Assembly (NCBI RefSeq): GCF_023703775.1
Contig: NZ_CP098514.1
Coordinates: forward strand, 1,612,001 to 1,676,000
Source of the DNA: Haloplanus sp. GDY1
Lineage (GTDB): Archaea > Halobacteriota > Halobacteria > Halobacteriales > Haloferacaceae
Direction of reading: 5' to 3'
Length of the DNA stretch: 64,000 bases
Both the position numbers and the translations under genes were made by a program. Positions 1 through 64,000 of this stretch are shown here, one piece after another; the stretch's first letter is position 1; each line of letters opens with the position of its first letter. The notes beneath the pieces are model-generated. The model was given only the letters and a program-made list of their open reading frames with translations. It made no database searches and had not been told where the DNA came from.

Positions 1-1317
1 GGCCTGGGCGGCGTTCGCACGGCGCTGTTTCTCGAACCGCCGACCGAGTCGGAGCTGACGGGGCGGTTCGCGGATCTGGACGCGGTCGGCGTCGCCGGCC
101 GCAGTCGGTCGATGTCCCCCGACGAGATGGACGAGGTACTCCCCGAACACTTCGAGCGGCTGCTCGACCTCGATCCGGCCTTCGTCCAGTACAAGGTCTG
201 CTCGACGTTCGACTCCGCGCCCGACGTCGGCAGCATCGGCCACGCGATCGACGTCGGGCAGGACGTGTTCGACTCCCCGTTCGTCCCCGTGGTGGTCGGC
301 GTCCCCGCGCTGGAGCGGTACGTCGTCTTCGGACACCTGTTCGCGACGGTCGGCGACCGGACCTACCGGATCGACCGCCATCCGACGATGAGCGACCACC
401 CGGTGACGCCCATGACCGAGAGCGACCTCTGTCGACACCTGGGCGAGCAGACCGACCGGCCGACGGATCGCTTCGACGTGCTCGCCCTGGAGGGGGACGG
501 CGTCGACGCCGAGTTCGCCCGCCTCCTGGCGTCGGATCCGGAGATCGTCCTGTTCGACACGCTCGACGGATCGCACCTGCGGGAGGCCGGGCGTCTGCTG
601 TGGTCGCGGGCGCTCGAACTCGCGGACGGCCCGCTCTTCGCGGTCGGCTCCTCCGGACTCGGATACGCGCTGACGGCGTACTGGGCCGATACGGGGGCGG
701 TGTCGCCGCCCGAGTCGGTGCCGACGGCCGACCCCGTCGACCGCATCGCCGTCATGTCCGGGAGCGCGTCGCCGGAGACGGCCGCGCAGATCGACGCCGC
801 CCTCGAACGCGACGACTTCACGGGGATCAGGCTCGACACCCCGTCGCTCGTGGTCCCGGCGGAGGCGGCCGCGGAGCGCGACCGGGTCGTCGAGGCGGCG
901 ACCGAGGCGATCGGCGCCGGCGACAGCGTCGTCATGTACGCCGCCCGGGGACCGGACGACCCGGCCATCGAGCGGACCCGGGCGGCCGCCGAGGCGGCGG
1001 GGGTCGACGACGTCGGCGGGCGCCTCGGCCGGGAGCAGGGGACGATCCTCGAGACCGTCCTCAGGGAGACCGACCTCTCGCGGGTCTGCATCGCCGGCGG
1101 CGACACCAGCGGCTACGTCGCGCCGGCGCTCGACGTCTACGCCCTCGAGTTCCACAGCCCCATCGCTCCCGGGTGTCCGCTCTGTCTCGCGAGTTCGTCC
1201 GACGAGGAGTTCGACCGACTGGAGCTAGCGCTCAAGGGTGGACAGACGGGCGGTGAGCGATACTTCGAGCGCGTGCGCCGGGGATCGTCGGAGTACTGGC
1301 CCGATAGCAGCGATTGA
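1..1317 (+). CDS. Four-carbon acid-sugar kinase family protein (DUF1537), 5' partial
   Basis: The reading frame is open from the first base, so the gene begins upstream of the window; 438 residues are visible. The family (OtnK/DtnK type) phosphorylates four-carbon sugar acids such as threonate or erythronate with ATP. Visible signatures are the N-terminal-domain stretch ending in LFLEPP, the C-terminal nucleotide-binding motif SGSASPETAAQ and a GGDTSGY glycine loop, followed by SPIAPGCPLC near the end. An internal ATG at 112 is not the start, because the conserved family sequence continues upstream of it. It faces a convergent UspA gene, with a strong inverted repeat between them. It lies near a LtnD-like dehydrogenase family member, which fits sugar-acid catabolism; the exact substrate is not determinable. 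Confidence 0.85.
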   Translation, partial: GLGGVRTALFLEPPTESELTGRFADLDAVGVAGRSRSMSPDEMDEVLPEHFERLLDLDPAFVQYKVCSTFDSAPDVGSIGHAIDVGQDVFDSPFVPVVVGVPALERYVVFGHLFATVGDRTYRIDRHPTMSDHPVTPMTESDLCRHLGEQTDRPTDRFDVLALEGDGVDAEFARLLASDPEIVLFDTLDGSHLREAGRLLWSRALELADGPLFAVGSSGLGYALTAYWADTGAVSPPESVPTADPVDRIAVMSGSASPETAAQIDAALERDDFTGIRLDTPSLVVPAEAAAERDRVVEAATEAIGAGDSVVMYAARGPDDPAIERTRAAAEAAGVDDVGGRLGREQGTILETVLRETDLSRVCIAGGDTSGYVAPALDVYALEFHSPIAPGCPLCLASSSDEEFDRLELALKGGQTGGERYFERVRRGSSEYWPDSSD

Positions 1318-1378
1318 ACGTCACTGCACGGCAGATCGCAGTGCGGCGTCCGATCCGCCGTGTGAACCGTTCAATCGC
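1310..1378. terminator. Nested inverted repeat between convergent genes, probable bidirectional terminator
   Basis: An 11-bp perfect inverted repeat (GCGATTGAACG at 1310-1320, CGTTCAATCGC at 1368-1378) encloses two further hairpins: CACTGC/GCAGTG (1322-1327/1338-1343) and CGGCG/CGCCG (1344-1348/1356-1360). The fold is therefore a three-way junction. The kinase stop codon lies inside the outer stem, and the UspA stop begins 3 bases past it. Confidence 0.55.
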
Positions 1379-1380
1379 GA

Positions 1381-1833
1381 CTAGTCCTCGGGCATGACGA
1401 CCGTCACCGGACGGTCGGCCTGCAGGAGGATGGACTGGGTCGTGCTCCCGAAGATGGCCTTCCCGACCGGCGACTGCTTCCGGCCGCCGATGACGAGGTA
1501 CTCCGAGTCGACGTCCTCGGCGTACTGGAGGATCTCCTTGGCGGCCGTCCCGACGCGGCCGGCCGTCTCGACGCCCTCGAGCGACCCCAGCGCCGCCTCG
1601 GCGACGGAAGCGGCCACCTCCGCGGCGTCCTCCTCGCCGTCTTCGAGGGTGTAGGTCGCGTCAGTCGTCGGCTGGTTCGAGATGTTGGACTGACGCTCCT
1701 CGAACAGGTCCTGGGGGAGGACGTGGAGCACCACCAGTCCGGTGTCGTACTTGTCCGCGAGGTCCTTCGCGACCGTCAGCGTCTCGGTACTGTCGCCGTC
1801 GTCGGCGTCGTCGACGGCTGCTACGATGGGCAT
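1381..1833 (-). CDS. Universal stress protein, UspA family
   Basis: 150 residues, one Usp domain of usual size. The N-terminus MPIVAAVDD is typical. The C-terminal ATP-binding pattern (G-x2-G-x9-G-S/T) is present as GGRKQSPVGKAIFGSTTQS, so it is probably an ATP-binding type. Such proteins are cytosolic dimers that modulate stress responses and are very numerous in haloarchaea. It is transcribed towards the upstream kinase and away from the CitE-like gene, with no operon partner. Client or signal is unknown. Confidence 0.9.
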   Translation of the reverse strand: MPIVAAVDDADDGDSTETLTVAKDLADKYDTGLVVLHVLPQDLFEERQSNISNQPTTDATYTLEDGEEDAAEVAASVAEAALGSLEGVETAGRVGTAAKEILQYAEDVDSEYLVIGGRKQSPVGKAIFGSTTQSILLQADRPVTVVMPED

Positions 1834-1962
1834 ACGCGGATCCTTTCAGAGCATCGAATAATAAACTTGCCGTCGGACCCAGCGGATGGGAACTGACGTG
1901 CCGAATCGCCGCCGACGCGGCCCCAGACCCCCTCGGAGCCACCCGCCCGCACGGACGGTAGC

Positions 1963-1972
1963 TTTTTTCGGC
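1963..1972 (+). promoter_or_regulatory. TATA-like element of the CitE-like gene
   Basis: AGCTTTTTTC is centred about 25 bases before the ATG at 1993, the spacing expected for a leaderless haloarchaeal transcript. Confidence 0.4.
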
Positions 1973-1992
1973 GACCCGCGGTACGTCACTCC

Positions 1993-2862
1993 ATGCCATT
2001 CCGAGCGACCGATCGCAGTTACGTCTTCGTCCCCGGCAACGACCGCGACGCCGTCGCCACGGCGCGGGCAACCGACGCCGACGCGTTGATCCTGGACCTG
2101 GAGGACGGCGTGGGGGAGGAGGGGAAGGCGGACGCCCGGCGCGTGACGCAGCGAGTCCTCGCCGACGCCGACGAGGCCGACGCGACACACGTCGTCCGGA
2201 TCAACGGGCCGGAGACCGAGTGGGGGGCGGCCGACCTCGACGCCCTGCTGGACGCGGAGCGGCCGCCGGACGCGGTGATGCTCCCGAACGTCCGGGGTCC
2301 CGCCGACGTCGAGCGGGTCGCCGACCGCGTCGCGGACGTCGAGGCCGTCGGGGGCGTCGTCCCGCTGATCGAGCGGCCGGAAGCCGTCTTCGCGGCCGAG
2401 GCCATCGCCACCGCGAGCCCGGGAGTCGTGGCCGTCGCGTTCGGTCACGGCGACTTCGAGTACCACCTCGGGACGCTCGCGGCGGCGGCGGAGACGGACC
2501 TCTCGCTCCCGCGGATGCGGGTCTCGATGGCCGCGAGCGTCGCCGGCGTTCCCGCCATCGACACGCCACACGTCGCCCGCGACGACCCGGAGGGCCTGCG
2601 TCGGTCGGCGGCGGACGCGAAGCGACGCGGCTTCGACGGGAAGATGACCTTCCTCCACGACCAGATCGGCGCGATCAACGAGGCGTTCTCGCCCTCGGCC
2701 GAGGCGGTCGAGCGGTCCCGGCGGATCGTCGCCGCCTTCGAGGCGGCGGACGACGCGGAGGGCGTCCGCTACGTCGACGGGGAGTTCGTCGACAAGCCCG
2801 TCGTGGACGCCCACCGGGAGCGCCTCGACCGGGCCGAGACGCTGGGAGCGTCGACCCGATGA
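1993..2862 (+). CDS. HpcH/HpaI aldolase / citrate lyase beta (CitE)-like protein
   Basis: 289 residues, a CitE-type TIM barrel. The family cleaves or hydrolyses C-C or thioester bonds of malyl-CoA, citramalyl-CoA or related acids with Mg2+. Diagnostic segments are VFVPGND at the N-terminus, LDLEDGV (metal and substrate site), RINGPET, LPNVRG and GHGDFEYHLG. The stop overlaps the next gene's ATG (ATGA), so it is translationally coupled to the asparaginase. Malyl-CoA thioesterase, citramalyl-CoA lyase or another 3-hydroxyacyl lyase are all possible; the sequence does not decide. Confidence 0.85.
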   Translation: MPFRATDRSYVFVPGNDRDAVATARATDADALILDLEDGVGEEGKADARRVTQRVLADADEADATHVVRINGPETEWGAADLDALLDAERPPDAVMLPNVRGPADVERVADRVADVEAVGGVVPLIERPEAVFAAEAIATASPGVVAVAFGHGDFEYHLGTLAAAAETDLSLPRMRVSMAASVAGVPAIDTPHVARDDPEGLRRSAADAKRRGFDGKMTFLHDQIGAINEAFSPSAEAVERSRRIVAAFEAADDAEGVRYVDGEFVDKPVVDAHRERLDRAETLGASTR

Positions 2863-3806
2863 GGGTCACGCTCCTCGCGACGGGCGGCACCATCGCGTCG
2901 ACGGGCGACGGCGACGGGGCGACGCCGGACCTCGACGCGGCGGCGCTCGGGCGGCGCGTCCCCGCCGTCGACGACGTCGACGTCGCGGTCGAGACGTTCT
3001 CGACCGTCCCGAGCCCGCACGTGACGGTCGAGGACATGTGGCGGCTGACCGAGCGGATCCGCGACCTCGAAGGTGGGACCGACGCCGTCGTGGTGACTCA
3101 CGGGACGGACACCCTCGAAGAGACGGCCTACTTCCTCGAACTGTGTTACGACGGACCGCTCCCGGTGGCGATCACGGGCGCGATGCGGGCCGCCTCGGGG
3201 CCGAGTCCGGACGGGCCGATGAACCTCGAAGCGGCCGTGCGGGCGGTCACGAGCGAGGGGGCGCGGGCGGGACGGGTCGTCGTCGCGTTCGCCGGCCACC
3301 TCTACGCCGCCCGCGACGCGGTCAAGACGCACACGACGGCCGTCGACGCGTTCTCGGCGCCGGAGTTCGGGCCGCTCGGGACCGTCGACCCGGACGACGT
3401 CACGTGGGGACGCCGGGAGACCGACGAGGAGACGTACGCCCCCGATCCGTCGGCCCTCTCGAACGACGTCCTCGGGGTGACGGTGACGGCGGACCTGCCG
3501 CCGGACCACGTCGCCCACGGCGTCGACAGCGACGCCGTCTGCCTGGCGTCGCTGGGTGCCGGGCACGTGCCGCCGGACGTCGTGCCGGCCATCGCGGCGG
3601 TCAGGGAGGCGGGCGTCCCCGTCGTCGTCACCTCGCGGTGCGGGGTGGGGCGACTCGCCCGCGACGCCTACGACTACCCCGGCAGCGAGCAGTTCATCGA
3701 CGACCTGGACTGTCACGTGACGGGGTTGCCGCTCCAGAAGGCACGGATCAAGACGGTCGTCGCGACGGCCGCGGACGCGCTCGACGACGCGTTCGAGCGT
3801 CGGTAG
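2859..3806 (+). CDS. Asparaginase (type I/II family)
   Basis: 315 residues. Both catalytic threonine motifs of the asparaginase/glutaminase family are present: ATGGTIAS at the N-terminus and THGTDT around residue 80. Conserved ITGAMR and SPDGPMNL follow. No signal peptide is visible, so it is probably cytosolic. The ATG is shared with the upstream stop (ATGA overlap), fixing the start. Catalysis would release ammonia from asparagine or a related amide. Coupling to a CitE-like lyase is unusual and may mean a substrate other than asparagine. Confidence 0.88.
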   Translation: MRVTLLATGGTIASTGDGDGATPDLDAAALGRRVPAVDDVDVAVETFSTVPSPHVTVEDMWRLTERIRDLEGGTDAVVVTHGTDTLEETAYFLELCYDGPLPVAITGAMRAASGPSPDGPMNLEAAVRAVTSEGARAGRVVVAFAGHLYAARDAVKTHTTAVDAFSAPEFGPLGTVDPDDVTWGRRETDEETYAPDPSALSNDVLGVTVTADLPPDHVAHGVDSDAVCLASLGAGHVPPDVVPAIAAVREAGVPVVVTSRCGVGRLARDAYDYPGSEQFIDDLDCHVTGLPLQKARIKTVVATAADALDDAFERR

Positions 3807-3852
3807 CGGCCGCGAGCGTCGGGACTCTCGGTGAGTGCTGGTCACCACTCAC

Positions 3853-3865
3853 AACCTTTTTGTAC
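3853..3865 (+). promoter_or_regulatory. TATA-like element of the NAD-binding dehydrogenase gene
   Basis: AACCTTTTTGTAC lies about 30 bases before the ATG at 3892 and supports that start over an upstream in-frame ATG at 3835. Confidence 0.4.
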
Positions 3866-3891
3866 TGGTTAGCTGTGCATCAGCATGCACG

Positions 3892-4848
3892 ATGTCAATC
3901 GGAGTCATTGGACTCGGCAAGGTAGGGAGAGGTATCGCCAAGAATCTCGTCGCGGCGGACTACGACGTCGTCGGCTTCGACCTCGACGAGGACGCCTGCG
4001 AGCAGGCGAGCGAACACGGCGTCGACATCGCCGAGAACAACCCGGAGGTGGCGCGGCGCTCGTCGACGATCATCCTGTCGCTGCCCCACCCCGACGCGAG
4101 TCAGGCCGCCATCGAGGCCATCGTCGAACACGGCGAGTCGGGCACCGACGTGTTCGACACGAGCACGCTCTCGGCGCTCCGGGCGCGCGAACTCGCTGAC
4201 CTCGCGAACGAGGGCGGCGTCCACTACTTCGACTGTCCGATCACGGGCGGCGAAGTCGGGGCACAGGCCGGCGAACTCACCATCATGGCCGGCGGCGATC
4301 CGGACCGCATCCAGGCGAACGCCGAGGTGCTCTCGGTCATCGCGAAGGACGTCTACCACATCGGCGAGGTGGGTGACGCGCAGTTCGTGAAGCTCATCCA
4401 CAACCACGTCGGCCAGACGACGCTCGTCATCTTCATCGAGGGGCTGTTGCTCGCCGACGAGTTCGGCGTCGACCCGACCGTCCTCTACCGGACGCTGCGC
4501 CACTACACGCAGATCTACGACGACAAGCTGGACAGCTTCTTCTCGAACAACTTCGACGAGGAGTTCGACGAGCACTTCAAACCCGAGGGCGAGACGGGCA
4601 TCTTCCGGAACCGGTTCAACCTCGACGTCGCCCACAAGGACCTGGTCGAACTGAAGGACCTCGCCGACAAGTACGAGACGTACCTCCCGCTGGGCAACTT
4701 CGTCGAGCAGTTCCACCGCGAGGGGATGAACGCGGGCTACGGCGACAAGCCGCACCCGCTCCTGCTCGAGTACTTCGAGGAGAACTTCGACACGGAGATC
4801 GAAACGACGGCGGAAGGCCGCGAGAAGAGCCTCGGCAAGATCGTCTGA
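3892..4848 (+). CDS. NAD(P)-dependent beta-hydroxyacid dehydrogenase (3-hydroxyisobutyrate dehydrogenase family)
   Basis: 318 residues. The start at MSIGVIGLG puts the dinucleotide-binding GLGKVGRG directly at the N-terminus. The family substrate motif appears as GGEVGAQAGELTIMAGG and the catalytic lysine region as VKLIHNH. Members oxidise 3-hydroxyisobutyrate, tartronate, threonate (LtnD) or related hydroxy acids. Proximity to a four-carbon acid-sugar kinase and UxaA proteins makes a sugar-acid or hydroxy-acid substrate likely. It is followed after 101 bases by the UxaA cassette, which has its own TATA-like element. Confidence 0.85.
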   Translation: MSIGVIGLGKVGRGIAKNLVAADYDVVGFDLDEDACEQASEHGVDIAENNPEVARRSSTIILSLPHPDASQAAIEAIVEHGESGTDVFDTSTLSALRARELADLANEGGVHYFDCPITGGEVGAQAGELTIMAGGDPDRIQANAEVLSVIAKDVYHIGEVGDAQFVKLIHNHVGQTTLVIFIEGLLLADEFGVDPTVLYRTLRHYTQIYDDKLDSFFSNNFDEEFDEHFKPEGETGIFRNRFNLDVAHKDLVELKDLADKYETYLPLGNFVEQFHREGMNAGYGDKPHPLLLEYFEENFDTEIETTAEGREKSLGKIV

Positions 4849-4915
4849 GCCGCGACTCACGATCCGCTGGTCCCGTCCGACCGCTCCACGCGGCGGTCGA
4901 GACCGCTCCGGTGAA

Positions 4916-4925
4916 ACACTTAACT
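4916..4925 (+). promoter_or_regulatory. TATA-like element of the UxaA cassette
   Basis: ACACTTAACT is centred about 29 bases upstream of the ATG at 4950, supporting that start for the first large subunit. Confidence 0.4.
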
Positions 4926-4949
4926 CCCGAGCCTCGCTACTCGGCGGCA

Positions 4950-6140
4950 ATGGGAGAGACCTTCTCCGGCTTCAGACGAACCGACGGTCGAATCGGCGTC
5001 CGCAATCACGTCGCGATCATCCCGACGTCCGTCTCGGTCAGTTCCATCGCGAGCAAGGTGGCCGACGAGGCGGGCGAGTGGGCGCGCGCGACACCCCACC
5101 AGATGGGGACGTCCCAGCCCGACCGGACCCGGGAGCAGACCCGGCGAACCCTGGCTGGGATCGGACGGAACCCGAACGTCGGCGGTGCGCTCGTCGTCGA
5201 ACTCGGCACCGAGGACATCGACGCCGAGGGGCTGGCCGACGACATCGCGCGGGTCGACACCCCGGTCAGCACGCTCACCGTCCGCGAGGTCGGCGGGACG
5301 CGGGCGGCGCTCGACGAGGGCGTGAGCCTCGCGACGGCCCTCTACGACGAGGCGAAGGAGGCCCGCCGCGAGGAGGCGGACGTGAGCGAACTCGTCTTCG
5401 GCGTCGAGTGCGGGGGGAGCGACGCGACCAGCGGCATCGCGGCGAACCCGGCGGTCGGCCACGCCTGTGATCGCCTCGTCGAGGCCGGCGGGACGGCCTC
5501 GTTCAGCGAGACGCCGGAGTTCATCGGCGCCGAACACACGCTGGCCGAGCGCTGCACCGACGAGGAGACGCGCCGCCGACTGCTCGACCGGGTCGACCAG
5601 CGGGAGAGTCAGGCCGAACTCATGGGCGTCGACCTGCGGGGGGCCCAGCCCACGCCCGGCAACAAGGAGGGCGGCCTCACGACCATCGAGGAGAAGAGCC
5701 TCGGCGCCATCGTGAAGGGCGGCACCACCCCCGTCGAGGGGATGGTCGACTACGCCGAGCGCCTCCCGACGGGCGCCGGCCTCGTCCTGATGGACACGCC
5801 GGGGTACGACGTCGAGAGCGTGGTGGGGAAGGTGGCCGGCGGCGCACAGGTCGTCGCCTTCACCACCGGCCGCGGCAGCACGACCGGCAACCCCATCGCG
5901 CCCGTCATCAAGGTGACCGGCAACCCGAAGACCTGGGAGAAGATGTCGAGCAACATCGACGTGAACGCCAGCACCGTCGTCGACGGGCGGCCGATTTCGG
6001 AGGCCGGCGACCGCGTCTACGAGACGCTCGTCGCGGTGGCGAACGGCCGACGGACGGCCGCCGAGCAGCGACGCCTCGAGGAGTTCGCGATCAACGAGAT
6101 CCAGCCCAACGAACTCGCGTCCGCGGAGGTGGACGTATGA
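4950..6140 (+). CDS. UxaA family hydro-lyase, large subunit (first copy)
   Basis: 396 residues. This is the catalytic C-terminal region of the altronate/galactarate dehydratase family, also used by the (R)-sulfolactate sulfo-lyase SuyB. Family segments seen are FRRTDGRIGVRNHV, FGVECGGSDATSG, TPGNKEGGLTTIEEKSLG, MDTPGYD and FTTGRGSTTGNPIAPVIKVTGN. An in-frame ATG at 4911 is rejected because MGETFSGFRR matches the expected N-terminus and has a TATA-like element. Its stop overlaps the small subunit (ATGA). Substrate may be a sugar acid or sulfolactate-like acid. Confidence 0.88.
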   Translation: MGETFSGFRRTDGRIGVRNHVAIIPTSVSVSSIASKVADEAGEWARATPHQMGTSQPDRTREQTRRTLAGIGRNPNVGGALVVELGTEDIDAEGLADDIARVDTPVSTLTVREVGGTRAALDEGVSLATALYDEAKEARREEADVSELVFGVECGGSDATSGIAANPAVGHACDRLVEAGGTASFSETPEFIGAEHTLAERCTDEETRRRLLDRVDQRESQAELMGVDLRGAQPTPGNKEGGLTTIEEKSLGAIVKGGTTPVEGMVDYAERLPTGAGLVLMDTPGYDVESVVGKVAGGAQVVAFTTGRGSTTGNPIAPVIKVTGNPKTWEKMSSNIDVNASTVVDGRPISEAGDRVYETLVAVANGRRTAAEQRRLEEFAINEIQPNELASAEVDV

Positions 6141-6448
6141 AAGGCGAGAGCATCGACGGCGTCGTCCTGCGGATGGACGACGGCGACGACGTCGCGACGG
6201 CCCTCGAGGACCTCTCGGCCGGCCGGGAACTGACGGTCGACGGCGACACGATCACGCTCGCGGAGGACGTCCCGTTCGGCCACAAGGTCGCCCTCCGGTC
6301 CGTGGAGGCCGGGGCCGAGATCCACAAGTACGGCGAGGTGATCGGTGCCGCGAGTCGGCCCATCGAGCCCGGCGAGTGGGTCCACACGCACAACTGCGAG
6401 AGCACGCGCGGGCGTGGCGACAAGGCGGCCGCGGAGGGATCGGCGTGA
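6137..6448 (+). CDS. UxaA family small subunit (SAF domain)
   Basis: 103 residues matching the small SAF-fold subunit that complements the large UxaA/SuyB subunit. Conserved features are the central DVPFGHKVAL segment and the C-terminal EWVHTHN box ending at the conserved His-Asn. It overlaps the large subunit before it by ATGA and the one after it by GTGA, so all three are translationally coupled. Confidence 0.87.
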   Translation: MKGESIDGVVLRMDDGDDVATALEDLSAGRELTVDGDTITLAEDVPFGHKVALRSVEAGAEIHKYGEVIGAASRPIEPGEWVHTHNCESTRGRGDKAAAEGSA

Positions 6449-7554
6449 GCGACGCCGCGTCCCCCGGAACCGCGGCCGTCGTCCGCGACGACGGGGCGGT
6501 CGGCGTCCGCAACCGAGTGCTCGTCCTCCCGTCGGTGATCTGCTCGCACGTCGTCGCCGAGCGCATCGCCGATCGGGTGCCGGGGGCCGTCGCCACGCCC
6601 CACGACCACGGCTGCGCACAGCTCGGGGCCGACATCGACCAGACAAAGCGGACCTTCTGCAGCCTCGCGACGAACCCGAACGTCGCGGGCACGCTCGTCG
6701 TGGGACTCGGGTGCGAGGGCGTCCAGAGCGACGACGTGGCCGCGGAACTGGACGACCGCGGGGTGCCGGTCCGCGAGGTGGCGATCCAGGACGTCGGCGG
6801 CACCGACGAGTGTATCGACACCGGGGCGACGCTGGCGCGCGAACTCGTCGAGGGGGGGTCGTCGACGCCCTCGGCGGGCGTCTCCCCCGCCGACCTCACC
6901 GTCGGCGTCGTCGTGGGCGCGCCACGGGAGTCGAACACCGAGGTCGCCGAACCGGTCGTGGGCGAGTTCGTCGACGAACTCGTCGACGCCGGCGGGCGGG
7001 CGATCCTCGCGGGCGTCGAGCGGTTCGTCGCCCACCCGGACGAGGCGCGGGCGCGGGCGACCCCCGCGGCGGCGGAGGGGATGGCGACGACCCTGGAGCG
7101 ACACCGCGACCGCCCGGCGAAGGTGCGGCGGCTACAGCGGATGGCCGACGACACCCCCTTCGACGCGCTGACCGGCGCCATCGCCGACCGGCCGGTCGAG
7201 GAGGTCGTCGAGTACGGCGCCGAGGCGACCCTCTCGGAGGGGGTCGCGCTGCTCGACTCGCCGTCGGAGTTCGCCGAGGCGGCGACGGGGCTCGTCGCCG
7301 CCGGGGCGCAACTGATCGTCCACGTCACCGCCGACGGCGTGACGACGGGTCACCCGCTGGCGCCCGTCGTCAAGGTGAGCGGCGACGGGACGACCGTCGA
7401 GGCGCTGCCCGAGGACATCGACGTCGACGCGCGGTCGACCGGCGGCGCGGCCCTCCACGACCGCGTGCTGGCCGTGGCCGAGGGGGAGCGCTGCCGCGCC
7501 GAGGAACACGGCGTGACGGAGTTCGCGATCACCCGCGTCGGCCCGTCGATGTAG
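6445..7554 (+). CDS. UxaA family hydro-lyase, large subunit (second, divergent copy)
   Basis: 369 residues, GTG start sharing GTGA with the small-subunit stop. It is paralogous to the first large subunit: AVGVRNRVLVLPS, HDHGCAQLG, NPNVAGTLVVGLGCEG, LLDSPSEF and TTGHPLAPVVKVSG align in order. The central part has diverged strongly. The conserved ECGGSD of the first copy is replaced by VVGAPRESNTE, and the NKEGGLTTIEEKSLG region has become DRPAKVRRLQ. It may therefore be a structural or regulatory partner, or have a different substrate. The MGPH start at 6376 is rejected because it overlaps the small subunit deeply. Confidence 0.8.
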   Translation: MSDAASPGTAAVVRDDGAVGVRNRVLVLPSVICSHVVAERIADRVPGAVATPHDHGCAQLGADIDQTKRTFCSLATNPNVAGTLVVGLGCEGVQSDDVAAELDDRGVPVREVAIQDVGGTDECIDTGATLARELVEGGSSTPSAGVSPADLTVGVVVGAPRESNTEVAEPVVGEFVDELVDAGGRAILAGVERFVAHPDEARARATPAAAEGMATTLERHRDRPAKVRRLQRMADDTPFDALTGAIADRPVEEVVEYGAEATLSEGVALLDSPSEFAEAATGLVAAGAQLIVHVTADGVTTGHPLAPVVKVSGDGTTVEALPEDIDVDARSTGGAALHDRVLAVAEGERCRAEEHGVTEFAITRVGPSM

Positions 7555-7597
7555 GCCCGCGGCCGTCGCCCGTCCGGCGTGGGCGGTGGTAACACAA

Positions 7598-7606
7598 CAA
7601 CTAAAT
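7598..7606 (+). promoter_or_regulatory. TATA-like element of the acyl-CoA synthetase gene
   Basis: CAACTAAAT lies about 26 bases before the ATG at 7629. Confidence 0.4.
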
Positions 7607-7628
7607 CGCTGTTGGCACACCTGGCTGT

Positions 7629-9743
7629 ATGTCACGCACGCCGCCAGCACTCGATCCGCTGTTCTCGCCGGAGTCGGTCGCCGTCGTCGGCGCGAGTCCG
7701 GACTCGTGGTACTCCTCGCGACTGCTCGACAACCTCCTCGACTACGGCTACGAGGGGACCGTCTACCCGGTCAACCCGAACCGCGACGAGGCGTGGGGCC
7801 GGCGCTGCTACGACGACGTCTCGTCGCTGCCCGAACGGGTCGACCTGGCCGTCGTCAGCGTACCGCGGGACTACGTGGTCGAGACGGTCGCCGAGGCCGG
7901 CCGCGAGGGCGTCCCCGCGGCGCTGGTCATCACGGCGGGCTTCGGCGAGGCCGACGAGCGCGGGGCGGAACTCGAAGCCGAACTCGCCGACGTGGCGGCG
8001 GAACACGACATCCGCCTCGCCGGCCCGAACTGCATCGGCCTCGCGAACGGCATCGACGGGACGGTCCTGACGAGCACCTGTTCGCGGAAGCCGGAGCCGG
8101 GACGGATCGGCCTCGTGAGCCAGTCCGGCGCCCTGGCGTTCACGACGTTCTTCGAGCGCGGCGCCGACGAGGACACCGACTTCGCGTACGTCGCCTCGAC
8201 GGGCAACGAGGTCGACCTCTCGGTGACGGACTACGTGGCGTACATGGCCGACGACCCGGACGTCGACGTGATCTGTGCGTACATCGAGGGGATCGACGAC
8301 CCGCACGCGTTCATGCGCGCCGCCGACGAGGCGGTCCGCTCGGGGACCCCCGTGCTGACCGTCAAGGTGGGCCAGTCGAGCGTGGCGGAGGCGGCGACGC
8401 TGTCGCACACGGGGTCGCTGACCGGGAGCGACGACGCCTGGAACGCCGCCTTCGAGCAGACGGGCGTCCAGCGGGTGCCGGACATCCCCGACCTGCTGTC
8501 CCGGGCGAGCGCCCACACCGAGTTCGAGCCGCCGTCGTCGGATCGGCTCTGCGTCGCCTCGACCAGCGGCGGCCTCGCGAGCCTGCTCGCGGACATGGCC
8601 GCGGAGCGCGACCTCTCGCTGCCCGACGTCGACGGCGACACCGAGGACCGACTGCTCGACATGGACGAACTCCTGACGTTCGGCGAGATGCACAACCCCG
8701 CGGACATCCGCGGCTACGGAGCGGACGCCCTCCCCGAGATCGCCGAGGTGCTGTTCGACGACGACGCCTTCGACGTCTACGTGTTCGCCGTCGCGCTCTC
8801 GGCCGTCGACGAGGACGCCGCGGACATCGCGGACGACCTGCTGACCGTGCGGGAGATGGCCGACGACCCCGTGCTCTTCCTCTGGACGGGGCGCACGGAG
8901 CCGGCGGACCTCGACGACCCGCAGCCGTACGAACGCGTCCGGGAGGAGGTGCCGCTGTACTACGATCCCTCGCGGTGTCTCGACGCCGTCGAGTCGCTGG
9001 CCGCGGCCGGCGAGGCGGCGCGGCGCGACGCGCCCTCGCGGGCGGCGCTCCGGGCCGAGGGCTCGGGGAACCGGGCGGGCGACCTGCCCGCGAACCGCGT
9101 CCTCACGTGGACCGAGGCCGAGTCGCTGCTCGACGCGTACGGCATCGACGCCGTCGAGACGCGGGTGGCGACGTCGCCGGACGAGGCCGTCGAGTACGCG
9201 GCGACGCTCGGCTACCCGGTCGTCATGAAGGTCGACTCCGTCGACGTCCCCCACCGCACCGACGCCGACGCCGTCCGGATCGGCCTCGACGACGAGGCGG
9301 CCGTCCGAGAGGCGTACGCGACGATCGTAGAGAACGTCGCCGACCACGACCCCGCGGCCGACGTCGAGGGCGTCCTCGTCCAGCCACAGGTCGACGAGGG
9401 GGTCGAGGCGCTCGTCGGCGTCTCCGAGGAGCCGGGCTTCGGCTCCGTCGTGACCGTCGGCGCGGGCGGCACGCTCGTCGAGGTGCTGGACGACGCCGCG
9501 GTTCGCGTCCCGCCGCTCTCGGCGGCCGACGCGCGAAGCGCCGTCGCCTCGACGGCGCTCGCGGACCTCCTCGACGGACACCGCGGCCGGGGCGCGGCCG
9601 ACGCGGAGGCGCTCGTCTCGCTCGTCCAGCGGGTCGGGCGACTCGCGGCCGACGTCGACGACCTGTCGGCGCTCGACCTCAACCCCGTCGTCGTCCACGA
9701 GGACGGGATCAGCGTCGTCGACGTCCTGGCCCGGACCGGGTGA
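7629..9743 (+). CDS. NDP-forming acyl-CoA synthetase (acetate-CoA ligase family), fused alpha-beta
   Basis: 704 residues. The order is CoA-binding domain, ligase-CoA domains, then a C-terminal ATP-grasp domain. Visible are VAVVGASPD (CoA-binding), GPNCIGLAN, GLVSQSGALA, and LSHTGSLTGSD, whose histidine carries the phosphate during catalysis. The ATP-grasp part starts near NRVLTWTEAESLL with YPVVMKVDS. The enzyme interconverts an acyl-CoA plus ADP and phosphate with the free acid plus ATP. It would activate, or release with energy conservation, an organic acid produced by the surrounding genes. Acyl specificity is unknown. Confidence 0.9.
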   Translation: MSRTPPALDPLFSPESVAVVGASPDSWYSSRLLDNLLDYGYEGTVYPVNPNRDEAWGRRCYDDVSSLPERVDLAVVSVPRDYVVETVAEAGREGVPAALVITAGFGEADERGAELEAELADVAAEHDIRLAGPNCIGLANGIDGTVLTSTCSRKPEPGRIGLVSQSGALAFTTFFERGADEDTDFAYVASTGNEVDLSVTDYVAYMADDPDVDVICAYIEGIDDPHAFMRAADEAVRSGTPVLTVKVGQSSVAEAATLSHTGSLTGSDDAWNAAFEQTGVQRVPDIPDLLSRASAHTEFEPPSSDRLCVASTSGGLASLLADMAAERDLSLPDVDGDTEDRLLDMDELLTFGEMHNPADIRGYGADALPEIAEVLFDDDAFDVYVFAVALSAVDEDAADIADDLLTVREMADDPVLFLWTGRTEPADLDDPQPYERVREEVPLYYDPSRCLDAVESLAAAGEAARRDAPSRAALRAEGSGNRAGDLPANRVLTWTEAESLLDAYGIDAVETRVATSPDEAVEYAATLGYPVVMKVDSVDVPHRTDADAVRIGLDDEAAVREAYATIVENVADHDPAADVEGVLVQPQVDEGVEALVGVSEEPGFGSVVTVGAGGTLVEVLDDAAVRVPPLSAADARSAVASTALADLLDGHRGRGAADAEALVSLVQRVGRLAADVDDLSALDLNPVVVHEDGISVVDVLARTG

Positions 9744-9811
9744 TCGGCCCGCGCGTTCGGCGACCGGACCCCACAGGCTGATGTGGGTCGACGCGGTAGG
9801 GGCGCCCATCC

Positions 9812-11122
9812 ATGATCGAGCCACCGAACGCGGAACGACTCGCGGACATCAACGACGCGTCGATCGAGGCGTTTCCCGATCTGGTCTTGCTCGAACAGAC
9901 GCGCGACCAGCCACGGGTGGAGGACGTCCGGGCGGCGACGAGCGCGGCGGTCGAGGACGTCCTCGCCGCCTCGACGCTCGACGAGGGCGCGGAGGTCGGC
10001 ATCACCGCCGGCTCCCGCGGCATCCACGACATGCCGACGATCCTCGACGCCGCCGTCGACCGCCTGCAGGCGGCCGGCCACGAGCCGTTCGTCCTGCCGG
10101 CGATGGGGAGCCACGGGGGCGCGACGGCACAGGGGCAACTCGACGTTCTCGAGAGCCTCGGCATCACCGAGGAGTCGATGGGCTGTGAGATCCGCTCCTC
10201 GCTCGCGGTCGAGGAGGTGGGGCAGGACTCGGCGGGGCGGCCGGTGTACGCCGCCGAGGACGCCCTCGACGCCGACGGCGTGTTGCTGGCGAACCGGGTC
10301 AAACTCCACACGGACTTCCACGGCGCGGTCGAGAGCGGCCTCAGCAAGATGGCGGTCATCGGCCTCGGGAAGCAACGCGGCGCCGACGTGACCCACCGGG
10401 CGGGGCTCGACGAGGGACTCGACGTCGCCATCCCGGAGCGGGCGGGGATCCTCTTCGAGGAGACGCCGATCGTCGGCGGGATCGCCATGTACGAGAACGC
10501 GGCCGACCGCGCGGCCCACGTCGAGGGCGTCCCCGTCGACGACATCGCCGACCGGGAGCCCGAACTGTTGGCGGCGTCCGAGGAACTGTTCCCCCGCCTG
10601 CCGGTCGAGGACCTCGACCTGCTGATCGTCGAGGAGATCGGCAAGAACATCTCCGGGACGGGGATGGACACGAACGTGATCGGGCGGATGGACTACCTCG
10701 ACCAACCGGAGTTCGACACGCCGAACTACGACCGCATCTACGTCCGCGGCATCACCCCGGAGTCCCACCACAACGCCATCGGCATGGGCCTCGCGGACTT
10801 CATCCACGGCGACGTCGTCCCGGAGATCGACCTGACGGACACCTACATCAACGGCGTGACCGGCGGCGAACCGGCGCGTGCCCGCCTGCCGGTGATCGCC
10901 CCGACCGACGAGGTGGCGCTCCTGTTGACCCTCTCGTCGGTCGGCCGGGGGTCGCCGGCGGACCTCCGGATCGGCTACGTCGAGAACACGCTGGAACTCG
11001 ACCGGTTCGCCGTGTCCGCGAACGTCGCCGCGGAGTTGACCGACCGCGACGACGTCGAGGCGGTGCGGGAGGTCCCGCTCCGGGTCCGCGACGGCGACTT
11101 CGCGTTCGACCCCTTCTCGTAG
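9812..11122 (+). CDS. LarA-like nickel-pincer hydroxyacid isomerase family protein (DUF2088)
   Basis: 436 residues, full length for the family that includes the lactate racemase LarA, which uses a nickel-pincer nucleotide cofactor bound to lysine. Candidate cofactor and catalytic residues are His101 (MGSHGG), His166 and His170 (KLHTDFH), Lys179 in GLSKM or Lys187 in GLGK, and His195 (DVTHR). The block EEIGKNISGTGMDTNVIGR is typical of a non-lactate branch. LarB, LarC and LarE are not in the window and must be elsewhere if the cofactor is used. It follows the acyl-CoA synthetase by 68 bases without an obvious promoter, so cotranscription is likely. Substrate may be another alpha-hydroxy or sugar acid. 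Confidence 0.8.
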   Translation: MIEPPNAERLADINDASIEAFPDLVLLEQTRDQPRVEDVRAATSAAVEDVLAASTLDEGAEVGITAGSRGIHDMPTILDAAVDRLQAAGHEPFVLPAMGSHGGATAQGQLDVLESLGITEESMGCEIRSSLAVEEVGQDSAGRPVYAAEDALDADGVLLANRVKLHTDFHGAVESGLSKMAVIGLGKQRGADVTHRAGLDEGLDVAIPERAGILFEETPIVGGIAMYENAADRAAHVEGVPVDDIADREPELLAASEELFPRLPVEDLDLLIVEEIGKNISGTGMDTNVIGRMDYLDQPEFDTPNYDRIYVRGITPESHHNAIGMGLADFIHGDVVPEIDLTDTYINGVTGGEPARARLPVIAPTDEVALLLTLSSVGRGSPADLRIGYVENTLELDRFAVSANVAAELTDRDDVEAVREVPLRVRDGDFAFDPFS

Positions 11123-11148
11123 CGGGGATCCGCCGCCGCGACGCGATG

Positions 11149-11158
11149 GCTATTTGAA
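11149..11158 (+). promoter_or_regulatory. TATA-like element of the small membrane protein gene
   Basis: GCTATTTGAA is centred about 28 bases before the ATG at 11182. Confidence 0.35.
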
Positions 11159-11181
11159 CGGCGGTTGCGAAGCGTTCGCGT

Positions 11182-11562
11182 ATGCCGGACACGACCCAGG
11201 CGGAGGAGGTCAGATCGAACTGGTGGATGGCACACGCGGCGGCGGTCGTCTGGCTACTGCTCCTGTACGTGCTCGTCCTCGTCCAGGCGTTCGTCCTGGA
11301 CGTCTCCCAGGCCGCGGCGCTGCTCGCCATCCAGGGGTGGCTGTTCGTCTACCTCATCTTCTCGATCGCGGCGATGTTCGGGTTCTACTACGACGCGGTC
11401 GAGATCGCCGACGCCGGCCGCGACTGGGAGCCGTACTGGTGGCTCTACGTCGCCGCCTCGTTCGTCTGTACGCCCTCCTTTACCTCCTTCGTCTACCTCG
11501 TCCAGCGGGGCCGGCACATCGGCATCTACGCCCTCGGGCGCAAGTTCGGCCCGACCGTGTGA
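11182..11562 (+). CDS. Small integral membrane protein, unknown function
   Basis: 126 residues with three predicted membrane segments: about 20-42 (rich in V, L and A), 48-70 and 88-108. The N-terminus is short and polar, and a basic C-terminal tail (RGRHIGIYALGRKFG) follows. It is not recognised as a named family. It lies between a LarA-like enzyme and an alcohol dehydrogenase with its own promoter-like element, so a link to hydroxy-acid metabolism is only positional. Confidence 0.7.
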   Translation: MPDTTQAEEVRSNWWMAHAAAVVWLLLLYVLVLVQAFVLDVSQAAALLAIQGWLFVYLIFSIAAMFGFYYDAVEIADAGRDWEPYWWLYVAASFVCTPSFTSFVYLVQRGRHIGIYALGRKFGPTV

Positions 11563-11614
11563 CGACCACACGGGGGGACGAAAGGTTGAACTGGACACCC
11601 GTTCACCCCATCTT

Positions 11615-12661
11615 ATGAAGGCGATCCGGCAGACCGACACGGAGTACGGGGCGCTCTCGGTCGACACCGTCGCGGTTCCCGACGTGGCCGACGACGAGGC
11701 GCTCGTCCGGGTCCACAGCGCCGGCCTCTGCGGGAGCGACGCCCACGCCTACGAGTTCGTCCCGGGGTACGAGTGGGTCGACGTGCCCCGGATCATGGGC
11801 CACGAGTACGCCGGCCGCGTCGTCGAGGTGGGTGCCGACGTCGACTCGGTCGCCGTGGGCGACGACGTCGTCGAACGCCCCATCCACGAGTGTGGCCACT
11901 GCTATCAGTGCCGGAACGACGAGTACAACGTCTGTCGCAACTTCGAGGTGACGGGGTTCCACCACGACGGCGCCTACGGCGAGTACACGGCCGTCCGCGC
12001 GGAGTACCTGCTGGAGGTGCCGTCGTCGATCCCGCTGGAACACGCCGCCATCACCGAGCCGACGAGCATCGCCACGCGGGCCGTCCTCGACACGGCCGAC
12101 GTCGAACCGGGGACGACGGTCCTCGTCGAGGGGCCGGGACCCATCGGGATGCTGTGTGCGGTCATCGCCGACGCCGTCGGCGGGGACGTGACCGTCTCGG
12201 GGCTGGAGCGCGACGCCGAGTTCCGACTGCCGCTGGCCGCGTCGCAGGGGCTCAAGACGGTGAACGTCGAGGCGGCGGATCTGGGGGCGTACGCGGACGA
12301 CCACACCGACGGCGGCGGGTTCGACGTCGTCTTCGACACCACGGGCCACCACAGCGGCCTCGAAACCGCCGTCGAGCAGGTCCGCCGCGGCGGGCAGGTG
12401 ATCCCCGTGGGCCTGCCCGCGGAGTCGTCGGAACTGTTCCTGACGCCGCTGGTTCGCGGCGAGGTGCGGGTCGACCCCTCCTACGGCGCGATGCGGCACA
12501 ACTTCGCCCAGGCGCTCCGCCTCATGGAGTCGGGGATCGTCGACACGGACGCGCTGATCGACGACTCCTACGCGGTCGACGCGCCCGAAACCGCCTTCGA
12601 GGACTTCCTGGCGGGGCGGACGCTGAAACCCGTCTTCCGGTTCTGGGACGAGAGCGCCTGA
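11615..12661 (+). CDS. Zinc-dependent alcohol/polyol dehydrogenase (MDR family)
   Basis: 348 residues. Catalytic zinc ligands are in AGLCGSDAHA (Cys), MGHEYAG (His-Glu) and an acidic TEPTS segment. The structural zinc site is complete as CGHCYQCRNDEYNVC. The Rossmann loop is seen as EGPGPIGMLC. These residues place it with threonine/sorbitol-type dehydrogenases that oxidise secondary alcohols with NAD(P). The ATG at 11615 is chosen because MKAIRQ is the usual family start; longer upstream reading overlaps the membrane protein. It ends 2 bases from the convergent LutB-LutA gene. Confidence 0.87.
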   Translation: MKAIRQTDTEYGALSVDTVAVPDVADDEALVRVHSAGLCGSDAHAYEFVPGYEWVDVPRIMGHEYAGRVVEVGADVDSVAVGDDVVERPIHECGHCYQCRNDEYNVCRNFEVTGFHHDGAYGEYTAVRAEYLLEVPSSIPLEHAAITEPTSIATRAVLDTADVEPGTTVLVEGPGPIGMLCAVIADAVGGDVTVSGLERDAEFRLPLAASQGLKTVNVEAADLGAYADDHTDGGGFDVVFDTTGHHSGLETAVEQVRRGGQVIPVGLPAESSELFLTPLVRGEVRVDPSYGAMRHNFAQALRLMESGIVDTDALIDDSYAVDAPETAFEDFLAGRTLKPVFRFWDESA

Positions 12662-12663
12662 GA

Positions 12664-14874
12664 TCAGGCGCCCGGATCGACGAGTTCGATCGGGTGACGC
12701 GGCGCCGGCGCGAGCAGGGAGTCGAGTTGCTCCAGACAGGAGGTGCCGCTGGCGACGACGGTCCGCTCGTCGGCCGCGTCCGCGAACTGGTCGGCGAGGG
12801 TCTCGCCGACGTCCATGCTGAGTTCGTAGAACTCCGTCTTGTACCCGAAGCTCCCCGCCATGCCGCAACACTCCACGTCCGAGGTCAACACGTCGTAGCC
12901 GAGTCGGTCGAGGACGGCCTCGGTGTACGGTTCGAGGCCGAGCGTCCGCTGCTGGCAGTGGCTGTGGTAGGCGACGCCGTCGCCGTCGCCGGCGGTCAGG
13001 ACGGACTCGTCGGCGCCGTTCTCCAGCAGGCCGTAGACGTACTCGAACAGTTCGAAGCTGTTGTCCGACAGCGTCCGGTGGACGTCCTCGTCGACGAGGC
13101 GTTCGTACTCCCGGTCGAACATCGCGAGGTCGCTCGGCTCGACGACGACGACGTCGTACCCCCGGTCGACGTAGTCACCGAGCGTCTCGCCGACGGCCTC
13201 GGCCTTCCGCTCGGCCGTGTCGATCATCCCCTGTGACAGCGGGGCGCGGCCGGACCCGCCGACGTCGGGCACGACCACCTCACAGCCGAGGGCTTCGAGG
13301 ACGCGAACCGCCGCCTTGCCGCGACTCGTCTGGACGTGGTTGGTGTACACGTCGGGGTAGAGCGCGACCCGCCGGCGCGGATCGGTGACCGCGGCCTCCC
13401 GGTCGCTCGCCCAGTCGCGGAGCGTGGTCCGCTCGAAGGAGGGGAGGTCCCGCCGGGCGTCGATGCCGAGGAGCGACTCCATGGCGGCCCGGACCGGGCC
13501 GGCGGAGGCGACGGCGTTCGAGAGGGGGGCGGTGGCGCTGCCAAGTTTGGCGGCCGTCTCGAAGTTGCCGAAAAAGCGCTTGCGCAGCGGCGTCCCCGCC
13601 GTCTCCTCGTCGGGTACGAGGCCGTCGACCAGCAGGTCCTCGAACCCGGGATCTTTCCCCCGGTTGATGCGGTCCCGGACGACCGTGTTGATCCACGGGA
13701 TGTCGATCTTCACCGGGCAGGCGTTGACACACCGCGAACAGCCGGTACAGAGGTCGTTGAACTCCTCGGCGGTGTCCAGCCCCTCGACGCCGGCCTCCCA
13801 GCCGGTGGCGATGCCGCCGGTGTAAGTCTCGCCGCCGAAGGCGTGCCCGCCGACGGACTGGAAGTTGGCACAGGAGTTCGCACAGGCGCCACACCGGATG
13901 CAGTACAGCGTCTCCCGCAGGTCGTCGTCGTCGCGCATCTCGCGGCGGCCGTTGTCGACGAGCACCAGGTGGAACTCGCGGTCGGCGTCGCTCCCGCCGA
14001 AGCCGGCTTCATCGGGGGCGTCGAAGTCGACCGTCGGCGTGTCGACGGGCGGCGTCAGGATCGAGAGGTACTGCGGGATGTGCTGTCCGGTCGCCGCCCG
14101 GGAGATGAGTTCCGCGAAGGGGTGGAGGTCGCCGACGCTCGGGATGATCTTCTCGAGGCCGGCCACCGCGACGTGCGTATCGGGGACCGAGGCGCACTTC
14201 CGGGCGTTGCCCTCGTTGGTGACGAGCGCGATGGAGCCGCTGTCGGCCAGCACGAAGTTCGCCCCCGTGATCCCGACGTCGGCGTCCTCGATCCGCTCGC
14301 CGAGGTAGTCCCGGGCGAACGCGGTCAGCTTCTCGGCCGTGTCGAGCCGCTCGTCGGTGTCGAACTCTCGTTCGAACAGCTCCGTGACGTCCTCGCGGGT
14401 CCGGTGGAGCGACGGCCCGACGATGTGCGACGGCCCCTCCTCCGCGATCTGGACGACGAACTCGCCGAGGTCGGTCTCCCAGACGTCGACCCCCGAGGCG
14501 TCGAGCGCCTCGTTCAGCTCGATCTCCTCGGTCGTCATGGACTTCGACTTCACGACGCTCTCGGCGTCGTCCTCGTCCACGACGTCCCTGACGTACCGCC
14601 GCGCGTCGGCGGCGTCGTCGGCGACGTACACCGTCCCGCCGTTGTCCTCGACGGCGGCGGTCGTCCGCTCGACGAGCTCCGGCAGTCGCTCGATGGCGTC
14701 CTCCTTGACCTGCCGCGCCTCGGATCGGTACCGTTCGTGGGTCTCCGAGCCCACCTCCTCGATCCGCTCGTAGCGCTCCTCGTTGAAGTGGCGCGTGTTC
14801 TCCTTGATGCCGTCGCCCTCGGTGCGCAGGAGTTCGCGGATGGCGTCGGCGTCGAGTTCGTCGGTCTTACTCAT
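12664..14874 (-). CDS. Lactate utilisation protein LutB-LutA fusion (LUD, 4Fe-4S, cysteine-rich domains)
   Basis: 736 residues. Residues about 60-300 form the LUD domain (VVKSKSMTTEEIELNEAL, GANFVLADSGSIALVTNEGN). Two 4Fe-4S clusters follow (CIRCGACANSCANF and CTGCSRCVNACPV). From about 490 there is a LutA/GlpC-like cysteine-rich half. Its second CCG motif is intact (VECCGMAGSFG), but the first is degenerate, with GGSGRAPLS where CCGRP is expected. LutABC oxidises L-lactate to pyruvate and feeds electrons to the membrane chain. It overlaps lutC by 8 bases, forming a two-gene operon. The fusion means one polypeptide supplies both iron-sulfur subunits. Confidence 0.87.
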   Translation of the reverse strand: MSKTDELDADAIRELLRTEGDGIKENTRHFNEERYERIEEVGSETHERYRSEARQVKEDAIERLPELVERTTAAVEDNGGTVYVADDAADARRYVRDVVDEDDAESVVKSKSMTTEEIELNEALDASGVDVWETDLGEFVVQIAEEGPSHIVGPSLHRTREDVTELFEREFDTDERLDTAEKLTAFARDYLGERIEDADVGITGANFVLADSGSIALVTNEGNARKCASVPDTHVAVAGLEKIIPSVGDLHPFAELISRAATGQHIPQYLSILTPPVDTPTVDFDAPDEAGFGGSDADREFHLVLVDNGRREMRDDDDLRETLYCIRCGACANSCANFQSVGGHAFGGETYTGGIATGWEAGVEGLDTAEEFNDLCTGCSRCVNACPVKIDIPWINTVVRDRINRGKDPGFEDLLVDGLVPDEETAGTPLRKRFFGNFETAAKLGSATAPLSNAVASAGPVRAAMESLLGIDARRDLPSFERTTLRDWASDREAAVTDPRRRVALYPDVYTNHVQTSRGKAAVRVLEALGCEVVVPDVGGSGRAPLSQGMIDTAERKAEAVGETLGDYVDRGYDVVVVEPSDLAMFDREYERLVDEDVHRTLSDNSFELFEYVYGLLENGADESVLTAGDGDGVAYHSHCQQRTLGLEPYTEAVLDRLGYDVLTSDVECCGMAGSFGYKTEFYELSMDVGETLADQFADAADERTVVASGTSCLEQLDSLLAPAPRHPIELVDPGA

Positions 14875-15373
14875 CGTCGGCGAGGACGAGGACGTGGACG
14901 TCTTCCGGGCCGTGCACTCCCTCGACGAGGGCGCCCATGTCGCCGGTGGCGCTCGCGCCGGTCGCGAGGACGAACGACCGCTCCCCGTCGTCGAACCGGT
15001 CGTCGAGCCAGTCGAAGGCGGCTTCGAGGTCGGGTCGCAGGTCCCGCTCCCTGACGACGACCACGTGGGTCTCGGGGTGGAGCGAGACGAGTTCGTCCCC
15101 CGCCGCTCGCGACTGGATGGCGACGGTCCCGAGCGACGCGACGCCGAGTCGCGCCGCGGTCACGCCGGTCTTCGCCTCGCGGAGCTGGGTCGGCGTCGGG
15201 TTCAGCGTCACGGGGGCGTCGTCGAGGTCCACGGCGTCGAACGGGAGCGCGGCCCCGACCGCGGGTCGGTCGACGACGTCCGCGAGCGTCGAGGCGAATT
15301 CCTCGGGCGTGGTCACCGTCGATTCGGTGTCGGACCGTGAGAGTGACTGCTGGAACTCCGCTACGGAACTCAT
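14867..15373 (-). CDS. LUD domain protein, LutC-like
   Basis: 168 residues, a single LUD domain. NPTPTQLREAKTGVTAARLGVASLGTV and the HPETHVVVV segment are characteristic of LutC. It is the first gene of the lut operon and overlaps the LutB-LutA fusion by 8 bases. A TATA-like element at 15396-15405 sits 24-32 bases before its ATG. Role: soluble subunit of L-lactate oxidation, by family. Confidence 0.85.
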   Translation of the reverse strand: MSSVAEFQQSLSRSDTESTVTTPEEFASTLADVVDRPAVGAALPFDAVDLDDAPVTLNPTPTQLREAKTGVTAARLGVASLGTVAIQSRAAGDELVSLHPETHVVVVRERDLRPDLEAAFDWLDDRFDDGERSFVLATGASATGDMGALVEGVHGPEDVHVLVLADDE

Positions 15374-15395
15374 ACACGGGTCAAGGGCGAGGGGT

Positions 15396-15405
15396 CGAAT
15401 AAAAC
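15396..15405 (-). promoter_or_regulatory. TATA-like element of the lut operon
   Basis: On the minus strand GTTTTATTCG lies about 27 bases upstream of the lutC ATG, inside the 54-base gap after the 3-hydroxyacyl-CoA dehydrogenase gene. Confidence 0.45.
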
Positions 15406-15427
15406 CGTGTGGTCCCGCCTCGGGGTG

Positions 15428-16405
15428 TCAGTCGTCCATCCGGGGGGTGCGCTCCATCTCGAAGCGGTCGTAGAGGTCGCGCAACGCGAGCAGCGCCTCG
15501 TCGCGACGCTCGTAGACCGCCTCGGGGTCGGCGTCGGTCCAGTCGTAGACCCCCTCGCCCGTCTTCAGGCCGTAGTCCTCCTCGGCGACCCGTTCGGCGA
15601 GGGACCGGTTCGGGGCGGTTCCCCGGTCCAGTTCGGGGAGGAGGTACTCCACGACGTCGTGGTGGACGTCGAGTCCGGAGTGGTCCGCCTTCTCGAACAT
15701 CCCGAGGAGGGGGAGGCGAAAGCCGAAGCCGGCCTTGATCGCCCGGTCGATGGCCTCGGGGCTGGCGACTCCCCGGTCGAGCAAGGAGAAGGCCTCGTAC
15801 GCCATCGCCATCTGCAGTCGGTTGCCGATGAAGCCCGGGACGTCCTTCTCGACGCGGACGGGCGTCTTCCCGAGTCGCTCGAAGAACTCGTAGGTGGCCT
15901 CGATCACGGCGTCGCTCGTCTCCGCACCGCGAACGACCTCGACGAGGGGGACGACATGGGGCGGGTTGAACCAGTGGGTGCCGACGACCCGCTCCGGGCG
16001 GTCCGTCGCCGACGCGATCTCGGTGATCGAGAGCCCCGACGTGTTCGACGCGAGGACGGCGTCGGGGTCGGCGAGGGCCGACAGTTCCCCGAAGACCTCC
16101 CGCTTGACGTCGAGGTCCTCGACGACCGCCTCGGTGACGAAGTCCGCGCCCTCCACGGCGGCCGAGAGGGAGGTCGTCCGGTCGATCCGGGCCGCGGCGG
16201 CGTCGGCCGCCGCGGCGTCGAGTTCGCCGGCCGCCACGTAGGTGTCGAGGACCGAGCGCACCCGGGACTCGCTCTCGGCGAGCGTCGCCTCGTCGACGTC
16301 GTAGAGGCTGACCTGGCGGCCGTCGAGCGCGAACGCGAGCGCGATGCCGTGGCCCATGACGCCGGCGCCGACGACGGTCAGGCGGTCGAAGTCGTCGGGG
16401 GTCAC
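15428..16405 (-). CDS. 3-hydroxyacyl-CoA dehydrogenase family protein
   Basis: 325 residues, GTG start. The N-terminal Rossmann motif is GAGVMGHGIA, followed by SNTSGLSI and GTHWFNPPH (catalytic His region) and GFIGNRLQ. The C-terminal 3HCDH domain is present, so this is the monofunctional type. It oxidises a 3-hydroxyacyl-CoA with NAD. Its GTG overlaps the stop of a short upstream reading frame (GTGA), suggesting translational coupling to a leader peptide. A second member occurs at 38270-39220. Confidence 0.9.
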   Translation of the reverse strand: MTPDDFDRLTVVGAGVMGHGIALAFALDGRQVSLYDVDEATLAESESRVRSVLDTYVAAGELDAAAADAAAARIDRTTSLSAAVEGADFVTEAVVEDLDVKREVFGELSALADPDAVLASNTSGLSITEIASATDRPERVVGTHWFNPPHVVPLVEVVRGAETSDAVIEATYEFFERLGKTPVRVEKDVPGFIGNRLQMAMAYEAFSLLDRGVASPEAIDRAIKAGFGFRLPLLGMFEKADHSGLDVHHDVVEYLLPELDRGTAPNRSLAERVAEEDYGLKTGEGVYDWTDADPEAVYERRDEALLALRDLYDRFEMERTPRMDD

Positions 16406-16509
16406 GGGCGGTCACCCCCCAGGGTCGCTCGCCCGCCGTCGTCGGTCGGTGCTCCGCCCACGCTCGCCGCGGGACCGCGGTCCGCGGTCGCTCCGTCGAC
16501 ACGTGTCAT
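16402..16509 (-). CDS. Possible 35-residue leader ORF upstream of the 3-hydroxyacyl-CoA dehydrogenase
   Basis: A short ATG frame starting MTRVDGATAD ends in a TGA that shares bases with the GTG of the next gene. The TATA-like GTATATAC at 16533-16540 is centred 27 bases upstream of this ATG but about 130 bases upstream of the dehydrogenase start. The transcript therefore probably begins at this ORF. No homology is recognised, and composition (Gly, Ala, Asp, Arg rich) does not discriminate coding from chance. Confidence 0.35.
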   Translation of the reverse strand: MTRVDGATADRGPAASVGGAPTDDGGRATLGGDRP

Positions 16510-16532
16510 ACCCGGACGAACGGGGGCCGGCG

Positions 16533-16540
16533 GTATATAC
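16533..16540 (-). promoter_or_regulatory. TATA box GTATATAC upstream of the leader ORF and 3-hydroxyacyl-CoA dehydrogenase
   Basis: It is a self-complementary AT-rich octamer in a GC-rich 203-base divergent intergenic region. Spacing to the ATG at 16509 is 27 bases. Confidence 0.45.
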
Positions 16541-16608
16541 TTGGGAGTCGTCGCCCGACCGGGGACGACTTCCAAGTCTTTTTGAGCCGACACGGCGACG
16601 GGGATGGC

Positions 16609-17388
16609 ATGGCAACCGATCCCGAGACGGGTATCGAGCGTCTGCGCGCGGGAGAACCGGTCGCGGCGGGCTGGATCACGATGATGCACCCCGCCGTCGC
16701 GGAGATCACGGCGGACACCGGCTACCGCCTCGCGTTCGTCGACACCGAGCACACCACGGCGTCCCTGAGCGACGTCGAGACGATGGTGCGCGCCCTCGAA
16801 ACGGGGGGCGACACCGACGCGGTCGTGCGGGTTCCCTCGGACGACCCGACCTACCTGAAGCGGGTCCTCGACGTGGGCGTCGACGGCGTGATGGTGCCGA
16901 TGATCGAGACGGCGGCCGAGGCCGAGGGCGTGGTGGACGCGACCCGGTATCCGCCGGCGGGGAGCCGCGGCACCGGGGCGGCCCGCGCCCAGTCCTACGG
17001 CGCCGACATGGCCGAGTACGTCGACACGGCCGACGAACGGCTGCTCCGGATCGTCCAGATCGAGACGCCGCGGGCCGTCGAGAACGCCGCCGACATCGCC
17101 GCGGTCGACGGGATCGACGCGCTGTTCGTCGGACCCGTCGACCTCTCGACCGGGCTCGGCGACCTGGGCAACACGGAGAGCGAGGCGTTCGTCGACGCCG
17201 TCGAGACGGTCCTCGACGCCGCCGAGGCGGCGGGCAAGCCGGTCGGGACGCTCGCCACCAGCGAGGCCGACATCGAGTACTACGAGGAACTCGGGTTCGA
17301 CTGGCAGATCGTCGGCGTCGACGTCCTGTTGCTCCGCGAGCGGACGAGCGAGGTGCGCTCGACCTACGCGGACCTCGTGAGCGAGTGA
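16609..17388 (+). CDS. HpcH/HpaI aldolase family protein (2-keto-3-deoxy acid aldolase type)
   Basis: 259 residues. Class II pyruvate aldolase signatures are present: DTEHTT (metal and base region), VRVPSDDPTYLKRVLDVGVDGVMVPMI in short pieces, RYPPAGSRGTGAARA, QIETPRAVEN and FVGPVDLSTGLG. The family cleaves 2-keto-3-deoxy acids into pyruvate (or oxaloacetate) and an aldehyde using a divalent metal. ATG 16609 is preferred to an upstream TTG because a T-rich element (AAGTCTTTTT) lies about 30 bases before it. The neighbouring aldehyde dehydrogenase could oxidise the aldehyde released. Confidence 0.87.
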   Translation: MATDPETGIERLRAGEPVAAGWITMMHPAVAEITADTGYRLAFVDTEHTTASLSDVETMVRALETGGDTDAVVRVPSDDPTYLKRVLDVGVDGVMVPMIETAAEAEGVVDATRYPPAGSRGTGAARAQSYGADMAEYVDTADERLLRIVQIETPRAVENAADIAAVDGIDALFVGPVDLSTGLGDLGNTESEAFVDAVETVLDAAEAAGKPVGTLATSEADIEYYEELGFDWQIVGVDVLLLRERTSEVRSTYADLVSE

Positions 17389-17398
17389 GCGAGGGGGC

Positions 17399-18901
17399 TC
17401 AGCCCAGACTGAACGGGTCCGAGACGTCGCCCGACTGGTCGTACCAGACCGACTTGGTCTGGACGTACTCGTCGAGGGCCTCGGCGCCGTTCTCGCGGCC
17501 GATGCCGCTGTCCTTGTAGCCACCGAACGGCACCTTGTGGGAGACCGCCCGGTACTCGTTGACCCAGACCATGCCGGCGTCGATGCGCTCGACCAGCCGG
17601 TTGGCCTGTCGCATGTCCTCGGTCCAGACGCCCGCCGCCAGCCCGTAGTCGGTGTCGTTCGCGAGGTCGACGACCTCGTCCTCGTCGGCGAAGGGGATCA
17701 CGCTGGCCACGGGGCCGAAGATCTCCTCCCGTGCGACGGTCATGTCGTTGTCCACGTCGACGAGGACGGTCGGTTCGATGAAACACTCGCCGGGGAGGTC
17801 GTCGGGGCGGTCGCCGCCGAAGGCGACCGTCGCCCCCTCCTCCGCCCCGCGTTCGACGTACGAGCGAACCGTCTCCCACTGGTCGCGGAAGGCGACCGGA
17901 CCCATCTGCGTCTCGGGGTCGAGCGGGTTGCCGAGGGTGACGTCGGCCGCGCGCTCGGTGAAGGCGTCGACGAACTCGTCGTGGATCGACTCGTGGACGA
18001 ACACCCGCGACCCGGCGACGCAGGTCTGCCCGGTCGCCGCGAAGATGCCCTTGACGACGCCGTTGACCGCGTTCTCCAGGTCCGCGCTCTCGAAGACGAT
18101 GTTCGGGCTCTTGCCCCCGAGTTCGAGCGTGACGGGGATCAGCCGCTCGCCCGCCGCGCTCGCGATGTCGCGGCCCACGGTCGTACTCCCGGTGAAGGCG
18201 AGTTTGTCGACGCCCTCGTGGTCGACCAGGGCCGCGCCGGCCTCGGTGCCGTGGCCCGGAACGACGTTGTAGACGCCGTCGGGGAGGTCGGTGTGTTGGG
18301 CGACGAGTTCGGCGAAGCGGAGGGCGCTCACCGGCGTCTCCTCGCTCGGCTTGTGGACGAAGGTGTTCCCGGCCGCGAGGGCGGGGGCGAGTTTCCACGT
18401 GGTGAGCATCAGCGGGGAGTTCCAGGGAGTGATCGCCCCGACGACGCCGAGCGGTTCCTTCCGCGTGTACGCGAGCATCCCCCCCGTCTCCGATTTGTTC
18501 TCGACGGGGATCGTCCGGCCACCGAGGTCCTCCGCCAGCCCCCCGTAGTACCGATACCAGTCGCTCAGGCTCTCCATCTGGCCGCGCATCTCTCGGACGA
18601 GTTTGCCGTTCTGTCGGGTCTCGAGTTCGGCGAGTTCCTCGGTGTGGGCGTCGATCGCATCCGCGATCTGATCGAGGACGCGCCGGCGCTCGCTCCCGCC
18701 GAACTCGCTCCACGGCCCCTCGAAGGCGTCGCGGGCGGCCGCGACCGCTCGGTCCACGTCGGTCGCCGTGCCGCGGGGCACCGTCGCCCACACCGTCCCG
18801 TCGTACGGGAACGACACGTCGATCCGGTCGCCGGACGCGCCGGGCCGGAACGCCCCGTCCACGAACAGGTCGTACTCGTAGTCGTCGTCGGTCTGACTCA
18901 T
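17399..18901 (-). CDS. Aldehyde dehydrogenase (NAD(P)+), ALDH superfamily
   Basis: 500 residues, standard length. Conserved features are ITPWNSPL, HKPSEETP, FTGSTTVGR (cofactor loop), ELGGKSPN (catalytic Glu) and GQTCVAGSR (catalytic Cys), then EEIFGPV. The start at MSQTDDDYEYD is chosen over longer frames because a TATA-like GCATAAATAC at 18927-18936 lies about 30 bases upstream. It converts an aldehyde to the acid, perhaps the product of the convergent HpaI-type aldolase, whose end is 11 bases away. Confidence 0.9.
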   Translation of the reverse strand: MSQTDDDYEYDLFVDGAFRPGASGDRIDVSFPYDGTVWATVPRGTATDVDRAVAAARDAFEGPWSEFGGSERRRVLDQIADAIDAHTEELAELETRQNGKLVREMRGQMESLSDWYRYYGGLAEDLGGRTIPVENKSETGGMLAYTRKEPLGVVGAITPWNSPLMLTTWKLAPALAAGNTFVHKPSEETPVSALRFAELVAQHTDLPDGVYNVVPGHGTEAGAALVDHEGVDKLAFTGSTTVGRDIASAAGERLIPVTLELGGKSPNIVFESADLENAVNGVVKGIFAATGQTCVAGSRVFVHESIHDEFVDAFTERAADVTLGNPLDPETQMGPVAFRDQWETVRSYVERGAEEGATVAFGGDRPDDLPGECFIEPTVLVDVDNDMTVAREEIFGPVASVIPFADEDEVVDLANDTDYGLAAGVWTEDMRQANRLVERIDAGMVWVNEYRAVSHKVPFGGYKDSGIGRENGAEALDEYVQTKSVWYDQSGDVSDPFSLG

Positions 18902-19328
18902 CGGGTGGGGAGTCGCCCCCCTGCGTGCATAAATACACCGCCGACGAACCCCACGACCCCCGAAGCGGCCGGTCGCCGGGCGGCCACGCGGGGCGACACA
19001 GCGTTCGGTCATGCGGGAAGTATAATATCCCAATAATATAATCGGATACAAGGTGTGCAAGGGGACGGAGAGCGCGACGGAAACCGGAGATGGAAGCCCG
19101 ATATCCCGAATATTCCCGCGTCACAGCCCGCAGCGGGTCTTCACGCATTGTTTAACTAATCCCTCTGACAATACCGAGAGACGAGGAGCGTCCGTGGCGT
19201 GGGGGATCGAACGAACCAGAAAAATAACAGAAGTATGCATGTTAGTTTATTCGCGTCGCGGGGGCGAGACGGCGAACGTAGGGCACGGTGGCTCGCCCTC
19301 GCCCGCTCGCGAACGCGCCTGAATAGCC

Positions 19329-19345
19329 GTTCACGTGTGCTGAAC
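19329..19345. promoter_or_regulatory. Candidate IclR operator 1 (GTTCA-N7-TGAAC)
   Basis: Perfect 5-bp inverted arms separated by 7 bases, the same geometry as two further copies nearer the iclR start. Confidence 0.45.
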
Positions 19346-19525
19346 CCCTTGGACGACCAGGGTCGGCGGGCCGACGGTCGGAGCGATCCACGGTCGTCGA
19401 TTGCCGACCGGCGATCCCGCCCCACAGGTGGCACGGCTCCCGGGAACCGACCTGGGTACCCCCGGCGAACGCCGTTCGTCGCCGCGGCCGCGACCGTCTC
19501 ACGGGGTCGATCGGAGAGCCATTCC

Positions 19526-19542
19526 GTTCATCACTGGTGAAC
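19526..19542. promoter_or_regulatory. Candidate IclR operator 2 (GTTCA-N7-TGAAC)
   Basis: This is the best palindrome of the three: GTTCATCACTGGTGAAC is nearly symmetric through the spacer. Its centre is exactly 90 bases upstream of the centre of copy 3. Confidence 0.5.
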
Positions 19543-19615
19543 ATTCTCCACAGAGCCCGGAGCTTCGTTTCGGAGCGGCACAAATATGGCTCCTGTTCGA
19601 TCTGAATGGACCAGG

Positions 19616-19632
19616 GTTCATATATAGTGAAC
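19616..19632. promoter_or_regulatory. Candidate IclR operator 3 (GTTCA-N7-TGAAC)
   Basis: It lies immediately upstream of the TATA-like element (19639-19646) of the iclR gene. This is the position expected for autoregulation or for control of factor binding. Confidence 0.5.
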
Positions 19633-19672
19633 AAACATCTTAATTAGCGTGGGCGGCGAAGGGCGAAAGCGA

Positions 19673-20434
19673 ATGACGACCGAATCCCCAAACGCGGTGA
19701 AAGCAACCGAGACGAGCCTCCTCATACTCGAGACGCTGAAGGACCTCGACGGGGCCGGAGTCACCGAGGTGGCGACGGAACTCGACATTCCCAAGAGCAC
19801 GGTTCACAACCACCTGTCGACGCTCCACAACGCGCGATACATCATCAAGAAGGACGGGAAGTACTACGTCGGCCTCCGGTTCCTGGAGTTCGGCGAGCAC
19901 ACGCGGAACCGAAAGCGGATCTACGAGGCCGCTCGGCCGGAGATCGAGAACCTCGCGGAGAAGACGGGCGAACTGGCGAACCTCGCCGTCGAGGAGCACG
20001 GGCAGGGCGTCTATCTCTACCAGTCGAAGGGCCAACAATCGGTGAGCACGGACGTCTACGCCGGGATGCGTTCGAACCTCCACTGTACCGCCCTCGGCAA
20101 GGCCATCCTCTCCGAGTATCCGCGCGAGCGCGTCGACAACATCCTCGACCGGCACGGACTCCCGGAGCGGACGAAGAACACGATCACGGATCGCGACGCC
20201 CTCTACGAGGAACTCGACGAGGTCAAGGAGCGAGGGTACGCCTACGACATCGAGGAGCGACTCCGCGGCCTCCGGTGTGTGGCCGCACCGATCACCACGA
20301 ACGATCAGGTGTACGGCGCCATCAGCGTCTCCGGTCCGACGAACCGGATGCAGACGGAACGGTTCCACGAGGAGATCCCCGAGATGTTGCTCAACGCCGA
20401 GAACGTCATCGAACTCGACGTCACGTTCTCCTGA
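19673..20434 (+). CDS. IclR family transcriptional regulator
   Basis: 253 residues. The N-terminal winged helix-turn-helix (about 10-70) includes VTEVATELDIPKSTVHNHL. The C-terminal effector-binding domain (about 80-250) shows LHCTALGKAIL and the family ending RLRGLRCVAAPI with ISVSGPTNRM. IclR proteins usually bind small organic acids and control adjacent catabolic genes as tetramers on palindromic DNA. ATG 19673 is preferred to 19649 because the TATA-like element lies about 30 bases upstream. It lies between the ALDH and the 2-oxoacid dehydrogenase genes and is the most likely regulator of the island. Confidence 0.9.
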   Translation: MTTESPNAVKATETSLLILETLKDLDGAGVTEVATELDIPKSTVHNHLSTLHNARYIIKKDGKYYVGLRFLEFGEHTRNRKRIYEAARPEIENLAEKTGELANLAVEEHGQGVYLYQSKGQQSVSTDVYAGMRSNLHCTALGKAILSEYPRERVDNILDRHGLPERTKNTITDRDALYEELDEVKERGYAYDIEERLRGLRCVAAPITTNDQVYGAISVSGPTNRMQTERFHEEIPEMLLNAENVIELDVTFS

Positions 20435-20982
20435 CTCCCCGCCGGCGTGAGGGTCGTTCCCTGCCGCCCGGTGTTCGCACCCGCTGAACGGCCGTGGTGT
20501 CGGATCGACGCGTCGTTCGAGGGGCGACCGACGCGCCGGGGTGGACGGTCCGCTTGGGTTCGGGAGGGATCCACGGCCGTGGTCCCGGCCCCGGAACGGC
20601 CGTCACCCCGTCGTCCCCACCCGCCACCGGCTCGAACGGGCGTTCGTCCGAGCCGAACGGCCGTATCGAGGCGGGGAACGACGCGGCTCCGCGCGCCGTC
20701 GGCCGTCGTCGATGAAAAGATTTAACAGACTGAGTTCAGTAGACCGATTTGCTCGGGTCTGGAGGAACCCGTACGCCACGGAGACCATCACGTCCACAGC
20801 CACCTCGCTACGCCACTGCGATACACTCCCCTGCCCGAGCACGGGTCGTATGCTACCCAGGCGGCCCCTCGCGTGGCCACCCATCCGCGCGAGGGGCCGT
20901 CGACCCAGCCGCCGCTGACGGCACCGATCGTTCTCACGAGACCGCCGAGCGTCGCGACCGTCGATCACACCGCCCCGTCGCC
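20435..20982. other. 548-base non-coding stretch with repeated ACGGCCGT palindromes
   Basis: No gene is supported. Four ACGGCCGT octamers occur within 180 bases, three of them as GAACGGCCGT. A short AT-rich patch (AAAAGATTTAACAG) follows at 20715-20728. The right half (20,730-20,980) is ordinary GC-rich sequence before the 3' end of the E1 beta gene. Confidence 0.5.
20486..20664. repeat. Cluster of four ACGGCCGT palindromes
   Basis: Copies lie at 20488-20495, 20573-20580, 20596-20603 and 20657-20664. Three are preceded by GA, giving GAACGGCCGT. A related imperfect palindrome (CGAACGGGCGTTCG) is at 20633-20646. Confidence 0.5.
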
Positions 20983-21969
20983 CTACACGAGGCGGTCGAC
21001 AGCGAGGTCGATCTCCTCGGCGGTCGGGAGGACCTCGTCCTCGAGGGGCGGGCTGAACGGGATGGGCGTGTCCGGCACGCCGACGCGCTGGATCGGGACG
21101 TCCAGCGAGTAGAACTCGTTTTCGACGACGCGCGTCGCCACCTCGGCGTGGAGGCCGTAGGAGAGCGGGCTCTCGTCGGCGACGACCAGCCTGCCGGTCT
21201 TCCGGACGCTCTCGGCGATGGTGTCGGTGTCGAGCGGGGAGAGCGACTGTGGATCGATCACCTCGACGTCGGCGTCGGTGCGGTCCTCGGCGACGGAGAG
21301 CGCCTCGCCGACGAGTTGCTGGGTGGCGACCACCGTCACGTCGGCCCCCTCGCGGAGGACGGCCGCCTCGCCGATGGGGACGGTGAAGTCCTCGTCCTCG
21401 GGGACCGGCCCCGTGCGCTCGTAGATGTTCTTGTGCTCGAAGAAGACGACCGGATCGTTCGAGCGGACGGCGGTCTTCATCAGCCCCTTCGACCCGCGGG
21501 GGGTCGCGGGGGCGACTGCCTTGATCCCGGGCAGATGCGAGACGAGCGTGTGGACGGTACTCGAGTGCTGGGCCGCGGCGTTGAAGCCGGCTCCCTCGAT
21601 GGCCCGGACGGTGAGGGGCATCTCCGTCGCCCCCGCGAACATGTACTGCATCTTCGCCGCCTGATTCATCAGGGGCTCGAAGCAGATGGCGATGAAATCG
21701 GAGTAACTGACGTTGACCACCGGCCGGAGCCCGGTCGCCGCCGCGCCGACGCCGGAGCCGATCTGTGCGGTTTCGCTGATCGGCGTGTCGCGGACCCTGT
21801 CCCGGCCGAACTCCTCGTAGAGGCCGGCGGTCACCTCGAACGACCCGCCGTCCTCCTCGTCCTGTCCCATCAGGAAGACGGTGTCGTCCCGCGCGAGTTC
21901 CTCGCGCAGCGCCGTCCGGATCGCCTCCCGAACGGACAGTTGCTCGCCGGTCGCGTCGAGCGCGCTCAT
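20983..21969 (-). CDS. 2-oxoacid dehydrogenase complex E1 component, beta subunit
   Basis: 328 residues, transketolase-like pyrimidine-binding and C-terminal domains. Features include VFLMGQDEEDGG, RVRDTPISETA (TPP pyrimidine-interacting Glu region), EPLMNQAAKM, VFFEHKNIYE and EVIDPQSLSPLDTDTI. It pairs with the alpha subunit before it, whose stop overlaps this ATG by 4 bases. Together they decarboxylate a 2-oxo acid (pyruvate, acetoin-type or branched chain) and pass the acyl group to a lipoyl E2. The start MSALDATGEQ is fixed by the overlap. Confidence 0.9.
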   Translation of the reverse strand: MSALDATGEQLSVREAIRTALREELARDDTVFLMGQDEEDGGSFEVTAGLYEEFGRDRVRDTPISETAQIGSGVGAAATGLRPVVNVSYSDFIAICFEPLMNQAAKMQYMFAGATEMPLTVRAIEGAGFNAAAQHSSTVHTLVSHLPGIKAVAPATPRGSKGLMKTAVRSNDPVVFFEHKNIYERTGPVPEDEDFTVPIGEAAVLREGADVTVVATQQLVGEALSVAEDRTDADVEVIDPQSLSPLDTDTIAESVRKTGRLVVADESPLSYGLHAEVATRVVENEFYSLDVPIQRVGVPDTPIPFSPPLEDEVLPTAEEIDLAVDRLV

Positions 21970-23003
21970 CGGTCGGCACCTCCCGTCCGCCCGAGTCGCT
22001 CGCGGAAGTACTCCACGTCCGGGTTCGGCTCGACGAACACGTCGTCGTACGCCTCCTCGGGGTCGGGGAAGGGCGCGTCCCGCGCGTACTCGACCGCCGC
22101 CTCGACGTCCGCCTCGACGGCCGACTGCAGCTCCTCGCGCTCCCCCTCGTCGAGGACGCCCGCCTCCCGGAGGCGCGTCGCGAACGTGTCGATGGCGTCG
22201 CGGTTCTCCCGCCACTCGTCTATCTCCTCCTGGGTCCGGTACGGCTGCGGGTCGCCCTCGTAGTGGCCGCGGTAGCGGTACGTCTTCGCCTCGATGAGCG
22301 TCGGCCCGTCGCCCCGTGCCGCGCGCTCCCGCGCCTCGGCGACGGCGTCGTAGACGGCCTCGACGTCCATCCCGTCGACGACGACGCCCGGGATGCCGTA
22401 GGCGGCGGCGCTGTCGGCCAGGTCCTCGACGTTGTGCTGTTTCTCGTAGGTCATCCCCTCCGAGTAGAGGTTGTTCTCGACGACGTAGATGGCGGGCAGG
22501 TCCCAGGTGGCAGCGAGGTTGATCGACTCGTGGACCTGTCCCTCGGCGAAGGCGCCGTCGCCGAAGAAGGAGAGGCCGACCCAGTCCCGGTCGCGGAGCT
22601 GTGCGGTGAGTCCGGCCCCCGTCGCCAGCGGGACGCCGGCGCCGACGATGGGCTGGGCGCCCAGCATCCCCTCGTCCAGGTCGGCCGCGTGCATCGAGCC
22701 GCCCTTCCCGGAGCAGTAGCCGTCGCTGCGGCCGTACAGCTCCGCCATCAGCGTCCGTTCGTCCATCCCCTTCGCCAGGCAGTGGCCGTGTCCCCGGTGG
22801 GTGCTCGTCACGTAGTCGTCGTCCGCGAGCGCCGAACAGGCGCCGACGGCGACGGCCTCCTGTCCGATGTAGAGGTGTACGAACCCCGGAATCTCTCCGT
22901 CGGCGAAGTTGTCCCGTACCGCACGTTCGAACTCGCGGATGAGCAGCATCCGGCGGAGGGCCTGCCGCTGATCCGACGGGTCGGTCATGTCTAATGTTGC
23001 CAT
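21966..23003 (-). CDS. 2-oxoacid dehydrogenase complex E1 component, alpha subunit
   Basis: 345 residues. The TPP/Mg2+ motif begins with GDGAFAEG and closes at VVENN about 30 residues later. HRGHGHCLAKG and GKGGSMH are the phosphorylation-loop regions typical of PDH/acetoin-dehydrogenase E1 alpha. Start MATLDMTDPSD is chosen with a TATA-like element on the minus strand (CCTTATTC, 23032-23039). It is cotranscribed with E1 beta. The E2 lies on the other strand beyond one intervening gene, and no E3 is present in the window. Confidence 0.9.
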   Translation of the reverse strand: MATLDMTDPSDQRQALRRMLLIREFERAVRDNFADGEIPGFVHLYIGQEAVAVGACSALADDDYVTSTHRGHGHCLAKGMDERTLMAELYGRSDGYCSGKGGSMHAADLDEGMLGAQPIVGAGVPLATGAGLTAQLRDRDWVGLSFFGDGAFAEGQVHESINLAATWDLPAIYVVENNLYSEGMTYEKQHNVEDLADSAAAYGIPGVVVDGMDVEAVYDAVAEARERAARGDGPTLIEAKTYRYRGHYEGDPQPYRTQEEIDEWRENRDAIDTFATRLREAGVLDEGEREELQSAVEADVEAAVEYARDAPFPDPEEAYDDVFVEPNPDVEYFRERLGRTGGADR

Positions 23004-23133
23004 CAGTCGTTCTACGGCGCGCGCCGGAGACGAATAAGGTTTCGGGGGTCGGATCGGGAACGGTGTGGCGACCCCGTCGGGAGGCGGCCACGAACGGGGC
23101 AGAACTTTACCCGCCGGGCGCGTCGGGGGCGAC

Positions 23134-23931
23134 ATGGTGGCGATCCTCGACTCGATCACGAACGTGGACGGCGACCGGCACGCCGGCGACGTCGTCGTCG
23201 CCGGCAGTCACGGCGGCGAGTACGCCGGCTACCTCGCGCTGAAGGCCGGGGTCCGGGGCGTGATCCTCAACGACGCCGGGATCGGAAAGGACGAGGCCGG
23301 CGTCGCGTCGCTGTCCATGCTCGACGAGCGGTCCGTCCCCGCCGCGACGGTCGATCACCGGAGCGCTCGCATCGGCGACGGCGAGGACATGCACGACCGG
23401 GGGCACGTCAGCCGCGTCAACGACGCCGCCGCGGCGCTGGGCTCGGCCCCGGGCCAGTCGACCGCGGAGTGCGCGGCGCGGATGGCCGGCGCCGACCCCG
23501 TCGACGCGGCGGTCCCCGAGTACGGGCCGGGCCGGCACGTGTTCCGGGAGGGCGAGGTCACGGTCCGCGGACTCGACTCCGTGTCGCTGCTCCGCGAGGC
23601 GGACGCCGGCGACGTGATCGTCACCGCGAGTCACGGCTCCCGACTCCCCGGCGAGGACGAACACGGCTCGTACGTCGCCGTCGACGTCGCCGGCATCACC
23701 TTCAACGACGCCGGCCGCGGCGCCGACGACGCGGGCACGACGCGCCTCCCCCACCTCGACGCGCGGGGCATCCCCGCCGTCGCCATCGACTGCGAGACCG
23801 CCCGCATCGGGGACGCGCGGTCGACCTGGGAGACGGGCGTCGTCAGCGTCGCGAACGACGCGGCGACCGCCCTCGGCGTCGGCGCCGGTGACTCCTGTCG
23901 AGCGTTCGTCGCGGCCGTGATCGACCGGTAG
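23134..23931 (+). CDS. Uncharacterised protein with internal tandem duplication (SHGG/NDAG/ARIGD repeats)
   Basis: 265 residues, function not recognised. The two halves (about 18-110 and 159-255) are copies of one domain. Motifs recur in order: GDVVVAGSHGG/GDVIVTASHGS, then GVILNDAG/GITFNDAG, AG followed by LD, SARIGD/TARIGD, and SRVNDAAAALG/SVANDAATALG. The conserved His, Asp and Asn pattern looks like a catalytic or metal site; the first copy keeps an additional glycine after SHG. No signal peptide or membrane segment is visible. It sits between E1 and E2 genes of a 2-oxoacid dehydrogenase, suggesting a metabolic role. A T-rich element (AACTTTACC) lies about 27 bases upstream of the ATG. 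Confidence 0.8.
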   Translation: MVAILDSITNVDGDRHAGDVVVAGSHGGEYAGYLALKAGVRGVILNDAGIGKDEAGVASLSMLDERSVPAATVDHRSARIGDGEDMHDRGHVSRVNDAAAALGSAPGQSTAECAARMAGADPVDAAVPEYGPGRHVFREGEVTVRGLDSVSLLREADAGDVIVTASHGSRLPGEDEHGSYVAVDVAGITFNDAGRGADDAGTTRLPHLDARGIPAVAIDCETARIGDARSTWETGVVSVANDAATALGVGAGDSCRAFVAAVIDR

Positions 23932-24001
23932 CCGACCGCCCTCCCGGCCGCCGCTCGTGAACAGGGGGCACGCTTTTGGTTCCCCCCGCTCCCGTGATAC
24001 C

Positions 24002-25666
24002 ATGGGCTACGCAGTACGAATGCCGAAGATGGGGATGACGATGGAGGAGGGGACCGTGATCGAGTGGCACGTCGACGTCGACGGGACGGTCGAGGCCGAC
24101 GCCCCCCTCGTCGACGTCGAGAGCGAGAAGTCGGTCAACGAGGTGACCGCCCGGGAGGGCGGGACGCTCCTCGAACGGTTCGCCGACGCCGGCGACACGG
24201 TGGCGCCCGGCGACCCCATCGGGTACGTGGGCGACGCCGACGCCGAGGTGCCCGACGACGTCCGGGAGGAGGTCGGCGGGACGGCCGAGGAGAAAGAGGA
24301 GACGGCGGCGACCGACGCACCGACGGCGGCCGCGGGGACGACGGCCGACGGCCCGGTGTCCGTCCGCGAACTGTCCGCGGACGTGTCGCCCCGCGCCCGG
24401 GCGTACGCCGGCGACGCCGGGGTCGACCCCGCCGACCTCGACGCCATCTCGGGGTCCGGCCCGGGCGGGGCCGTGATCGAACGGGACGTGATCGAGGCCG
24501 TCGAAGCCGGCGACGCGGCGGACGGATCGGCCCAGGAGGGGCCGGCGATCCGCGAGGTTCGGGAGCTGACCGGGCTGCGGCGATCCGTCGCCGACCGGAT
24601 GACCACCTCGGCACGCGAGGCGCCACAGGTGACGCTGAACCGCCGCGTGGACGTCGGGGCGACGCTCGCGACGATCGACCGGCTCGCCGCCGACAGGGGC
24701 GTCGAGGTGTCGATCACGGACTTCCTGCTCGCCGCGGTCGCCAGGGCCGCCGAGGAGCATCCGGCGCTGAACGCCCGCTTCGTCGACGGCGAACACCGCA
24801 TCGCCAGCGACGTGAACGTCAGCGTCGCCGTCGACGTCGAGGGCGGCCTCGTCACGCCCGTCGTCGAGCGCGTGGGCGAACTCACCGTCGAGGGGATCGG
24901 TCGCGAGCGAGCGGCGCTCACGGAGGCCGTCCAGGCGGGGACACACGACGCCGCCGACCTGCAGGGCGGGACGTTCACCGTCACCAACCTCGGCATGTTC
25001 GGCGTCGACAGCTTCGACCCGCTCCTGAACCCCCCACAGGTGGCGATCCTCGGCGTCGGCCGCCTCCACACCGACGACGACGGCGCCGAACTCCCCCTCT
25101 CGCTCACCTTCGACCACCGCGTGGCCGACGGCGCGGACGCCGCCCGATTCCTCGCGGCGGTCGCGGACGCGCTCACCCGACCGCTCGAACTGATCGGCGG
25201 CGGCTCCGAGGGTGCCGACACGGGGCCGACGGCCGCCGACGAGTCGCCCCCCGCCCCGCCCGAGGGGACGGTCACCGCACGCTCCGCGGAGGGGTTATCC
25301 GCCACCGTCCGGGCGCGCGAGTTCGAGTGGCGCGCCGACGAACCCGAGGAGCGGGGCGGCACCGACAGCGCCGCGACGCCGGTCGAGCAGTTCCTCGGGA
25401 GCCTCTCGTCGTGTCTGGCCCTGACGACGCGGCTGATGGCCGACCGGCGCGACGTCGCCATCGAGACGATCACCGTCGAGGTGACGGCCGAGCCCTCCGT
25501 CCACGACATCGACGCGCTCGACGTGCAGGTCGAGGCGACCGCCGACGAGGACCCCGCGGACGTCGAGCGGGTCGTCACGGTCGCGGAGCGCGCCTGTCCG
25601 GTCAACGGGATCGTCTCGGAGGACGTCGACCGGTCGATCGGCGTGACCGTCTCCCGACCCTCGTAG
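24002..25666 (+). CDS. Dihydrolipoamide acyltransferase E2 fused to a C-terminal OsmC domain
   Basis: 554 residues. Lipoyl domain is 1-78, with lipoyl-lysine candidate Lys43 (ESEKSV). The peripheral subunit-binding domain is about 128-165. The acyltransferase core is about 185-395, with the catalytic DHRVADG (His372, Asp376). A proline-rich linker follows. Residues 421-554 form an OsmC-type domain with both family cysteines: Cys471 in SLSSCLAL and Cys532 in ACPVNG. OsmC/Ohr proteins reduce organic hydroperoxides and are recycled by lipoyl or dihydrolipoyl groups. The fusion could therefore couple a self-carried lipoyl domain to peroxidase activity. It serves the E1 pair at 20983-23003. E3 must come from elsewhere. 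Start 24002 is used because MGYAVRMPKMG is the canonical lipoyl N-terminus. Confidence 0.88.
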   Translation: MGYAVRMPKMGMTMEEGTVIEWHVDVDGTVEADAPLVDVESEKSVNEVTAREGGTLLERFADAGDTVAPGDPIGYVGDADAEVPDDVREEVGGTAEEKEETAATDAPTAAAGTTADGPVSVRELSADVSPRARAYAGDAGVDPADLDAISGSGPGGAVIERDVIEAVEAGDAADGSAQEGPAIREVRELTGLRRSVADRMTTSAREAPQVTLNRRVDVGATLATIDRLAADRGVEVSITDFLLAAVARAAEEHPALNARFVDGEHRIASDVNVSVAVDVEGGLVTPVVERVGELTVEGIGRERAALTEAVQAGTHDAADLQGGTFTVTNLGMFGVDSFDPLLNPPQVAILGVGRLHTDDDGAELPLSLTFDHRVADGADAARFLAAVADALTRPLELIGGGSEGADTGPTAADESPPAPPEGTVTARSAEGLSATVRAREFEWRADEPEERGGTDSAATPVEQFLGSLSSCLALTTRLMADRRDVAIETITVEVTAEPSVHDIDALDVQVEATADEDPADVERVVTVAERACPVNGIVSEDVDRSIGVTVSRPS

Positions 25667-25714
25667 CCATCGGGACGGGGAGGAGTTTTACCCGCCCCCG
25701 CCGTGGGTCGGGCC

Positions 25715-26620
25715 ATGCTATCGGATAGCGTACTGGTCGTCACCGGGGCGGGGCGGGGCATCGGTCGAGCGGTCGCAATCGAACTGGCCGGGGCGGGCGC
25801 GACGGTCGTGGTCAACGACCTCGGCGCGTCCGTCGAGGGGGAGGGAGCAAACGAGGACCCGGCGAGGGAGACGGTCGCGACCATCGAGGCGGCGGGCGGG
25901 ACGGCCACGGCACACGTGGGCGACGTGACCGACCCCTCGTACACGGCGTCGCTTCTCGCGGACGCCGCGGAGGCCCACGGCCGGGTCGACGGCGTCGCCA
26001 ACTTCGCGGGCGCCGCCGACCCGGCGCCGATCCACGAGATGTCCCTCGACCAGTGGGAGCGAGTGGTCGACGTCCACCTCCGGGGGCACTTCTGCCTGCT
26101 CAGGAGCGCCGCGCGGCAGTGGATCGACGCCGACGGGGACCGGGACCGCTCGTTTCTCTGTGTCTCCAGTCAGTCCGCCCTCGGTCACTACGCCATGGCG
26201 AACTACACGGCGGCGAAGGCGGGCATCCTCGGGCTGATGCGGACCGCCGCGAACGAACTGGCAGAACACGGCGTCCGGGTGAACGCGCTGTTTCCGAGCG
26301 GAACGACGCGGCTGTCCGACGCCCTCACCGACGACGCGTACCGGGATCCCGTCCCGCCGGAGCAGGTGGCGCCGATGGTCGCGTACCTGCTCGGCGACGC
26401 CGCGGCCGACGTCACCGGCTGTACGTTCAGGGCGGGCGGCGAGGAGATCGGCTTCGTCACCGATCCCGAGATGTCCCGCCTCGCCTACCGCGAGGACGGG
26501 TGGACGGCGGAGGCGGTCGCCGAGCAGTTCCCCGACGTCACCGCCGGGATCGACCTCGACCGGTCCGAGACGCTCGTGAGCGAGCGGTACGGCCTCGACG
26601 CCGAGGGGATGGGCGGGTAG
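25715..26620 (+). CDS. Short-chain dehydrogenase/reductase (SDR)
   Basis: 301 residues. Cofactor loop TGAGRGIGRA is at the N-terminus, an NNAG-equivalent NFAGAAD near residue 95, Ser in VSSQSA, and Tyr-x3-Lys in NYTAAKAG. The C-terminal extension beyond 250 (YREDGWTAEAVAEQF) matches the class related to the multifunctional peroxisomal 3-hydroxyacyl-CoA dehydrogenases. It therefore probably acts on a hydroxyacyl-CoA or keto-ester. GTTTTACC at 25685-25692 is a TATA-like element about 27 bases upstream, supporting ATG 25715. Confidence 0.87.
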   Translation: MLSDSVLVVTGAGRGIGRAVAIELAGAGATVVVNDLGASVEGEGANEDPARETVATIEAAGGTATAHVGDVTDPSYTASLLADAAEAHGRVDGVANFAGAADPAPIHEMSLDQWERVVDVHLRGHFCLLRSAARQWIDADGDRDRSFLCVSSQSALGHYAMANYTAAKAGILGLMRTAANELAEHGVRVNALFPSGTTRLSDALTDDAYRDPVPPEQVAPMVAYLLGDAAADVTGCTFRAGGEEIGFVTDPEMSRLAYREDGWTAEAVAEQFPDVTAGIDLDRSETLVSERYGLDAEGMGG

Positions 26621-26653
26621 TCGACGGCCGGGTCGACGGCCGGGTCGACGGCC
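26621..26653. repeat. 12-base tandem repeat (TCGACGGCCGGG), 2.75 copies
   Basis: It lies directly after the SDR stop codon: 26621-26632, 26633-26644 and a 9-base partial copy. It is probably replication slippage. Confidence 0.7.
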
Positions 26654-26660
26654 CCCCGTA

Positions 26661-26670
26661 GAGTTATCAC
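26661..26670 (+). promoter_or_regulatory. TATA-like element of the second SDR gene
   Basis: AGAGTTATCA is centred about 27 bases before the ATG at 26692. Confidence 0.35.
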
Positions 26671-26691
26671 GTCACGCGTACCCGTGACGCC

Positions 26692-27477
26692 ATGGCGAAC
26701 GCCACGTTCGACTACGACGGCGAGACCGTGATCGTGACCGGCGGGAGTTCGGGCATCGGCCGTGCCATCGCACTCGCGTTCGGGGACGCGGGCGCGACGG
26801 TCGTCAACGCGGACCTGCAACCCGACCACCACGGCGACGGGGACGTGACCCCGACCCACGAGGCCATCGAGGCCGAGGGCGGCCGCGCCCTGTTCGTCGA
26901 GACCGACGTCGCCGACCGGTCGGCCATCGAGTCGGTCGTCGACGCGGCCCGCGAGTTCGGCGGCGTCGACGTGATGGTCAACAACGCCGGGACGCACGTC
27001 CCCGGGTCGGTGCTGGACGTCGGTCAGGACGAGTACGACCTGATGGAGTCGGTCAACGTCGGCGGCGTGTTGTTCGGCTGCCAGGCGGCCGCGGCCGACA
27101 TGCTCGACCGGGGCGAGGAGGGGTCGATCGTCAACACCGCCTCCATCCGCACCGACACGGCCCTGGGGGACCAGATCCTCTACAACCTGACGAAGGGTGC
27201 GGTGAAGATGATCACCCGGACCGCCGCGCTCGAACTGGCCGACCGAGGAATCCGCGTCAACGGCATCTCCCCCGGACGGACGGTGACGGCGCTCGCCGAG
27301 GGGACGGAGAAGGCCGAGGAGTGGTCCGAGAGCGACGACCTCGTGAAACCGATCCCGATGGGTCGTCCGGCGGCGCCCGACGAGATAGCGCCGGGGGCGC
27401 TGTTTCTGGCCAGCGACGCCGCCGGCTACGTCACCGGCGAACTCCTGACCATCGACGGCGCCTGGTCGATCTACTGA
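26692..27477 (+). CDS. Short-chain dehydrogenase/reductase (SDR), glucose-dehydrogenase/ketoreductase type
   Basis: 261 residues, classical SDR. Motifs are TGGSSGIGRA (cofactor), VNNAGTH, a serine in NTASIRT, and YNLTKGAVK (catalytic Tyr and Lys). The C-terminus GYVTGELLTIDGAWSIY matches the family's usual ending. It oxidises or reduces a secondary alcohol with NAD(P). It is separated from the preceding SDR by a tandem repeat and its own TATA-like element, and converges on the MDR dehydrogenase. Confidence 0.88.
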   Translation: MANATFDYDGETVIVTGGSSGIGRAIALAFGDAGATVVNADLQPDHHGDGDVTPTHEAIEAEGGRALFVETDVADRSAIESVVDAAREFGGVDVMVNNAGTHVPGSVLDVGQDEYDLMESVNVGGVLFGCQAAAADMLDRGEEGSIVNTASIRTDTALGDQILYNLTKGAVKMITRTAALELADRGIRVNGISPGRTVTALAEGTEKAEEWSESDDLVKPIPMGRPAAPDEIAPGALFLASDAAGYVTGELLTIDGAWSIY

Positions 27478-27492
27478 GACCGGCGGCGGCCC

Positions 27493-28554
27493 TCAGGGGA
27501 TGATGAGCGTCTTCAGGGAGTCCTGACTGTCCGCGCACTCGGTCTCCGTCTCGAACACCTCGGGGAGTTCGTCGAGCGAGTAGCGAGCCGAGTTGTCGAG
27601 GATGGTCTGAACGTCGAAGACGTCCCGAGCGACCGCACGGTAGGCCTCGCGGGCGTACTCCACGGCCTGCAGTTCGGTGTAGTGCATCGCGTTGAGGTTC
27701 TGAACCTCCAGTCCGTCCTCGTGGAAGCGGTGGAAGCAGAACTCGTCGATGGGCTCGTAGTTGTCGCCGTACAGCGCCAGGACGCCGTTGTGTGCGACCA
27801 TGCCGAGCGCCTGTTTGATGCCCACGCCCGTCCCGCCGACGGCCTCGACGGCCACGTCGACGCCCTCGTCGTCGGTCAGTTCGTCGACCCGTTCGACCGG
27901 GTCCTCCTCGCTCGCGTCGATGGTCACGTCCGCCCCCATCCCCTCGGCGATGTCCAGTTTCTCGTCGACCACGTCGACGGCGATGACCTGGGACGCCCCC
28001 GACTCGATGGCCCCCTGGAGCATGACGTTCCCGGCGAAGCCGACGCCGTTGACCGCGACGGTGTCGCCGAGTTTGACGTCCATGCGGCGGGCGGCCCAGG
28101 CCGCACACGCCAGCGCCTCGTACAGGCACCCGACCTCGAAGTCGACGCCGTCGGGAATCGGCTGGACGTTCGAGACGTCGGTCACCCAGTAGTCGGTGTA
28201 GGTCGGGTAGTAGAGGCTGCCGACCCGGTCGCCGACGGACACCTCCCCGCCGCCGAGGTACGTGTCCACCGCCGACCCGACGGCCTCGATGGTCCCGCCG
28301 CCCTCGTGTCCCAGCGGCCCCATCGGGTAGGAGTGCCGCCGCCCCTCGCCGTCGTGGTACTCCCCGCCCTCGGTCGGCCGGCCCCGCGCCTCGTCCTCCT
28401 CCCGGACGGTGATCCCGCGGTAGAAGTACCGCTCGGATCCGCACACCGACGCCTGCTGTGTGTTGACGAGGACGTCGTTGGGACCGAGTTCGGGCAGTTC
28501 GACCGTGTCCATTGTGATCTCTCCCACGTCGAGATACGCGACTCTCGTCTCCAT
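27493..28554 (-). CDS. Medium-chain (MDR) alcohol dehydrogenase lacking the structural zinc site
   Basis: 353 residues. Catalytic-zinc type residues appear in SVCGSERY and LGHEGGG, with a second acidic/cysteine ligand region at LYEALACAAW. The Rossmann loop is NGVGFAGN. The lobe that normally binds structural zinc (four clustered Cys) has none; the region reads VGSLYYPTYTDYW instead. Start METRVAYLDV is supported by a T-rich minus-strand element (CCTTTTTC, 28574-28581) 20-27 bases upstream. The physiological substrate is unknown; it may be a polyol or hydroxy acid. Confidence 0.85.
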   Translation of the reverse strand: METRVAYLDVGEITMDTVELPELGPNDVLVNTQQASVCGSERYFYRGITVREEDEARGRPTEGGEYHDGEGRRHSYPMGPLGHEGGGTIEAVGSAVDTYLGGGEVSVGDRVGSLYYPTYTDYWVTDVSNVQPIPDGVDFEVGCLYEALACAAWAARRMDVKLGDTVAVNGVGFAGNVMLQGAIESGASQVIAVDVVDEKLDIAEGMGADVTIDASEEDPVERVDELTDDEGVDVAVEAVGGTGVGIKQALGMVAHNGVLALYGDNYEPIDEFCFHRFHEDGLEVQNLNAMHYTELQAVEYAREAYRAVARDVFDVQTILDNSARYSLDELPEVFETETECADSQDSLKTLIIP

Positions 28555-29133
28555 ACCGGTGGCACAGGGGGTGGGGTGAAAAAGGCTTGCTCCCGGGGCG
28601 GCGCGACGTGACCGTCGGTGGGTACGTCCCGCCGGCGGCCACCCCCGGTCGCATCGGGCCTCGACCACGGACGACGACGCTCCCCGACCGCCCGCTCGGC
28701 GAGATCGACGAAAATATCATAAATACAGATATCATCGTATATTGAGGATTTACTCGGCGGTGGTCGTGCCGTTCCCACGCGGTAGTCCCGCGACGACGAG
28801 ATCCAGATCCGGTCGAACTCGACTCGTCGGCGGATTTTCCCACGCCACTTCGGTACACGACGCGACGACCGAGACGGCTCTTCGCGTCCGCGCCACGTAT
28901 CGTCAGAGAGCCGGAACCGGCCCCGCTGTCGCCAGTACCGTTCGAAACCGCCGCCTCGATGGCGGGAGACCGCTACCGGACGCCCGAACGGGCCGAATAT
29001 GTCGAAGTTCGCAGATGATCGAAATAAATACGATATCGGACGTGTTCGACCCCGTCACGGAACCACGGACGGGCGACACGCCGGCGTCCGGACCGAGCGT
29101 GTGGTTCGAACGGCGCGGGATCGTAGGACCCGA
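28555..29133. other. 579-base intergenic region with AT-rich direct repeat
   Basis: No gene is supported. Besides the proximal promoter of the MDR gene it contains two AT-rich islands that share a motif: ATAAATACAGATATC at 28719-28733 and ATAAATACGATATC at 29024-29037. They are about 305 bases apart in the same orientation. The rest is GC-rich and unremarkable. Confidence 0.5.
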
Positions 29134-30525
29134 TCAGTCGTCGGCGGCCGCGTCGGCGGTGCCCGTCCCGACGGATCCGTCGACGGCGTCGTCGCGGGGG
29201 AAGTTGTCGATGGTATCGGCGCGGAACGCCGCCTCGTCGAACTCGTACGCCCCGTCGAGGAAGTCGAGCAGCGTCCGCGTGTCCCGCATGGCGTTCTTGA
29301 GGCAGGTCGACGCGCCCGGCGACGGCGTGATGTTGAAGATGACGTCGTCGCCGACGATCTTCGCCTCACCCATGTCGAGGGATCGCTCCGAGGTGTCGAC
29401 GATCTGTGGCCGGACGCCGCCGTAGCCCTCCGCGCGCTCGATGTCCTCCAGGTCGACACCGGGGACGACCTTCCGGACGTGCGGGAGGAACTCGCGTCGC
29501 CCGACCTCGGGGAGGTCGTAGACGAGGTTCCGGAGGACGTAGGGGAGCAACACCCGGTCGGAGAGAACGTTGGCGTAACTGAGCGCCGCCGCGGCGTTCA
29601 GTCCGAACACGTCGAGGAAGTCGGTCACCGTGGAGAGACGGCCGCGTTCGAGCGTCGGGACGACCTTCGCGGTCGGCCCGAACCGCGTGATGCTCGGATC
29701 GTGGACGTCCGCGTCGCCGTGGACGGCGGCGAAGGGCAGTTTCTTCATCTGCAGCGTGTACACCTTCCCGTTCAGGAGGTCGTCCGCGAGGAAGAAGCTC
29801 CCCGCGACGGGGAGGAGGACCTTGTCCTGCCCGTAGCCGAGTTCCTTCGCGATCTGGAGGCTGTGTGAGCCGGCGGCGACGACCGTCGCGGAGCAGTCGA
29901 ACCGACCGTCGGTCGTCTCGATGGTGTGGCCGTCGACCGTGGGCGTGACCGCCGTGACCTCCGTCCCGGTGTAGACGTCGACGCTCGGCTCCTCGGCCGC
30001 CCGGTCGACGAACGACCGCGCCGTCGCGCCGTAGTCGACGACGTACCCGTCCGGCGTCTGGAGGGCGAGCAGGTCGACCCCGGGATCGCGTCCCTCGACC
30101 ACCGCGGGTTCGATCTCCGCGATCTCCTCGCGGCCGATGGGACGGAGCTTGGGAAAGAGGTCGCCGAACCCCTCCTCGTGGTACCGGCGTTCGAGCTGTG
30201 GCACCTCGTCGTCGCCGACGGCGAGCACCATCTTGCTCCGCTTGGCGTGCATCTCCCGGTCGGAATCGTGGCGTTCCAGGTAGCCGGCGAGCAGTTCCGC
30301 CCCCTCTTTCACCTCCCGCGCCTTCTCCAGGCTGTAGTTGGTCTCGATGTCCCCGAAGTGAAGCGTCTGGGAGTTGTTCGTGTGGTGGGAGTTGATCGCC
30401 GCCACCTCCGACTCCTTCTCGATCAGCGCGATGGAGTCGACGTCGGTGAACTTCGCCGTGGTGTAGAGGAGCGACGCGCCGCTGATGCCGCCGCCGACGA
30501 TTACCAGATCGTATGTGCCGGACAT
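29134..30525 (-). CDS. FAD-dependent oxidoreductase, malate:quinone oxidoreductase (Mqo)-like
   Basis: 463 residues. The FAD-binding Rossmann motif is at the extreme N-terminus (VIVGGGISGASLLY). The segment containing NNSQTLHFGDIETNYS resembles the Mqo signature around the flavin. Near the C-terminus PSPGASTCLKNAM matches the Mqo ending (SPGAST). Mqo oxidises L-malate to oxaloacetate at the membrane and reduces quinone. Identity is by family pattern; a 2-hydroxyglutarate or other hydroxyacid oxidase remains possible. The longer frame to 30597 is rejected because MSGTYDLVIVGGG is the natural start. Confidence 0.78.
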   Translation of the reverse strand: MSGTYDLVIVGGGISGASLLYTTAKFTDVDSIALIEKESEVAAINSHHTNNSQTLHFGDIETNYSLEKAREVKEGAELLAGYLERHDSDREMHAKRSKMVLAVGDDEVPQLERRYHEEGFGDLFPKLRPIGREEIAEIEPAVVEGRDPGVDLLALQTPDGYVVDYGATARSFVDRAAEEPSVDVYTGTEVTAVTPTVDGHTIETTDGRFDCSATVVAAGSHSLQIAKELGYGQDKVLLPVAGSFFLADDLLNGKVYTLQMKKLPFAAVHGDADVHDPSITRFGPTAKVVPTLERGRLSTVTDFLDVFGLNAAAALSYANVLSDRVLLPYVLRNLVYDLPEVGRREFLPHVRKVVPGVDLEDIERAEGYGGVRPQIVDTSERSLDMGEAKIVGDDVIFNITPSPGASTCLKNAMRDTRTLLDFLDGAYEFDEAAFRADTIDNFPRDDAVDGSVGTGTADAAADD

Positions 30526-30681
30526 TGTCGTGGGAGTTGCCTGCGTGGCTGTGCTCCAGACTGATAACTCATTTTTTCTCCGTCTCGATCTAGACAATTA
30601 ACGAAGCGGCTGTCGACGGCGTGTCCGGGCGGGCGACGCGGAGCGCAGCGCAGGTCGGGGGCGGCCGATTCAGCGGCCGAC

Positions 30682-31869
30682 TCAGCGGCGGACGAAGTCG
30701 GCGTCGTTCGACAGCCGGTCGATCCCCGTCCCGGTGCCGGTCGCCGCGCCGCGGGTCTGGATGATGTTGAACGCCGTCACCAGGTCCGAGCGGGAGATGA
30801 GCCCGACGAGTTCGCCCGCCTCGTCGACCACGGGGAGACGGCCGACGCCCTCGCGTTGCATCGTCGAGATGGCGTCCATCGCGTCCGCGTCCGGCGAAAT
30901 CGTCACCAGTTCGGTCGCCATCACGTCCTCGACGCGGTAGGCGTCCCGTTCCACCTCGCGCACCTCGCGGGTGTCGTCGAGGGTGACCATCCCGACGAGA
31001 CTCCCGCTCCGGAGGACGGGGTAGCCGGTGTGGCGCTCGCGGAACATCCGGTCGGTGAGCGTCGTCAGCGAGGTGTCCGCGGTGACCGTGTCGAGTTCCG
31101 CCGCGGGCGTCATGATGTCGCCGACGGTGACGTCCTGGAACGCCGCCTTCATCACCGTCTGCTGGGCCTCGCTGGAGGCGCCGATGTAGATGAAGAAGGC
31201 GAGCGCCACCAGAAACAGGTTGGCGAAGACCCCGACGATGGCGAGGACGACGGCGAACAGTTTGCCCACCTCGGCGGCGATCTGGGTCGCCCGGGCGTGG
31301 GGACGGGTCCGCGCGAGCAGCGCCCGGAGGACGCGCCCCCCGTCCATCGGGAAGCCGGGGAGCATGTTGAAGACGGCCAGCGCGACGTTCGTCAGGGCGA
31401 GGTACGCGAGGACGAACTGCACGGCCGGGAGGCCGCCGGGGATCAGCCTGAAGGCGACGTAGGAGAGGACGCCGAGCGCGACGCTGACTATCGGGCCGGC
31501 GACGGCGATGGTGAACTCCTGTTTCCAGTCTTCGGGCATCTCGGTGAACCGGGCGACGCCGCCGAACAGCCAGAGGGTGATCGAGTCGATGTGGTAGCCG
31601 TACCGCATGGCGACAAGCGAGTGGCCGAACTCGTGGAGGAGGACACAGAGGAACAGGCCGGTGGCCGCCGCCGCGCCGAGGAGCCACGGCGTCGACCCGC
31701 CGGTGAGCGCGGCGGCGGGCATCGCGGCCCCGAAGACGCCGTTGAGGACGCCGACGAGGTTCCCCACGTCGGACCCGATCAGCCAGGCGAACAGGGGAAG
31801 CACCAGCAGGAAGGTCAGGTCGAGCTTGATGGGAATGCCGAACGCGCTCCCGATGCGGATGCCGCGCAT
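30682..31869 (-). CDS. Site-2 protease family (M50) membrane metalloprotease with two C-terminal CBS domains
   Basis: 395 residues. About six membrane segments lie in residues 10-235, including HEFGHSLVAMRYG (HExxH zinc site) and NMLPGFPMDGGRVLR (third zinc ligand Asp). Two CBS motifs follow from about 250 (VGDIMTPAAEL, VEDVMATELVTI). S2P enzymes cleave membrane-anchored regulators inside the bilayer, and CBS domains sense adenine nucleotides. The gene stands alone. GAGTTAAG on the minus strand at 31892-31899 is a TATA-like element about 27 bases upstream. Confidence 0.9.
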   Translation of the reverse strand: MRGIRIGSAFGIPIKLDLTFLLVLPLFAWLIGSDVGNLVGVLNGVFGAAMPAAALTGGSTPWLLGAAAATGLFLCVLLHEFGHSLVAMRYGYHIDSITLWLFGGVARFTEMPEDWKQEFTIAVAGPIVSVALGVLSYVAFRLIPGGLPAVQFVLAYLALTNVALAVFNMLPGFPMDGGRVLRALLARTRPHARATQIAAEVGKLFAVVLAIVGVFANLFLVALAFFIYIGASSEAQQTVMKAAFQDVTVGDIMTPAAELDTVTADTSLTTLTDRMFRERHTGYPVLRSGSLVGMVTLDDTREVREVERDAYRVEDVMATELVTISPDADAMDAISTMQREGVGRLPVVDEAGELVGLISRSDLVTAFNIIQTRGAATGTGTGIDRLSNDADFVRR

Positions 31870-32091
31870 ACGGAGCCTTGCGACGGGACGGACTTAACTC
31901 TTGCAAGGGAGGGGAGTCGCGGGCGTCGGCGCGGTTGGCGTTCGCACGCGCGACCGGTGACCGAACCGGCGTCGTCGTTCGGTCCCGAGCCGACCGTCCC
32001 GGTGGGACGGGCGGCGGGCGGCCCGTGGAGCGACTCGGCGCAACGACGAGCGTGGGATCGAGCCGGAGGGCCGGGTCCCCGACCCACCCCG

Positions 32092-33087
32092 CTACTTGAG
32101 AAGCGAGTCGGACATCCGTTCCGGGAAGCCGACGACGAGCTGATAGAGGCTCAACCCCTCCTCGTCGTCCCCCTCGCGGAGGTACGACCGCGTTCGCTGG
32201 CTGACCATCTCGACCGAGAGAACCAGCAGGACGATGAACAGGATCGTCGCCATCATATTGGTGAACTGGAAGGTCTGCTGCTCGATCGACAGCGTCACGC
32301 CCAGGCCGCCGGCACCGATGATCCCGAGGCCGACCGCGGAGCGGACGTTGTTTTCCAGAATGAACATCGCCCAGGCGATGAACGGTCGAACGATCTGGGT
32401 GATCATCCCGAACGTGATCACCTGTGGCTTACCGGCGCCGGTACTCCTGATCCCCTCGATGGGTCCGTCGTCGATCTCTTCGAGTTCGTCGGTGAGCAGC
32501 CGACCCAACTCCCCGATGGTGTCGGTGCCGATGGCGAGCGTCGCGGTCACCGGGGAGATACCACCCAAGGGGACGTAGATCAGTGCCCAGACGAGCGAGG
32601 GGATCGAGCGAATGATGCTCATGACGCCCCGGAAGAGGAAATTGAGCGGGAAGGGAGTGACACGCTCGTTGCCGAGGATGCCGAAAAGCAACGCCAGCGG
32701 CGCGCCCATGATGGTCCCGGCGAGGGCGATCGCGAGCGTTATGCCGGCTTCCCCCACCAGCCCGGCTTCGTTCACGAACCGGTAGTACCGGCCGACGTCG
32801 ACGAACGGGATCACGCCGAAATACAGCTTCGGCGGGAAGTACTGGGTGAGGGCGTCGGCGAACTCCGGCCAGTACTGGAGCCACTCCTCCCGCCAGAACC
32901 CGGCCATGACCAGCGAACCGGCGAACAGTATCGCGATACCGACGAGCAGGACACACTGGGAGAGGCGTCGCACCAGTCGTTCGCGACGCAACTCGGTGTG
33001 CCGCCGTTCGATGGCCGAGTCCTCCCCGTCCCCGTCGAGAGACCCAGGGAGTATCTCGTCGACCAGCGAGTCCGAATCGGTACTCAT
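32092..33087 (-). CDS. phnE: Phosphonate/phosphate-type ABC transporter permease (PhnE family)
   Basis: 331 residues. An N-terminal cytosolic stretch with SLDGDGEDSA is followed by a first membrane helix at about 42-65. A BPD-type transmembrane domain (about 120-300) carries the EAA-loop-like segment EIDDGPIEGIRSTGAGKPQVITFG in parts. It is the last gene of a phnD-phnC-phnE operon and overlaps phnC by 4 bases. It forms the channel for a phosphonate, phosphite or phosphate importer. Confidence 0.88.
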   Translation of the reverse strand: MSTDSDSLVDEILPGSLDGDGEDSAIERRHTELRRERLVRRLSQCVLLVGIAILFAGSLVMAGFWREEWLQYWPEFADALTQYFPPKLYFGVIPFVDVGRYYRFVNEAGLVGEAGITLAIALAGTIMGAPLALLFGILGNERVTPFPLNFLFRGVMSIIRSIPSLVWALIYVPLGGISPVTATLAIGTDTIGELGRLLTDELEEIDDGPIEGIRSTGAGKPQVITFGMITQIVRPFIAWAMFILENNVRSAVGLGIIGAGGLGVTLSIEQQTFQFTNMMATILFIVLLVLSVEMVSQRTRSYLREGDDEEGLSLYQLVVGFPERMSDSLLK

Positions 33088-33884
33088 GGTTGGGTCTCGA
33101 TACCCCTGTTCGATCGCCGTGTGGATTCGGTCACGTCGGTGCTCCCCGTCCCTTCGCGGAGTTCGTCGGTCTCGATGTCGCCGTAGACGTCCTCGAGAAC
33201 CTCGGTCGTCAGCTCCTCGCGCGGGCCGTCGAATATCACCTCGCCGTTCTTCAGGCCGACGAACTGCTCGCCGAACTCGCGGGCGATGTTGACCTGATGG
33301 AGGCTCGCCAAGGTCGTGAGGTTGCGCGTTTCGGCCGTTTCGCGGAGATACTCCATCACCGTCTCTGCACTCGACGGATCCAGGCTCGCGACGGGTTCGT
33401 CGGCGAGCAGGAGGTCGGGTCGTTGCACCAGCGCGCGAGCGATCCCGACGCGCTGTTGCTGGCCACCGCTCATACTGTTCACCTTCTGGCCGGCCTCGTC
33501 GAGCAAACCCACCGTGTCCAGCGCCTCCAGCGCGAGTTCCCTGTCGTCGACGGGCTGGCGGTTGATCAGGCTTCGGAGGAACCCCGTTCGGTTGAGCGTC
33601 CCGGTCAGGGCGTTACTGTAGGCACTCAGCTCCTCGACGAGGTTGTGCTGTTGAAACACCATCCCGACGTCGGACCGCGAGTTGGTGATCTCCTCGTCGT
33701 CGAGGTAGACGCTCCCCGAAGTCGGCTCGGTCAACCCGTTGAGGATGCGCAAGAGCGTCGACTTGCCGGCCCCGGACTCCCCGAGCACTACGGCGAAGTT
33801 CCCGTCGGGGATCTCGAATGAGACCTCCGACAGCGCCGTCGTGTCGCCGTATTCTTTGGTTAGACTATCGACAATGAGGGCCAT
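33084..33884 (-). CDS. phnC: Phosphonate-type ABC transporter ATP-binding protein (PhnC family)
   Basis: 266 residues. Walker A GESGAGKST, Q-loop in VFQQHNLV, ABC signature MSGGQQQRVGIARAL, Walker B LLLADEP and the switch His in LASLHQVN are all present. PhnC-specific features include NRTGFLRSL between the Q-loop and the signature. It overlaps phnE by 4 bases and starts 7 bases after the phnD stop. Confidence 0.92.
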   Translation of the reverse strand: MALIVDSLTKEYGDTTALSEVSFEIPDGNFAVVLGESGAGKSTLLRILNGLTEPTSGSVYLDDEEITNSRSDVGMVFQQHNLVEELSAYSNALTGTLNRTGFLRSLINRQPVDDRELALEALDTVGLLDEAGQKVNSMSGGQQQRVGIARALVQRPDLLLADEPVASLDPSSAETVMEYLRETAETRNLTTLASLHQVNIAREFGEQFVGLKNGEVIFDGPREELTTEVLEDVYGDIETDELREGTGSTDVTESTRRSNRGIETQP

Positions 33885-33890
33885 GGGGAC

Positions 33891-34940
33891 TTACAGTTGG
33901 CCCAGATCGACGTCCAGCGCTTCGATCACGTTGATGACCGGCTGGTAATCCTCGATGGTGGCCGCCGAAACCGCCGAAAGCGGGTTCTCGACGTCGCCGT
34001 CGGGCTCCCGAAGCGTCCCGCTGTCGATCGAGACGATCGCCTCCTCCACCTGGGAACGCAGGGGGTGCTCCCAGTTGCTGCGCGTGATGATCGGGGAGAA
34101 GGGGAGCGACGTCGACGCTTCGACCAGTTCCAGTTCGGGCGACTCCGTCCCGACGTCGTCGTCCCACCGTCCGGATCGCTCGCGGACCCGCTCGGGCCAC
34201 TGATCCTCGGGGATGTGGTTCAGGAGCACCGCGATGTCACAGCCACAGGCGACGATGTCCTCCCGATTGATGAGCGTCTGCACGGCGTTTCGGTGACTGC
34301 CCGTCCAGTTGCCGTCGTAGCCGACCGGGTCACCGTACGGGGCTTCGCCGGTGTCGAGTCCGGCCTTGTGGAGCATGTAATTGGGGTACAGCGACCCACT
34401 GGTCGACGGCCGGTCCGCGAACGCGATACTCGTCCCCTCGATGTCGGTGGTCTCCTCGATATCGGAGTCCGGAAGCGTGGCGAGAGCCGAGAAGTACACC
34501 GACGCCCCGCCCTCTTTCACGATGCCGACCACGTCGATCTGGTCCGGATTGGCGAGCAGGACGATGTCGCTGCGCGTCATCTCGGCCTGGTTGTTGATCA
34601 GGGCCTGCCCGATCGCCGAGGTGTTGTCCGCGAACTGAACGTCCAGTTCCAACCCGTCGACCTCGGACTGGAGGTACTCCGTGAACGGCTCCCACATCTC
34701 CTCCGTATCCCCCGGCGTCTCGGCCGGCGTCTCGAGGAACGTGATCGGCTCGTAGTCGTCGCCCGACGACCCGACCGTCGAACCGGAACCGTCCTCGGAC
34801 CCGCCGTCGGAACCGTCCCCCGATTCGCCACCCGAACCGTCTCCGGAACCGCCGCCGGAGCCGCCCGAACAGCCCGCGATACCGGCGGTCAATGCTATCC
34901 CAGTACTCCGAAGCACGCGTCGACGTGTCCGACGTGACAT
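33891..34940 (-). CDS. phnD: Phosphonate-type ABC transporter substrate-binding lipoprotein (PhnD family)
   Basis: 349 residues. A twin-arginine motif (SRRTRRRVL) and a lipobox ending at Cys24 (TAGIAGC) predict Tat export and lipid anchoring, as usual in haloarchaea. A Gly/Ser/Asp-rich flexible linker covers about residues 25-60. The binding domain then begins (ITFLETPAETPGDTEEM in parts). PhnD-family features include PSTSGSLYPNYML, GSHRNAVQ and ACGCDIAVL. The ATG at 34940 is preferred because a TATA box (CTTATAATT at 34974-34982) lies about 38 bases upstream and the Tat signal begins there. No C-P lyase genes are nearby. Confidence 0.88.
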   Translation of the reverse strand: MSRRTRRRVLRSTGIALTAGIAGCSGGSGGGSGDGSGGESGDGSDGGSEDGSGSTVGSSGDDYEPITFLETPAETPGDTEEMWEPFTEYLQSEVDGLELDVQFADNTSAIGQALINNQAEMTRSDIVLLANPDQIDVVGIVKEGGASVYFSALATLPDSDIEETTDIEGTSIAFADRPSTSGSLYPNYMLHKAGLDTGEAPYGDPVGYDGNWTGSHRNAVQTLINREDIVACGCDIAVLLNHIPEDQWPERVRERSGRWDDDVGTESPELELVEASTSLPFSPIITRSNWEHPLRSQVEEAIVSIDSGTLREPDGDVENPLSAVSAATIEDYQPVINVIEALDVDLGQL

Positions 34941-34973
34941 CAGACGGTCGTGACCGGGAGTCCCCATTAGAGG

Positions 34974-34982
34974 CTTATAATT
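34974..34982 (-). promoter_or_regulatory. TATA box of the phnDCE operon
   Basis: Minus-strand AATTATAAG is centred about 38 bases before the phnD ATG, allowing a leader of roughly 10 bases. Confidence 0.5.
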
Positions 34983-35032
34983 CCAGTAACCAACGCTCAG
35001 TTCGGGGACAAGCCAACATTTCGGCGCAATAG

Positions 35033-35044
35033 CGATATATATCG
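35033..35044. promoter_or_regulatory. Perfect 12-bp palindrome CGATATATATCG upstream of phnDCE
   Basis: It lies about 55 bases upstream of the phnD TATA box, in the 326-base region between phnD and the cupin gene. It is a candidate operator or a second AT-rich promoter element. The remainder of the region to 35266 is GC-rich with no recognisable feature. Confidence 0.4.
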
Positions 35045-35266
35045 TGTGAGCGTCCATTCACAGTCCCACGGTCGCCACCCCCGAGCGGAGGGTGCGCCGG
35101 CGGGACGGCACGCGGCGGCGTCCGAGGTGTCGCGCCGGCGGGGAGCGTGACGACGTCGGGGACGACGCGCCTCCCCGGGCGTCTCGGCCGGCTTCGCCCG
35201 CACGCGCGACGGTCGCGGTTCGCGCCGATACCAAACCATTAGACGGCCGGCCACCTATCCTTCCGC

Positions 35267-35644
35267 ATGAGCGAGCACTCACCGACGCCGGTCGTCAAGC
35301 GGGGCGAGGGAATCGAGTACGAACCGGTCGACGCGGCCGACGGCCTCTCGAAGGGCGTCCTGATCGACGAGGGAGACGGCGCCCCGAACTTCGCGATGCG
35401 GCGGTTCACGCTCGCGCCCGGCGCGGCGGTGCCCGAACACACCAACGCGGTCGAACACGAGCAGTACGTCCTCTCGGGGGAGTACGTCGTCGGCATCGAC
35501 GGCGAGGAACACGTCGTCTCGGCGGGCGACGCGCTCCTGATCCCCGCGGGCGTCCCCCACTGGTACCGCAACGAGGGCGACGAGGCGGGCGCGTTCGTCT
35601 GCGTGGTGCCCAACGGCGACGACACCATCGAACTCGTGGAGTGA
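35267..35644 (+). CDS. Cupin domain protein
   Basis: 125 residues, one conserved beta-barrel. Metal-binding residues of cupin motif 1 are seen around PGAAVPEHTNAVEHEQYVL in parts (His, His, Glu), and motif 2 around PAGVPHWYRNEG (His). Single-domain cupins are small isomerases, dioxygenases or storage and sensor proteins, so no reaction can be assigned. It is followed 74 bases later by a helicase gene on the same strand. Confidence 0.85.
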   Translation: MSEHSPTPVVKRGEGIEYEPVDAADGLSKGVLIDEGDGAPNFAMRRFTLAPGAAVPEHTNAVEHEQYVLSGEYVVGIDGEEHVVSAGDALLIPAGVPHWYRNEGDEAGAFVCVVPNGDDTIELVE

Positions 35645-35718
35645 CCGCCCTCGGCGGGTGAGCGCGGCGGACGACGGGAGTCGAACGGCTGAAATACCCC
35701 GTCCACCTACCCGGGACC

Positions 35719-37773
35719 GTGTCACGGCAGGTCGGACGCGTCGAGACGCTCTTTCTCCACGGTCGGGACGGCGACTTCCTGGTCGCCGTCACCCGCGACG
35801 GCGACCGGGTGTTCAGGGCGGTCCTCGACCTCAAGGAGACGGACGCCGGCCCCCGTCCGGGTCGCTTCCGGATCAAGCGCGGGTCGAGCGAGGAGCCGCG
35901 CGACCCGAGCCAGTTCGTCGAACTCGCCCGTCGCGCCGAGCGCATCCGCATCTCCCAGCAGACGTCGCCCGCGGACCGCGAGCGACTGGAGGCGATGCTC
36001 GACGGCTACCAGCTCGACGCCCTGACGGTCCGCACCTGTCGCTACTGCGCCTCCGAGGGCCGCTACTCGCCGATCACGGAGGACACGGCCATCAAGGCCG
36101 ACCGGGACTACATCTGCCCCGACTGCGCGAAGCGGGAACTCGACGGCGAACTCGCCTACGCCGGCGGGCTGACCGGCGCCGCACAGGACCGCCTCGAGGA
36201 ACTCCTGCTGGAGGTCCAGGACCTCGACCGCATCACGAACCTCCTGCAGGGGGAACTGGATCCCGACCTGACGAAGTTCGACGAGATCGGGGCGACCGTC
36301 GAGGACGTCGACCCCGTGCCGACGGCCGACCTGGACCTCCACCCGGAGCTGAAGGCCCAGGTCACGGACCGGTTCGACTCCCTCCTGCCGGTCCAGAGCC
36401 TCTCGGTTCGGAACGGCCTGCTCGACGGCGACGACCAACTGGTCGTCAGCGCGACGGCCACGGGCAAGACGCTCGTGGGCGAACTCGCCGGCATCGACCG
36501 CGCGCTGAAGGGGAAGGGCAAGCTCCTCTTTCTGGTCCCCCTCGTCGCCCTCGCCAACCAGAAGGAGGAGAACTTCGAGGAGCGGTACGGCGACCTGGTG
36601 GACGTGACCATCCGCGTCGGCGGGAGTCGCGTCACCGGCGACGGCGCGCGGTTCGACCCCTCGGCGGACGTGGTCGTCGGCACCTACGAGGGCATCGATC
36701 ACGCCCTGCGGACGGGGAAGGACCTCGGCGACGTCGGCACCGTCGTCATCGACGAGGTGCACACGCTGAAGGAGGGCGAACGCGGCCACCGCCTCGACGG
36801 GATGATCTCCCGGCTCAAACACTACTGCGAGACCCGGGCGTCGAACGGCGGCGACTACGCGGGCGCCCAGTGGATCTACCTCTCTGCGACCGTCGGCAAC
36901 CCCGAGTGGCTGGCGACGAACCTCCGTGCCCGCCTCATCGAGTTCGAGGAACGCCCCGTCCCCATCGAGCGCCACCTGACCTTCGCCGACACCCAGGAGA
37001 AGACCCGCATCGAGAACCGCCTGGTCAGGCGGGCCTTCGACAGCAAGTCCTCGAAGGGCTACCGCGGCCAGACCATCATCTTCACCAACTCGCGGCGGCG
37101 CTGTCACGAGATCTCCCGGAAGCTGGAGTACGACTCCGCGCCCTACCACGCCGGCCTCGATTACGGCCGACGCAAGCGCGTCGAGCGGCAGTTCGGGAAC
37201 CAGGACCTCGCGGCCGTGGTGACGACGGCCGCCCTCGCGGCGGGCGTCGACTTCCCCGCCTCGCAGGTGGTCTTCGACACGCTCGCCATGGGCATCGAGT
37301 GGCTCTCCGTCCAGGAGTTCGAGCAGATGCTCGGCCGGGCGGGGCGGCCGGATTACCACGACCAGGGCGTCGTCTACCTGCTCGTCGAGCCCGACTGCAC
37401 CTACCACAACAGCATGGAGATGACCGAGGACGAGGTGGCGTTCAAGCTCCTGAAGGGGGAGATGGAGGACGTCCGCACCGTCTACGACCTGTCGGCGGCC
37501 GCCGAGGAGACGCTGGCGAACATCACCGTCGCGGGCAAGGGGGCAAAGCGCCTCAACGACCGAATGCTGGGCGACGTGCCGACGACGGAGGCGGTCGGCA
37601 AACTGCTGGAGTGGGACTTCATCGACGGGCTCGAACCGACGCCGCTGGGCCGCGCGGTCACCCGGCACTTCCTCGCCCCGGACGACGCCTTCGCCATCCT
37701 CGATTGCATCCGCAAGGGGATGGACCCCCACGAACTCGTCGCGGAACTGGAACTGCGTGACGAGGAGGGTTAG
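35719..37773 (+). CDS. Ski2-like DEAD/DEAH superfamily 2 helicase with N-terminal zinc ribbon
   Basis: 684 residues, GTG start. Residues about 100-135 hold a CxxC...CxxC zinc ribbon (CRYCASEG, CPDCAK). Helicase motifs follow: Q-type region VQSLSVRNGL, Walker A SATATGKT, TYEGIDH, DEVH, LSATVGNPEW, FTNSRRRCHE, TTAALAAGVDFPA and QMLGRAGRP (motif VI). This is the Ski2/Hel308 type. It is probably a 3'-5' nucleic-acid helicase; RNA or DNA as substrate is undecided. Its stop overlaps the convergent thioesterase by 4 bases. Confidence 0.88.
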   Translation: MSRQVGRVETLFLHGRDGDFLVAVTRDGDRVFRAVLDLKETDAGPRPGRFRIKRGSSEEPRDPSQFVELARRAERIRISQQTSPADRERLEAMLDGYQLDALTVRTCRYCASEGRYSPITEDTAIKADRDYICPDCAKRELDGELAYAGGLTGAAQDRLEELLLEVQDLDRITNLLQGELDPDLTKFDEIGATVEDVDPVPTADLDLHPELKAQVTDRFDSLLPVQSLSVRNGLLDGDDQLVVSATATGKTLVGELAGIDRALKGKGKLLFLVPLVALANQKEENFEERYGDLVDVTIRVGGSRVTGDGARFDPSADVVVGTYEGIDHALRTGKDLGDVGTVVIDEVHTLKEGERGHRLDGMISRLKHYCETRASNGGDYAGAQWIYLSATVGNPEWLATNLRARLIEFEERPVPIERHLTFADTQEKTRIENRLVRRAFDSKSSKGYRGQTIIFTNSRRRCHEISRKLEYDSAPYHAGLDYGRRKRVERQFGNQDLAAVVTTAALAAGVDFPASQVVFDTLAMGIEWLSVQEFEQMLGRAGRPDYHDQGVVYLLVEPDCTYHNSMEMTEDEVAFKLLKGEMEDVRTVYDLSAAAEETLANITVAGKGAKRLNDRMLGDVPTTEAVGKLLEWDFIDGLEPTPLGRAVTRHFLAPDDAFAILDCIRKGMDPHELVAELELRDEEG

Positions 37774-38180
37774 CCCCCGGCCTCGGCCCGCCGGGACTCC
37801 ATCCGGTCCACCCACGCCGCCGGCAGGGGTCGGGCGCCGTCGCCGTCGGGATCGACGTACACCTGCACCGTCTCGGCGGTGGCGGCCACCCGGTCGCCGA
37901 CCCGTACCTCGTAGCCCATGGTGACGCTCGATTTCCCGATCGAGCGTACGCCCATGGCGACGGTCACCTCGTCGTCGAGTTCGATCTCGCTCCGGTAGTC
38001 GATCTCGAGGTTGACGAGGACGGTGTCGATGTCGTCGAGGCCGACGCCGAGGACGTCGGCGTAGTAGTCGACGCGCGCCTGTTCGAGGTACGTCGCGTAG
38101 ACGGCGTTGTTGACGTGGTGCATGGCGTCCACGTCGCGAAAGCGCACCTGGATGTCCGTCTCGTACTCGAAGGTGGGCAT
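37770..38180 (-). CDS. Acyl-CoA thioesterase (4HBT hot-dog family)
   Basis: 136 residues. The 4-hydroxybenzoyl-CoA thioesterase signature is clear: VRFRDVDAMHHVNNAVYATYLEQAR with the active-site Asp, shown in short as VRFRDVD and HHVNNAVY. It hydrolyses acyl-CoA to free acid and CoA. ATG 38180 (MPTFEYET) is preferred to the longer frame. It converges on the helicase with a 4-base overlap and diverges from a 3-hydroxyacyl-CoA dehydrogenase 90 bases away. Confidence 0.9.
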   Translation of the reverse strand: MPTFEYETDIQVRFRDVDAMHHVNNAVYATYLEQARVDYYADVLGVGLDDIDTVLVNLEIDYRSEIELDDEVTVAMGVRSIGKSSVTMGYEVRVGDRVAATAETVQVYVDPDGDGARPLPAAWVDRMESRRAEAGG

Positions 38181-38238
38181 ACACGTGGGTGGACGAGCGC
38201 CCATTTGTGCCTACCGGCGTGGGCAAGGGCGGGCAGAG

Positions 38239-38247
38239 GTTTATACG
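38239..38247 (+). promoter_or_regulatory. TATA box of the second 3-hydroxyacyl-CoA dehydrogenase gene
   Basis: GTTTATACG is centred 27 bases before the ATG at 38270. Confidence 0.5.
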
Positions 38248-38269
38248 CCCCACACGCCACCGTCAGTCC

Positions 38270-39220
38270 ATGGCACAGACCACGCCGTCGACGCCCGCGG
38301 CGGTCACCGTCGTGGGCGCGGGGACGATGGGCCACGGCCTCGCGGTCCAGTTCGCCCGCCACGGGGCGTCCGTCTCGCTCGTCGACCACCGACAGTCGAA
38401 CCTCGACGACGCACGCGCGGGCGTCGACGACGCCCTGGGCTTCCTCGAGTCGGAGGGGTGGCTCGACGACGCGCCCGCGGCCGTCGGCGAGCGGATCGAC
38501 TACACGCTCGACCTCCCGGCGGCGGCCGCGGACGCGGCGCTCGTCGTCGAGAGCGTCTCGGAGGACATCGACACGAAGGAGGCGGTCTTCGAGACGCTGG
38601 CGGCGAGCGCGCCGGAGGAGGCCGTCCTCGCGACGAACACCTCGGGCATCCCCATCAGCGACGTCGGCGCGGCGGTGCCGGACGTCGCCGACCGGGTCGT
38701 CGGCTGTCACTGGTGGAACCCGCCCTACCTCCTCCCGACCGTCGAGGTGGTGCGGGGCGAGGAGACGAGCGACGAGACGGTCGAGCGGACGGCCGCGTTC
38801 GTCGAGGCCGTCGACCGCGAGCCGATCGTCGTCGAGCGCGACGTGCCGGGGTTCGTCTGGAACCGCATCCAGTTCGCCGTCCTCCGGGAGTGTACGCACC
38901 TCGTGAGCGAGGGCGTGGCCTCCCTCGAGGACGTCGAGCGGGCGGTCCGGGACGGCTACGCCCTGCGTACCGCCGTCGTCGGCCCGTTCGAGACGGCCGA
39001 CCTCGCCGGCCTGGACCTGTTTCGGACCATCGCGGGGAATCTCTATCCACATCTGAGCGACGCGGAGGACCCGGGACCGCTCTTCGAGGAGCGCCTGGCG
39101 GCCGGTCGGGGCGGCGTCGCCGACGGCGCGGGCTTCCACGAGTACGACGAGGAGCCGGAGGCCCTGCTCCGGCGGCGCAACGAGCGCGTGGCGGCGGTGT
39201 TGCGCGCGCTGGACGACTAG
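38270..39220 (+). CDS. 3-hydroxyacyl-CoA dehydrogenase family protein
   Basis: 316 residues. N-terminal GAGTMGHGLA binds NAD. ATNTSGIPI and GCHWWNPPYL (catalytic His) follow, then PGFVWNRIQ, and a C-terminal 3HCDH domain. ATG 38270 is supported by a TATA box 27 bases upstream. It is one of two paralogues in the window; the WWNPPY variant resembles carnitine or hydroxyacid dehydrogenase branches as well as acyl-CoA enzymes. It overlaps the small convergent gene by 4 bases. Confidence 0.88.
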   Translation: MAQTTPSTPAAVTVVGAGTMGHGLAVQFARHGASVSLVDHRQSNLDDARAGVDDALGFLESEGWLDDAPAAVGERIDYTLDLPAAAADAALVVESVSEDIDTKEAVFETLAASAPEEAVLATNTSGIPISDVGAAVPDVADRVVGCHWWNPPYLLPTVEVVRGEETSDETVERTAAFVEAVDREPIVVERDVPGFVWNRIQFAVLRECTHLVSEGVASLEDVERAVRDGYALRTAVVGPFETADLAGLDLFRTIAGNLYPHLSDAEDPGPLFEERLAAGRGGVADGAGFHEYDEEPEALLRRRNERVAAVLRALDD

Positions 39221-39417
39221 CGCATCTCGTCGAGGTGCTGGAAGGCGTCGGCGTCGGCGGTCAGCCAGTGGGTGAGCCGCTCGGCGTCGGTCGCACCCGG
39301 CGGGTAGAGCGTCTGCCGGTCCGCGGACCCCTCGTACGTGACGACGACCGACCGGAGGCGACCCTCGTCGGAGACGTCCACGTGGGGGCCGGCGTCGTCG
39401 GGGTGGGAGGCGTTCAT
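39217..39417 (-). CDS. Small conserved haloarchaeal protein, unknown function
   Basis: 66 residues. The core (RLRSVVVTYEG then TLYPPGATDAERLTHWL and ADADAFQHL) has the feel of a haloarchaeal small-protein family (DUF7511-like). This is recognition from memory, not a search. It is acidic, soluble and lacks cysteine motifs. It is convergent with the 3-hydroxyacyl-CoA dehydrogenase (4-base overlap). Confidence 0.65.
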   Translation of the reverse strand: MNASHPDDAGPHVDVSDEGRLRSVVVTYEGSADRQTLYPPGATDAERLTHWLTADADAFQHLDEMR

Positions 39418-39627
39418 GACCCGTCCTCGACTCGGCGGCGCGGACGGTTAATCGCTGCTATGTTGCCTCCGGTGCGGTCGGGACCGCGGGGACCACGCCG
39501 TACGCCAATAGTTCACAACGGACTCGACCCGTGGATTTCGACTGGAGGTGGCACGCGCCGTCGACCGTTCCGTTTCGGGATAGCTACCCGGGTGGTGACT
39601 GTCCGCATCGACGGCCGGCCGGCAGTC

Positions 39628-40077
39628 TCAGGACGGGCGCTTCTCGGCGAGGACGGTTCGGTCGAACGCACAGACGAGGCGGTCGTCGGCGTCGAACGCC
39701 TCGACGTGCATGGTGACGACGCCCCGGTCGCCGTCCTCCGTCTCCCGTTTGTCGGTCACGGTGGTCCGCGCGTGGATGGTGTCGCCGATGCGGACGGGTG
39801 CCGGGTGTTCCACGTCGTCGTAACCGAGGTTGGCGACGATGGTGCCGTCGGTGGTGTCCGGAATCGTGAGTCCCACCGCGAGGCTCATGGTGTAGAGCCC
39901 GTTGACGATGCGCTCGCCGAACTCCGTCCCGGCCGCGAACTCGGCGTCGAGGTGGAGCGGCTGCTGGTTCATCGTCATGTCGCAGAAGCGCTGGTTGTCG
40001 CTCTCGGTGATCGTCCGCCGCTTGTCGTGTTCGAAGGTCTGCCCCACCTCGAACTCCTCGTAGTAACACCCCGTCAT
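39628..40077 (-). CDS. MaoC family (R)-hydratase
   Basis: 149 residues, hot-dog fold. MaoC hydratase residues are visible: VGQTFEHDKRRTITESDNQRF in parts, with the hydratase Asp near TESDNQRFCDMT and His in QQPLHLD, followed by GERIVNGLYT. The family hydrates enoyl-CoA or mesaconyl-CoA type substrates. ATG 40077 (MTGCYYEEFE) is chosen over 40104. It is 66 bases downstream of the carboxyltransferase stop on the same strand, so it probably belongs to the same acyl-CoA operon. Confidence 0.88.
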   Translation of the reverse strand: MTGCYYEEFEVGQTFEHDKRRTITESDNQRFCDMTMNQQPLHLDAEFAAGTEFGERIVNGLYTMSLAVGLTIPDTTDGTIVANLGYDDVEHPAPVRIGDTIHARTTVTDKRETEDGDRGVVTMHVEAFDADDRLVCAFDRTVLAEKRPS

Positions 40078-40143
40078 GGGGTCGACGTGGGCGGCGGCGG
40101 TCAAAGGGATTGCCCCGCCTGGTCGTCGCCGACGGGTCCCCCG

Positions 40144-41895
40144 CTACAGGATCGTCCCGTGTTTCTTCGCCGGTCGCTCCTTCTCGACCGTCTCGTAGAA
40201 GTCGAACCGGGCAACCAGTTCCTCGCGGAGGGTACTGGGCGGGACGAGTTCGTCGATCACCACCTCGCTCGCCATCCGGTGGACGTCTATCTCCTCGCGG
40301 TACTCCTCGCGCAGTTCCGCCTCCCGTCGCTCGCGCTCCTCGGGGTCGTCGATGTCGGCGAGTTTGCGGGCGTAGACGGCGTTGATCGCCGCCTCCGGCC
40401 CCATGATCGCGATTTCGGCGCCGGGGAGCCCCAGCGTCGACTCGGTGTCGTAGGCCGGCCCCGACATGGCGTAGATGCCCGCGCCGTAGGCCTTCCGCAC
40501 CACGACGCACTGCTTGGGCACCGTCGCCGCCGAGGTGGCGTAGATCATCTTCTTGCCCTGTTCGAGGATTCCCTCCTTCTCGACGCTCGATCCCGCCATA
40601 AAGCCCGGCGTGTCACAGAGGTAGCACAGGGGAATCCCGTAGGCGTCGCAGGTCCAGACGAACTCGGCGGCCTTCGCCGCGGAGTCGGGGAAGATGGCGC
40701 CAGCGCGGACGGCCGGCTGGTTGGCGACGACGCCCACCGGTCGGCCGTCGAACCGGGCGAAGGCGGTGACGATTTCGGCGCCGAAGTCGGGTCTCAGCTC
40801 CAGCACCGACCCCTCGTCGGCGATCCGGTCGAGCAGGTCACGCACGTCGTACCCCTCCCGCTGTGCCTCCGGAACGACGGAATCGATCCCCTCGGGCGAC
40901 TTCGCGGGGGCGCGCCCCTCGGTCCGTGGCGGATCGGCGTCGGCGTTGTCGGGGAGGTAGGAGAGCAGTCGCGCGACGAGCGCGCGGGCCTCCCGTTCGT
41001 CGCTGGCGACCAGGTCCGCACTCCCCGACTCGGCGGCGTGGACCGCCGGCCCGCCCAGTTCGTCCAGGGTTATCTCCTCGCCGGTGACCATCTCGACCAT
41101 CCGCGGCGAGGCGATGGCCATCGCGGAGCCCTCGACCATGACGGTGAAGTCGGCGAAGACGGGGGTGTAGGCCGCGCCGGCGATGCAGGGGCCGTAGAGG
41201 ACACACACCTGCGGCACCCGCCCCGAGAGGCGCGAGTGGTTGTAGTAGAACTTCCCGATCCCCTCCCGGTTGGCGAAGAAGCCGGTCTGCTGGTCGATCC
41301 GGCCGCCCGAGGAGTCCATCAGGTAGAGGACCGGCCGCCCCGTCTTCAGCGCGCGCTCCTGCATCCGGAGGAACTTCTCGACGCCCTTCTCGGCCATCGA
41401 CCCCGCCTTGACCGTGTAGTCGTTGGCCATGAAGTGGACCTCCCGGCCCTCGAAGTTCGCGGCGCCGGTGAGGAGTCCGTCCGCGGGGAGGCGGTCGCCG
41501 TCCCCCGTCTCGTCCGCGTCCGCCCCCGTCGCCGACGGGTGCCACGCGTCGAAGTTGGCGAACTTGCCGTCCTCGAAGGTGAGGCCGTCGGGGAACCACA
41601 GGTCGAGCCGGTCGCGGACGAACAGCTTTCCGGCCTCGCGCTGTCGCTCCCGGTACTTCTCCGGCCCCCCTTCGAGGATGTCCGCGATTTCCTCCCAGAG
41701 CGCCTCCTCGCGGTCGGTCGGGCCGGCCCCGTCGTCGGCCGGTCCCTCGGGTCCGGCCGGCGGGTCGCTCTCGGCGACCGGGTCCGCCTCGTCACGGCCG
41801 GCGAACACGCGGACGTGTTCGCCGAACCGGGTCGCGAGCGCGCGGGCGATGGCCGCCGCCTCCTCGGCCGTCGCCCCGGCGACGCGTACGTCCAT
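40144..41895 (-). CDS. Acyl-CoA carboxylase carboxyltransferase subunit with N-terminal epsilon-like extension
   Basis: 583 residues. The two carboxyltransferase domains (about 85-320 and 330-583) show SSGGRIDQQ, GPCIAGAAYTP, ELGGPAVHA, GVVANQPAVRAGAI, CDTPGFMAGSS and YGAGIYAMSGPAYD. This is the propionyl-/methylcrotonyl-CoA carboxylase beta type, transferring carboxylate from carboxybiotin to an acyl-CoA. Residues 1-35 (VRVAGATAEEAAAIARAL) resemble the small epsilon subunit of actinobacterial acyl-CoA carboxylases. If so this is a fusion. The ATG shares a base with the acyl-CoA dehydrogenase stop (TGATG). No biotin carboxylase gene is adjacent. Confidence 0.88.
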   Translation of the reverse strand: MDVRVAGATAEEAAAIARALATRFGEHVRVFAGRDEADPVAESDPPAGPEGPADDGAGPTDREEALWEEIADILEGGPEKYRERQREAGKLFVRDRLDLWFPDGLTFEDGKFANFDAWHPSATGADADETGDGDRLPADGLLTGAANFEGREVHFMANDYTVKAGSMAEKGVEKFLRMQERALKTGRPVLYLMDSSGGRIDQQTGFFANREGIGKFYYNHSRLSGRVPQVCVLYGPCIAGAAYTPVFADFTVMVEGSAMAIASPRMVEMVTGEEITLDELGGPAVHAAESGSADLVASDEREARALVARLLSYLPDNADADPPRTEGRAPAKSPEGIDSVVPEAQREGYDVRDLLDRIADEGSVLELRPDFGAEIVTAFARFDGRPVGVVANQPAVRAGAIFPDSAAKAAEFVWTCDAYGIPLCYLCDTPGFMAGSSVEKEGILEQGKKMIYATSAATVPKQCVVVRKAYGAGIYAMSGPAYDTESTLGLPGAEIAIMGPEAAINAVYARKLADIDDPEERERREAELREEYREEIDVHRMASEVVIDELVPPSTLREELVARFDFYETVEKERPAKKHGTIL

Positions 41896-43061
41896 CAGTA
41901 CGACCTCGGGAACCCCATCTCGGTCGCGATGTGATTGTACGCCATCTGCTGGGTGACGGGCGCGAGGCGGGTGAGGTTGATCTCCCGCCACCACCGCTCG
42001 ACGTCGTACTCGACGGCGTACCCCCACCCGCCGAAGGCCTGCATGGCGTGGTAGACGGCGTCGATGCCCGCCTCCACCGCGGCGGCCTTCGCCACGTTCG
42101 TCTCGTAGCCACAGTCCTCCCCCCGGTCGAACAGCCACGCCGCCTTCCGGCGCATCAGCCGCGCCGTCTCGACGTTCGTGTAGGCCTGCGTGATGGGGAA
42201 GGAGACGGCCTGGTGGGTGCCGATGGGGGCGTCGAACACCTCGCGGTCGTTGGCGTAGTCGACGGCCTTCGACACGGCGAGTTCGGCGATGCCCGTCGCG
42301 GCCGCGGCGAACCCGACACGCTCGGGGTTGAGCGTCTCCACCAGGTGCCACCAGCCCTCCCCCTCCTCGCCCAGGAGCGCCGTCTCCGGGACGCGGACGT
42401 CCTCGACGAACACCTCACACGACTTCGAGTAGTTGATGGCGTGTTTCCGGATGGGCGACACCTCGATGCCCGGGTCGTCCATGTCGACGACGAAGAGGCT
42501 GAGCCCCTGCGTCGGCTTGTCAACCTCGTCGCGGGGCGTCGTCCGCGTGACCAGGATCATGTTATCGGCGCGGTCCGCGAAGGTGATCCACGCCTTCTTG
42601 CCGTTCAGGACGTACCCGTCGCCGTCGCGTTCGGCCCGGGTGCCGACGTTCAGCGTGTTCGTCCCCGCCTCGGGCTCCGTGATGGCGAAGGAGAAGATCC
42701 GGTCGCCGGTCGCGACGTCGGTCAGATACGTCTCCTTTTGGGACTCGGTGCCCGACTCCCGGAGGGCGATGGCGGCCATGCCGGCGGTGACGACGAGATA
42801 CCAGGTGCCGGCCATGCCACAGCCCTCGGCACACAGCGTCTCCATCGCCAGCCCCATCTCCTGGAGCCCCATGCCGGCGCCGCCGTACTCCTCGGGGATC
42901 AACAGGCCGTGAAAGCCCGCCTCCCCGAGTTCGTCCCAGAAGTCGGCGGCGAACTCGCCCTCCGCCTCGCGTTCGCGCCAGTACTCGGGGTCGTACTCGG
43001 ACGCGATGTCGCTGGCGGTCGACCGGATCAGCGCGTGTTCGGGTGGCGCTTCGAAGTCCAT
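41895..43061 (-). CDS. Acyl-CoA dehydrogenase
   Basis: 388 residues, standard length. Signatures are GFHGLLIPEEYGGAGMG, FAITEPEAGTN (FAD-binding), LNGKKAWITFADRA, the middle domain with RKHAINYSKS, and the C-terminal QAFGGWGYAVEYDVERWWRE in parts. The C-terminal catalytic-base position corresponds to the EYDVERWWR region. It introduces a double bond into an acyl-CoA with FAD. It is the first gene of the operon acyl-CoA dehydrogenase, carboxyltransferase, MaoC hydratase, which reads like branched-chain or dicarboxylic acyl-CoA degradation. Confidence 0.92.
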   Translation of the reverse strand: MDFEAPPEHALIRSTASDIASEYDPEYWREREAEGEFAADFWDELGEAGFHGLLIPEEYGGAGMGLQEMGLAMETLCAEGCGMAGTWYLVVTAGMAAIALRESGTESQKETYLTDVATGDRIFSFAITEPEAGTNTLNVGTRAERDGDGYVLNGKKAWITFADRADNMILVTRTTPRDEVDKPTQGLSLFVVDMDDPGIEVSPIRKHAINYSKSCEVFVEDVRVPETALLGEEGEGWWHLVETLNPERVGFAAAATGIAELAVSKAVDYANDREVFDAPIGTHQAVSFPITQAYTNVETARLMRRKAAWLFDRGEDCGYETNVAKAAAVEAGIDAVYHAMQAFGGWGYAVEYDVERWWREINLTRLAPVTQQMAYNHIATEMGFPRSY

Positions 43062-43146
43062 GGCCCTACTCCGTGGCCCGGGAACGTATAGTTGCGGCCG
43101 TCGGATCCCCGAGGGGTTTTTTGCGTCGCGGCGTTCCAGACGGCAC

Positions 43147-44193
43147 ATGACCGACGCCGACGGGGGCGACGACCGACCGAGCGACCGGTTGCGCGCTCGG
43201 GCCGCCGAGAGCCGGACCAAGCTCTGGCTCCTGCTGGAGGCCGACCGCCGACTCGTCGTCGCCGGACTGTTCGTCGGGGTGTTCGTGGTGTTGCTCGTGG
43301 TGGGGATGGCCCTCCCGACCGCCGCGGACAAACTCCGCGCCGGCGACTCGGTCGGCACCCTCTTTCAGGGCTTTCTCACCGCCACCATCACCGGCGTCAC
43401 GCTGGTGTTGACGCTCAACCAGCTCGTGCTCTCCCAGGAACTCGGCGCGGTCGGCGACCAGCGCGAGCGGATGGCCGGCGCCCTCGAATTTCGCGAGGAC
43501 GCCGCCGAACTCATCGAGGCGCCGGTCAGCCCCGCCAGACCCTCGCAGTTCCTGCGGGCGCTCGTACAGATGGCCGGCCGGCGTGCCCGCAACCTCCAGA
43601 GCGCCGTGGACGAGGAACACCCCGCTCACGCGGCGGTGGTCGACCTCACCGAGAGCCTGATCGGCAACGCCGAGAGCGTCACCGACGACCTCGACGGCGC
43701 GCAGTTCGGCGAGTTCGACGTGCTCTCTGCGGCGCTGAACTTCAACTACTCGTGGAAGATATTCACCGCCCAGCGCATCCGCGCGGATCACGACTCCCTC
43801 GACGACGAGGCGGCGGCCGCGCTCGACTCGCTCGTCGACACGCTCGAACTGTTCGGGCCCGCCCGCGAACATTTCAAGACGCTGTACTTCCAGTGGGAAC
43901 TCATCAACCTCTCGCGGGGGATCCTCGCGGCCGCGCTCCCCGCGCTCTTCGTGGCGGTCTGTATGATCGCCTTCTTCGACCCCGCGGGCGTCACGGCCCG
44001 GTCGCTGGGCGTCGTCCCCGTGGTCGCGCTCGCGTCGACGGTGGCGGTCCTGCCCTTCCTCGTCCTGTTGGCCTACGTCCTCCGGATCGCCACGGTGACG
44101 AAACACACCCTCTCCATCGGCCCGTTCATCCTCCGCGAGACGGACCAGGTCGAGGAGGTCGAGTGGAACGAGGACGACATCGAGTCCCGTTAG
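43147..44193 (+). CDS. Integral membrane protein, unknown function
   Basis: 348 residues. There are four predicted membrane segments (about 36-58, 72-95, 262-283 and 292-318). A soluble middle part of some 160 residues is rich in acidic helices (ERMAGALEFREDAAELIEA). The C-terminus is acidic. ATG 43147 is preferred to an upstream frame. A T-rich stretch (GGTTTTTTGC, 43119-43128) lies about 24 bases before it. It is the type of haloarchaeal conserved membrane protein with no assigned function; a channel or sensor is possible. Confidence 0.72.
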   Translation: MTDADGGDDRPSDRLRARAAESRTKLWLLLEADRRLVVAGLFVGVFVVLLVVGMALPTAADKLRAGDSVGTLFQGFLTATITGVTLVLTLNQLVLSQELGAVGDQRERMAGALEFREDAAELIEAPVSPARPSQFLRALVQMAGRRARNLQSAVDEEHPAHAAVVDLTESLIGNAESVTDDLDGAQFGEFDVLSAALNFNYSWKIFTAQRIRADHDSLDDEAAAALDSLVDTLELFGPAREHFKTLYFQWELINLSRGILAAALPALFVAVCMIAFFDPAGVTARSLGVVPVVALASTVAVLPFLVLLAYVLRIATVTKHTLSIGPFILRETDQVEEVEWNEDDIESR

Positions 44194-44224
44194 CCTTTAG
44201 CCACCGGCCGTGTAAGCCCGCGCA

Positions 44225-45715
44225 ATGACTGCGCAGGCGCTCCAGCAACGTGATCTCGCGGTCGTCATCGGGCTGGAGGTTCACGTCCAGCTCGAAACCG
44301 ACACGAAGATCTTCTGTGGCTGTTCGACCGAGGCGGCGGACGACGAGGCCCCGAACACGCGGACCTGTCCGGTCTGTCTGGGGCTCCCCGGCTCCCTGCC
44401 CGTCCTGAACGAGGCGGCCGTCGAGGCCGCGGTGAAGGTGGGCAAGGCGCTCGACGCCGACGTCGCCGAGGAGACGCGGTTCCACCGGAAGAACTACTAC
44501 TACCCCGACCTCCCCAAGAACTTCCAGATCACGCAGTACGACGCGCCGATCTGTGCCGACGGGACGCTCTCCGTGAGCGTCGAGGGCGACCGCCGGGAGA
44601 TCGGTATCGGCCGCGCCCACCTCGAGGAGGACCCCGGGAGCCTCCAGCACGAGGGCGGCAGCATCGAGACGGCCGACTACACGCTGGTCGACTACAACCG
44701 CGCGGGCACGCCGCTCATGGAGATCGTCACCGAACCCGACTTCCGCGGCCCGGGCGAGGTGCGTGCCTTCCTCGCGAAACTCGAGGAGGTGCTGGAGTAC
44801 CTCGGCGTGTTCGACGCCTCCCGGGACGGCAGCCTCCGGATCGACGCCAACATCTCCCTGGTCCCCGCCGACGAGATGGACGCGGACGGCGGGATCGACG
44901 AGTCGACCCTCGCGGCGGCCAACCGCACCGAGGTGAAGAACATCTCCAGCCACAAGGGCGCGGAGAAGGCCCTGGCCTACGAGGTGACCCGACAGAAGAA
45001 CGCGGTCGAGCGCGGCCGCGAGGTCGAACAGGAGACGCGCCACTGGGACGAATCGCGGGGCATCACCGTCTCCATGCGCTCGAAGGAGGAGGAGAAGGAC
45101 TACCGCTACTTCCGCGAGGCGGACCTCCCGCCCCTGCAGGTCGCGGACTGGAAGGAGCGGGTTCCGATCCCGGAACTCCCGGACGCCCGCCGGGAACGCT
45201 TCCGCGAGGAGTACGGCCTCGACGCCGAGGCGGCGTCGAAGCTCACCTCGACGAAGGAGGTGGCGGACTTCTTCGAGGACGTCGCCGACCGGTTCGATCC
45301 GGACCTCGCGGCGACGTGGGTGGCCGACGACCTGCTGGGCGAACTCAACTACCGCGACATGCGTATCACGGACGTCGAGGGGCGTCTCGACGAGTTCGCC
45401 CGCCTGATCGAACTCGTCGACGCCGACGAGATAACCGAGAAGAACGCCCGCGAGGTGGTCCTCCGGACGATGCTCGACGAGGGGCTGACCCCCGACGAGG
45501 TGGTCGAACGGGAGGGGCTGGGCAAGGCGGGCGACGACGCCGTCGCCGCCGCCGTCGAGGCGGCAATCGAGGAGAACCCCGAGGCCGTCGAGGACTACCA
45601 CGCCGGCGAGGGCGGCGCCCTCAACTTCCTCGTCGGGCAGGTGATGAGCAAGACGGGCGGGAGCGCCGACCCCGGCACCGTCAACGGGTTGCTTCGCGAA
45701 CGGCTCGAGGAGTGA
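44225..45715 (+). CDS. gatB: Asp-tRNA(Asn)/Glu-tRNA(Gln) amidotransferase subunit GatB
   Basis: 496 residues. GatB signatures: IGLEVHVQLETDTKIFCGC and TRTCPVCLGLPGSLP (zinc cysteines), GRAHLEEDPG, YNRAGTPLMEIVTEPD, and a C-terminal YqeY-like tail domain ending NFLVGQVMSKTGGSADPG. GatCAB amidates Asp-tRNA(Asn) to Asn-tRNA(Asn) (or Glu-tRNA(Gln)); gatA and gatC are not in the window. The non-discriminating AspRS signature at 54900-56201 fits the Asp route. Confidence 0.95.
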   Translation: MTAQALQQRDLAVVIGLEVHVQLETDTKIFCGCSTEAADDEAPNTRTCPVCLGLPGSLPVLNEAAVEAAVKVGKALDADVAEETRFHRKNYYYPDLPKNFQITQYDAPICADGTLSVSVEGDRREIGIGRAHLEEDPGSLQHEGGSIETADYTLVDYNRAGTPLMEIVTEPDFRGPGEVRAFLAKLEEVLEYLGVFDASRDGSLRIDANISLVPADEMDADGGIDESTLAAANRTEVKNISSHKGAEKALAYEVTRQKNAVERGREVEQETRHWDESRGITVSMRSKEEEKDYRYFREADLPPLQVADWKERVPIPELPDARRERFREEYGLDAEAASKLTSTKEVADFFEDVADRFDPDLAATWVADDLLGELNYRDMRITDVEGRLDEFARLIELVDADEITEKNAREVVLRTMLDEGLTPDEVVEREGLGKAGDDAVAAAVEAAIEENPEAVEDYHAGEGGALNFLVGQVMSKTGGSADPGTVNGLLRERLEE

Positions 45716-45730
45716 CGTCGCCGACGGCCG

Positions 45731-46090
45731 TCAGCGACCCAGCACCGGCGCCTTGAGCGCGGCCACCTCGGCCATGATCGTCTCCACGTGCTCCTCCGGC
45801 ACGCCGTTGTCCTCCAGGGCCGCCTGCAGGTAGCGCCCGACGAGGTCGAAATCCGCCTCCTCGATGCCGAGGTGTTCGTGTGCCTCGCGCATGTCGTCGC
45901 CGCTGTACTCCACGGGTCCGCCGGCGACGGCGCTGATGAACTGCACCTGGTGGGATCGGAGGTCCCCCATATCCGCATCCTCGAAGTAGGGCGTCAGTTG
46001 GTCGTCGTCGAGCACGCGCTCGTAGAAGTCGTCGACGACTGCTTCGACTGCGTCTCGTCCGCCGATAGCCTGATAGATCGTCTGCGACAT
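45731..46090 (-). CDS. Group I truncated hemoglobin
   Basis: 119 residues, typical trHbN length. IYQAIGGRDAVEAVVDDFYERVL contains the conserved helix A/B start with Tyr B10 in FYERV. The proximal histidine lies in EAHEHLGI. Gly motifs of the short helices are present. Such globins bind O2/NO and are linked to nitric-oxide or oxygen handling. It converges on gatB, 15 bases away. Confidence 0.92.
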   Translation of the reverse strand: MSQTIYQAIGGRDAVEAVVDDFYERVLDDDQLTPYFEDADMGDLRSHQVQFISAVAGGPVEYSGDDMREAHEHLGIEEADFDLVGRYLQAALEDNGVPEEHVETIMAEVAALKAPVLGR

Positions 46091-46193
46091 TGCGACACGG
46101 GTGGGTCGGGGCGCCGGTCGGATACACCGACCGACTAGGATGCTCGGGCTTTTTTAACGGGACGCCGCCAGTCGGTTGGTCCCGTGACTCCCG

Positions 46194-46829
46194 TCAGTTC
46201 GACATGATCTGGTCGAGCAGTTTCGTCTGGGCCACCGAGAGGTGTTCGACGAACGTGGAGACGGAGACGCCGAGTTCGTCGGCCACCACGTCCGATTTCG
46301 CGCTCTTCGGCGAGTCGAAGTAGCCCATCTCGTGGGCCGTCTTGAGCACCTCGTACTGGCGGTCGGTGAACGCGTTCCGGTCGGCGACGAGCAAGGCAGG
46401 GTCCTCCTCGGTGGCGCCGCCGCGGACGAGTCGCCGGATCGCAACGTCGTCACAGCAGGATTCGAGGTCGGACGCGACGGCGCGCAGGGTGTCGAGATCG
46501 GGCGCGATGAACGCGAGTCGGAGGCGGCCGTCGTCCGCCTGGAGCCCCCGGACCGGGCAGCCGTGAGTCGGCACGCGCGAACACGGGCACTCCTCGTCGT
46601 GGGTGTATCGGTACACCGACTTCGAGCCGTCCTCGAACACCGCCTCCGCGGCGTCGTCGTTCACGGCCTCCCCGTCGTGCGCTACGGTCATCTCGCCGAC
46701 GACGGTCGATTCCGCCGTGTCCCCCTGACCGACGGTCACCGACTCGACGGTCACCGCCTCGCTCAGCGACGACGCGGGACAGCCAGTCACGCCGCGGAGT
46801 TCGAGTTGGACGTGGATTCCGGACGCCAT
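46194..46829 (-). CDS. Bat-type helix-turn-helix transcriptional regulator (HTH_10)
   Basis: 211 residues. The C-terminal HTH_10 domain (about 155-211) shows LTDRQYEVL-like FTDRQYEVLKTAHEMGYF, DVVADELGVSVSTFVEHLSVAQTKLL in parts. The N-terminal 140 residues are a sensor-like region with a cysteine cluster (EECPCSRVPTHGCP and later SCCDD), which may bind metal or sense redox. It is divergent from the four-gene operon at 46947-49369, with a 117-base spacer carrying an inverted repeat, so it is the obvious candidate regulator of that operon. Confidence 0.88.
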   Translation of the reverse strand: MASGIHVQLELRGVTGCPASSLSEAVTVESVTVGQGDTAESTVVGEMTVAHDGEAVNDDAAEAVFEDGSKSVYRYTHDEECPCSRVPTHGCPVRGLQADDGRLRLAFIAPDLDTLRAVASDLESCCDDVAIRRLVRGGATEEDPALLVADRNAFTDRQYEVLKTAHEMGYFDSPKSAKSDVVADELGVSVSTFVEHLSVAQTKLLDQIMSN

Positions 46830-46893
46830 ATCTGCGGTGATCACGGGCGGGACATAAGCGGCGTCGTTCCCGCCGGTCGTGCAGAGAATTGTT

Positions 46894-46914
46894 GTCTTAC
46901 TAAACAGTTAAGAC
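46894..46914. promoter_or_regulatory. Inverted repeat GTCTTA-N9-TAAGAC between regulator and operon
   Basis: Perfect 6-bp arms in the divergent spacer. The right arm overlaps AGTTAAG, the only AT-rich promoter-like element upstream of the ATG at 46947. It is a candidate operator for the HTH_10 protein. Confidence 0.45.
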
Positions 46915-46946
46915 GGCAGCCCGCGTCCCGGACTGCGGAGATTCTC

Positions 46947-47603
46947 ATGGCAGATCCCGTCAACAACATCGTCAAGGAGATCCCGTTCGCCGAACTCGTC
47001 CGCAAAGCCGCCCTGGCGGTGGCGGACGGACAGACGGCGCTCGACCTCAACTCCGTCCAGACGGCACAGACGCTCGCGGACATGGAACTCGACGCCGGCG
47101 CGGTCATCCTCGGCATCGTCGAGGAGACGGACGCCGACGGCAACGTCACGAACGTCTCGACGCTGACGAACGACCAGCCGCTCTCCCTGCTGGCCTACGG
47201 CGTCACGCCCACGTTCTACGAGTTCAGCGAGACGGAGATCGATCTCAGGTTCTGGGTGCGGTGGCACACCCGAAGCACGCACGTCGAGAGCGATTCGACG
47301 TTCTCGCGGGACATGCGCACCTCCTACGAGCAGTCGCGCAAGAAGTACGGCGGCGGCGGCGGCGTCGGCCTCAACCTCGGCTTCTTCTCCATCGGGGGGA
47401 GGGGCGGCTACCAGAAACAGGAGGTGAAGGGCGAACGCGAGGTGGAACTCGACGTGCGGTCACACAGCGAGTACGACAGCAAGGTGTACGGGCTGGACGC
47501 GAGCGCGGCCTGCCGGCTGAAGACGACGCTGGTGCCAAAGCCCGCGCCGGACCGTTCGGTGCCCGAAGTCATCACGCGCCCGGCCGAGGGTGGATCGTCG
47601 TGA
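46947..47603 (+). CDS. Uncharacterised protein with repeated-operon domain (DUF2589-like), first gene
   Basis: 218 residues, not firmly recognised. Residues 12-40 (IPFAELVRKAALAVADGQTALD) are matched in the next gene. The central YEFSETEIDL followed by VRW and the end ASAACRLKTTLVPKP recur as a domain pattern in the next two genes. A glycine-rich loop (KKYGGGGGVGLNLGFFSIGGRGGY, in parts) separates a charged stretch from a beta-rich tail. It resembles DUF2589-type proteins by layout; this is a judgement without a search. No signal or membrane segment is visible. Its stop overlaps the next start (GTGA). Confidence 0.78.
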   Translation: MADPVNNIVKEIPFAELVRKAALAVADGQTALDLNSVQTAQTLADMELDAGAVILGIVEETDADGNVTNVSTLTNDQPLSLLAYGVTPTFYEFSETEIDLRFWVRWHTRSTHVESDSTFSRDMRTSYEQSRKKYGGGGGVGLNLGFFSIGGRGGYQKQEVKGEREVELDVRSHSEYDSKVYGLDASAACRLKTTLVPKPAPDRSVPEVITRPAEGGSS

Positions 47604-47986
47604 GCCGGGCCGCCGAGCCCTGGGTCGCCCGACCGCTGGGCGAACTCGTCACCGGCGTCGCCCGTGCGGTGGCGGAGGGGCAGACCGAACTCGACCGCGC
47701 GTCGCTCTCGACCCGGCGGGACATCAGGCGTGCGGTGGAGACCGGCGACCTGGAGACGCCAATCGAGACGCCGTGGTTTCGCTTCGCGGGCGTCGAGGCG
47801 GACCTGAACGTGTCGCTGTCGATGCGCGGCCGGCCGGAACGCGACGCCGACGGCCGGGTTCGGGCGTATCGGCCGACGCTCGTCGCCGCGCCGACCGACG
47901 CCGAGTTCACGACGCGGACCGGCTACGACGTGGCGGCGTCGAGTCGCGTCCGTCTCGACATCGTCCCCGTCCCCGGGACCGAGTGA
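47600..47986 (+). CDS. Uncharacterised protein, second gene of the operon (same domain, shorter)
   Basis: 128 residues, GTG start overlapping the upstream stop. It begins RPLGELVTGVARAVAEGQTELDRASLSTRRD, which aligns with FAELVRKAALAVADGQTALDLNSVQTAQT of the first gene (shown in short as GELV, AVAEGQTELD). WFRFAGVEADLNVSLS aligns with FYEFSETEIDLRFWVR, and SSRVRLDIVPVP with the first gene's C-terminal strand. It looks like the domain without the glycine-rich insertion. Function is unknown. Confidence 0.78.
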   Translation: MSRAAEPWVARPLGELVTGVARAVAEGQTELDRASLSTRRDIRRAVETGDLETPIETPWFRFAGVEADLNVSLSMRGRPERDADGRVRAYRPTLVAAPTDAEFTTRTGYDVAASSRVRLDIVPVPGTE

Positions 47987-47987
47987 G

Positions 47988-49118
47988 ATGCCGGGCGACG
48001 ACTTCCGGTTCACGACGGAACTCACCGCCCTCGACACCTCGAAACTCGACCGGACCGAGAAGCGAGCGGTCGAGGGGCTCTACCGGACCAAGGAGTATCT
48101 CGACACCGAGTTGCGCGAGCGCCTGCTCGAGGTGGAGAGCGAGCGCGACCTGTTTCGGACGAGGGTCGACCGTCTGCAGGCGGAGCGCGACGCGCTCCGT
48201 GACCGGCTGGACGGCCTCGAAGCCGAGCGCGGCACCGTCGCTCCCGACCGACTCGTCGCGTCGCTGGGCGACGCCTTCACGAGTGCCCGCGACGACCTCT
48301 CGGAGGCCGACTACGCCATCGGACGGATCGAAGTCGACCTGAAGGCGAACGTCGTGGGCGGGGGGGACGGCCCGCAGTTCCAGCTTCCGGACCTCGCCGA
48401 GTCGGTGGATCGGGAGACGCTGAGCACGCTCCGGTTCGACCTCCGCCCGACCACACGGGACGACGCGGCCACCTACGATCCGATCCCGGACGTGCGCGAC
48501 CGGTCGCTCGACGAGGCACGGGAAGCCGTCCGGCGCGCGGGCTTCACCGTCGGCGAGGTGACGACCGAACCCGGCGACGCCGACGACGTGGTGATCGACC
48601 AGTTCCCCTCGCCCCGATCCGTCGCGGAACCGGGTACGGCGGTCGACCTCACCGTCTCCGAGCGTCGCGAAATCGACGTGCCGGCGGTGATCGGGAACGA
48701 CCTGGACGACGCGGTGGCGGCGCTCTCGGCGGCCGGCCTCTCGGTCGGGGAAGTCGACGCCGAGACGCGCGACGAGCCGGCGGACGCCGTGGTCGGACAG
48801 ACGCCGGCGGCGGGCGAGTCGGTCCCCGCCGGGACGGCGGTCGATCTGACCGTCTCGGTCGGTCCGGCGTCGGACTCGGACACGGACGCCGGATCGGCGG
48901 ACGGACGCGACGAGGAAGGGGGCGGGGCCGGGCCGGACCTGCAGGCCGTCGACGGCATCGGCCCGACCTACGCCGACCGCCTCCGCGCGGCGGGCGTCAC
49001 GGACCTGCCGACGCTCCTCGACCGCGACCCCGACGAGGTGGCCGAGATCACCCGTGCCTCGACGAATCGCGTCGAGACCTGGTTCGACCACGCGAAGCGG
49101 CTGCTGGAGGGCGAGTGA
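47988..49118 (+). CDS. Coiled-coil protein with shared operon domain, two PASTA domains and a helix-hairpin-helix end
   Basis: 376 residues. Residues 40-82 are heptad-rich coiled coil. Residues 88-155 carry the shared operon domain (YAIGRIEVDLKANV and TLRFDLRPT). PASTA repeats lie at about 163-225 and 229-292 (PDVRDRSLDEAREAVRRAGF and PAVIGNDLDDAVAALSAAGL in parts). An acidic linker (about 294-315) leads to a C-terminal HhH domain (318-376, VDGIGPTYADRLRAAG). PASTA normally binds cell-wall glycans in bacteria and is rare in an organism without peptidoglycan. No membrane segment is present, so it is probably cytosolic and used for protein or nucleic-acid contacts. Confidence 0.82.
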   Translation: MPGDDFRFTTELTALDTSKLDRTEKRAVEGLYRTKEYLDTELRERLLEVESERDLFRTRVDRLQAERDALRDRLDGLEAERGTVAPDRLVASLGDAFTSARDDLSEADYAIGRIEVDLKANVVGGGDGPQFQLPDLAESVDRETLSTLRFDLRPTTRDDAATYDPIPDVRDRSLDEAREAVRRAGFTVGEVTTEPGDADDVVIDQFPSPRSVAEPGTAVDLTVSERREIDVPAVIGNDLDDAVAALSAAGLSVGEVDAETRDEPADAVVGQTPAAGESVPAGTAVDLTVSVGPASDSDTDAGSADGRDEEGGGAGPDLQAVDGIGPTYADRLRAAGVTDLPTLLDRDPDEVAEITRASTNRVETWFDHAKRLLEGE

Positions 49119-49369
49119 CCGACACGCACCTGATCGCCTTCGCCCCGTCGAGCGACGAGACGGCGATCCAGCGGGTGCTCGGTCGCGTCGTCGGCGCCGG
49201 CGGCGAACTGGTCGTCGTCGCCGGCGGCGGGGTGATCGTCCGCGCGCCCGAGGCCGTCGCGGCGGCCGTCGACGACGACCCGGCGGTGCGTCACGTCGGC
49301 GGCGTGACGCTCCCGGACCGGGCGCCGGTGCGGATCCGCCGTCCGGCCGCGGACCCGCCCGCAGAGTGA
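49115..49369 (+). CDS. Small uncharacterised protein, fourth gene of the operon
   Basis: 84 residues, GTG start overlapping the preceding stop (GTGA). Predicted alternate strands and helices (THLIAFAPSS, RVLGRVVGAGGELVVVAGG, VIVRAPEAVAAAV) suggest a small ferredoxin-like fold, similar in layout to inhibitor-I9 or ACT modules. No catalytic motif is apparent. Translational coupling ties it to the PASTA/HhH protein. Confidence 0.72.
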   Translation: MTDTHLIAFAPSSDETAIQRVLGRVVGAGGELVVVAGGGVIVRAPEAVAAAVDDDPAVRHVGGVTLPDRAPVRIRRPAADPPAE

Positions 49370-49441
49370 CCGGTCACGCCGCCGCCGGGCGACGTGTGGT
49401 CCCCGTTCACACCCGTCACGTCGGTCGATTTCGCCCCGCGA

Positions 49442-49450
49442 AAGTTTTAG
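49442..49450 (+). promoter_or_regulatory. TATA-like element of topA
   Basis: AAGTTTTAG lies about 31 bases before the ATG at 49477. Confidence 0.4.
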
Positions 49451-49476
49451 GCGGGTGCTCGGCGTACGAATCGGCG

Positions 49477-51993
49477 ATGAAACGCGGCCCCGAGTTGATA
49501 ATCACGGAGAAGGACAACGCCGCCCGCCGCATCGCGGACATCCTGAGCGGCGGGTCCGCGGAGGCCGAGCGGATGAACGGCGTCAACGTCTACGAGTGGG
49601 GCGGCAAGCGCTGCATCGGGCTGTCGGGTCACGTCGTCGGCGTCGACTTCCCCCCGGAGTACAGCGACTGGCGCGACGTGGAACCGGTCGAACTCGTGAC
49701 CGCGGAGGTCGAGAAGCGGCCGACACAGGAGAACATCGTCGCCGCGCTCCGACGGCTGGCACGGGACGCCTCGCGGATCCACATCGCCACCGACTACGAC
49801 CGCGAGGGGGAACTCATCGGCAAGGAGGCGTACGAACTCGTCCGCGAGGTCAACGAGGAGGCGCCCGTCGACCGGGTGCGCTTCTCCTCCATCACCGACC
49901 GCGAGGTGACCGAGGCGTTCGCCGACCCCGACGACCTGGATTTCGACCTGGCGGCCGCGGGCGAGGCCCGGCAGATCATCGACCTGATGTGGGGCGCCTC
50001 GCTCACGCGCTTTCTCTCCCTCTCGGCTCGACAGCTCGGCGACGACTTCATCTCCGTCGGCCGGGTGCAGGGGCCGACGCTGAAGCTGATCGTCGACCGC
50101 GAGCGGGAGATCGACGCCTTCGACCCCGAGGACTACTGGGAACTGTTCGCCGACCTCGCGAAGGACTCGGAGACCTTCGAGGCGCAGTACTTCTACCTCG
50201 ATTCGGACGACACGGAGGCCGAACGCGTCTGGGAGGAGGACCGCGCGGAGGCCGTCGACGCGGTCCTGTCGGCGGCCGAGACGGCGACGGTCGAGGAGGT
50301 CCGCCGTCGCACCCGCACCGACGAGCCGCCGGCGCCGTTCAACACGACGCAGTTCATCCGCGCCGCGAGCGGGATCGGCTACTCCGCCCAGCGGGCCATG
50401 AGCATCGCCGAGGACCTCTACACTGCGGGCTACATCACGTACCCCCGGACGGACAACACGGTCTACCCCGAGGACCTCGACCCGCGGGAGTTGCTGGACG
50501 CGCTCTCCGCGGGCTCCCGGTTCGGCGACGACGCCGCGTCCCTCCTCGACGCCGACGACATCGAGCCGACCGCGGGCGACGAGGAGACGACCGACCACCC
50601 GCCGATCCACCCGACCGACGAACTCCCCTCGCCCTCCGATCTCTCCGAAGACGAGTGGGAGGTGTACGAACTCGTCGTGCGACACTTCCTCGCCACCGTC
50701 GCCGAGGCGGCGACCTGGGAGCACCTGCGCGTCGTCGCGGGCATCGCGGGCGGGAGCGAGACCCTCTCCCTGAAGGCGAACGGCAAGCGCCTGGTCGATC
50801 CGGGGTACCACGCCGTCTACCCCTACCGGTCGACGAGCGAGAACTACGTCCCCGACGTGAGCGAGGGCGAGGAACTCGCGGTGAAAGAGACGCGCCTCGA
50901 GGCCAAGCAGACCCAGCCGCCGCGCCGGTACGGCCAGTCCCGCCTCATCGAGACGATGGAGGACATGGGCATCGGGACGAAGGCGACGCGCCACGACGTG
51001 ATTCAGAAGCTGTACGACCGGGGGTACATCGAGGGCGACCCGCCGCGTCCCACCCGGCTGGCTCGGGGCGTCGTCGAGGCGTCCGAGGAGTTCGCGGACC
51101 TCATCGTCAGCGAAGAGATGACGGCGCAACTGGAGGCGGACATGCAGGCCATCGCCCGGGGCGAGGCCACGCTGGACGAGGTGACCGACGAGTCACGCGA
51201 GATACTCGCGGAAGTGTTCGACCGGCTCACCGACTCCCGGGAGGCGCTCGGCGACCACCTGCGCGAGTCGCTGAAGGCCGACAAGACCGTCGGGCCGTGT
51301 CCGGAGTGCGGCGCCGACCTCGTGATCCGACGCAGCCGCGGGGGATCCTACTTCGTCGGCTGTGACGGCTACCCCGACTGCGAGTTCACCCTCCCGCTGC
51401 CCTCGACGGGCAAGCCGATCCTGCTCGACGAGGTGTGTGGGGAACACGGCCTGCACGACGTGAAGATGCTGGCCGGCCGCAAGACGTTCGTCCACGGGTG
51501 TCCGCTCTGTGCGGCCGAGGCGGCCGACGAGGAACCCGACCTGATCGTCGGGCCGTGTCCCGAGTGTGGCGACGACGAGGGGGGCGAACTCGCCGTCAAG
51601 CGCCTCCGCTCGGGCGGCCGGCTGGTCGGCTGTACGCGCTACCCCGACTGCGAGTACTCCCTCCCGATGCCCCGCCGTGGCGCGGCGGAACTCACCGACG
51701 ACGTCTGTGACGAACACGACCTGCCGGGGCTTCGGATCACCTACGAGGACTCGGATCGCGAGCCCTGGGAGCTGGGCTGTCCGATCTGTAACTACCGCGA
51801 GTATCAGGCCCGACAGGAGGGGACGGAACTGGAGACCATCGACGGCATCGGCGAGAAGACGGCGGAGAAACTGAAAGCCGCCGGCGTCGAGGACGTGTCG
51901 GGACTGAAGGCCGCCGAACCGGACGCGCTGGCGAACGAGATCGACGGCGTCGGCGAGGACACGGTGCGGGACTGGCAGGCCGACGCGGACTGA
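49477..51993 (+). CDS. topA: DNA topoisomerase I (type IA)
   Basis: 838 residues. The Toprim domain starts at the N-terminus (ELIITEKDNAARRIA, ATDYDREGEL). The catalytic tyrosine is in GYITYPRTDN. The central type IA gate region includes SVGRVQGPTL and GIGTKATRHDVI. Three C-terminal zinc-finger-like modules (CPECGADLVIRRSRGG, CPLC, CPECGDD, CPICN) and a terminal helix-hairpin-helix (LETIDGIGEKTAEKLKAAGV in parts) follow. It relaxes negative supercoils. The start MKRGPELIITEKD is chosen over an upstream frame that overlaps the 84-residue gene. Confidence 0.95.
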   Translation: MKRGPELIITEKDNAARRIADILSGGSAEAERMNGVNVYEWGGKRCIGLSGHVVGVDFPPEYSDWRDVEPVELVTAEVEKRPTQENIVAALRRLARDASRIHIATDYDREGELIGKEAYELVREVNEEAPVDRVRFSSITDREVTEAFADPDDLDFDLAAAGEARQIIDLMWGASLTRFLSLSARQLGDDFISVGRVQGPTLKLIVDREREIDAFDPEDYWELFADLAKDSETFEAQYFYLDSDDTEAERVWEEDRAEAVDAVLSAAETATVEEVRRRTRTDEPPAPFNTTQFIRAASGIGYSAQRAMSIAEDLYTAGYITYPRTDNTVYPEDLDPRELLDALSAGSRFGDDAASLLDADDIEPTAGDEETTDHPPIHPTDELPSPSDLSEDEWEVYELVVRHFLATVAEAATWEHLRVVAGIAGGSETLSLKANGKRLVDPGYHAVYPYRSTSENYVPDVSEGEELAVKETRLEAKQTQPPRRYGQSRLIETMEDMGIGTKATRHDVIQKLYDRGYIEGDPPRPTRLARGVVEASEEFADLIVSEEMTAQLEADMQAIARGEATLDEVTDESREILAEVFDRLTDSREALGDHLRESLKADKTVGPCPECGADLVIRRSRGGSYFVGCDGYPDCEFTLPLPSTGKPILLDEVCGEHGLHDVKMLAGRKTFVHGCPLCAAEAADEEPDLIVGPCPECGDDEGGELAVKRLRSGGRLVGCTRYPDCEYSLPMPRRGAAELTDDVCDEHDLPGLRITYEDSDREPWELGCPICNYREYQARQEGTELETIDGIGEKTAEKLKAAGVEDVSGLKAAEPDALANEIDGVGEDTVRDWQADAD

Positions 51994-52083
51994 TACCGTC
52001 AGCCCGTCCCTCGGTCGCCACGACGCCCCGAGAACGGCCGGTACCGACGGACGACGGGTCGGACGGGCGGGACGAGTCGGACC

Positions 52084-52092
52084 CTTTTTATC
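52084..52092 (+). promoter_or_regulatory. TATA-like element of the GGGP synthase gene
   Basis: CTTTTTATC is centred about 29 bases before the ATG at 52117. Confidence 0.45.
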
Positions 52093-52116
52093 GGTTCCGC
52101 GGAGTAGACATCCCCA

Positions 52117-52824
52117 ATGAACACGCCGTGGGACGAGTGGGACCACGTCCTCAAGGTCGACCCCGACAAGGACCTCGTCGCGGGCGAGACGTTCGAGGAC
52201 GTCTGTGCCACCGGAACCGACGCCATCGAAATCGGTGGGACGACGGGCATGACCAAAGGGAAGATGGAGACGGTCGTCGACGCCTGTGCGAAGTACGGCG
52301 TGCCGCTCTACCAGGAGCCGTCGAATCCGGCCGTCGTCATCGACGACGACGCCCTCGACGGCTACCTGATCCCGACGGTGTTCAACGCCGGCGACAGCTT
52401 CTGGGTCACCGGCGCCCACAAGGAGTGGGTGCGCATCGAGAACGGCCTCGACTGGAGTCGCACCCACACCGAGGCGTACATCGTCCTCAATCCCGAGTCG
52501 TCGGTCGCGGAGTACACCGACGCCGACTGCGACCAGTCGCCCGACGACGTGGCCGCCTACGCCGCCGTCGCGGAGAAGCTGTTCGGGCAGGAAATCGTCT
52601 ACGTGGAGTACTCCGGCACGTTCGGCGATCCCGAGACGGTACAGGCCGCACAGGACGCGCTCGTCGACGCCACCCTCTTTTACGGTGGCGGCGTCGGCGA
52701 CTACGACGCCGCCTACGAGATGGGCCAACACGCCGACGTCGTCGTGGTCGGCGACCTACTCCACGACGAGGGCTGTGACGCCGTCCGCGAGACGGTCGAG
52801 GGCGCCAAAGACGCCCACGAGTGA
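52117..52824 (+). CDS. Geranylgeranylglyceryl phosphate synthase (phosphoglycerol geranylgeranyltransferase)
   Basis: 235 residues, TIM-barrel prenyltransferase. Features include HVLKVDPDK near the N-terminus, [44 protein letters not shown] and a phosphate-binding VVVGDLLH end. It attaches geranylgeranyl to sn-glycerol-1-phosphate, the first committed step of archaeal ether lipids. Its stop directly abuts the stop of the convergent membrane-protein gene, with no intergenic base. Confidence 0.93.
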
Positions 52825-53607
52825 TCAGGTCGACGCCGACCGGGACCGGGTCATCGCGCGCTCTCCGCCCTCGACGCCGCTCGCGTCCGCTTCGTCGTCC
52901 GCCAGCGCAGGTCGCGCGACGTTCCAGACGGCGAGACCGACGACGAGACCGTAGAACCGAACCGCGGCGGTGACGACGCGCCCGACGCCCGGCACCGGCG
53001 TCGTGGCGGCGGCGACGAGGAACGCGGCGACGCCCGACCCGATCACGGCGAGCGAGGCGAGCAGCCACGCGCGGAGCGTGGCGACCGAGAACACTCGACG
53101 GCGCAGCCGACCGACCGCGAACGCGTCGGTGGCATCGCCGGTGTCGGCGTACGCGGTCACCGCGACGGTCGAGGCGTAGCCACAGAGCGGGAGCAACGCC
53201 GCACCGAGGAGACCGACGCCGACGGCGCCTGCGAGGGAGGCGAGACCGGGGAGCCGACCGACCGCGCTCGGCCCGAAGCGCACGAGCGCCTCCCACTGGA
53301 GGAGCATCGACGCCGACGCCGCGCCGCGCGTGCCGACGGCGACGAGTGCCACCGCCGGGAGGTGGTACGCGGCGACGACTCCGGCGGTTCGCACGCCCGT
53401 CCCCGCCAGCGCCCGGAGGTCGGTGAACCGCGGTAGTGGGTCGTCGCCGGCGTCCGCCCGCAGAACGCGGACGGCGTACCCGCCGAGCAGGACGCCGGGA
53501 ACGACGAGCGGGAGCGTCGCGACGAGCAGTGCGCCGACGAGGCCGATCCGTGGCCACGCCTCGGTGTCGAACGGCCATCGTGCCAACGCGTCGATGTCAG
53601 GTGTCAC
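52825..53607 (-). CDS. DUF4013-type integral membrane protein
   Basis: 260 residues, GTG start (VTPDIDALARWPF). Five or more hydrophobic segments span about residues 20-235 (for example LVGALLVATLPLVVPGVLLGGY in parts). The pattern PRFTDLRALAGTGVR after the first pair resembles DUF4013 membrane proteins, which are common in haloarchaea. Function is unknown. A longer ATG frame to 53655 adds a basic stretch and overlaps the region before the enolase-superfamily gene. Confidence 0.72.
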   Translation of the reverse strand: MTPDIDALARWPFDTEAWPRIGLVGALLVATLPLVVPGVLLGGYAVRVLRADAGDDPLPRFTDLRALAGTGVRTAGVVAAYHLPAVALVAVGTRGAASASMLLQWEALVRFGPSAVGRLPGLASLAGAVGVGLLGAALLPLCGYASTVAVTAYADTGDATDAFAVGRLRRRVFSVATLRAWLLASLAVIGSGVAAFLVAAATTPVPGVGRVVTAAVRFYGLVVGLAVWNVARPALADDEADASGVEGGERAMTRSRSAST

Positions 53608-53690
53608 GTCTGCGCCGGGATGGCCGCGGGATCGGATATAAACTCTCGGCGACACCGGGATTTTTCTCGTCGCCGACGGAAGCGCGAACG

Positions 53691-54791
53691 ATGGAGATCA
53701 CCGACGTTCGCGTCGAACGTATCGAGGTACCGCTGGACCGGCCACTCGGCGTCTCGAACGACCGCTCGATGGACGTCCGGGGCGCGGCGTTCGTCGTCGT
53801 CGAGACGGACGCGGGCATCACGGGCGTCGGCGAGGGCGTCGGGCCCGAGTCCTCCATCGTCGAGCGCATCGTCGAGGAGAAGTACGCCCCGAAACTGATC
53901 GGCGAGGACCCCCTGGACATCGAGCGCCACTGGGCGTCGATGGTGACCGACACGGTGTACAAGGACCGGAAGGGGCAGGGCCTCTCGGCGGCCAGCGGGG
54001 TCGACATCGCGCTGTGGGACGTCGCGGGCAAACACCACGGCGTGCCCGTCTACCGGCTGCTGGGTGGACCCGTCGAGGGGTCGCTCAAACCCTACGCGAG
54101 CGACCTGTTCTGGCAGGACCCCGAGACGATGGCCGAGCGCGCCGGGTCGTACGTCGACCGCGGGTTCGCGGGCGTCAAGACCCACCTCGGCCGCGGCATC
54201 GACGCCGACGAGGAGCGGGTGGCGGCCATGCGCGACGCCATCGGCGACGCCGCGCTGATGGTGGACATGAACTGCGGGTACGACCGGCCCGACGCCCGTC
54301 GCGTCGGGAGGATGCTGGCGGAGTACGACGTCTACTGGTACGAGGAACCGCTCTCGCCGTACGACGTCGAGGGGCTGGCCGCCCTGCGCGACGAACTCGA
54401 CGTGCCCATCGCGTCCGGCGAGAACGAGTACACGAAGTGGGGCTTTCACGACCTGTTCGAGGCGGACGCGGTCGATTACGCCATGCCCGACGTGATGCGG
54501 TGTGGCGGGATCACGGAGGCGAAGAAGGTCTGTGCGCTCGCGGAGACCTACGGCACGGTCGTCACCCCCCACTGTTTCACGACGGGCGTCGGCCTCGCGG
54601 CGACGATGCACGTGATGGCGGCGTCGCCGGCCTGCGAGTGGCTGGAGTTCGATCCGACCGACTTCCCGGTGTACGAGGCGCTGTTCGAGACGCCGCCGGA
54701 GCTGGCGGACGGCCGCATCGCCCTTCCCGAGGAACCGGGTCTCGGCGTCTCCCTCGACGAGGACGTGATCGGCGAGTACCGCGTCGGGTGA
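53691..54791 (+). CDS. Mandelate racemase / muconate lactonizing enzyme family protein (enolase superfamily)
   Basis: 366 residues. The capping domain is at about 1-120 and the TIM barrel at about 130-350. Metal ligands are Asp192 (MVDMN), a Glu of YEEP (218/219) and Glu244 (SGEN). The acid/base His is His294 (TPHCFT). The usual KxK on strand 2 is Lys163-x-His165 (VKTHLG). The family racemises or dehydrates sugar and aryl acids through an enolate. Substrate is unknown; sugar-acid dehydration would match the catabolic enzymes elsewhere in the window. The ATG lies about 30 bases after a T-rich element (GATTTTTCTC, 53659-53668). Confidence 0.88.
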   Translation: MEITDVRVERIEVPLDRPLGVSNDRSMDVRGAAFVVVETDAGITGVGEGVGPESSIVERIVEEKYAPKLIGEDPLDIERHWASMVTDTVYKDRKGQGLSAASGVDIALWDVAGKHHGVPVYRLLGGPVEGSLKPYASDLFWQDPETMAERAGSYVDRGFAGVKTHLGRGIDADEERVAAMRDAIGDAALMVDMNCGYDRPDARRVGRMLAEYDVYWYEEPLSPYDVEGLAALRDELDVPIASGENEYTKWGFHDLFEADAVDYAMPDVMRCGGITEAKKVCALAETYGTVVTPHCFTTGVGLAATMHVMAASPACEWLEFDPTDFPVYEALFETPPELADGRIALPEEPGLGVSLDEDVIGEYRVG

Positions 54792-54867
54792 GCGACGGCG
54801 CGTCGTCGCTCACTCCAGCGACGGCACGTCACGGCTCGGCGAGCCGTCCACCGACCGGAAACGGTCG

Positions 54868-54876
54868 CGTTTAAGA
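54868..54876 (+). promoter_or_regulatory. TATA-like element of aspS
   Basis: GCGTTTAAG (54867-54875) lies about 28 bases before the ATG at 54900, supporting that start over 54876. Confidence 0.4.
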
Positions 54877-54899
54877 TGCGGGGTCCGATACGGATGCGT

Positions 54900-56201
54900 A
54901 TGGAACACCGAACCCACGCGGCCGACGTCGCGGCCGGCGAGACGGCCACGGTCGCCGGCTGGGTCCACGAGATTCGGGACCTCGGCGGCATCGCCTTCCT
55001 GATCCTCCGTGACAGGACCGGCAAACTCCAGATCAAATTCGAGAAAGACGAGATGGACGACGGACTGGTGGAGACGGGACTCGGTGTCCACCGGGAGTCC
55101 GTCGTCTCCGTCACGGGTGCCGTCGAGGAGGAACCGCGAGCGCCGACGGGGCTGGAGATGGTTCCCGAGTCGGTCGACGTGCTCGCGGAGGCCGACCCCG
55201 AACTCCCGCTCGACCCCTCGGGGAAGGTCGACGCCGAACTCCCCACCCGGCTGGACAACCGGACCCTCGACCTCCGCAAGCCCGAGGTGAAGGCCATCTT
55301 CGAGATCCGCGGGGAGATCCTCCGAGCGGTTCGCGAGTACTTCCGCTCGGTCGGGTCGACGGAGATCAACACGCCGAAGATCGTCGCCACCGGGACGGAG
55401 GGCGGCACCGAACTCTTCCCGATCACCTACTTCGGCAAGGAGGCGTTCATGAACCAGTCGCCACAGCTGTTCAAACAGCTGATGGTCGGCAGCGGCCTGG
55501 AACGCGTCTTCGAGATCGGCCCCATCTTCCGCGCCGAGGAGCACAACACGCCCCGCCACCTCAACGAGGCGACGATGATCGACTTCGAGTCGGCGTTCGT
55601 CGACCACCACGAGGCGATGGACGTCTGTGAGGGGACGCTCAAGGCAGCCTACGAGGGCGTCGCCGAGAACTGCGCCGAGGAACTCGACCTGCTCGGCTAC
55701 GACGACTTCGCGGTTCCCGAGGCGGCGTTCCCCCGGCTCACCTACGAGGAGGCCATCGAGCGGATCAACGCCACGGGCGAACTGGACGAACAGCTGGTCT
55801 GGGGCGACGACCTGCCGACCGAGGCCGAGAAGGCCCTCGGTTCGGACGTCGGCGGTCACTACTTCATCACCGACTGGCCCTCCGAGATCAAGCCGTTCTA
55901 CATTCAGGACTACGACGACGACCCGCAGCTCTCGAAGGGGTTCGACCTGATGCACCCGCGGATGGAACTCGTCTCGGGCGGCCAGCGCGAACACCGCTAC
56001 GACGAACTCGTCGCCGGCTTCGAACAGCAGGGACTCGACCCCGAGCAGTTCGACTACTACACCCGGATGTTCAAATACGGGATGCCGCCCCACGCCGGGT
56101 GGGCCTACGGCGTCGAGCGCCTCGTGATGACCATGCTGGATCTGGACAACATCCGGGAGGCCGTCATCTTCCCGCGAGACAGGCAGCGCCTGAGTCCGTA
56201 G
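54900..56201 (+). CDS. aspS: Aspartyl-tRNA synthetase, archaeal type with non-discriminating signature
   Basis: 433 residues, class IIb. The OB-fold anticodon domain is about 1-100 and the catalytic domain follows. Motif 2 is in [19 protein letters not shown] and motif 3 in [14 protein letters not shown], shown in parts; FETPKI-type [14 protein letters not shown] is motif-1 region. His23 (GWVHE) and Pro82 (RAPTG) occupy the positions that distinguish non-discriminating archaeal AspRS (His/Pro) from discriminating ones (Trp/Lys). It would charge both tRNA(Asp) and tRNA(Asn), with GatCAB completing Asn-tRNA(Asn). Confidence 0.94.
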
Positions 56202-56337
56202 ATCGAACGTCCCCGGCGAGCGAAACGGAACGGCCGCGTTCCCGCGACGCCGCCGTTCGACGGGACTGCGTGACGGATCGTCCCGCCGCCGCGGCCGTTC
56301 CGACAGGGCTTAACGACTCGCCGTCCGTCGTCGGGGC

Positions 56338-57207
56338 ATGAGCGAGCAGTCGCGGCGTGACGGCGCGACGGCGTTCGTCCCCGGCCACGTCACCGGGTTC
56401 TTCAGTCCGTACCCCCAGGACGACCCCGAACGGGCGGGGTCGCGCGGCGCGGGACTGACCCTCTCGGACGGCGTCCGCGTGACGGTGCGGCCGGCCGAGG
56501 GCCACGACGCCCCGCGGGTCGACCTCGACGGCGAGGCGATGTCGATGGCGGCCGTCGAGACGGTGCTGTCGGCGCTGGGGGTGGCCGACCGGGCGCGCGT
56601 CGTCGCGGCGAGCGACCCGCCCATCGGGACGGGGTTCGGCGTCTCCGGGGCGATGGCGCTCGGGGCGGCGCTCGCGGCGAACCGCGCCTTCGACTGCGCG
56701 CGGTCGACGAACGCGCTCGTGACGCTCGCCCACCGGGCCGAGGTGGTCGCGGGGACGGGTCTCGGCGACGTGGTGGCGCAGGCCCGCGGCGGCGTGCCGA
56801 TCCGTCTCGATCCCGGCGCGCCGGCGCACGGGCGCCTCGACGGCGTGCCCGATCGGACGCGCGTCGAGTACCTCTCGCTCGGCGACCTCTCGACGGCCGA
56901 CGTGCTCGCGGGAGACACCGACCGGCTGGCGGCCGCCGGCGAGGACGCCCTCTCGCGACTGCTCGACCGGCCGACGCTCCCGACCCTGCTCGACGAATCG
57001 CGGCGCTTCGCCGGCGAGACGGGGCTCGTGACCGACCGACTCGCGGAGATTCTGGCGGCCGTCGACGAGGTCGGCGGACGGGCCTCGATGGCGATGCTCG
57101 GGGAGACGGTGTTCGCGCTCGGAACGGGACTGACGGACGCCGGATACGACGCGTCGGTCTGCCGAACGCACGACGCCGGCGCGCACCTGGTGGACGAGAA
57201 TCGGTAG
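56338..57207 (+). CDS. Pantoate kinase (GHMP family)
   Basis: 289 residues. The N-terminal FVPGHVTGFFSP is the archaeal pantoate kinase signature, followed by the GHMP glycine loop PPIGTGFGVSGAMALG and GTGLGDVVAQ. The enzyme phosphorylates pantoate in the archaeal CoA pathway, ahead of phosphopantothenate synthetase. It follows aspS by 136 bases, with a TATA-like GCTTAACG at 56307-56314. Confidence 0.9.
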   Translation: MSEQSRRDGATAFVPGHVTGFFSPYPQDDPERAGSRGAGLTLSDGVRVTVRPAEGHDAPRVDLDGEAMSMAAVETVLSALGVADRARVVAASDPPIGTGFGVSGAMALGAALAANRAFDCARSTNALVTLAHRAEVVAGTGLGDVVAQARGGVPIRLDPGAPAHGRLDGVPDRTRVEYLSLGDLSTADVLAGDTDRLAAAGEDALSRLLDRPTLPTLLDESRRFAGETGLVTDRLAEILAAVDEVGGRASMAMLGETVFALGTGLTDAGYDASVCRTHDAGAHLVDENR

Positions 57208-57321
57208 CGTCCCGATCGATCGCGGAGGCAGGGCGGAACACCGCGTCAGGACGCGATGCGGGAACGGGCCGCGGCCCGGGTCGCGCTCATCGCCGGCGGC
57301 CGCCGACCCGGGACCCGCGGC

Positions 57322-59583
<2,262 letters not shown>

Positions 59584-59695
59584 TCAAGGGGTTGCGCAGC
59601 CGGATTCGGCGTGGCCTCGGCGACGAGTACGGGATGACGACCGGGATGTGGGCGGATTCGGACGAGGGAAAGTCTGAAGCCACTCGTTTACAGAC

Positions 59696-59701
59696 GTATA
59701 C
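59696..59701. promoter_or_regulatory. GTATAC palindrome at the vapB start
   Basis: The hexamer within ACGTATACAT lies immediately before the antitoxin ATG at 59704. A related CGTATACG lies before the second antitoxin gene. It is a candidate autoregulatory site. Confidence 0.3.
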
Positions 59702-59703
59702 AT

Positions 59704-59946
59704 ATGGGAACCAAGAACGTCCGACTGGACGACGACGTGTACGAGCGGGTGAAAGCCCACAAGCGGGAGGACGAGACGTTTTCGGACGCCGTCGCTCGCC
59801 TCATCGAGGACGTGTCCCTCCTCGATCTCGTCGACGAGAGCGCTGAGTACGACGCGGAGCGGGCGGCAGCGCAGAAGGCCACGCTGAAGCGGACGGCGCG
59901 CGCGGACGCCGAGTCGGCCGCAGGGCTCGACGAGAAGGGTTCGTAG
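59704..59946 (+). CDS. Antitoxin, VapB/DUF217-like
   Basis: 80 residues. The N-terminal strand and helices (TKNVRLDDDVYERVKAHKR) and SDAVARLIED match archaeal VapB-type antitoxins, with an acidic/alanine-rich tail that would wrap the toxin. It ends 6 bases before the PIN-domain toxin, forming a VapBC operon. Such antitoxins repress their own promoter as a complex with the toxin. Confidence 0.85.
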   Translation: MGTKNVRLDDDVYERVKAHKREDETFSDAVARLIEDVSLLDLVDESAEYDAERAAAQKATLKRTARADAESAAGLDEKGS

Positions 59947-59952
59947 CACGGG

Positions 59953-60384
59953 ATGATCCTCGATACGAACTTTCTGATAGACCTAGACAACGACCGACCG
60001 GAGGCGATCGAGAAGGCACGACGGATCGAACGCGAAGGCCTCCCGCGGCGAGTCCCGCGAATCGTGATGTTCGAGTTGTGGGTCGCGGTCGGGAAGGGTA
60101 CACGGACAGAACACAACCGACGGAAGTTCGAACGACTGCTCGATGGGCTTCCACAGGTCGAACTCACGGCATCGATAGCGAAGCGGGCGGGAGAAATCGA
60201 GGGAGAAACGCAGGCGGCCGACCCGAACGACATCGGTGTCGGGTCCGCGGATGCGATCATCGCGGCGACGGCAATCGACGTGGGAGAGCCGGTCGTGACG
60301 GATGACGAGCGGGACTTCGTGACCCGGATACAGGAGCAGGCAGGGGTATCGGAGTTAGAGGTCGAACTGTACGCGGCCGAGTAG
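59953..60384 (+). CDS. PIN-domain ribonuclease toxin, VapC family
   Basis: 143 residues. The four acidic PIN residues are present: Asp in ILDTNFLID, Glu in MFELWVAV, Asp in SADAIIAATA, and the Asp pair in VTDDERDF. VapC toxins cleave tRNA or rRNA with Mg2+. It is paired with the antitoxin 6 bases upstream. Confidence 0.9.
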   Translation: MILDTNFLIDLDNDRPEAIEKARRIEREGLPRRVPRIVMFELWVAVGKGTRTEHNRRKFERLLDGLPQVELTASIAKRAGEIEGETQAADPNDIGVGSADAIIAATAIDVGEPVVTDDERDFVTRIQEQAGVSELEVELYAAE

Positions 60385-60415
60385 AACCACGCGACGGCGT
60401 CACGCGGCCGATACG

Positions 60416-60634
60416 GTGCGGACGTACGGCGGGCCACCTCCGGAGGCGGTTGCGGGGTTCCTTTCCGAGGAGACGGCAGAAGGGATGCGCGAAGCTATCG
60501 CCGCGAAGCACTACCGCGACGATCTCCGGAACAAGGAGCAGGTGGCGGACGAGCTGTCGACGGAGATCGCCGAGGAACTCCACACGCCGTGGTTGCCGGT
60601 GGAACGCGAGACACGAGTCGGAACGGAAGAGTAG
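60416..60634 (+). CDS. Small hypothetical ORF or gene remnant between toxin-antitoxin pairs
   Basis: 72 codons from a GTG, acidic and alanine/glutamate-rich (GFLSEETAEGMREAIAAKHYR, AEELHTPW in parts), with haloarchaeal-like composition. No family is recognised. No TATA-like element is seen, and the start is uncertain. It could be the C-terminal remnant of a larger accessory gene. Confidence 0.35.
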   Translation: MRTYGGPPPEAVAGFLSEETAEGMREAIAAKHYRDDLRNKEQVADELSTEIAEELHTPWLPVERETRVGTEE

Positions 60635-60659
60635 CGCGACGACCGTCCGAAGGGTTATT

Positions 60660-60667
60660 CGTATACG
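60660..60667. promoter_or_regulatory. CGTATACG palindrome upstream of the RHH antitoxin gene
   Basis: The 8-bp perfect palindrome is centred about 23 bases before the ATG at 60686, overlapping the expected promoter. It is a candidate operator for the RHH protein. Confidence 0.4.
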
Positions 60668-60685
60668 CACGCATAGCGTTTGTAT

Positions 60686-60982
60686 ATGTCCGATGCCGAC
60701 AGCGGAACTGGAGGCGACGGACCGGAGACGGTCCAGATCAATCTCCGTCTGAGCAAGGCCTTCCTCGAGGATATCGACGCGACGTGGCAGGAACAGGGGT
60801 TCAACTCCCGAAGCGAGTTCCTCCGCTACGCCGCTCGGGACGCGATCAAACACCCCGAGTTCTCACGGGAGGGGTGGAAACAGATCGCGGCGAGCGAGCA
60901 CGAACTGCGTTCCGGTGACGCGGAGCTGGTGTCGCGGGAGGAAGTCGTCGAGATGATGGACCGCGACGAGAATGACGAGTGA
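60686..60982 (+). CDS. Ribbon-helix-helix antitoxin
   Basis: 98 residues. The RHH fold is clear: a strand VQINLRLSKAFLEDID followed by NSRSEFLRYAARDAI. The acidic C-terminus (SREEVVEMMDRDENDE) is the probable toxin-binding part. It overlaps the RelE-type toxin by 11 bases. ATG 60686 is chosen over 60680 for the usual MSD start. Confidence 0.87.
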   Translation: MSDADSGTGGDGPETVQINLRLSKAFLEDIDATWQEQGFNSRSEFLRYAARDAIKHPEFSREGWKQIAASEHELRSGDAELVSREEVVEMMDRDENDE

Positions 60983-61250
60983 CTGGACCTGGAAGTTCAC
61001 CCAACGCGCTGCGGATCAGTTCGACGGGCTCGATCCGCACGTCCAGGACCGAACCGTCTCGAAGCTCGACGAAGTGGTGGACTCGGAGTGGCGGGAGCCG
61101 TCGGACTTCCTCGAACCGCTAACCGGCGGGCCGTTCTCCAAACTGCGGGTCGGACAGTATCGCCTCGCCTGCGTGCTCGATCACGGAACGTCCACACTCG
61201 AAGTCCGCAGAATCGAGCATCGAAGCGGTGCCTACACGGCCGACGACTGA
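60972..61250 (+). CDS. RelE/ParE-type toxin
   Basis: 92 residues. The RelE/ParE pattern is visible: WKFTQRAADQFDGLDPHVQDRTVSKLDEV in parts, then LTGGPFSKLRVGQYRLACVLD (YRLxC/YRV-type strand) and VRRIEHRSGAY at the end. RelE members cleave ribosome-bound mRNA and ParE members inhibit gyrase; the sequence cannot decide. It overlaps the RHH antitoxin by 11 bases. Confidence 0.87.
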   Translation: MTSDWTWKFTQRAADQFDGLDPHVQDRTVSKLDEVVDSEWREPSDFLEPLTGGPFSKLRVGQYRLACVLDHGTSTLEVRRIEHRSGAYTADD

Positions 61251-61262
61251 CGAAGGCAACGG

Positions 61263-61508
61263 TCAGAAGAGATTCCCGACACGCTCGCACGGTTGCTCGT
61301 GGAGCGCGGGCGTACCGAGTTCCGGCGGCTCGTTCCAACAGTCGGAACAGTGCCGGTAGAACGCGACCAGCCCACCGGTGAGTGGCTCGGGGTCGCGCCA
61401 CTCGGTCCGGTCGGACCGAAGTGAACTCTCGCAGACAGGTCGGGGGTCGAACCACCTGGTTCGGTCACGCCGACCACCCCCGACTGACCCGGGGGAATGA
61501 AGCGGCAA
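61263..61508 (-). CDS. Possible small or truncated zinc-ribbon-like ORF
   Basis: 81 codons as an open frame. The C-terminal 55 residues (SSLRSDRTEWRDPEPLTGG, then FYRHCSDCWNEP) look protein-like and contain one CxxC. The N-terminal part (HSPGSVGGGRRDRTRWFDP) looks random, and only one cysteine of a would-be first knuckle remains. It may be a truncated zinc-ribbon gene left by rearrangement next to the repeats. Start unknown. Confidence 0.3.
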   Translation of the reverse strand: MPLHSPGSVGGGRRDRTRWFDPRPVCESSLRSDRTEWRDPEPLTGGLVAFYRHCSDCWNEPPELGTPALHEQPCERVGNLF

Positions 61509-61518
61509 GAACAGCTGC

Positions 61519-61528
61519 TATACGTATA
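61519..61528. repeat. Perfect palindrome TATACGTATA at the edge of the tandem repeats
   Basis: A 10-bp self-complementary AT-rich element lies 10 bases outside the distal end of the 85-bp repeat array. It is related in core sequence to the GTATAC elements before the two toxin-antitoxin operons. Confidence 0.45.
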
Positions 61529-61537
61529 AAGAGTATG

Positions 61538-61792
61538 GACTGTCCGGATTCGAATCCTTCCCTGCGGTTTTTCCCCAAGTTTTTGCGAGGGAGCGCAGCG
61601 ACCGAGCAAAAAGTGGGAGTGGGACTGTCCGGATTCGAATCCTTCCCTGCGGTTTTTCCCCAAGTTTTTGCGAGGGAGCGCAGCGACCGAGCAAAAAGTG
61701 GGAGTGGGACTGTCCGGATTCGAATCCTTCCCTGCGGTTTTTCCCCAAGTTTTTGCGAGGGAGCGCAGCGACCGAGCAAAAAGTGGGAGTGG
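61538..61792. repeat. Three perfect 85-bp tandem units carrying a copy of the tRNA-Pro 3' end
   Basis: Units at 61538-61622, 61623-61707 and 61708-61792 are identical. On the minus strand each unit ends with GATTCGAATCCGGACAGTCC followed by CA, nearly the tRNA-Pro T-arm and acceptor end. Each also contains a T-rich/A-rich hairpin (TTTTTGC...GCAAAAA) around GAGCGCAGCGACC that could terminate tRNA transcription. There are no spacers, so it is not CRISPR. Confidence 0.9.
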
Positions 61793-61862
61793 GACCGCCC
61801 GGATTCGAACCGGGGTCACGGGCACCCAAGGCCCGAAGTATACCAGGCTAACCCACGGTCCC
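61790..61862 (-). tRNA. tRNA-Pro (anticodon UGG)
   Basis: 73 nt without encoded CCA. Acceptor stem GGGACCG/CGGTCCC pairs with A as discriminator. The anticodon stem CGGGC/GCCCG encloses the loop CTTGGGT, giving anticodon TGG at positions 34-36. T-arm CCCCGGTTCGAATCCGGG in parts. No intron is seen. Its 3' end is the source of the tRNA-like ends of the adjacent tandem repeats. Confidence 0.93.
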
Positions 61863-61908
61863 GTACGAACACTTGCCTCTCGCGCCCGCTAAAGGATTTC
61901 GTTCGACC

Positions 61909-62721
61909 TCAGTCGGCACCGATTTCGCAGCCGTCGACGTACTCGACGTCGTCGATGGAGTCGATGGGGTCGTCGCCACACACCGGGCAGTCGGGATCCT
62001 TCGCGTAGGGCACCGTCTCGAAGGTCATGTCCATCGCGTCGTAGAAGAGCATCCGGCCGATCAGGGGGTCGCCGGCGTCGAGCAGGAGTTTGACGGCCTC
62101 GGTGGCCTGGATGCAGCCCACGGTGCCGGGGAGGACGCCGAGGACGCCCGTGGTCGCACAGTCGGGGACGGTACCCGGTTCGGGCGCCTCGCGGAACAGA
62201 CACCGGTAGCAGGGCCCGTCGGGATGAAGCGTCGTGACCTGGCCCTCGAACTTGTAGATGGCGCCGTGGGAGACGGGGACCCCGGCGAGTCGGGCGGTGT
62301 CGTTGACGAGATAGCGCGTCGGGAAGTTGTCGGAGGCGTCGACGACCACGTCGTAGTCCTCGATCAGGTCGGCGTCGTCCCGGTCGAGACGCGTCTCGTA
62401 CGTCTCGACGTCGACGTCGGGATTGAGCGTCGCCACGAAGTCCTTCGCGCTGTCGACTTTGGGGCGACCCACGTCGCTATCCCCGTGGATCACCTGCCGC
62501 TGGAGGTTCGATCGCTCGACCACGTCGTCGTCGACGACGCCGATGCGACCCACGCCCGCGGCCGCGAGGTACTGGATGACGGGCGCACCGAGCCCGCCGG
62601 CACCGACGACGAGCGCGCTCGAATCTAACAGGCGCTGCTGCCCCTCCGGACCGACCTCGTCCATGATGATGTGTCGGGAGTAGCGATCCAGCTGTGTCGA
62701 ATCGAGCGAGAGCCCACTCAT
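61909..62721 (-). CDS. ubaA: E1-like ubiquitin/SAMP-activating enzyme, UbaA/MoeB/ThiF family
   Basis: 270 residues. The nucleotide loop is VVGAGGLGAPVIQYLA. Adenylation residues lie in DDDVVERSNLQRQV (Asp, Arg). Zinc cysteines are CYRC and CPVC. The active-site Cys is probably in PDCATTGVLG. In haloarchaea the single enzyme of this type, UbaA, adenylates SAMP ubiquitin-like proteins for protein conjugation and supplies sulfur carriers for molybdopterin and tRNA thiolation. The tungsten enzyme downstream in the window would need that pterin pathway. Confidence 0.9.
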   Translation of the reverse strand: MSGLSLDSTQLDRYSRHIIMDEVGPEGQQRLLDSSALVVGAGGLGAPVIQYLAAAGVGRIGVVDDDVVERSNLQRQVIHGDSDVGRPKVDSAKDFVATLNPDVDVETYETRLDRDDADLIEDYDVVVDASDNFPTRYLVNDTARLAGVPVSHGAIYKFEGQVTTLHPDGPCYRCLFREAPEPGTVPDCATTGVLGVLPGTVGCIQATEAVKLLLDAGDPLIGRMLFYDAMDMTFETVPYAKDPDCPVCGDDPIDSIDDVEYVDGCEIGAD

Positions 62722-62898
62722 ACCACACTCTCGGGGAGCGACGTGGATAAATCCGTGCCGTTCGGGCGCGGTCGGCGCCAGCCGTGATAAACCGAATACG
62801 GCGATACGGAATCGGGACGATGCGGTGGGTGGCTACCTGGACCGACGGCGGCGAGACGGTGTCCGTACCCTCTTTGCCCGGGCGAACGAGCACCGGAT

Positions 62899-63294
62899 AT
62901 GGCCCTCCGTGATCGACTCCGTCCGTGGCACGCGCTGATGGTCCTGGTCCTCCTCGCGGGAACGGGCGTCTCCCTGTCGCGTGCCGGCACCGTCACCGGC
63001 GAGACGCTGCTTCGCGCCCTCCTCTCGGGGCTGGTGGGACTCGTCCTCTTCCAGTTCACCGTCGGCAACGTCTGGGGGTACGCCGTCGAGTACTACAACG
63101 CCGGCGGGTCGTGGACCGACCTGCCGTTCCTGACGCCGTTCGGCCTCGCCGCGGTAGCGGGCGTCGCCGCGGGGGTTCGAACCGGCAGCGTCGGGGTCGG
63201 CGCCTGGGTTGCCTTCTGGGTGTTCGTACTCGTCGCGGCGGCCGTCGCACTGGGGACGTGGCTGCTGGTCGGGTATCGGGAAGCGGGGGCGTGA
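62899..63294 (+). CDS. Small integral membrane protein, unknown function
   Basis: 131 residues. Four hydrophobic segments are seen at about 10-27, 34-55, 75-93 and 100-125. There are few charged residues between them. No family is recognised. It lies between divergent ubaA and the convergent aldehyde:ferredoxin oxidoreductase, whose end is 9 bases away. Confidence 0.7.
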   Translation: MALRDRLRPWHALMVLVLLAGTGVSLSRAGTVTGETLLRALLSGLVGLVLFQFTVGNVWGYAVEYYNAGGSWTDLPFLTPFGLAAVAGVAAGVRTGSVGVGAWVAFWVFVLVAAAVALGTWLLVGYREAGA

Positions 63295-63303
63295 GGTCGG
63301 CCG

Positions 63304-64000
63304 TCAGTTCGCCAGCTCCGCGATGTCGAGCGTTTCGAGGCGCTCGGCCGTGGGAATCCCGTCGTCGTCCCAGCCGCGGAAGTCGTAGTATTCGTCGAGC
63401 ATGGCCGAGAGTTCCTCGGGCGGACAGTACATCCCCTCGCTCGGTCCCTCGGGGATGGGTTCGTGCATCACGCGATGCGAGAGCGTGTCGGTCTCGCGGC
63501 GGGCGACGCCGCGTTCGACGTTGATGAGGCGCTCGAGGTTGTAGACGCGCTCGCCGATCCGTTCTACCTCGTCGGTCGAGAGGTCCCACCCGGTCGCGGC
63601 GGTGATGGCGTCGCGGTAGCGGTCGGTGACGCGCTTGCCCCAGCCGGCCTCGCTCACGAACCGACACTGGGTGAGCGAGTCGCCGAGCGCGGTGAAGTGT
63701 TGGGTGCGGGCGGCGAACTCCGGCGTCCCCTCGGTCGTCTCGGCGTGTTCGCCGTCGTACTGGAGGGTAGGCCGGGTGTCGTGGTGTGACCCGCCGCGGG
63801 TGGCGGTGGCGTAGCCGACGCTCATGCCCTTGAGGCCGCGGGGCGAGTGGGCCGCGAACTCCAGGCCCTTGACGCCGTGGAGGTAGCGCTCGGCTCCGTC
63901 GTCGAGTTCGGCGGCGAGGCGGAACGAGCCCTCGGCGAGGCGGTCGCCGAACCCCTCGCGGTGGGCCGTCAGGCGCGCGAGTTCGACCAGTCCGTCGGCG
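63304..64000 (-). CDS. Aldehyde:ferredoxin oxidoreductase (tungsten enzyme), C-terminal part, 5' partial
   Basis: The reading frame is open to the right edge of the window, so the N-terminus lies outside; about 231 residues are visible. Family segments are VKGLEFAAHSPRG, GYATATRGGSHH, and the cysteine in DSLTQCRFV, one ligand of the 4Fe-4S cluster next to the tungstopterin. It oxidises aldehydes to acids with ferredoxin. The CxxCxxxC part of the cluster site is outside the window. Confidence 0.9.
   Translation of the reverse strand, partial: ADGLVELARLTAHREGFGDRLAEGSFRLAAELDDGAERYLHGVKGLEFAAHSPRGLKGMSVGYATATRGGSHHDTRPTLQYDGEHAETTEGTPEFAARTQHFTALGDSLTQCRFVSEAGWGKRVTDRYRDAITAATGWDLSTDEVERIGERVYNLERLINVERGVARRETDTLSHRVMHEPIPEGPSEGMYCPPEELSAMLDEYYDFRGWDDDGIPTAERLETLDIAELAN

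Follow-up and report, generated by a model that had tools for sequence, protein, structure and literature searches.

A haloarchaeal 2-oxoacid dehydrogenase-type E2 with a C-terminal OsmC-fold domain resembling YhfA in its active-site residues

In M. tuberculosis the lipoyl arm of an E2 feeds a peroxidase through the separate proteins DlaT, AhpD and AhpC. Reduction by lipoylated proteins is described for both Ohr and OsmC in the accessible sections of PMC8945050, in agreement with the original prediction made for the locus studied here. The catalytic glutamate of Ohr lies ten residues before the peroxidatic cysteine (Cp) and is required for activity, and the active sites of OsmC and Ohr form at a dimer interface, according to passages of PMC5962072. 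A further branch of the family, YhfA, is described as keeping both cysteines without the arginine and the glutamate and as uninvestigated in function (PMC8945050, in part); its activity is given as not known in the available text of PMC8945050 and PMC5962072. Selenocysteine occurs in one OsmC-like protein of the YhfA class (COG1765), as an excerpt of PMC9312934 reports. As for the host complexes, most haloarchaeal 2-oxoacid dehydrogenase paralogues and complexes have no identified substrate according to the accessible part of PMC8305020, and the accessible part of a paper on archaeal lipoylation does not mention OsmC (PMC3904984). A full-text literature search, with subscription papers mostly outside its coverage, found no description of an E2-OsmC fusion.

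In this work a gene joining these two kinds of protein was analyzed in a stretch of 64,000 nucleotides (the window) from the 3.44 Mb, four-contig genome of Haloplanus sp. GDY1. We propose, with confidence that is about evenly balanced, that it encodes a haloarchaeal 2-oxoacid/acetoin-type E2 with a C-terminal OsmC-fold thiol-redox module that has YhfA-like residues and uses the lipoyl arm as reductant.

The E2-OsmC gene and its neighbourhood

The fusion gene lies at 24002..25666 on the + strand and translates as an intact frame of 554 residues with a single terminal stop. The frame is open slightly further 5', with a GTG at 23957; the ATG at 24002 is favoured because it matches the MGY start of relatives in the alignment. 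The original prediction had assigned lipoyl, subunit-binding, acyltransferase and OsmC domains to this frame and had named five functional residues, and translation and Pfam bore out the whole assignment. The lipoyl domain (PF00364, Biotin_lipoyl; 24014..24223, residues 5-74) contains Lys43 (24128-24130) in an ESEKS lipoylation motif, and is followed by the E3-binding, or peripheral subunit-binding, domain (PF02817; 24386..24490, residues 129-163). The E2 acyltransferase catalytic domain (PF00198, 2-oxoacid_dh; 24554..25192, residues 185-397) has His372 (25115-25117) and Asp376 (25127-25129) within DHRVADG. In the OsmC domain (PF02566; 25358..25621, residues 453-540), Cys471 (25412-25414) stands in SSCLA and Cys532 (25595-25597) in RACPV, together with Glu462 (25385-25387) and Arg530 (25589-25591); all of these features are on the + strand. 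All four domains score above cut-off, the OsmC match reaching 54 bits against a gathering cut-off of 27.5. With a lipoylatable lysine, an E3-binding domain and a catalytic domain with its histidine and aspartate, the protein is a predicted 2-oxoacid dehydrogenase E2.

A congener (G111; locus L008/L076) encodes this protein too, 79% identical over residues 1-554 and with the same genes around it. Comparison of the window with this orthologue gave dN/dS values of approximately 0.37 for OsmC, 0.23 for the E2 core and 0.5 for the linker, by which the gene is judged to be under purifying selection. In the post-lipoyl linker most relatives have two E3-binding-domain-like copies (ASPRA..RAxELGVDL..), the exceptions in the alignment being the window, which has one, L008-L010, L037, L039 and L049. 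A search for direct repeats within the gene returned nothing notable.

The order of genes in the window, shared with L076, is E1beta and E1alpha (divergent), a conserved gene, the fusion and two short-chain dehydrogenase genes. E1beta (20983..21981, - strand) matches NCBIfam NF006667/PRK09212 at 295.5 bits, under the cut-off of 321, and E1alpha (21966..23159, - strand, as the longest frame; homology spans 21969-22979) matches TIGR03182 at 363.8 bits, just under the cut-off of 393.85; both are syntenic in L076. The conserved gene between E1alpha and the fusion (23065..23931, + strand, 288 residues) is 79% identical in L076 and has no Pfam, NCBIfam or PDB match; in L022 and L046, copies with 56-58% identity adjoin E2 genes that are not fused. 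By eye, this frame appears to contain an internal duplication (ASHG...NDAG). Downstream, the first short-chain dehydrogenase gene (25703..26620, + strand) matches NCBIfam SDR models under cut-off and the second (26692..27477, + strand) matches NF005559 above cut-off, both again syntenic in L076. In the genome, Lpd (E3) and LipA were found above cut-off.

Of 31 loci (23 named loci, seven further ones, L076-L082, six of which have E1, and the window), 26 have the E1alpha and E1beta genes next to the fusion; those without E1 neighbours are two remnants described below (L067 and L072), L071, where the contig ends, L073 and L081. A convergent set of E1alpha, E1beta and an NAD-kinase-like gene (Pfam NAD_kinase), in that order, lies opposite the fusion gene at 19 of the 23 named loci, an example being the NAD-kinase-like gene that adjoins E1beta at L053:6795-7850 (-). 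We take this neighbour to be AcoX-like, and the set presumably resembles the acoABX operons of acetoin catabolism. A search of the window's own genome for the NAD-kinase-like gene, run without a positive control, gave no match. A glutathione S-transferase-like gene (Pfam) adjoins the E1 genes of Halegenticoccus tardaugens (L059:10168-11268, +), and three more loci have frames like it.

Active-site residues and relationships of the OsmC domain

The isolated OsmC domain was modelled with a mean pLDDT of 86, and its best PDB matches were 1lql (Z 14.7), 1ml8 (YhfA; 14.5) and 2egt (AQ1549; 14.5), with which the Ohr entries 6mjn (14.4) and 6d9n (14.3) are tied within 1. On the profile score and the modelled fold together, the domain is a predicted member of the OsmC superfamily. 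The original prediction went further and labelled it a peroxidase of the OsmC type, a label which the active-site residues do not sustain. Among the seven references, five (EcOsmC, TtOsmC, VcOhr, the Ohr of 6mjn and Ta0195) have glutamate at Cp-10; in the 43 fused domains that we collected this residue is V in 40, P in two and I in one, and never Glu. Nor is there a conserved arginine column before Cp: arginine at Cp-20, the spacing of E. coli OsmC, occurs in eight of the 43, the window included (Arg451), and the corresponding column of alignment A4 has arginine in four. The window protein scores 22.8 bits against the NCBIfam Ohr model TIGR03561, under its cut-off of 88.85. Thus, of the features of Ohr/OsmC peroxidases, the fused set has the two cysteines, and lacks the Cp-10 glutamate, a conserved arginine and a score above the Ohr cut-off.

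These observations bear on the strongest of the competing explanations, namely that the tail is an Ohr/OsmC-type lipoyl-dependent reductase of ordinary alkyl hydroperoxides supplied with electrons by the E2 lipoyl arm. We regard this as rather unlikely. The fold, the two cysteines, the known use of lipoylated reductants by Ohr and OsmC (PMC8945050, in part) and the window's Arg451, with its 20-residue spacing to the cysteine, all speak for it; against it stand the absence of the glutamate, the poorly kept arginine, and the XfOhr variants R19A and E51A, which have only residual dihydrolipoamide-dependent activity according to passages of PMC5962072. In addition, the genome carries a separate true OsmC (L003), which is sister to E. 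coli OsmC in the tree.

The pattern found instead is that of YhfA. E. coli YhfA has methionine at Cp-10, and an acidic residue occupies Cp-9 in all 43 fused domains (D in 39, E in four), as it does in YhfA. The two cysteines are kept and the arginine and glutamate are lacking, although at Cp-20 the copy in the window does carry an arginine (Arg451). Together with the published description of YhfA, this pattern at Cp-10, Cp-9 and the arginine indicates an OsmC-fold domain that is YhfA-like in these residues. Two positions before the resolving cysteine, arginine is present in 41 of the 43 fused domains versus two of 33 standalone haloarchaeal OsmC proteins, with lysine in YhfA and Ta0195; Arg530 of the window may be a spatial substitute for the catalytic arginine. 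The best NCBIfam match of the fused domain is an OsmC-related (seleno)protein model, under its cut-off, and this match, with the selenocysteine case from the portion of PMC9312934 cited above, suggests redox catalysis in the YhfA class. In the OsmC tree the branch of E. coli YhfA is very long (2.66) and pairs with a second long one. None of the 33 standalone haloarchaeal OsmC proteins in the comparison belongs to the fused clade, so that among these sequences the fused type of OsmC is confined to proteins in which it is, or once was, joined to an E2.

Distribution, gain and loss in haloarchaea

Searches of 148 genomes of the window's family and 195 of its order identified 26 proteins whose E2 core and OsmC domain share a frame; a lipoyl domain is present in 25. 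Fused genomes number at least 16 of the 148 in the family (one of these being L056/L083) and, at E 1e-60, at least 13 of the 195 in the order, 11 of them new. One OsmC pattern of 10 residues, run against 84,980 genomes, gave 48 matches, which resolved to 23 loci, all in haloarchaea or haloarchaeal MAGs; besides MAGs, the genera were Halogranum, Halegenticoccus, Natribaculum, Natronococcus, Natronorubrum, Halobellus, Natrinema, Halobiforma, Natronolimnohabitans, Natrarchaeobius and Halorubrum. After six duplicates with the same sequence had been dropped, the two sets (26 + 23 - 6) comprise 43 distinct OsmC-tailed proteins, all haloarchaeal, 40 of which have the lipoyl lysine and the E2 core. 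The original prediction had proposed to look for the domain order in other genomes; E2 core followed by OsmC recurs in 40 further proteins. When 294 genomes of the phylum were searched with the OsmC alignment at E 1e-22, the four matches were all fused and all from the window's order. In 72,556 plasmids, tblastn gave no site at which 80% of the E2-OsmC protein was covered, and at E 1e-3 there was no OsmC gene within 1.5 kb of the unfused E2 genes. Two genomes (G097 and G112) were considered as candidates for a split E2/OsmC pair, as their matches extended past a stop as far as query residue 540, yet tblastn with four fused OsmC domains found OsmC absent and both were counted as unfused.

Across the 43 proteins Pfam recognized OsmC in 43, the lipoyl domain in 42, the E2 core in 41 and the E3-binding domain in 40. 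Lys43 is kept in 40 of 43 by alignment, and His372 and Asp376 in all 41 rows that cover their region. Poor conservation of the cysteines, which the original prediction had named as a way in which it might fail, was not encountered: Cys471 and Cys532 are identical in all 43 and, with P460, L472 and V492, make up the only invariant columns.

The 43 OsmC tails lie on one side of a branch with support of 92/91, which 90% of the 200 bootstrap trees recover. For the fused E2 cores, of which there are 41, the tree shows no single clade and requires at least three changes; the AU test likewise rejected one clade (p 0.0003), on a tree that includes long branches. (Unfused L014, L022, L024-L036, L046, L048 and L050-L052 were used in the E2 tree only; alignment A1 omits L039, and alignment A2 omits L063, L067 and L072.) Since the tails form one clade and the cores reject one, the tail has been gained, lost or exchanged more than once. 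Unfused E2 genes stand beside the NAD-kinase-like gene in L014, L032, L033, L050 and L134-L137, beside the gene of the window's 23065 type in L022 and L046, and with E1alpha and a short-chain dehydrogenase in L051. Orthologous complexes in the same gene order but without the tail indicate that the complex does not need it.

Two proteins appear to be remnants of the fusion. In Natrinema gelatinilyticum (L067:5545-6366) and Halobiforma nitratireducens (L072:5611-6360) a lipoyl-like domain without the lysine is joined directly to an intact OsmC domain; the E2 core, the lipoyl lysine and the E1 neighbours are lost and both OsmC cysteines are kept. The dN/dS of OsmC between remnants and relatives is approximately 0.17-0.27 (0.13-0.27 for intact pairs) and that of the lipoyl stretch 0.29-0.43, versus 0.16-0.26 for intact pairs; such pairwise values mix both branches and so indicate constraint rather than prove present function. 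In a further case (L049 / L081, genome G204) E2 core and OsmC occur with no recognisable lipoyl domain and no E1 genes nearby. Because the remnants keep the OsmC cysteines after loss of the lipoyl lysine, there may be reductants other than the lipoyl arm. The original proposal that this arm serves the OsmC cysteines is therefore upheld in part: a lipoyl lysine and a two-cysteine OsmC domain do share one conserved chain, with genes for E1, E3 and LipA present, and the two remnants hold the cysteines without the lysine.

The same proteins are an argument for a different explanation, in which the OsmC domain works on its own as a thiol-redox enzyme, takes its electrons from other lipoyl proteins or from another cellular thiol, and is fused for co-expression or proximity only. 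A constrained OsmC lacking lipoyl lysine, E2 core and E1 neighbours fits this explanation, as does L049 without a lipoyl domain; the lipoyl lysine in 40 of 43 proteins and the position of all 33 standalone proteins outside the fused clade do not, and we give it a little less than a one-in-five chance in our own judgement. A regulatory or assembly role, in which the dimeric OsmC fold cross-links E2 trimers or blocks the complex upon cysteine oxidation, is improbable: it would suit an active site formed at a dimer interface (PMC5962072, in part) and a tail that is optional in otherwise syntenic complexes, but has no known regulatory partner, and a purely structural role leaves the invariance of two cysteines in 43 of 43 unexplained. 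Finally, the joining of two genes by a sequencing error, which the original prediction had itself raised, or by chance read-through found no support and can be set aside with near certainty, as the window frame is intact, the congener carries the same protein in the same neighbourhood, and 43 distinct proteins have the OsmC tail, with E2 core and OsmC sharing a frame in 40 besides the window.

Possible function and comparison with known systems

We return to the reading that we favour, a thiol-redox module served by the lipoyl arm of its own chain. The reductant of the OsmC tail is probably the lipoyl arm of the same complex. Cys471 would attack an oxidised substrate, Cys532 would resolve it to give a Cys471-Cys532 disulfide, and the dihydrolipoyl group on Lys43 would reduce this disulfide, having been charged either by E1 from a 2-oxoacid or by E3 running in reverse from NADH. 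Such a module would serve to protect the complex, or else to signal the redox state of the complex. An ordinary alkyl hydroperoxide, as used by Ohr, is probably not what it acts on; from general chemistry, candidates might be a small disulfide or peroxy-acids. The latter arise when oxygen meets the thiamine intermediate of E1. In the full-length model (mean pLDDT 76, pTM 0.44), for which the best PDB matches are E2 folds, inter-domain confidence is low and the contacts between domains are not fixed.

The fusion of a lipoyl arm with a YhfA-like domain points to a likely reductant of the YhfA branch and to a possible extra role of haloarchaeal complexes, so that the activity of YhfA and the substrates of these complexes become two questions that meet in one protein. 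As a bolder and tentative extension, YhfA-type OsmC proteins might be lipoyl-dependent reductases in general, with the fusion as the natural proof of this, an E2 complex able to operate NADH - E3 - lipoyl - OsmC as a chain of redox defence, and some haloarchaeal complexes without a known substrate might in part be suppliers of reductant.

Compared with the E2 of 2-oxoacid or acetoin dehydrogenases, the fusion has the same order of lipoyl, E3-binding and catalytic domains, the same ESEK and DHRxxDG motifs and the same E1alpha/E1beta neighbours, and differs in approximately 150 extra C-terminal residues that hold the OsmC domain. With the Ohr/OsmC peroxidases (XfOhr, E. coli OsmC) it shares the fold, two cysteines at similar spacing and, in our reading, the reduction by lipoylated proteins that is known for Ohr and OsmC, whereas it is without the Cp-10 glutamate (0/43) and a conserved arginine and is joined covalently to its presumed reductant. 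YhfA (COG1765; E. coli YhfA, PDB 1ml8) is similar in its two cysteines, its acid at Cp-9 instead of Cp-10 and a basic residue two before the resolving cysteine (Lys in YhfA, Arg in 41/43 fused domains), and different in being very distant in sequence, with 18% identity over the structural alignment, and in its place in the tree, where its very long branch falls apart from the fused domains. OsmC is likewise a module of a larger protein in the hydrolase-OsmC protein of PDB 9wo1, the remainder of which we take to be an alpha/beta-hydrolase, and in the OsmC-YcaO fusions (TIGR03549), but in neither is the partner a lipoyl-bearing E2. The DlaT-AhpD-AhpC system, finally, has a different peroxidase fold, and the fusion carries both parts in one chain.

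Follow-up and report, generated by a model that had tools for sequence, protein, structure and literature searches.

A haloarchaeal four-gene operon encoding DUF2589-like proteins and a PASTA-bearing partner that recurs in archaea and, rarely, in bacteria

Introduction

The closest described systems to the operon reported here are gene clusters carrying DUF2589 (PF11655) and conflict systems carrying Trypco2 (PF19631). For DUF2589, the sole full-text mention found in the literature searched is a report that the related AF0414-AF0417 are up in lactate-grown Archaeoglobus (PMC3949148). Trypco1 and Trypco2 were named as companions of trypsin-like peptidases in MoxR-vWA-VMAP conflict systems (PMC7159879) and were subsequently termed adapter domains (PMC10907252).

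Here we analyze a four-gene operon, A to D, of the haloarchaeon Haloplanus sp. GDY1. It lies in a stretch of 64,000 nucleotides (contig NZ_CP098514.1, positions 1,612,001 to 1,676,000), which is called the window below and to which coordinates refer unless stated otherwise. In our reading, to which we assign a probability of about 0.55, its products form a hetero-oligomeric scaffold or adapter that is soluble, cytosolic and enzyme-free, most likely with a role in stress or conflict.

Operon layout

The operon comprises the following genes:

46947..47603, + strand: gene A, 218 aa, DUF2589-like subunit (gene call, AlphaFold2 model, profile comparison)
47600..47986, + strand: gene B, 128 aa, short A paralogue whose GTG start overlaps the A stop (profile comparison)
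47988..49118, + strand: gene C, 376 aa, coiled coil, shared domain, two PASTA domains and HhH
49115..49369, + strand: gene D, 84 aa, small conserved partner, non-homologous to A, B and C

Coordinates, starts and couplings agree with a preliminary description of this DNA. Overlaps of GTGA join A to B (47600-47603) and C to D (49115-49118), and a single base separates the B stop at 47986 from the C ATG at 47988. An independent codon-usage gene call recovers the same four genes. No enzymatic domain was found in any of the proteins with Pfam, NCBIfam or PADLOC, and searches of A, B and D against these collections and PHROGs gave no useful match. The only PADLOC match of C, to PD-T4-6, is confined to its generic PASTA part. 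None of the four proteins contains a long hydrophobic span (the highest 19-residue Kyte-Doolittle mean is 1.67, in D), so their products are read as probably cytosolic, as had been proposed. Two candidate relatives of D were set aside: a subtilisin-propeptide-like match was non-significant (0.11), and a whole-sequence similarity to the 729-aa protein Glr2806 (7.8e-5) contains no single stretch that passes.

Similarity among A, B and C

The first three proteins carry a motif of the pattern [FYW]x[FI]xxxE[hydrophobic]DL:

47217..47246, + strand: motif YEFSETEIDL in A, aa 91-100
47777..47806, + strand: motif FRFAGVEADL in B, aa 60-69
48243..48449, + strand: shared domain of C, aa 86-154, made of a helix, the motif strand, a hairpin and the final strand LSTLRFDL
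48312-48341, + strand: motif YAIGRIEVDL in C, within the shared domain

The recurrence of this motif, noted at the outset, is exclusive to A, B and C among the 60 called genes of the window (18,842 aa), and shuffling the three proteins 20,000 times never placed it in two or more of them. The ELV...AVA-GQT-LD similarity described for A and B was borne out by profile-profile comparison (99.5%, E 2.7e-22; profile E-values here refer to single comparisons). Furthermore, an HMM of the A profile matches Acidimicrobial B proteins over almost their whole length (7.9e-13 and 2.1e-16). For haloarchaeal C alone, direct scores with A and B are weak. C is joined through a bacterial intermediate family, the third protein of the bacterial gene sets, which compares with B at 93.1% (E 3.2e-7) and with the C core at 88.2% (E 3e-6). 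Column-shuffle nulls reached the A-B, B-third protein and third protein-C core scores in 0 of 60 trials per pair, and the top score among 13 unrelated real families is 18, versus 43-136 for the pairs compared here; scores from alignment A9, which includes bridge sequences, are not independent of those sequences. By these comparisons A, B and the central part of C are versions of one domain, composed of a helix, the motif strand, a beta-hairpin and a final strand of the Leu-x-Pro type, and D is no paralogue of them. The proposal of paralogous subunits stands for A and B directly and for C through intermediates; it does not extend to D.

Structure prediction points in the same direction. The AlphaFold2 model of A has modest confidence (pLDDT 69.8) and contains a helix (14-45), a hairpin (54-74), the motif strand (90-108), a low-confidence hairpin (119-168) and a final strand (181-198); residues 113-178 form a variable Gly-rich insert. 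In the model of the C core (pLDDT 87), a coiled coil (22-80) is followed by a helix (86-105), the motif strand (109-117), a hairpin (121-132) and a final strand (147-154). Allowing for the extra hairpin in A, the two proteins are predicted to share their element order. The structural similarity expected among the three proteins is therefore seen for A and C in the order of their predicted elements, and for B in profiles.

No solved structure matching the shared domain was found. Foldseek searches against PDB and BFVD gave no match below 0.001, which does not in itself make the fold new. The best VIA-align result (Z 4.0) fell on a lone helix and was uninformative. PDB sequence searches returned nothing for A, coiled-coil matches only for the C core, and one chance-level match for DUF2589.

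The A-type hairpin raises the alternative of a membrane-inserting beta-barrel or pore, in which it would insert into or line a channel built of A and its paralogues. The hairpin region of 27 A1-type relatives strongly alternates hydrophobic and polar residues (index 0.79, versus 0 +/- 0.26 when shuffled), and A strands align weakly and non-significantly with secretin barrels (Z 3.6 and 3.0). However, these 27 sequences are interrelated, the A protein of the window lacks the alternation (0.15; 95% of the null lies at 0.27), neither B nor C has the long hairpin, and amphipathic strands are ordinary in soluble sheets. We regard a pore as quite improbable. In the preferred scaffold or adapter reading, A and B would pack against the matching domain of C through exposed edge strands.

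Relation to DUF2589

The possible relation to DUF2589 was pursued with profiles. No protein of the operon or of the whole genome matches the Pfam model over its gathering score, and three A-family relatives match it weakly (best 2.7e-4). Profile-profile comparison of A with DUF2589 reaches 94.8% (E 4.9e-8) over 161 columns, with 0 of 60 shuffles attaining this score. A distant kinship between A and DUF2589, suspected earlier, is thus well supported at the level of sequence profiles. The third protein of an Archaeoglobus-like DUF2589 cluster also compares with B (91.2%, E 1e-6). In Vibrio plasmid neighbourhoods of DUF2589, the annotation of adjacent genes showed no consistent context.

Additional modules of C

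C had been described as adding a coiled coil, two PASTA domains and an HhH element to the shared domain. All were recovered, the first as a predicted helix and both domain types over their Pfam cut-offs:

48051..48227, + strand: predicted coiled-coil helix of C, aa 22-80
48483..48662 (contig 1660483-1660662), + strand: PASTA domain 1 of C
48675..48857, + strand: PASTA domain 2 of C
48936..49097, + strand: HHH_5 at the C terminus of C

The two PASTA copies (PF03793) are matched at 5.6e-26 and 90.7 bits, while HHH_5 (PF14520) passes its cut-off of 27 marginally (27.8 bits, 3.6e-06). PASTA counts as a "cell-wall" domain, and the host is an archaeon without a peptidoglycan wall. The preliminary description considered its presence odd, and it is indeed unusual for the group. 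Across 148 host-family genomes, PASTA matches over the Pfam cut-off occur in 19, which are the 19 with gene A, and always inside the operon, so PASTA is in this family effectively only part of the present system; three further genomes have sub-threshold matches near 1e-3. Outside the family, all seven wider-phylum C proteins tested carry one to four copies, and PASTA is also present in one Acidimicrobiaceae C and one Pontiellaceae third protein. Neither the genus g27 C protein nor six of the seven wider-phylum proteins have the HhH, which is therefore an optional module; it is seen again in Acidimicrobiaceae, Pontiellaceae and one haloarchaeal DUF2589 cluster.

The HhH could mean that the operon forms a DNA- or chromatin-associated complex, with this element binding DNA and the paralogues forming a coat or tether. 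Its resemblance to the HhH at the topoisomerase I C terminus (40% identity over 52 aa) and its recurrence in the three settings just named are consistent with such a complex. Its optional nature argues against one, protein contacts through HHH_5 are also possible, and we consider this explanation unlikely. As a part of a scaffold or adapter, the HhH may dock the complex onto a nucleic acid or protein target, the coiled coil would multimerise C, and the PASTA repeats would serve as an extended binding arm rather than a peptidoglycan sensor.

Distribution and gene order

Gene A is present in 19 of the 148 host-family genomes, representing 7 of 28 genera. Seventeen loci were read in this family, namely the window and 16 others, the latter with the same gene set in differing chromosomal surroundings. 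The order is A-B-C-D in the host genus and two further genera, A1-A2-B-C-D in genus g14, which is Halorubrum according to named records of an alignment-based scan, and B-C-D-A1-A2 in genera g23, g27 and g5. In one genome of genus g2, A and B are absent from the gene call and were recovered by tblastn, and D was not found. In Halobaculum litoreum (L045:6722-9812, also L120), A1 and B are split across frames, reflecting either decay or assembly indels; the genome is 85% complete.

An exact-peptide scan of genomes gave no match. The alignment-based scan of named genomes yielded 37 loci, among them loci of Acidimicrobiaceae, Chloroflexi, Pseudanabaena, Chlorobium, Coleofasciculus, Clostridia, Pontiellaceae and Gammaproteobacteria. 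Many bacterial loci have the order D-A1-A2-third protein-coiled-coil protein, and a Sphaerotilus plasmid holds a five-gene unit of this kind, all hypothetical proteins, amid metabolic genes. Of 295 genomes from the wider archaeal phylum, 26 match the A profile, mainly those of family f10, whose loci are ordered A-B-C-D with PASTA in C. This family is probably Methanosarcinaceae, in line with the PASTA signal that the Methanosarcina acetivorans control gave. One f10 genome has a second C-like coiled-coil gene, encoding 1324 aa, upstream of A (L159:7050-11024). In two bacterial classes sampled, the centre genome alone was positive (1/145 and 1/148), so the set is rare and sporadic there. In archaea and bacteria alike, proteins of the A, B and C types are inherited together with D as one set, with several arrangements of the genes. 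The co-conservation anticipated for related genomes thus extends from haloarchaea to another archaeal family and scattered bacteria.

A tree built from 64 sequences of types A, A1, A2 and B resolves A1, A2 and B as one clade each, with support of 0.80 for A1, 1.0 for A2 and 0.998 for B. Clades A1 and A2 each contain bacteria and archaea, and clade B contains archaea and Acidimicrobia. Since these clades cross domains, the paralogues split before the set spread. Such an early split would fit subunits of one assembly that are inherited or transferred together.

One of the bacterial loci, on an Acidimicrobiaceae contig, has a tail-tube gene of the T4 gp19 type (PF06841, 3e-36; L089:510-941) immediately before D-A-B-C, as might be expected if the proteins belonged to a phage tail or a contractile injection machine. 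This is a single occurrence: no such gene was recognised at the window locus or the other loci read, and the operon has no match in PHROGs or among phage records, making a tail machine very improbable. The contig begins just upstream of the tail-tube gene. Given the recurrence of the set, its products probably form a cytosolic assembly of proteins that is as yet undescribed.

Possible relation to conflict systems, and genomic context

Trypco2 gives no match over its gathering score in the host genome, and relatives show weak single-member matches (0.0036 and 0.042). By profile comparison, Trypco2 is most similar to the C-core alignment (77.9%, E 1.9e-5); its similarity to B (46.5%), DUF2589 (26.5%) and the third protein is weaker, and all of these similarities exceed the shuffled and real-family nulls. 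Kinship of the shared domain with Trypco2 is likely but not proven. One cyanobacterial protein (L138:1444-1965) seemingly has two tandem Trypco2-like domains.

On this basis, the operon might be a dedicated anti-virus or self/non-self conflict module, in which A, B and C act as Trypco2-type adapters linking a sensor to effectors encoded elsewhere. Besides the Trypco2 resemblance and the published place of that domain in VMAP and MoxR-vWA systems (PMC7159879, PMC10907252), the sporadic distribution of the operon would suit such a module. In Pseudanabaena, two DGSAS/DASAS (vWA-like) genes lie downstream (L095:3831-7129), the second with OmpA, but they are a single case and the first has no Pfam score. 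Trypsin/caspase, MoxR ATPase and vWA neighbours were not recognised at the window and haloarchaeal loci, where gene calls were read and Pfam was applied to selected neighbours. Likewise, no peptidase, MoxR ATPase or effector was recognised at the 17 host-family loci, inspected by eye and in part scanned; beyond the window, genes were called mechanically, and neighbours were mostly judged by reading rather than by profile. PADLOC is silent except for the generic PASTA similarity, and the window operon is surrounded by housekeeping rather than conflict genes. We therefore view a dedicated module as possible but doubtful.

Neighbours of the operon in the window are a GatB-like gene (assigned by inspection), a globin and topoisomerase I. 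The globin gene is of the truncated type (PF01152; 45731-46090, minus strand) and lies upstream of the operon, and topoisomerase I ends in an HHH_5 like that of C (51826-51981). Farther away, a VapB-type antitoxin followed by a PIN-domain gene (59704-60384) is a likely VapBC pair. A regulator is divergently encoded beside the operon:

46194..46829, - strand: DmsR_N/HTH_10 (Bat-type) regulator, a neighbour and not a conserved part

This regulator adjoins the operon at 3 of 17 loci, all in the host genus, and does not do so in a fourth host-genus genome. The suggestion that it controls the operon consequently finds no support in conserved adjacency.

Interpretation and comparison with known systems

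The scaffold or adapter encoded by the operon would most likely gather other proteins during stress or conflict. The similarity to Trypco2 makes a conflict role the foremost guess at the biology, but no effector was recognised beside the operon; a conflict or stress response is the leading role, although unproven. More tentatively, DUF2589, Trypco2 and the A, B and C proteins may belong to one superfamily of assembly domains. The operon could then be a self-sufficient conflict or stress scaffold that spread between bacteria and archaea, with PASTA having moved from cell-wall sensing to cytosolic recognition.

These findings place DUF2589, an orphan Pfam domain, in a defined multi-gene system with a fixed partner set. 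In the host-family genomes sampled, the operon accounts for all PASTA that passes the Pfam cut-off, and profiles tie the system to a domain described as an adapter in bacterial conflict systems. As the set occurs in many members of a probably genetically tractable archaeal family (by our reading, the Methanosarcinaceae), its assembly and function are directly testable.

Among described systems, DUF2589 clusters are alike in several respects. DUF2589 and A have in common a helix with A-Q-x-x-L, a PLL...P strand, a hairpin and a final strand. In archaeal DUF2589 clusters, too, paralogues stand in tandem ahead of a third protein that also has this domain; in one haloarchaeal cluster that third protein bears an HhH as C does. 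In contrast, no PASTA was seen in the clusters read, and their fourth gene is other than D. Trypco2 appears, by profile, to have the same motif region and element order as the shared domain, but no gene for a trypsin-like peptidase, MoxR or VMAP was recognised next to the operon in the window. C has PASTA repeats in common with PASTA kinases and penicillin-binding proteins. Unlike them, C is found in an archaeal host and has no kinase or transpeptidase domain and no membrane span or anchor.

Follow-up and report, generated by a model that had tools for sequence, protein, structure and literature searches.

The array behind tRNA-Pro

The stretch of DNA analysed here (the window, 64,000 nucleotides of the genome of Haloplanus sp. 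GDY1) contains a tRNA-Pro(TGG) gene that is read on the minus strand and is followed directly by a tandem array, beyond which lie the relic of an integrative-element end and toxin-antitoxin genes. The features, in window coordinates, are the following.

61790..61862 (Infernal) or 61789-61862 (ARAGORN), minus strand: tRNA-Pro(TGG) gene; its last 20 nt (T54-N73), TTCGAATCCGGGCGGTCCCA, are the segment repeated in the array
61705..61789, minus strand: unit 1, 85 bp, adjoining the tRNA-Pro 3′ end directly
61752..61784, minus strand: hairpin P1 of unit 1, TTTTTGC...GCAAAAA, which recurs in units 2 and 3
61716..61727: GGATTCGAATCC in unit 1, a perfect 12-bp palindrome
61705..61724, minus strand: terminal copy (echo) of unit 1, a copy of tRNA-Pro T54-N73 with 2 mismatches
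61620..61704, minus strand: unit 2, 85 bp, identical to unit 1
61535..61619, minus strand: unit 3, 85 bp, the outermost, which meets the flanking element relic
61281..61534: relic of an integrative-element end, which shares 79% identity over 281 bp, a small part of unit 3 included, with an element lying immediately next to tRNA-Pro in the genome G003
60680..61250, plus strand: antitoxin-like ORF (no Pfam match) and ParE-type toxin (PF05016)
59638..60395, plus strand: VapBC region (PF02697, PF01850), which over 760 bp shares 88.6% identity with a segment of the element at tRNA-Pro in the genome G004

The array is the strongest tandem array of the window according to Tandem Repeats Finder (period 85, 3.2 copies, 98% matches, 61537-61809, score 532), its copy number, like those of the arrays in relatives given below, being that of the assembly. 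The suggestion of an earlier note on this DNA that the array arose by tandem amplification is supported. The same note described three identical 85-bp units; we find that the three contiguous units are indeed present and that units 1 and 2 are identical, while unit 3 differs from them at 2 of the 85 bases, both of these being the last two bases on the sense strand. Read in the orientation of the tRNA, each unit is composed of a spacer with the TTTTTGC...GCAAAAA hairpin and then the copy of the tRNA-Pro end. That the unit ends are tRNA-Pro 3′ ends, as had been claimed, is confirmed by the match at 18 of 20 bases between the ends of units 1 and 2, TTCGAATCCGGACAGTCCCA, and that of tRNA-Pro, TTCGAATCCGGGCGGTCCCA, the chance match of a random 20-mer with up to 4 mismatches being about 0.0007 per tRNA flank.

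A search for the tRNA-Pro end word 5′ of the gene and for the reversed word on its 3′ side found neither, and no further copies of the unit end were found in the own genome. A related spacer (86%) is present behind the intron-containing tRNA-Met of the own genome, where tRNA-Met 3′ ends flank it on both sides. The window units contain no genes, 85 bp being too short for one. Compared with shuffled sequences the window unit has no excess fold stability (z −0.47 as RNA and −0.01 as DNA), and the whole array folds with a stability no greater than expected. An Rfam scan of 61000-62500 returned the tRNA itself and two sub-threshold matches only, with no match to RtT at E up to 1.

Integrative elements at the same site

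The tRNA-Pro locus was compared among 12 Haloplanus genomes. The window-type spacer lies behind tRNA-Pro in G001, G007, G008, G009 and G011, in G009 as several units in tandem whose second hairpin is intact (2.0 x 123 bp). In G002, G004, G005 and G006, tRNA-Pro directly adjoins the start of an integrated element, with the sequence TACCGTTAT... or one close to it. In G004 an element of about 15 kb with a tyrosine integrase (PF00589, PF02899) is located between tRNA-Pro and a spacer unit, with the integrase gene ending at a second tRNA 3′ end and the spacer unit lying on the far side of the element. Since such elements are present at tRNA-Pro in the relatives and since both 61281-61555 and the VapBC region of the window are homologous to them, the earlier note was right to see an integration hotspot at tRNA-Pro, and the flank of the array is, as judged from these homologies, a mosaic of element relics. 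The toxin-antitoxin genes that had been noted nearby are also real, comprising VapB/VapC and a ParE-type toxin by their Pfam domains, and the absence of an integrase holds for the ORFs listed for 56-64 kb, among which none was seen. The units themselves appear distinct from these elements, the element ends at tRNA-Pro being unlike the unit spacer.

As a separate observation, copies of the tRNA-Met 3′ end occur about 6 kb apart in G008 (G008:C1:2769600-2782900), and a gene for a tyrosine integrase (5181-6239) is located close to where the first interval ends.

Echo units behind haloarchaeal tRNA genes

We define an echo as a copy of a tRNA's own last 20 nt (T54-N73) with at most 4 mismatches within 350 nt on the 3′ side, and the rates given here depend on these thresholds. 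Counting only tRNA genes that were also called by ARAGORN, an echo is present at 18 of 39 tRNA genes in the own genome, 12 of 39 in G007, 15 of 31 in G190 (family f4) and 15 of 30 in G150 (family f2), where three families are covered in all and where, for G190 and G150, the tRNA lists are partial, consisting mainly of the 30 best-scoring tRNAs, a choice independent of the flank. Thus, in these four haloarchaeal genomes 30-50% of the tRNA genes are followed by an echo, with the copy 65-240 bp downstream and in the same orientation, at a chance expectation of about 0.0007 per tRNA. In nearly all cases only a short hairpin spacer separates the echo from the tRNA. In an archaeon outside the class, none of 33 tRNA genes has an echo, and in all genomes tested neither the same word 5′ of the tRNAs nor the reversed word 3′ of them gave a single case.

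The edges of the copied block are sharp. Over 115 distinct echoes of 32 tRNA species, taken from related genomes and thus non-independent as sequences, the identity to the cognate tRNA is 0.90-0.99 at positions 54-73, compared with 0.24-0.33 at positions 49-51 and 0.55 at position 74, and with permuted tRNAs as the control it is 0.32-0.56 at most of positions 63-73. A copying from the mature tRNA by reverse transcription was considered and rejected, since the 3-nt sequences commonly found behind base 73 do not include CCA.

The canonical unit has the order of tRNA end, hairpin P1, inverted T-loop and T-stem, a core folding as hairpin P2 and then the direct cognate T54-N73 copy; an example of the inverted copy is GGATTTGAA for TTCAAATCC and an example of the core is CAGGGAG...CGACCGTGG. 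Of 124 units, 104 have the inverted T-loop, the tRNA-specific bases of which are cognate (2.16 of 4, a value reached in 0 of 5000 permutations, versus 1.47 for permuted tRNAs). An inverted arm spanning the whole acceptor was rejected, with the cognate pairing extending only to about T-stem position 64. Identical P2 cores of 27-42 nt are found behind different tRNAs, each with cognate arms. Of 292 genomes of the class, 174 contain the P2-core pattern and none gave a match for the reversed control; in a comparison with the rest of the phylum the pattern was present in 43 of 81 genomes inside the class versus 0 of 311 elsewhere. The 30 core matches sampled are all located behind a tRNA, and each terminates in a copy of the 3′ end of its tRNA (0-5 mismatches). 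In genomes without this core other core variants serve, as seen in G150. No description of the haloarchaeal units was found in the literature covered, which consisted mostly of open-access papers, and the echo units apparently represent a widespread haloarchaeal family that has not been described previously.

Of the intact P2 with its inverted T-loop and conserved core, the window unit retains only the GGATTCGAATCC palindrome. In G009, tRNA-Pro has an intact P2 beside the same type of P1 as in the window unit, and from this form GGATTCGAATCC would be a collapsed P2 in which the inverted T-loop is fused to the direct T-loop.

The hairpins are biased towards the sense strand. The units fold better than dinucleotide shuffles, with a mean fold z of −3.3 for the sense and −2.1 for the antisense strand, and hairpins of the form GA-NN-loop-NN-GA number 106 on the sense strand versus 15 on the antisense strand, although in some hairpins, such as P1 of the window, it is the antisense strand that carries the stable-loop motif. 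A GNA loop is present in 79 of the 106 sense hairpins, 77 of these 79 being closed by C-G, and among the four-base loops GNYA (17) exceeds GNRA (5). Loops of the form C-GNNA-G are stable in DNA. So is d(GCGAAGC), an extraordinarily stable DNA mini-hairpin (PMC4686876). The loop signature therefore leans towards DNA rather than RNA hairpins, short of proof.

It is also noted that the P1-type palindrome (CCCACTTTTT...CGCAAAAACKTGGGGAAAA) is dispersed in many Halobacteria genomes and that at several loci it stands directly after apparent stop codons of protein genes. This looks like either a T-rich terminator that acts in both directions or a repeat scattered through the genomes.

The units vary in presence and copy number at the same tRNA between congeners, and arrays of 2-7 units are found repeatedly. 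In G007 the intron-containing tRNA-Met(CAT) is followed by 6.8 x 123 bp (G007:C1:3218699-3219640) and tRNA-Gly(CCC) by 7.5 x 65 bp, the units ending in the tRNA-Met and the tRNA-Gly 3′ end, respectively, and tRNA-Glu(CTC) by 2.2 x 92 bp. The earlier note had held that identical arrays in all relatives with no mobile gene content would speak against its integration reading; this was found in part, with the 7-copy tRNA-Met and tRNA-Gly arrays of G007 having no cargo inside the repeats. The tRNA-Phe genes of the own genome and G007 are 100% identical, and G007 has exactly 136 extra bp, i.e., one unit, before the homologous flank, a difference that may be a gain or a precise loss via recombination between the 20-bp direct repeats. 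At tRNA-Leu(TAA) the two genomes also appear to differ by about one unit. At the tRNA-Asp locus of G190, for its part, a 165-bp tandem unit is present in 2.8 copies, and the locus has two tRNA-Asp genes separated by about 2 kb.

Origin of the array and comparison with known systems

We propose, as the probable origin, that the window array arose when a single member of the haloarchaeal family of tRNA 3′-end echoes was recently amplified in tandem. In this proposal, the P2 of the window unit would have collapsed by deletion of the loop between two TTCGAA, leaving GGATTCGAATCC, as suggested by the G009 form, and the repeats would then have increased in number through slippage or unequal crossing-over, the near identity of the copies implying that the amplification was recent. 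With less certainty, units may be gained, converted and lost by recombination between a tRNA end and its copy. Single-stranded DNA hairpins may take part, as suggested by the sense-strand bias of hairpins with loops that are very stable in DNA. Correction of the imperfect palindrome would be expected to preserve the match between the inverted arm and the copy. However, in the cases of disagreement between echo and tRNA, the arm agrees with the echo 11 times, with the tRNA 17 times and with neither of them 14 times, and thus correction of the arm by the echo is unsupported. Since integrases, too, target tRNA 3′ ends, the array would share its site with the integrative elements and not be derived from them. 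A broader idea, that a class-wide family of mobile or recombining elements made of DNA hairpins inserts at tRNA 3′ ends and takes its arms from the target, each unit thereby acquiring the 3′ end of the particular tRNA that it follows, is put forward only tentatively, and we rather doubt it.

The earlier note regarded the units as possible relics of repeated integration and excision, in which case an integrase element would have entered and left tRNA-Pro repeatedly and the array would be the residue of tandem integrations. The duplicated tRNA 3′ end is present as that reading expects, the copied T54-N73 block is like an att core extending from the T-loop to the 3′ end, integrase elements are found at tRNA-Pro in the relatives and relics of them in the window flank, and archaeal integrases favour tRNA 3′ ends (PMC8371274). 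Nevertheless, we consider it unlikely. In the four haloarchaeal genomes, cognate units stand behind 30-50% of the tRNA genes, and almost always the spacer is just a short hairpin; no integrase or cargo lies between the duplicated ends in the window units; and the element ends do not resemble the spacers. The P2 core, which the window unit has only in part, gave 0 matches as a query in 2.9 million viral contigs, and the window array matched no phage or plasmid record. Moreover, one hairpin core occurs with the ends of different tRNAs, which is unexpected for tRNA-specific integrases and thus disfavours the relic reading.

It would also be conceivable that the units are transcribed as trailers of the tRNA 3′ end, acting in termination, 3′-end processing or regulation, and are kept by selection on RNA structure. 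The orientation matches that of the tRNA in every case, the hairpin motif is biased to the sense strand (106 versus 15) with the stronger sense fold z-score, and by analogy the rtT repeats of E. coli contain an annotated small RNA, RttR. Against a function of this kind stand a presence and copy number that differ between congeners at the same tRNA and four-base loops that are more often GNYA than the RNA-type GNRA (17 versus 5), and we judge it to be quite improbable. Finally, tRNA genes are prone to recombination and arrays of identical copies are typical of slippage, yet a neutral expansion only, with chance palindromes duplicated by slippage, no dedicated mechanism and no origin shared across tRNAs, is disfavoured and in our estimate very improbable, because different tRNAs have P2 cores of 27-42 nt that are identical while the arms are cognate, and because the T54-N73 block has sharp edges in 115 units, both of which indicate a shared, repeated process.

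If a third to half of haloarchaeal tRNA genes carry such units, a major trait of a well-studied group would seem to have gone unreported. The units offer a natural system for recombination at tRNA 3′ ends and for the choice by integrases between true and copied att sites, as well as for whether single-stranded DNA hairpins drive the spread of archaeal repeats. In practice, short tRNA-end repeats in haloarchaeal genomes are insufficient alone as the sign of a lost provirus.

Among the known systems, the att duplications of archaeal tyrosine integrases (SSV, pNOB8 and SNJ2 families) also copy the tRNA 3′ end, have the same location and co-occur with the units at tRNA-Pro. By contrast, the haloarchaeal units have no integrase or cargo, contain a hairpin spacer module of about 60-130 bp and share one core at many tRNAs. 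REP/BIME elements are similarly short extragenic palindromes with hairpins, dispersed and sometimes in tandem, but the haloarchaeal units differ in being tied to tRNA 3′ ends and in carrying the cognate tRNA copy. In Methanopyrus kandleri a palindrome lies behind about half of the tRNA genes (PMC5217627); it is a short single motif, CGTTA(N)9TAACG, 10 bp past the gene, for which no tRNA-end copy is reported (PMC5217627).

The closest analogue, in terms of layout, is the tyrT (rtT) locus of E. coli. In E. coli K-12 (tyrT (tyrV), NC_000913.3:1285600-1287400) copies of the last 20 bases of the tRNA occur three times at 19 of 20 bases, 178 bp apart, and, as read in the sequence, hairpins follow a partial, inverted copy of the end of tRNA-Tyr (GGGGAAGGAT). 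The rtT/RttR repeats, like the window array, are contiguous tandem direct repeats that start from a tRNA 3′ end and each end in its copy, and, like the haloarchaeal units in general, they have the inverted partial copy and then the hairpins, in the same order of parts. In sequence no likeness was found, the window array giving no match to RtT at E up to 1 in the Rfam scan. Unlike in the haloarchaeal units, the E. coli copy begins within the T-loop and includes the encoded CCA, and the rtT units hold a small ORF (tpr) and the annotated small RNA. To our knowledge, repeats of the rtT type are known from the E. coli tyrT locus only; compared with that one locus, the haloarchaeal units are present at many tRNAs, each with its own end.
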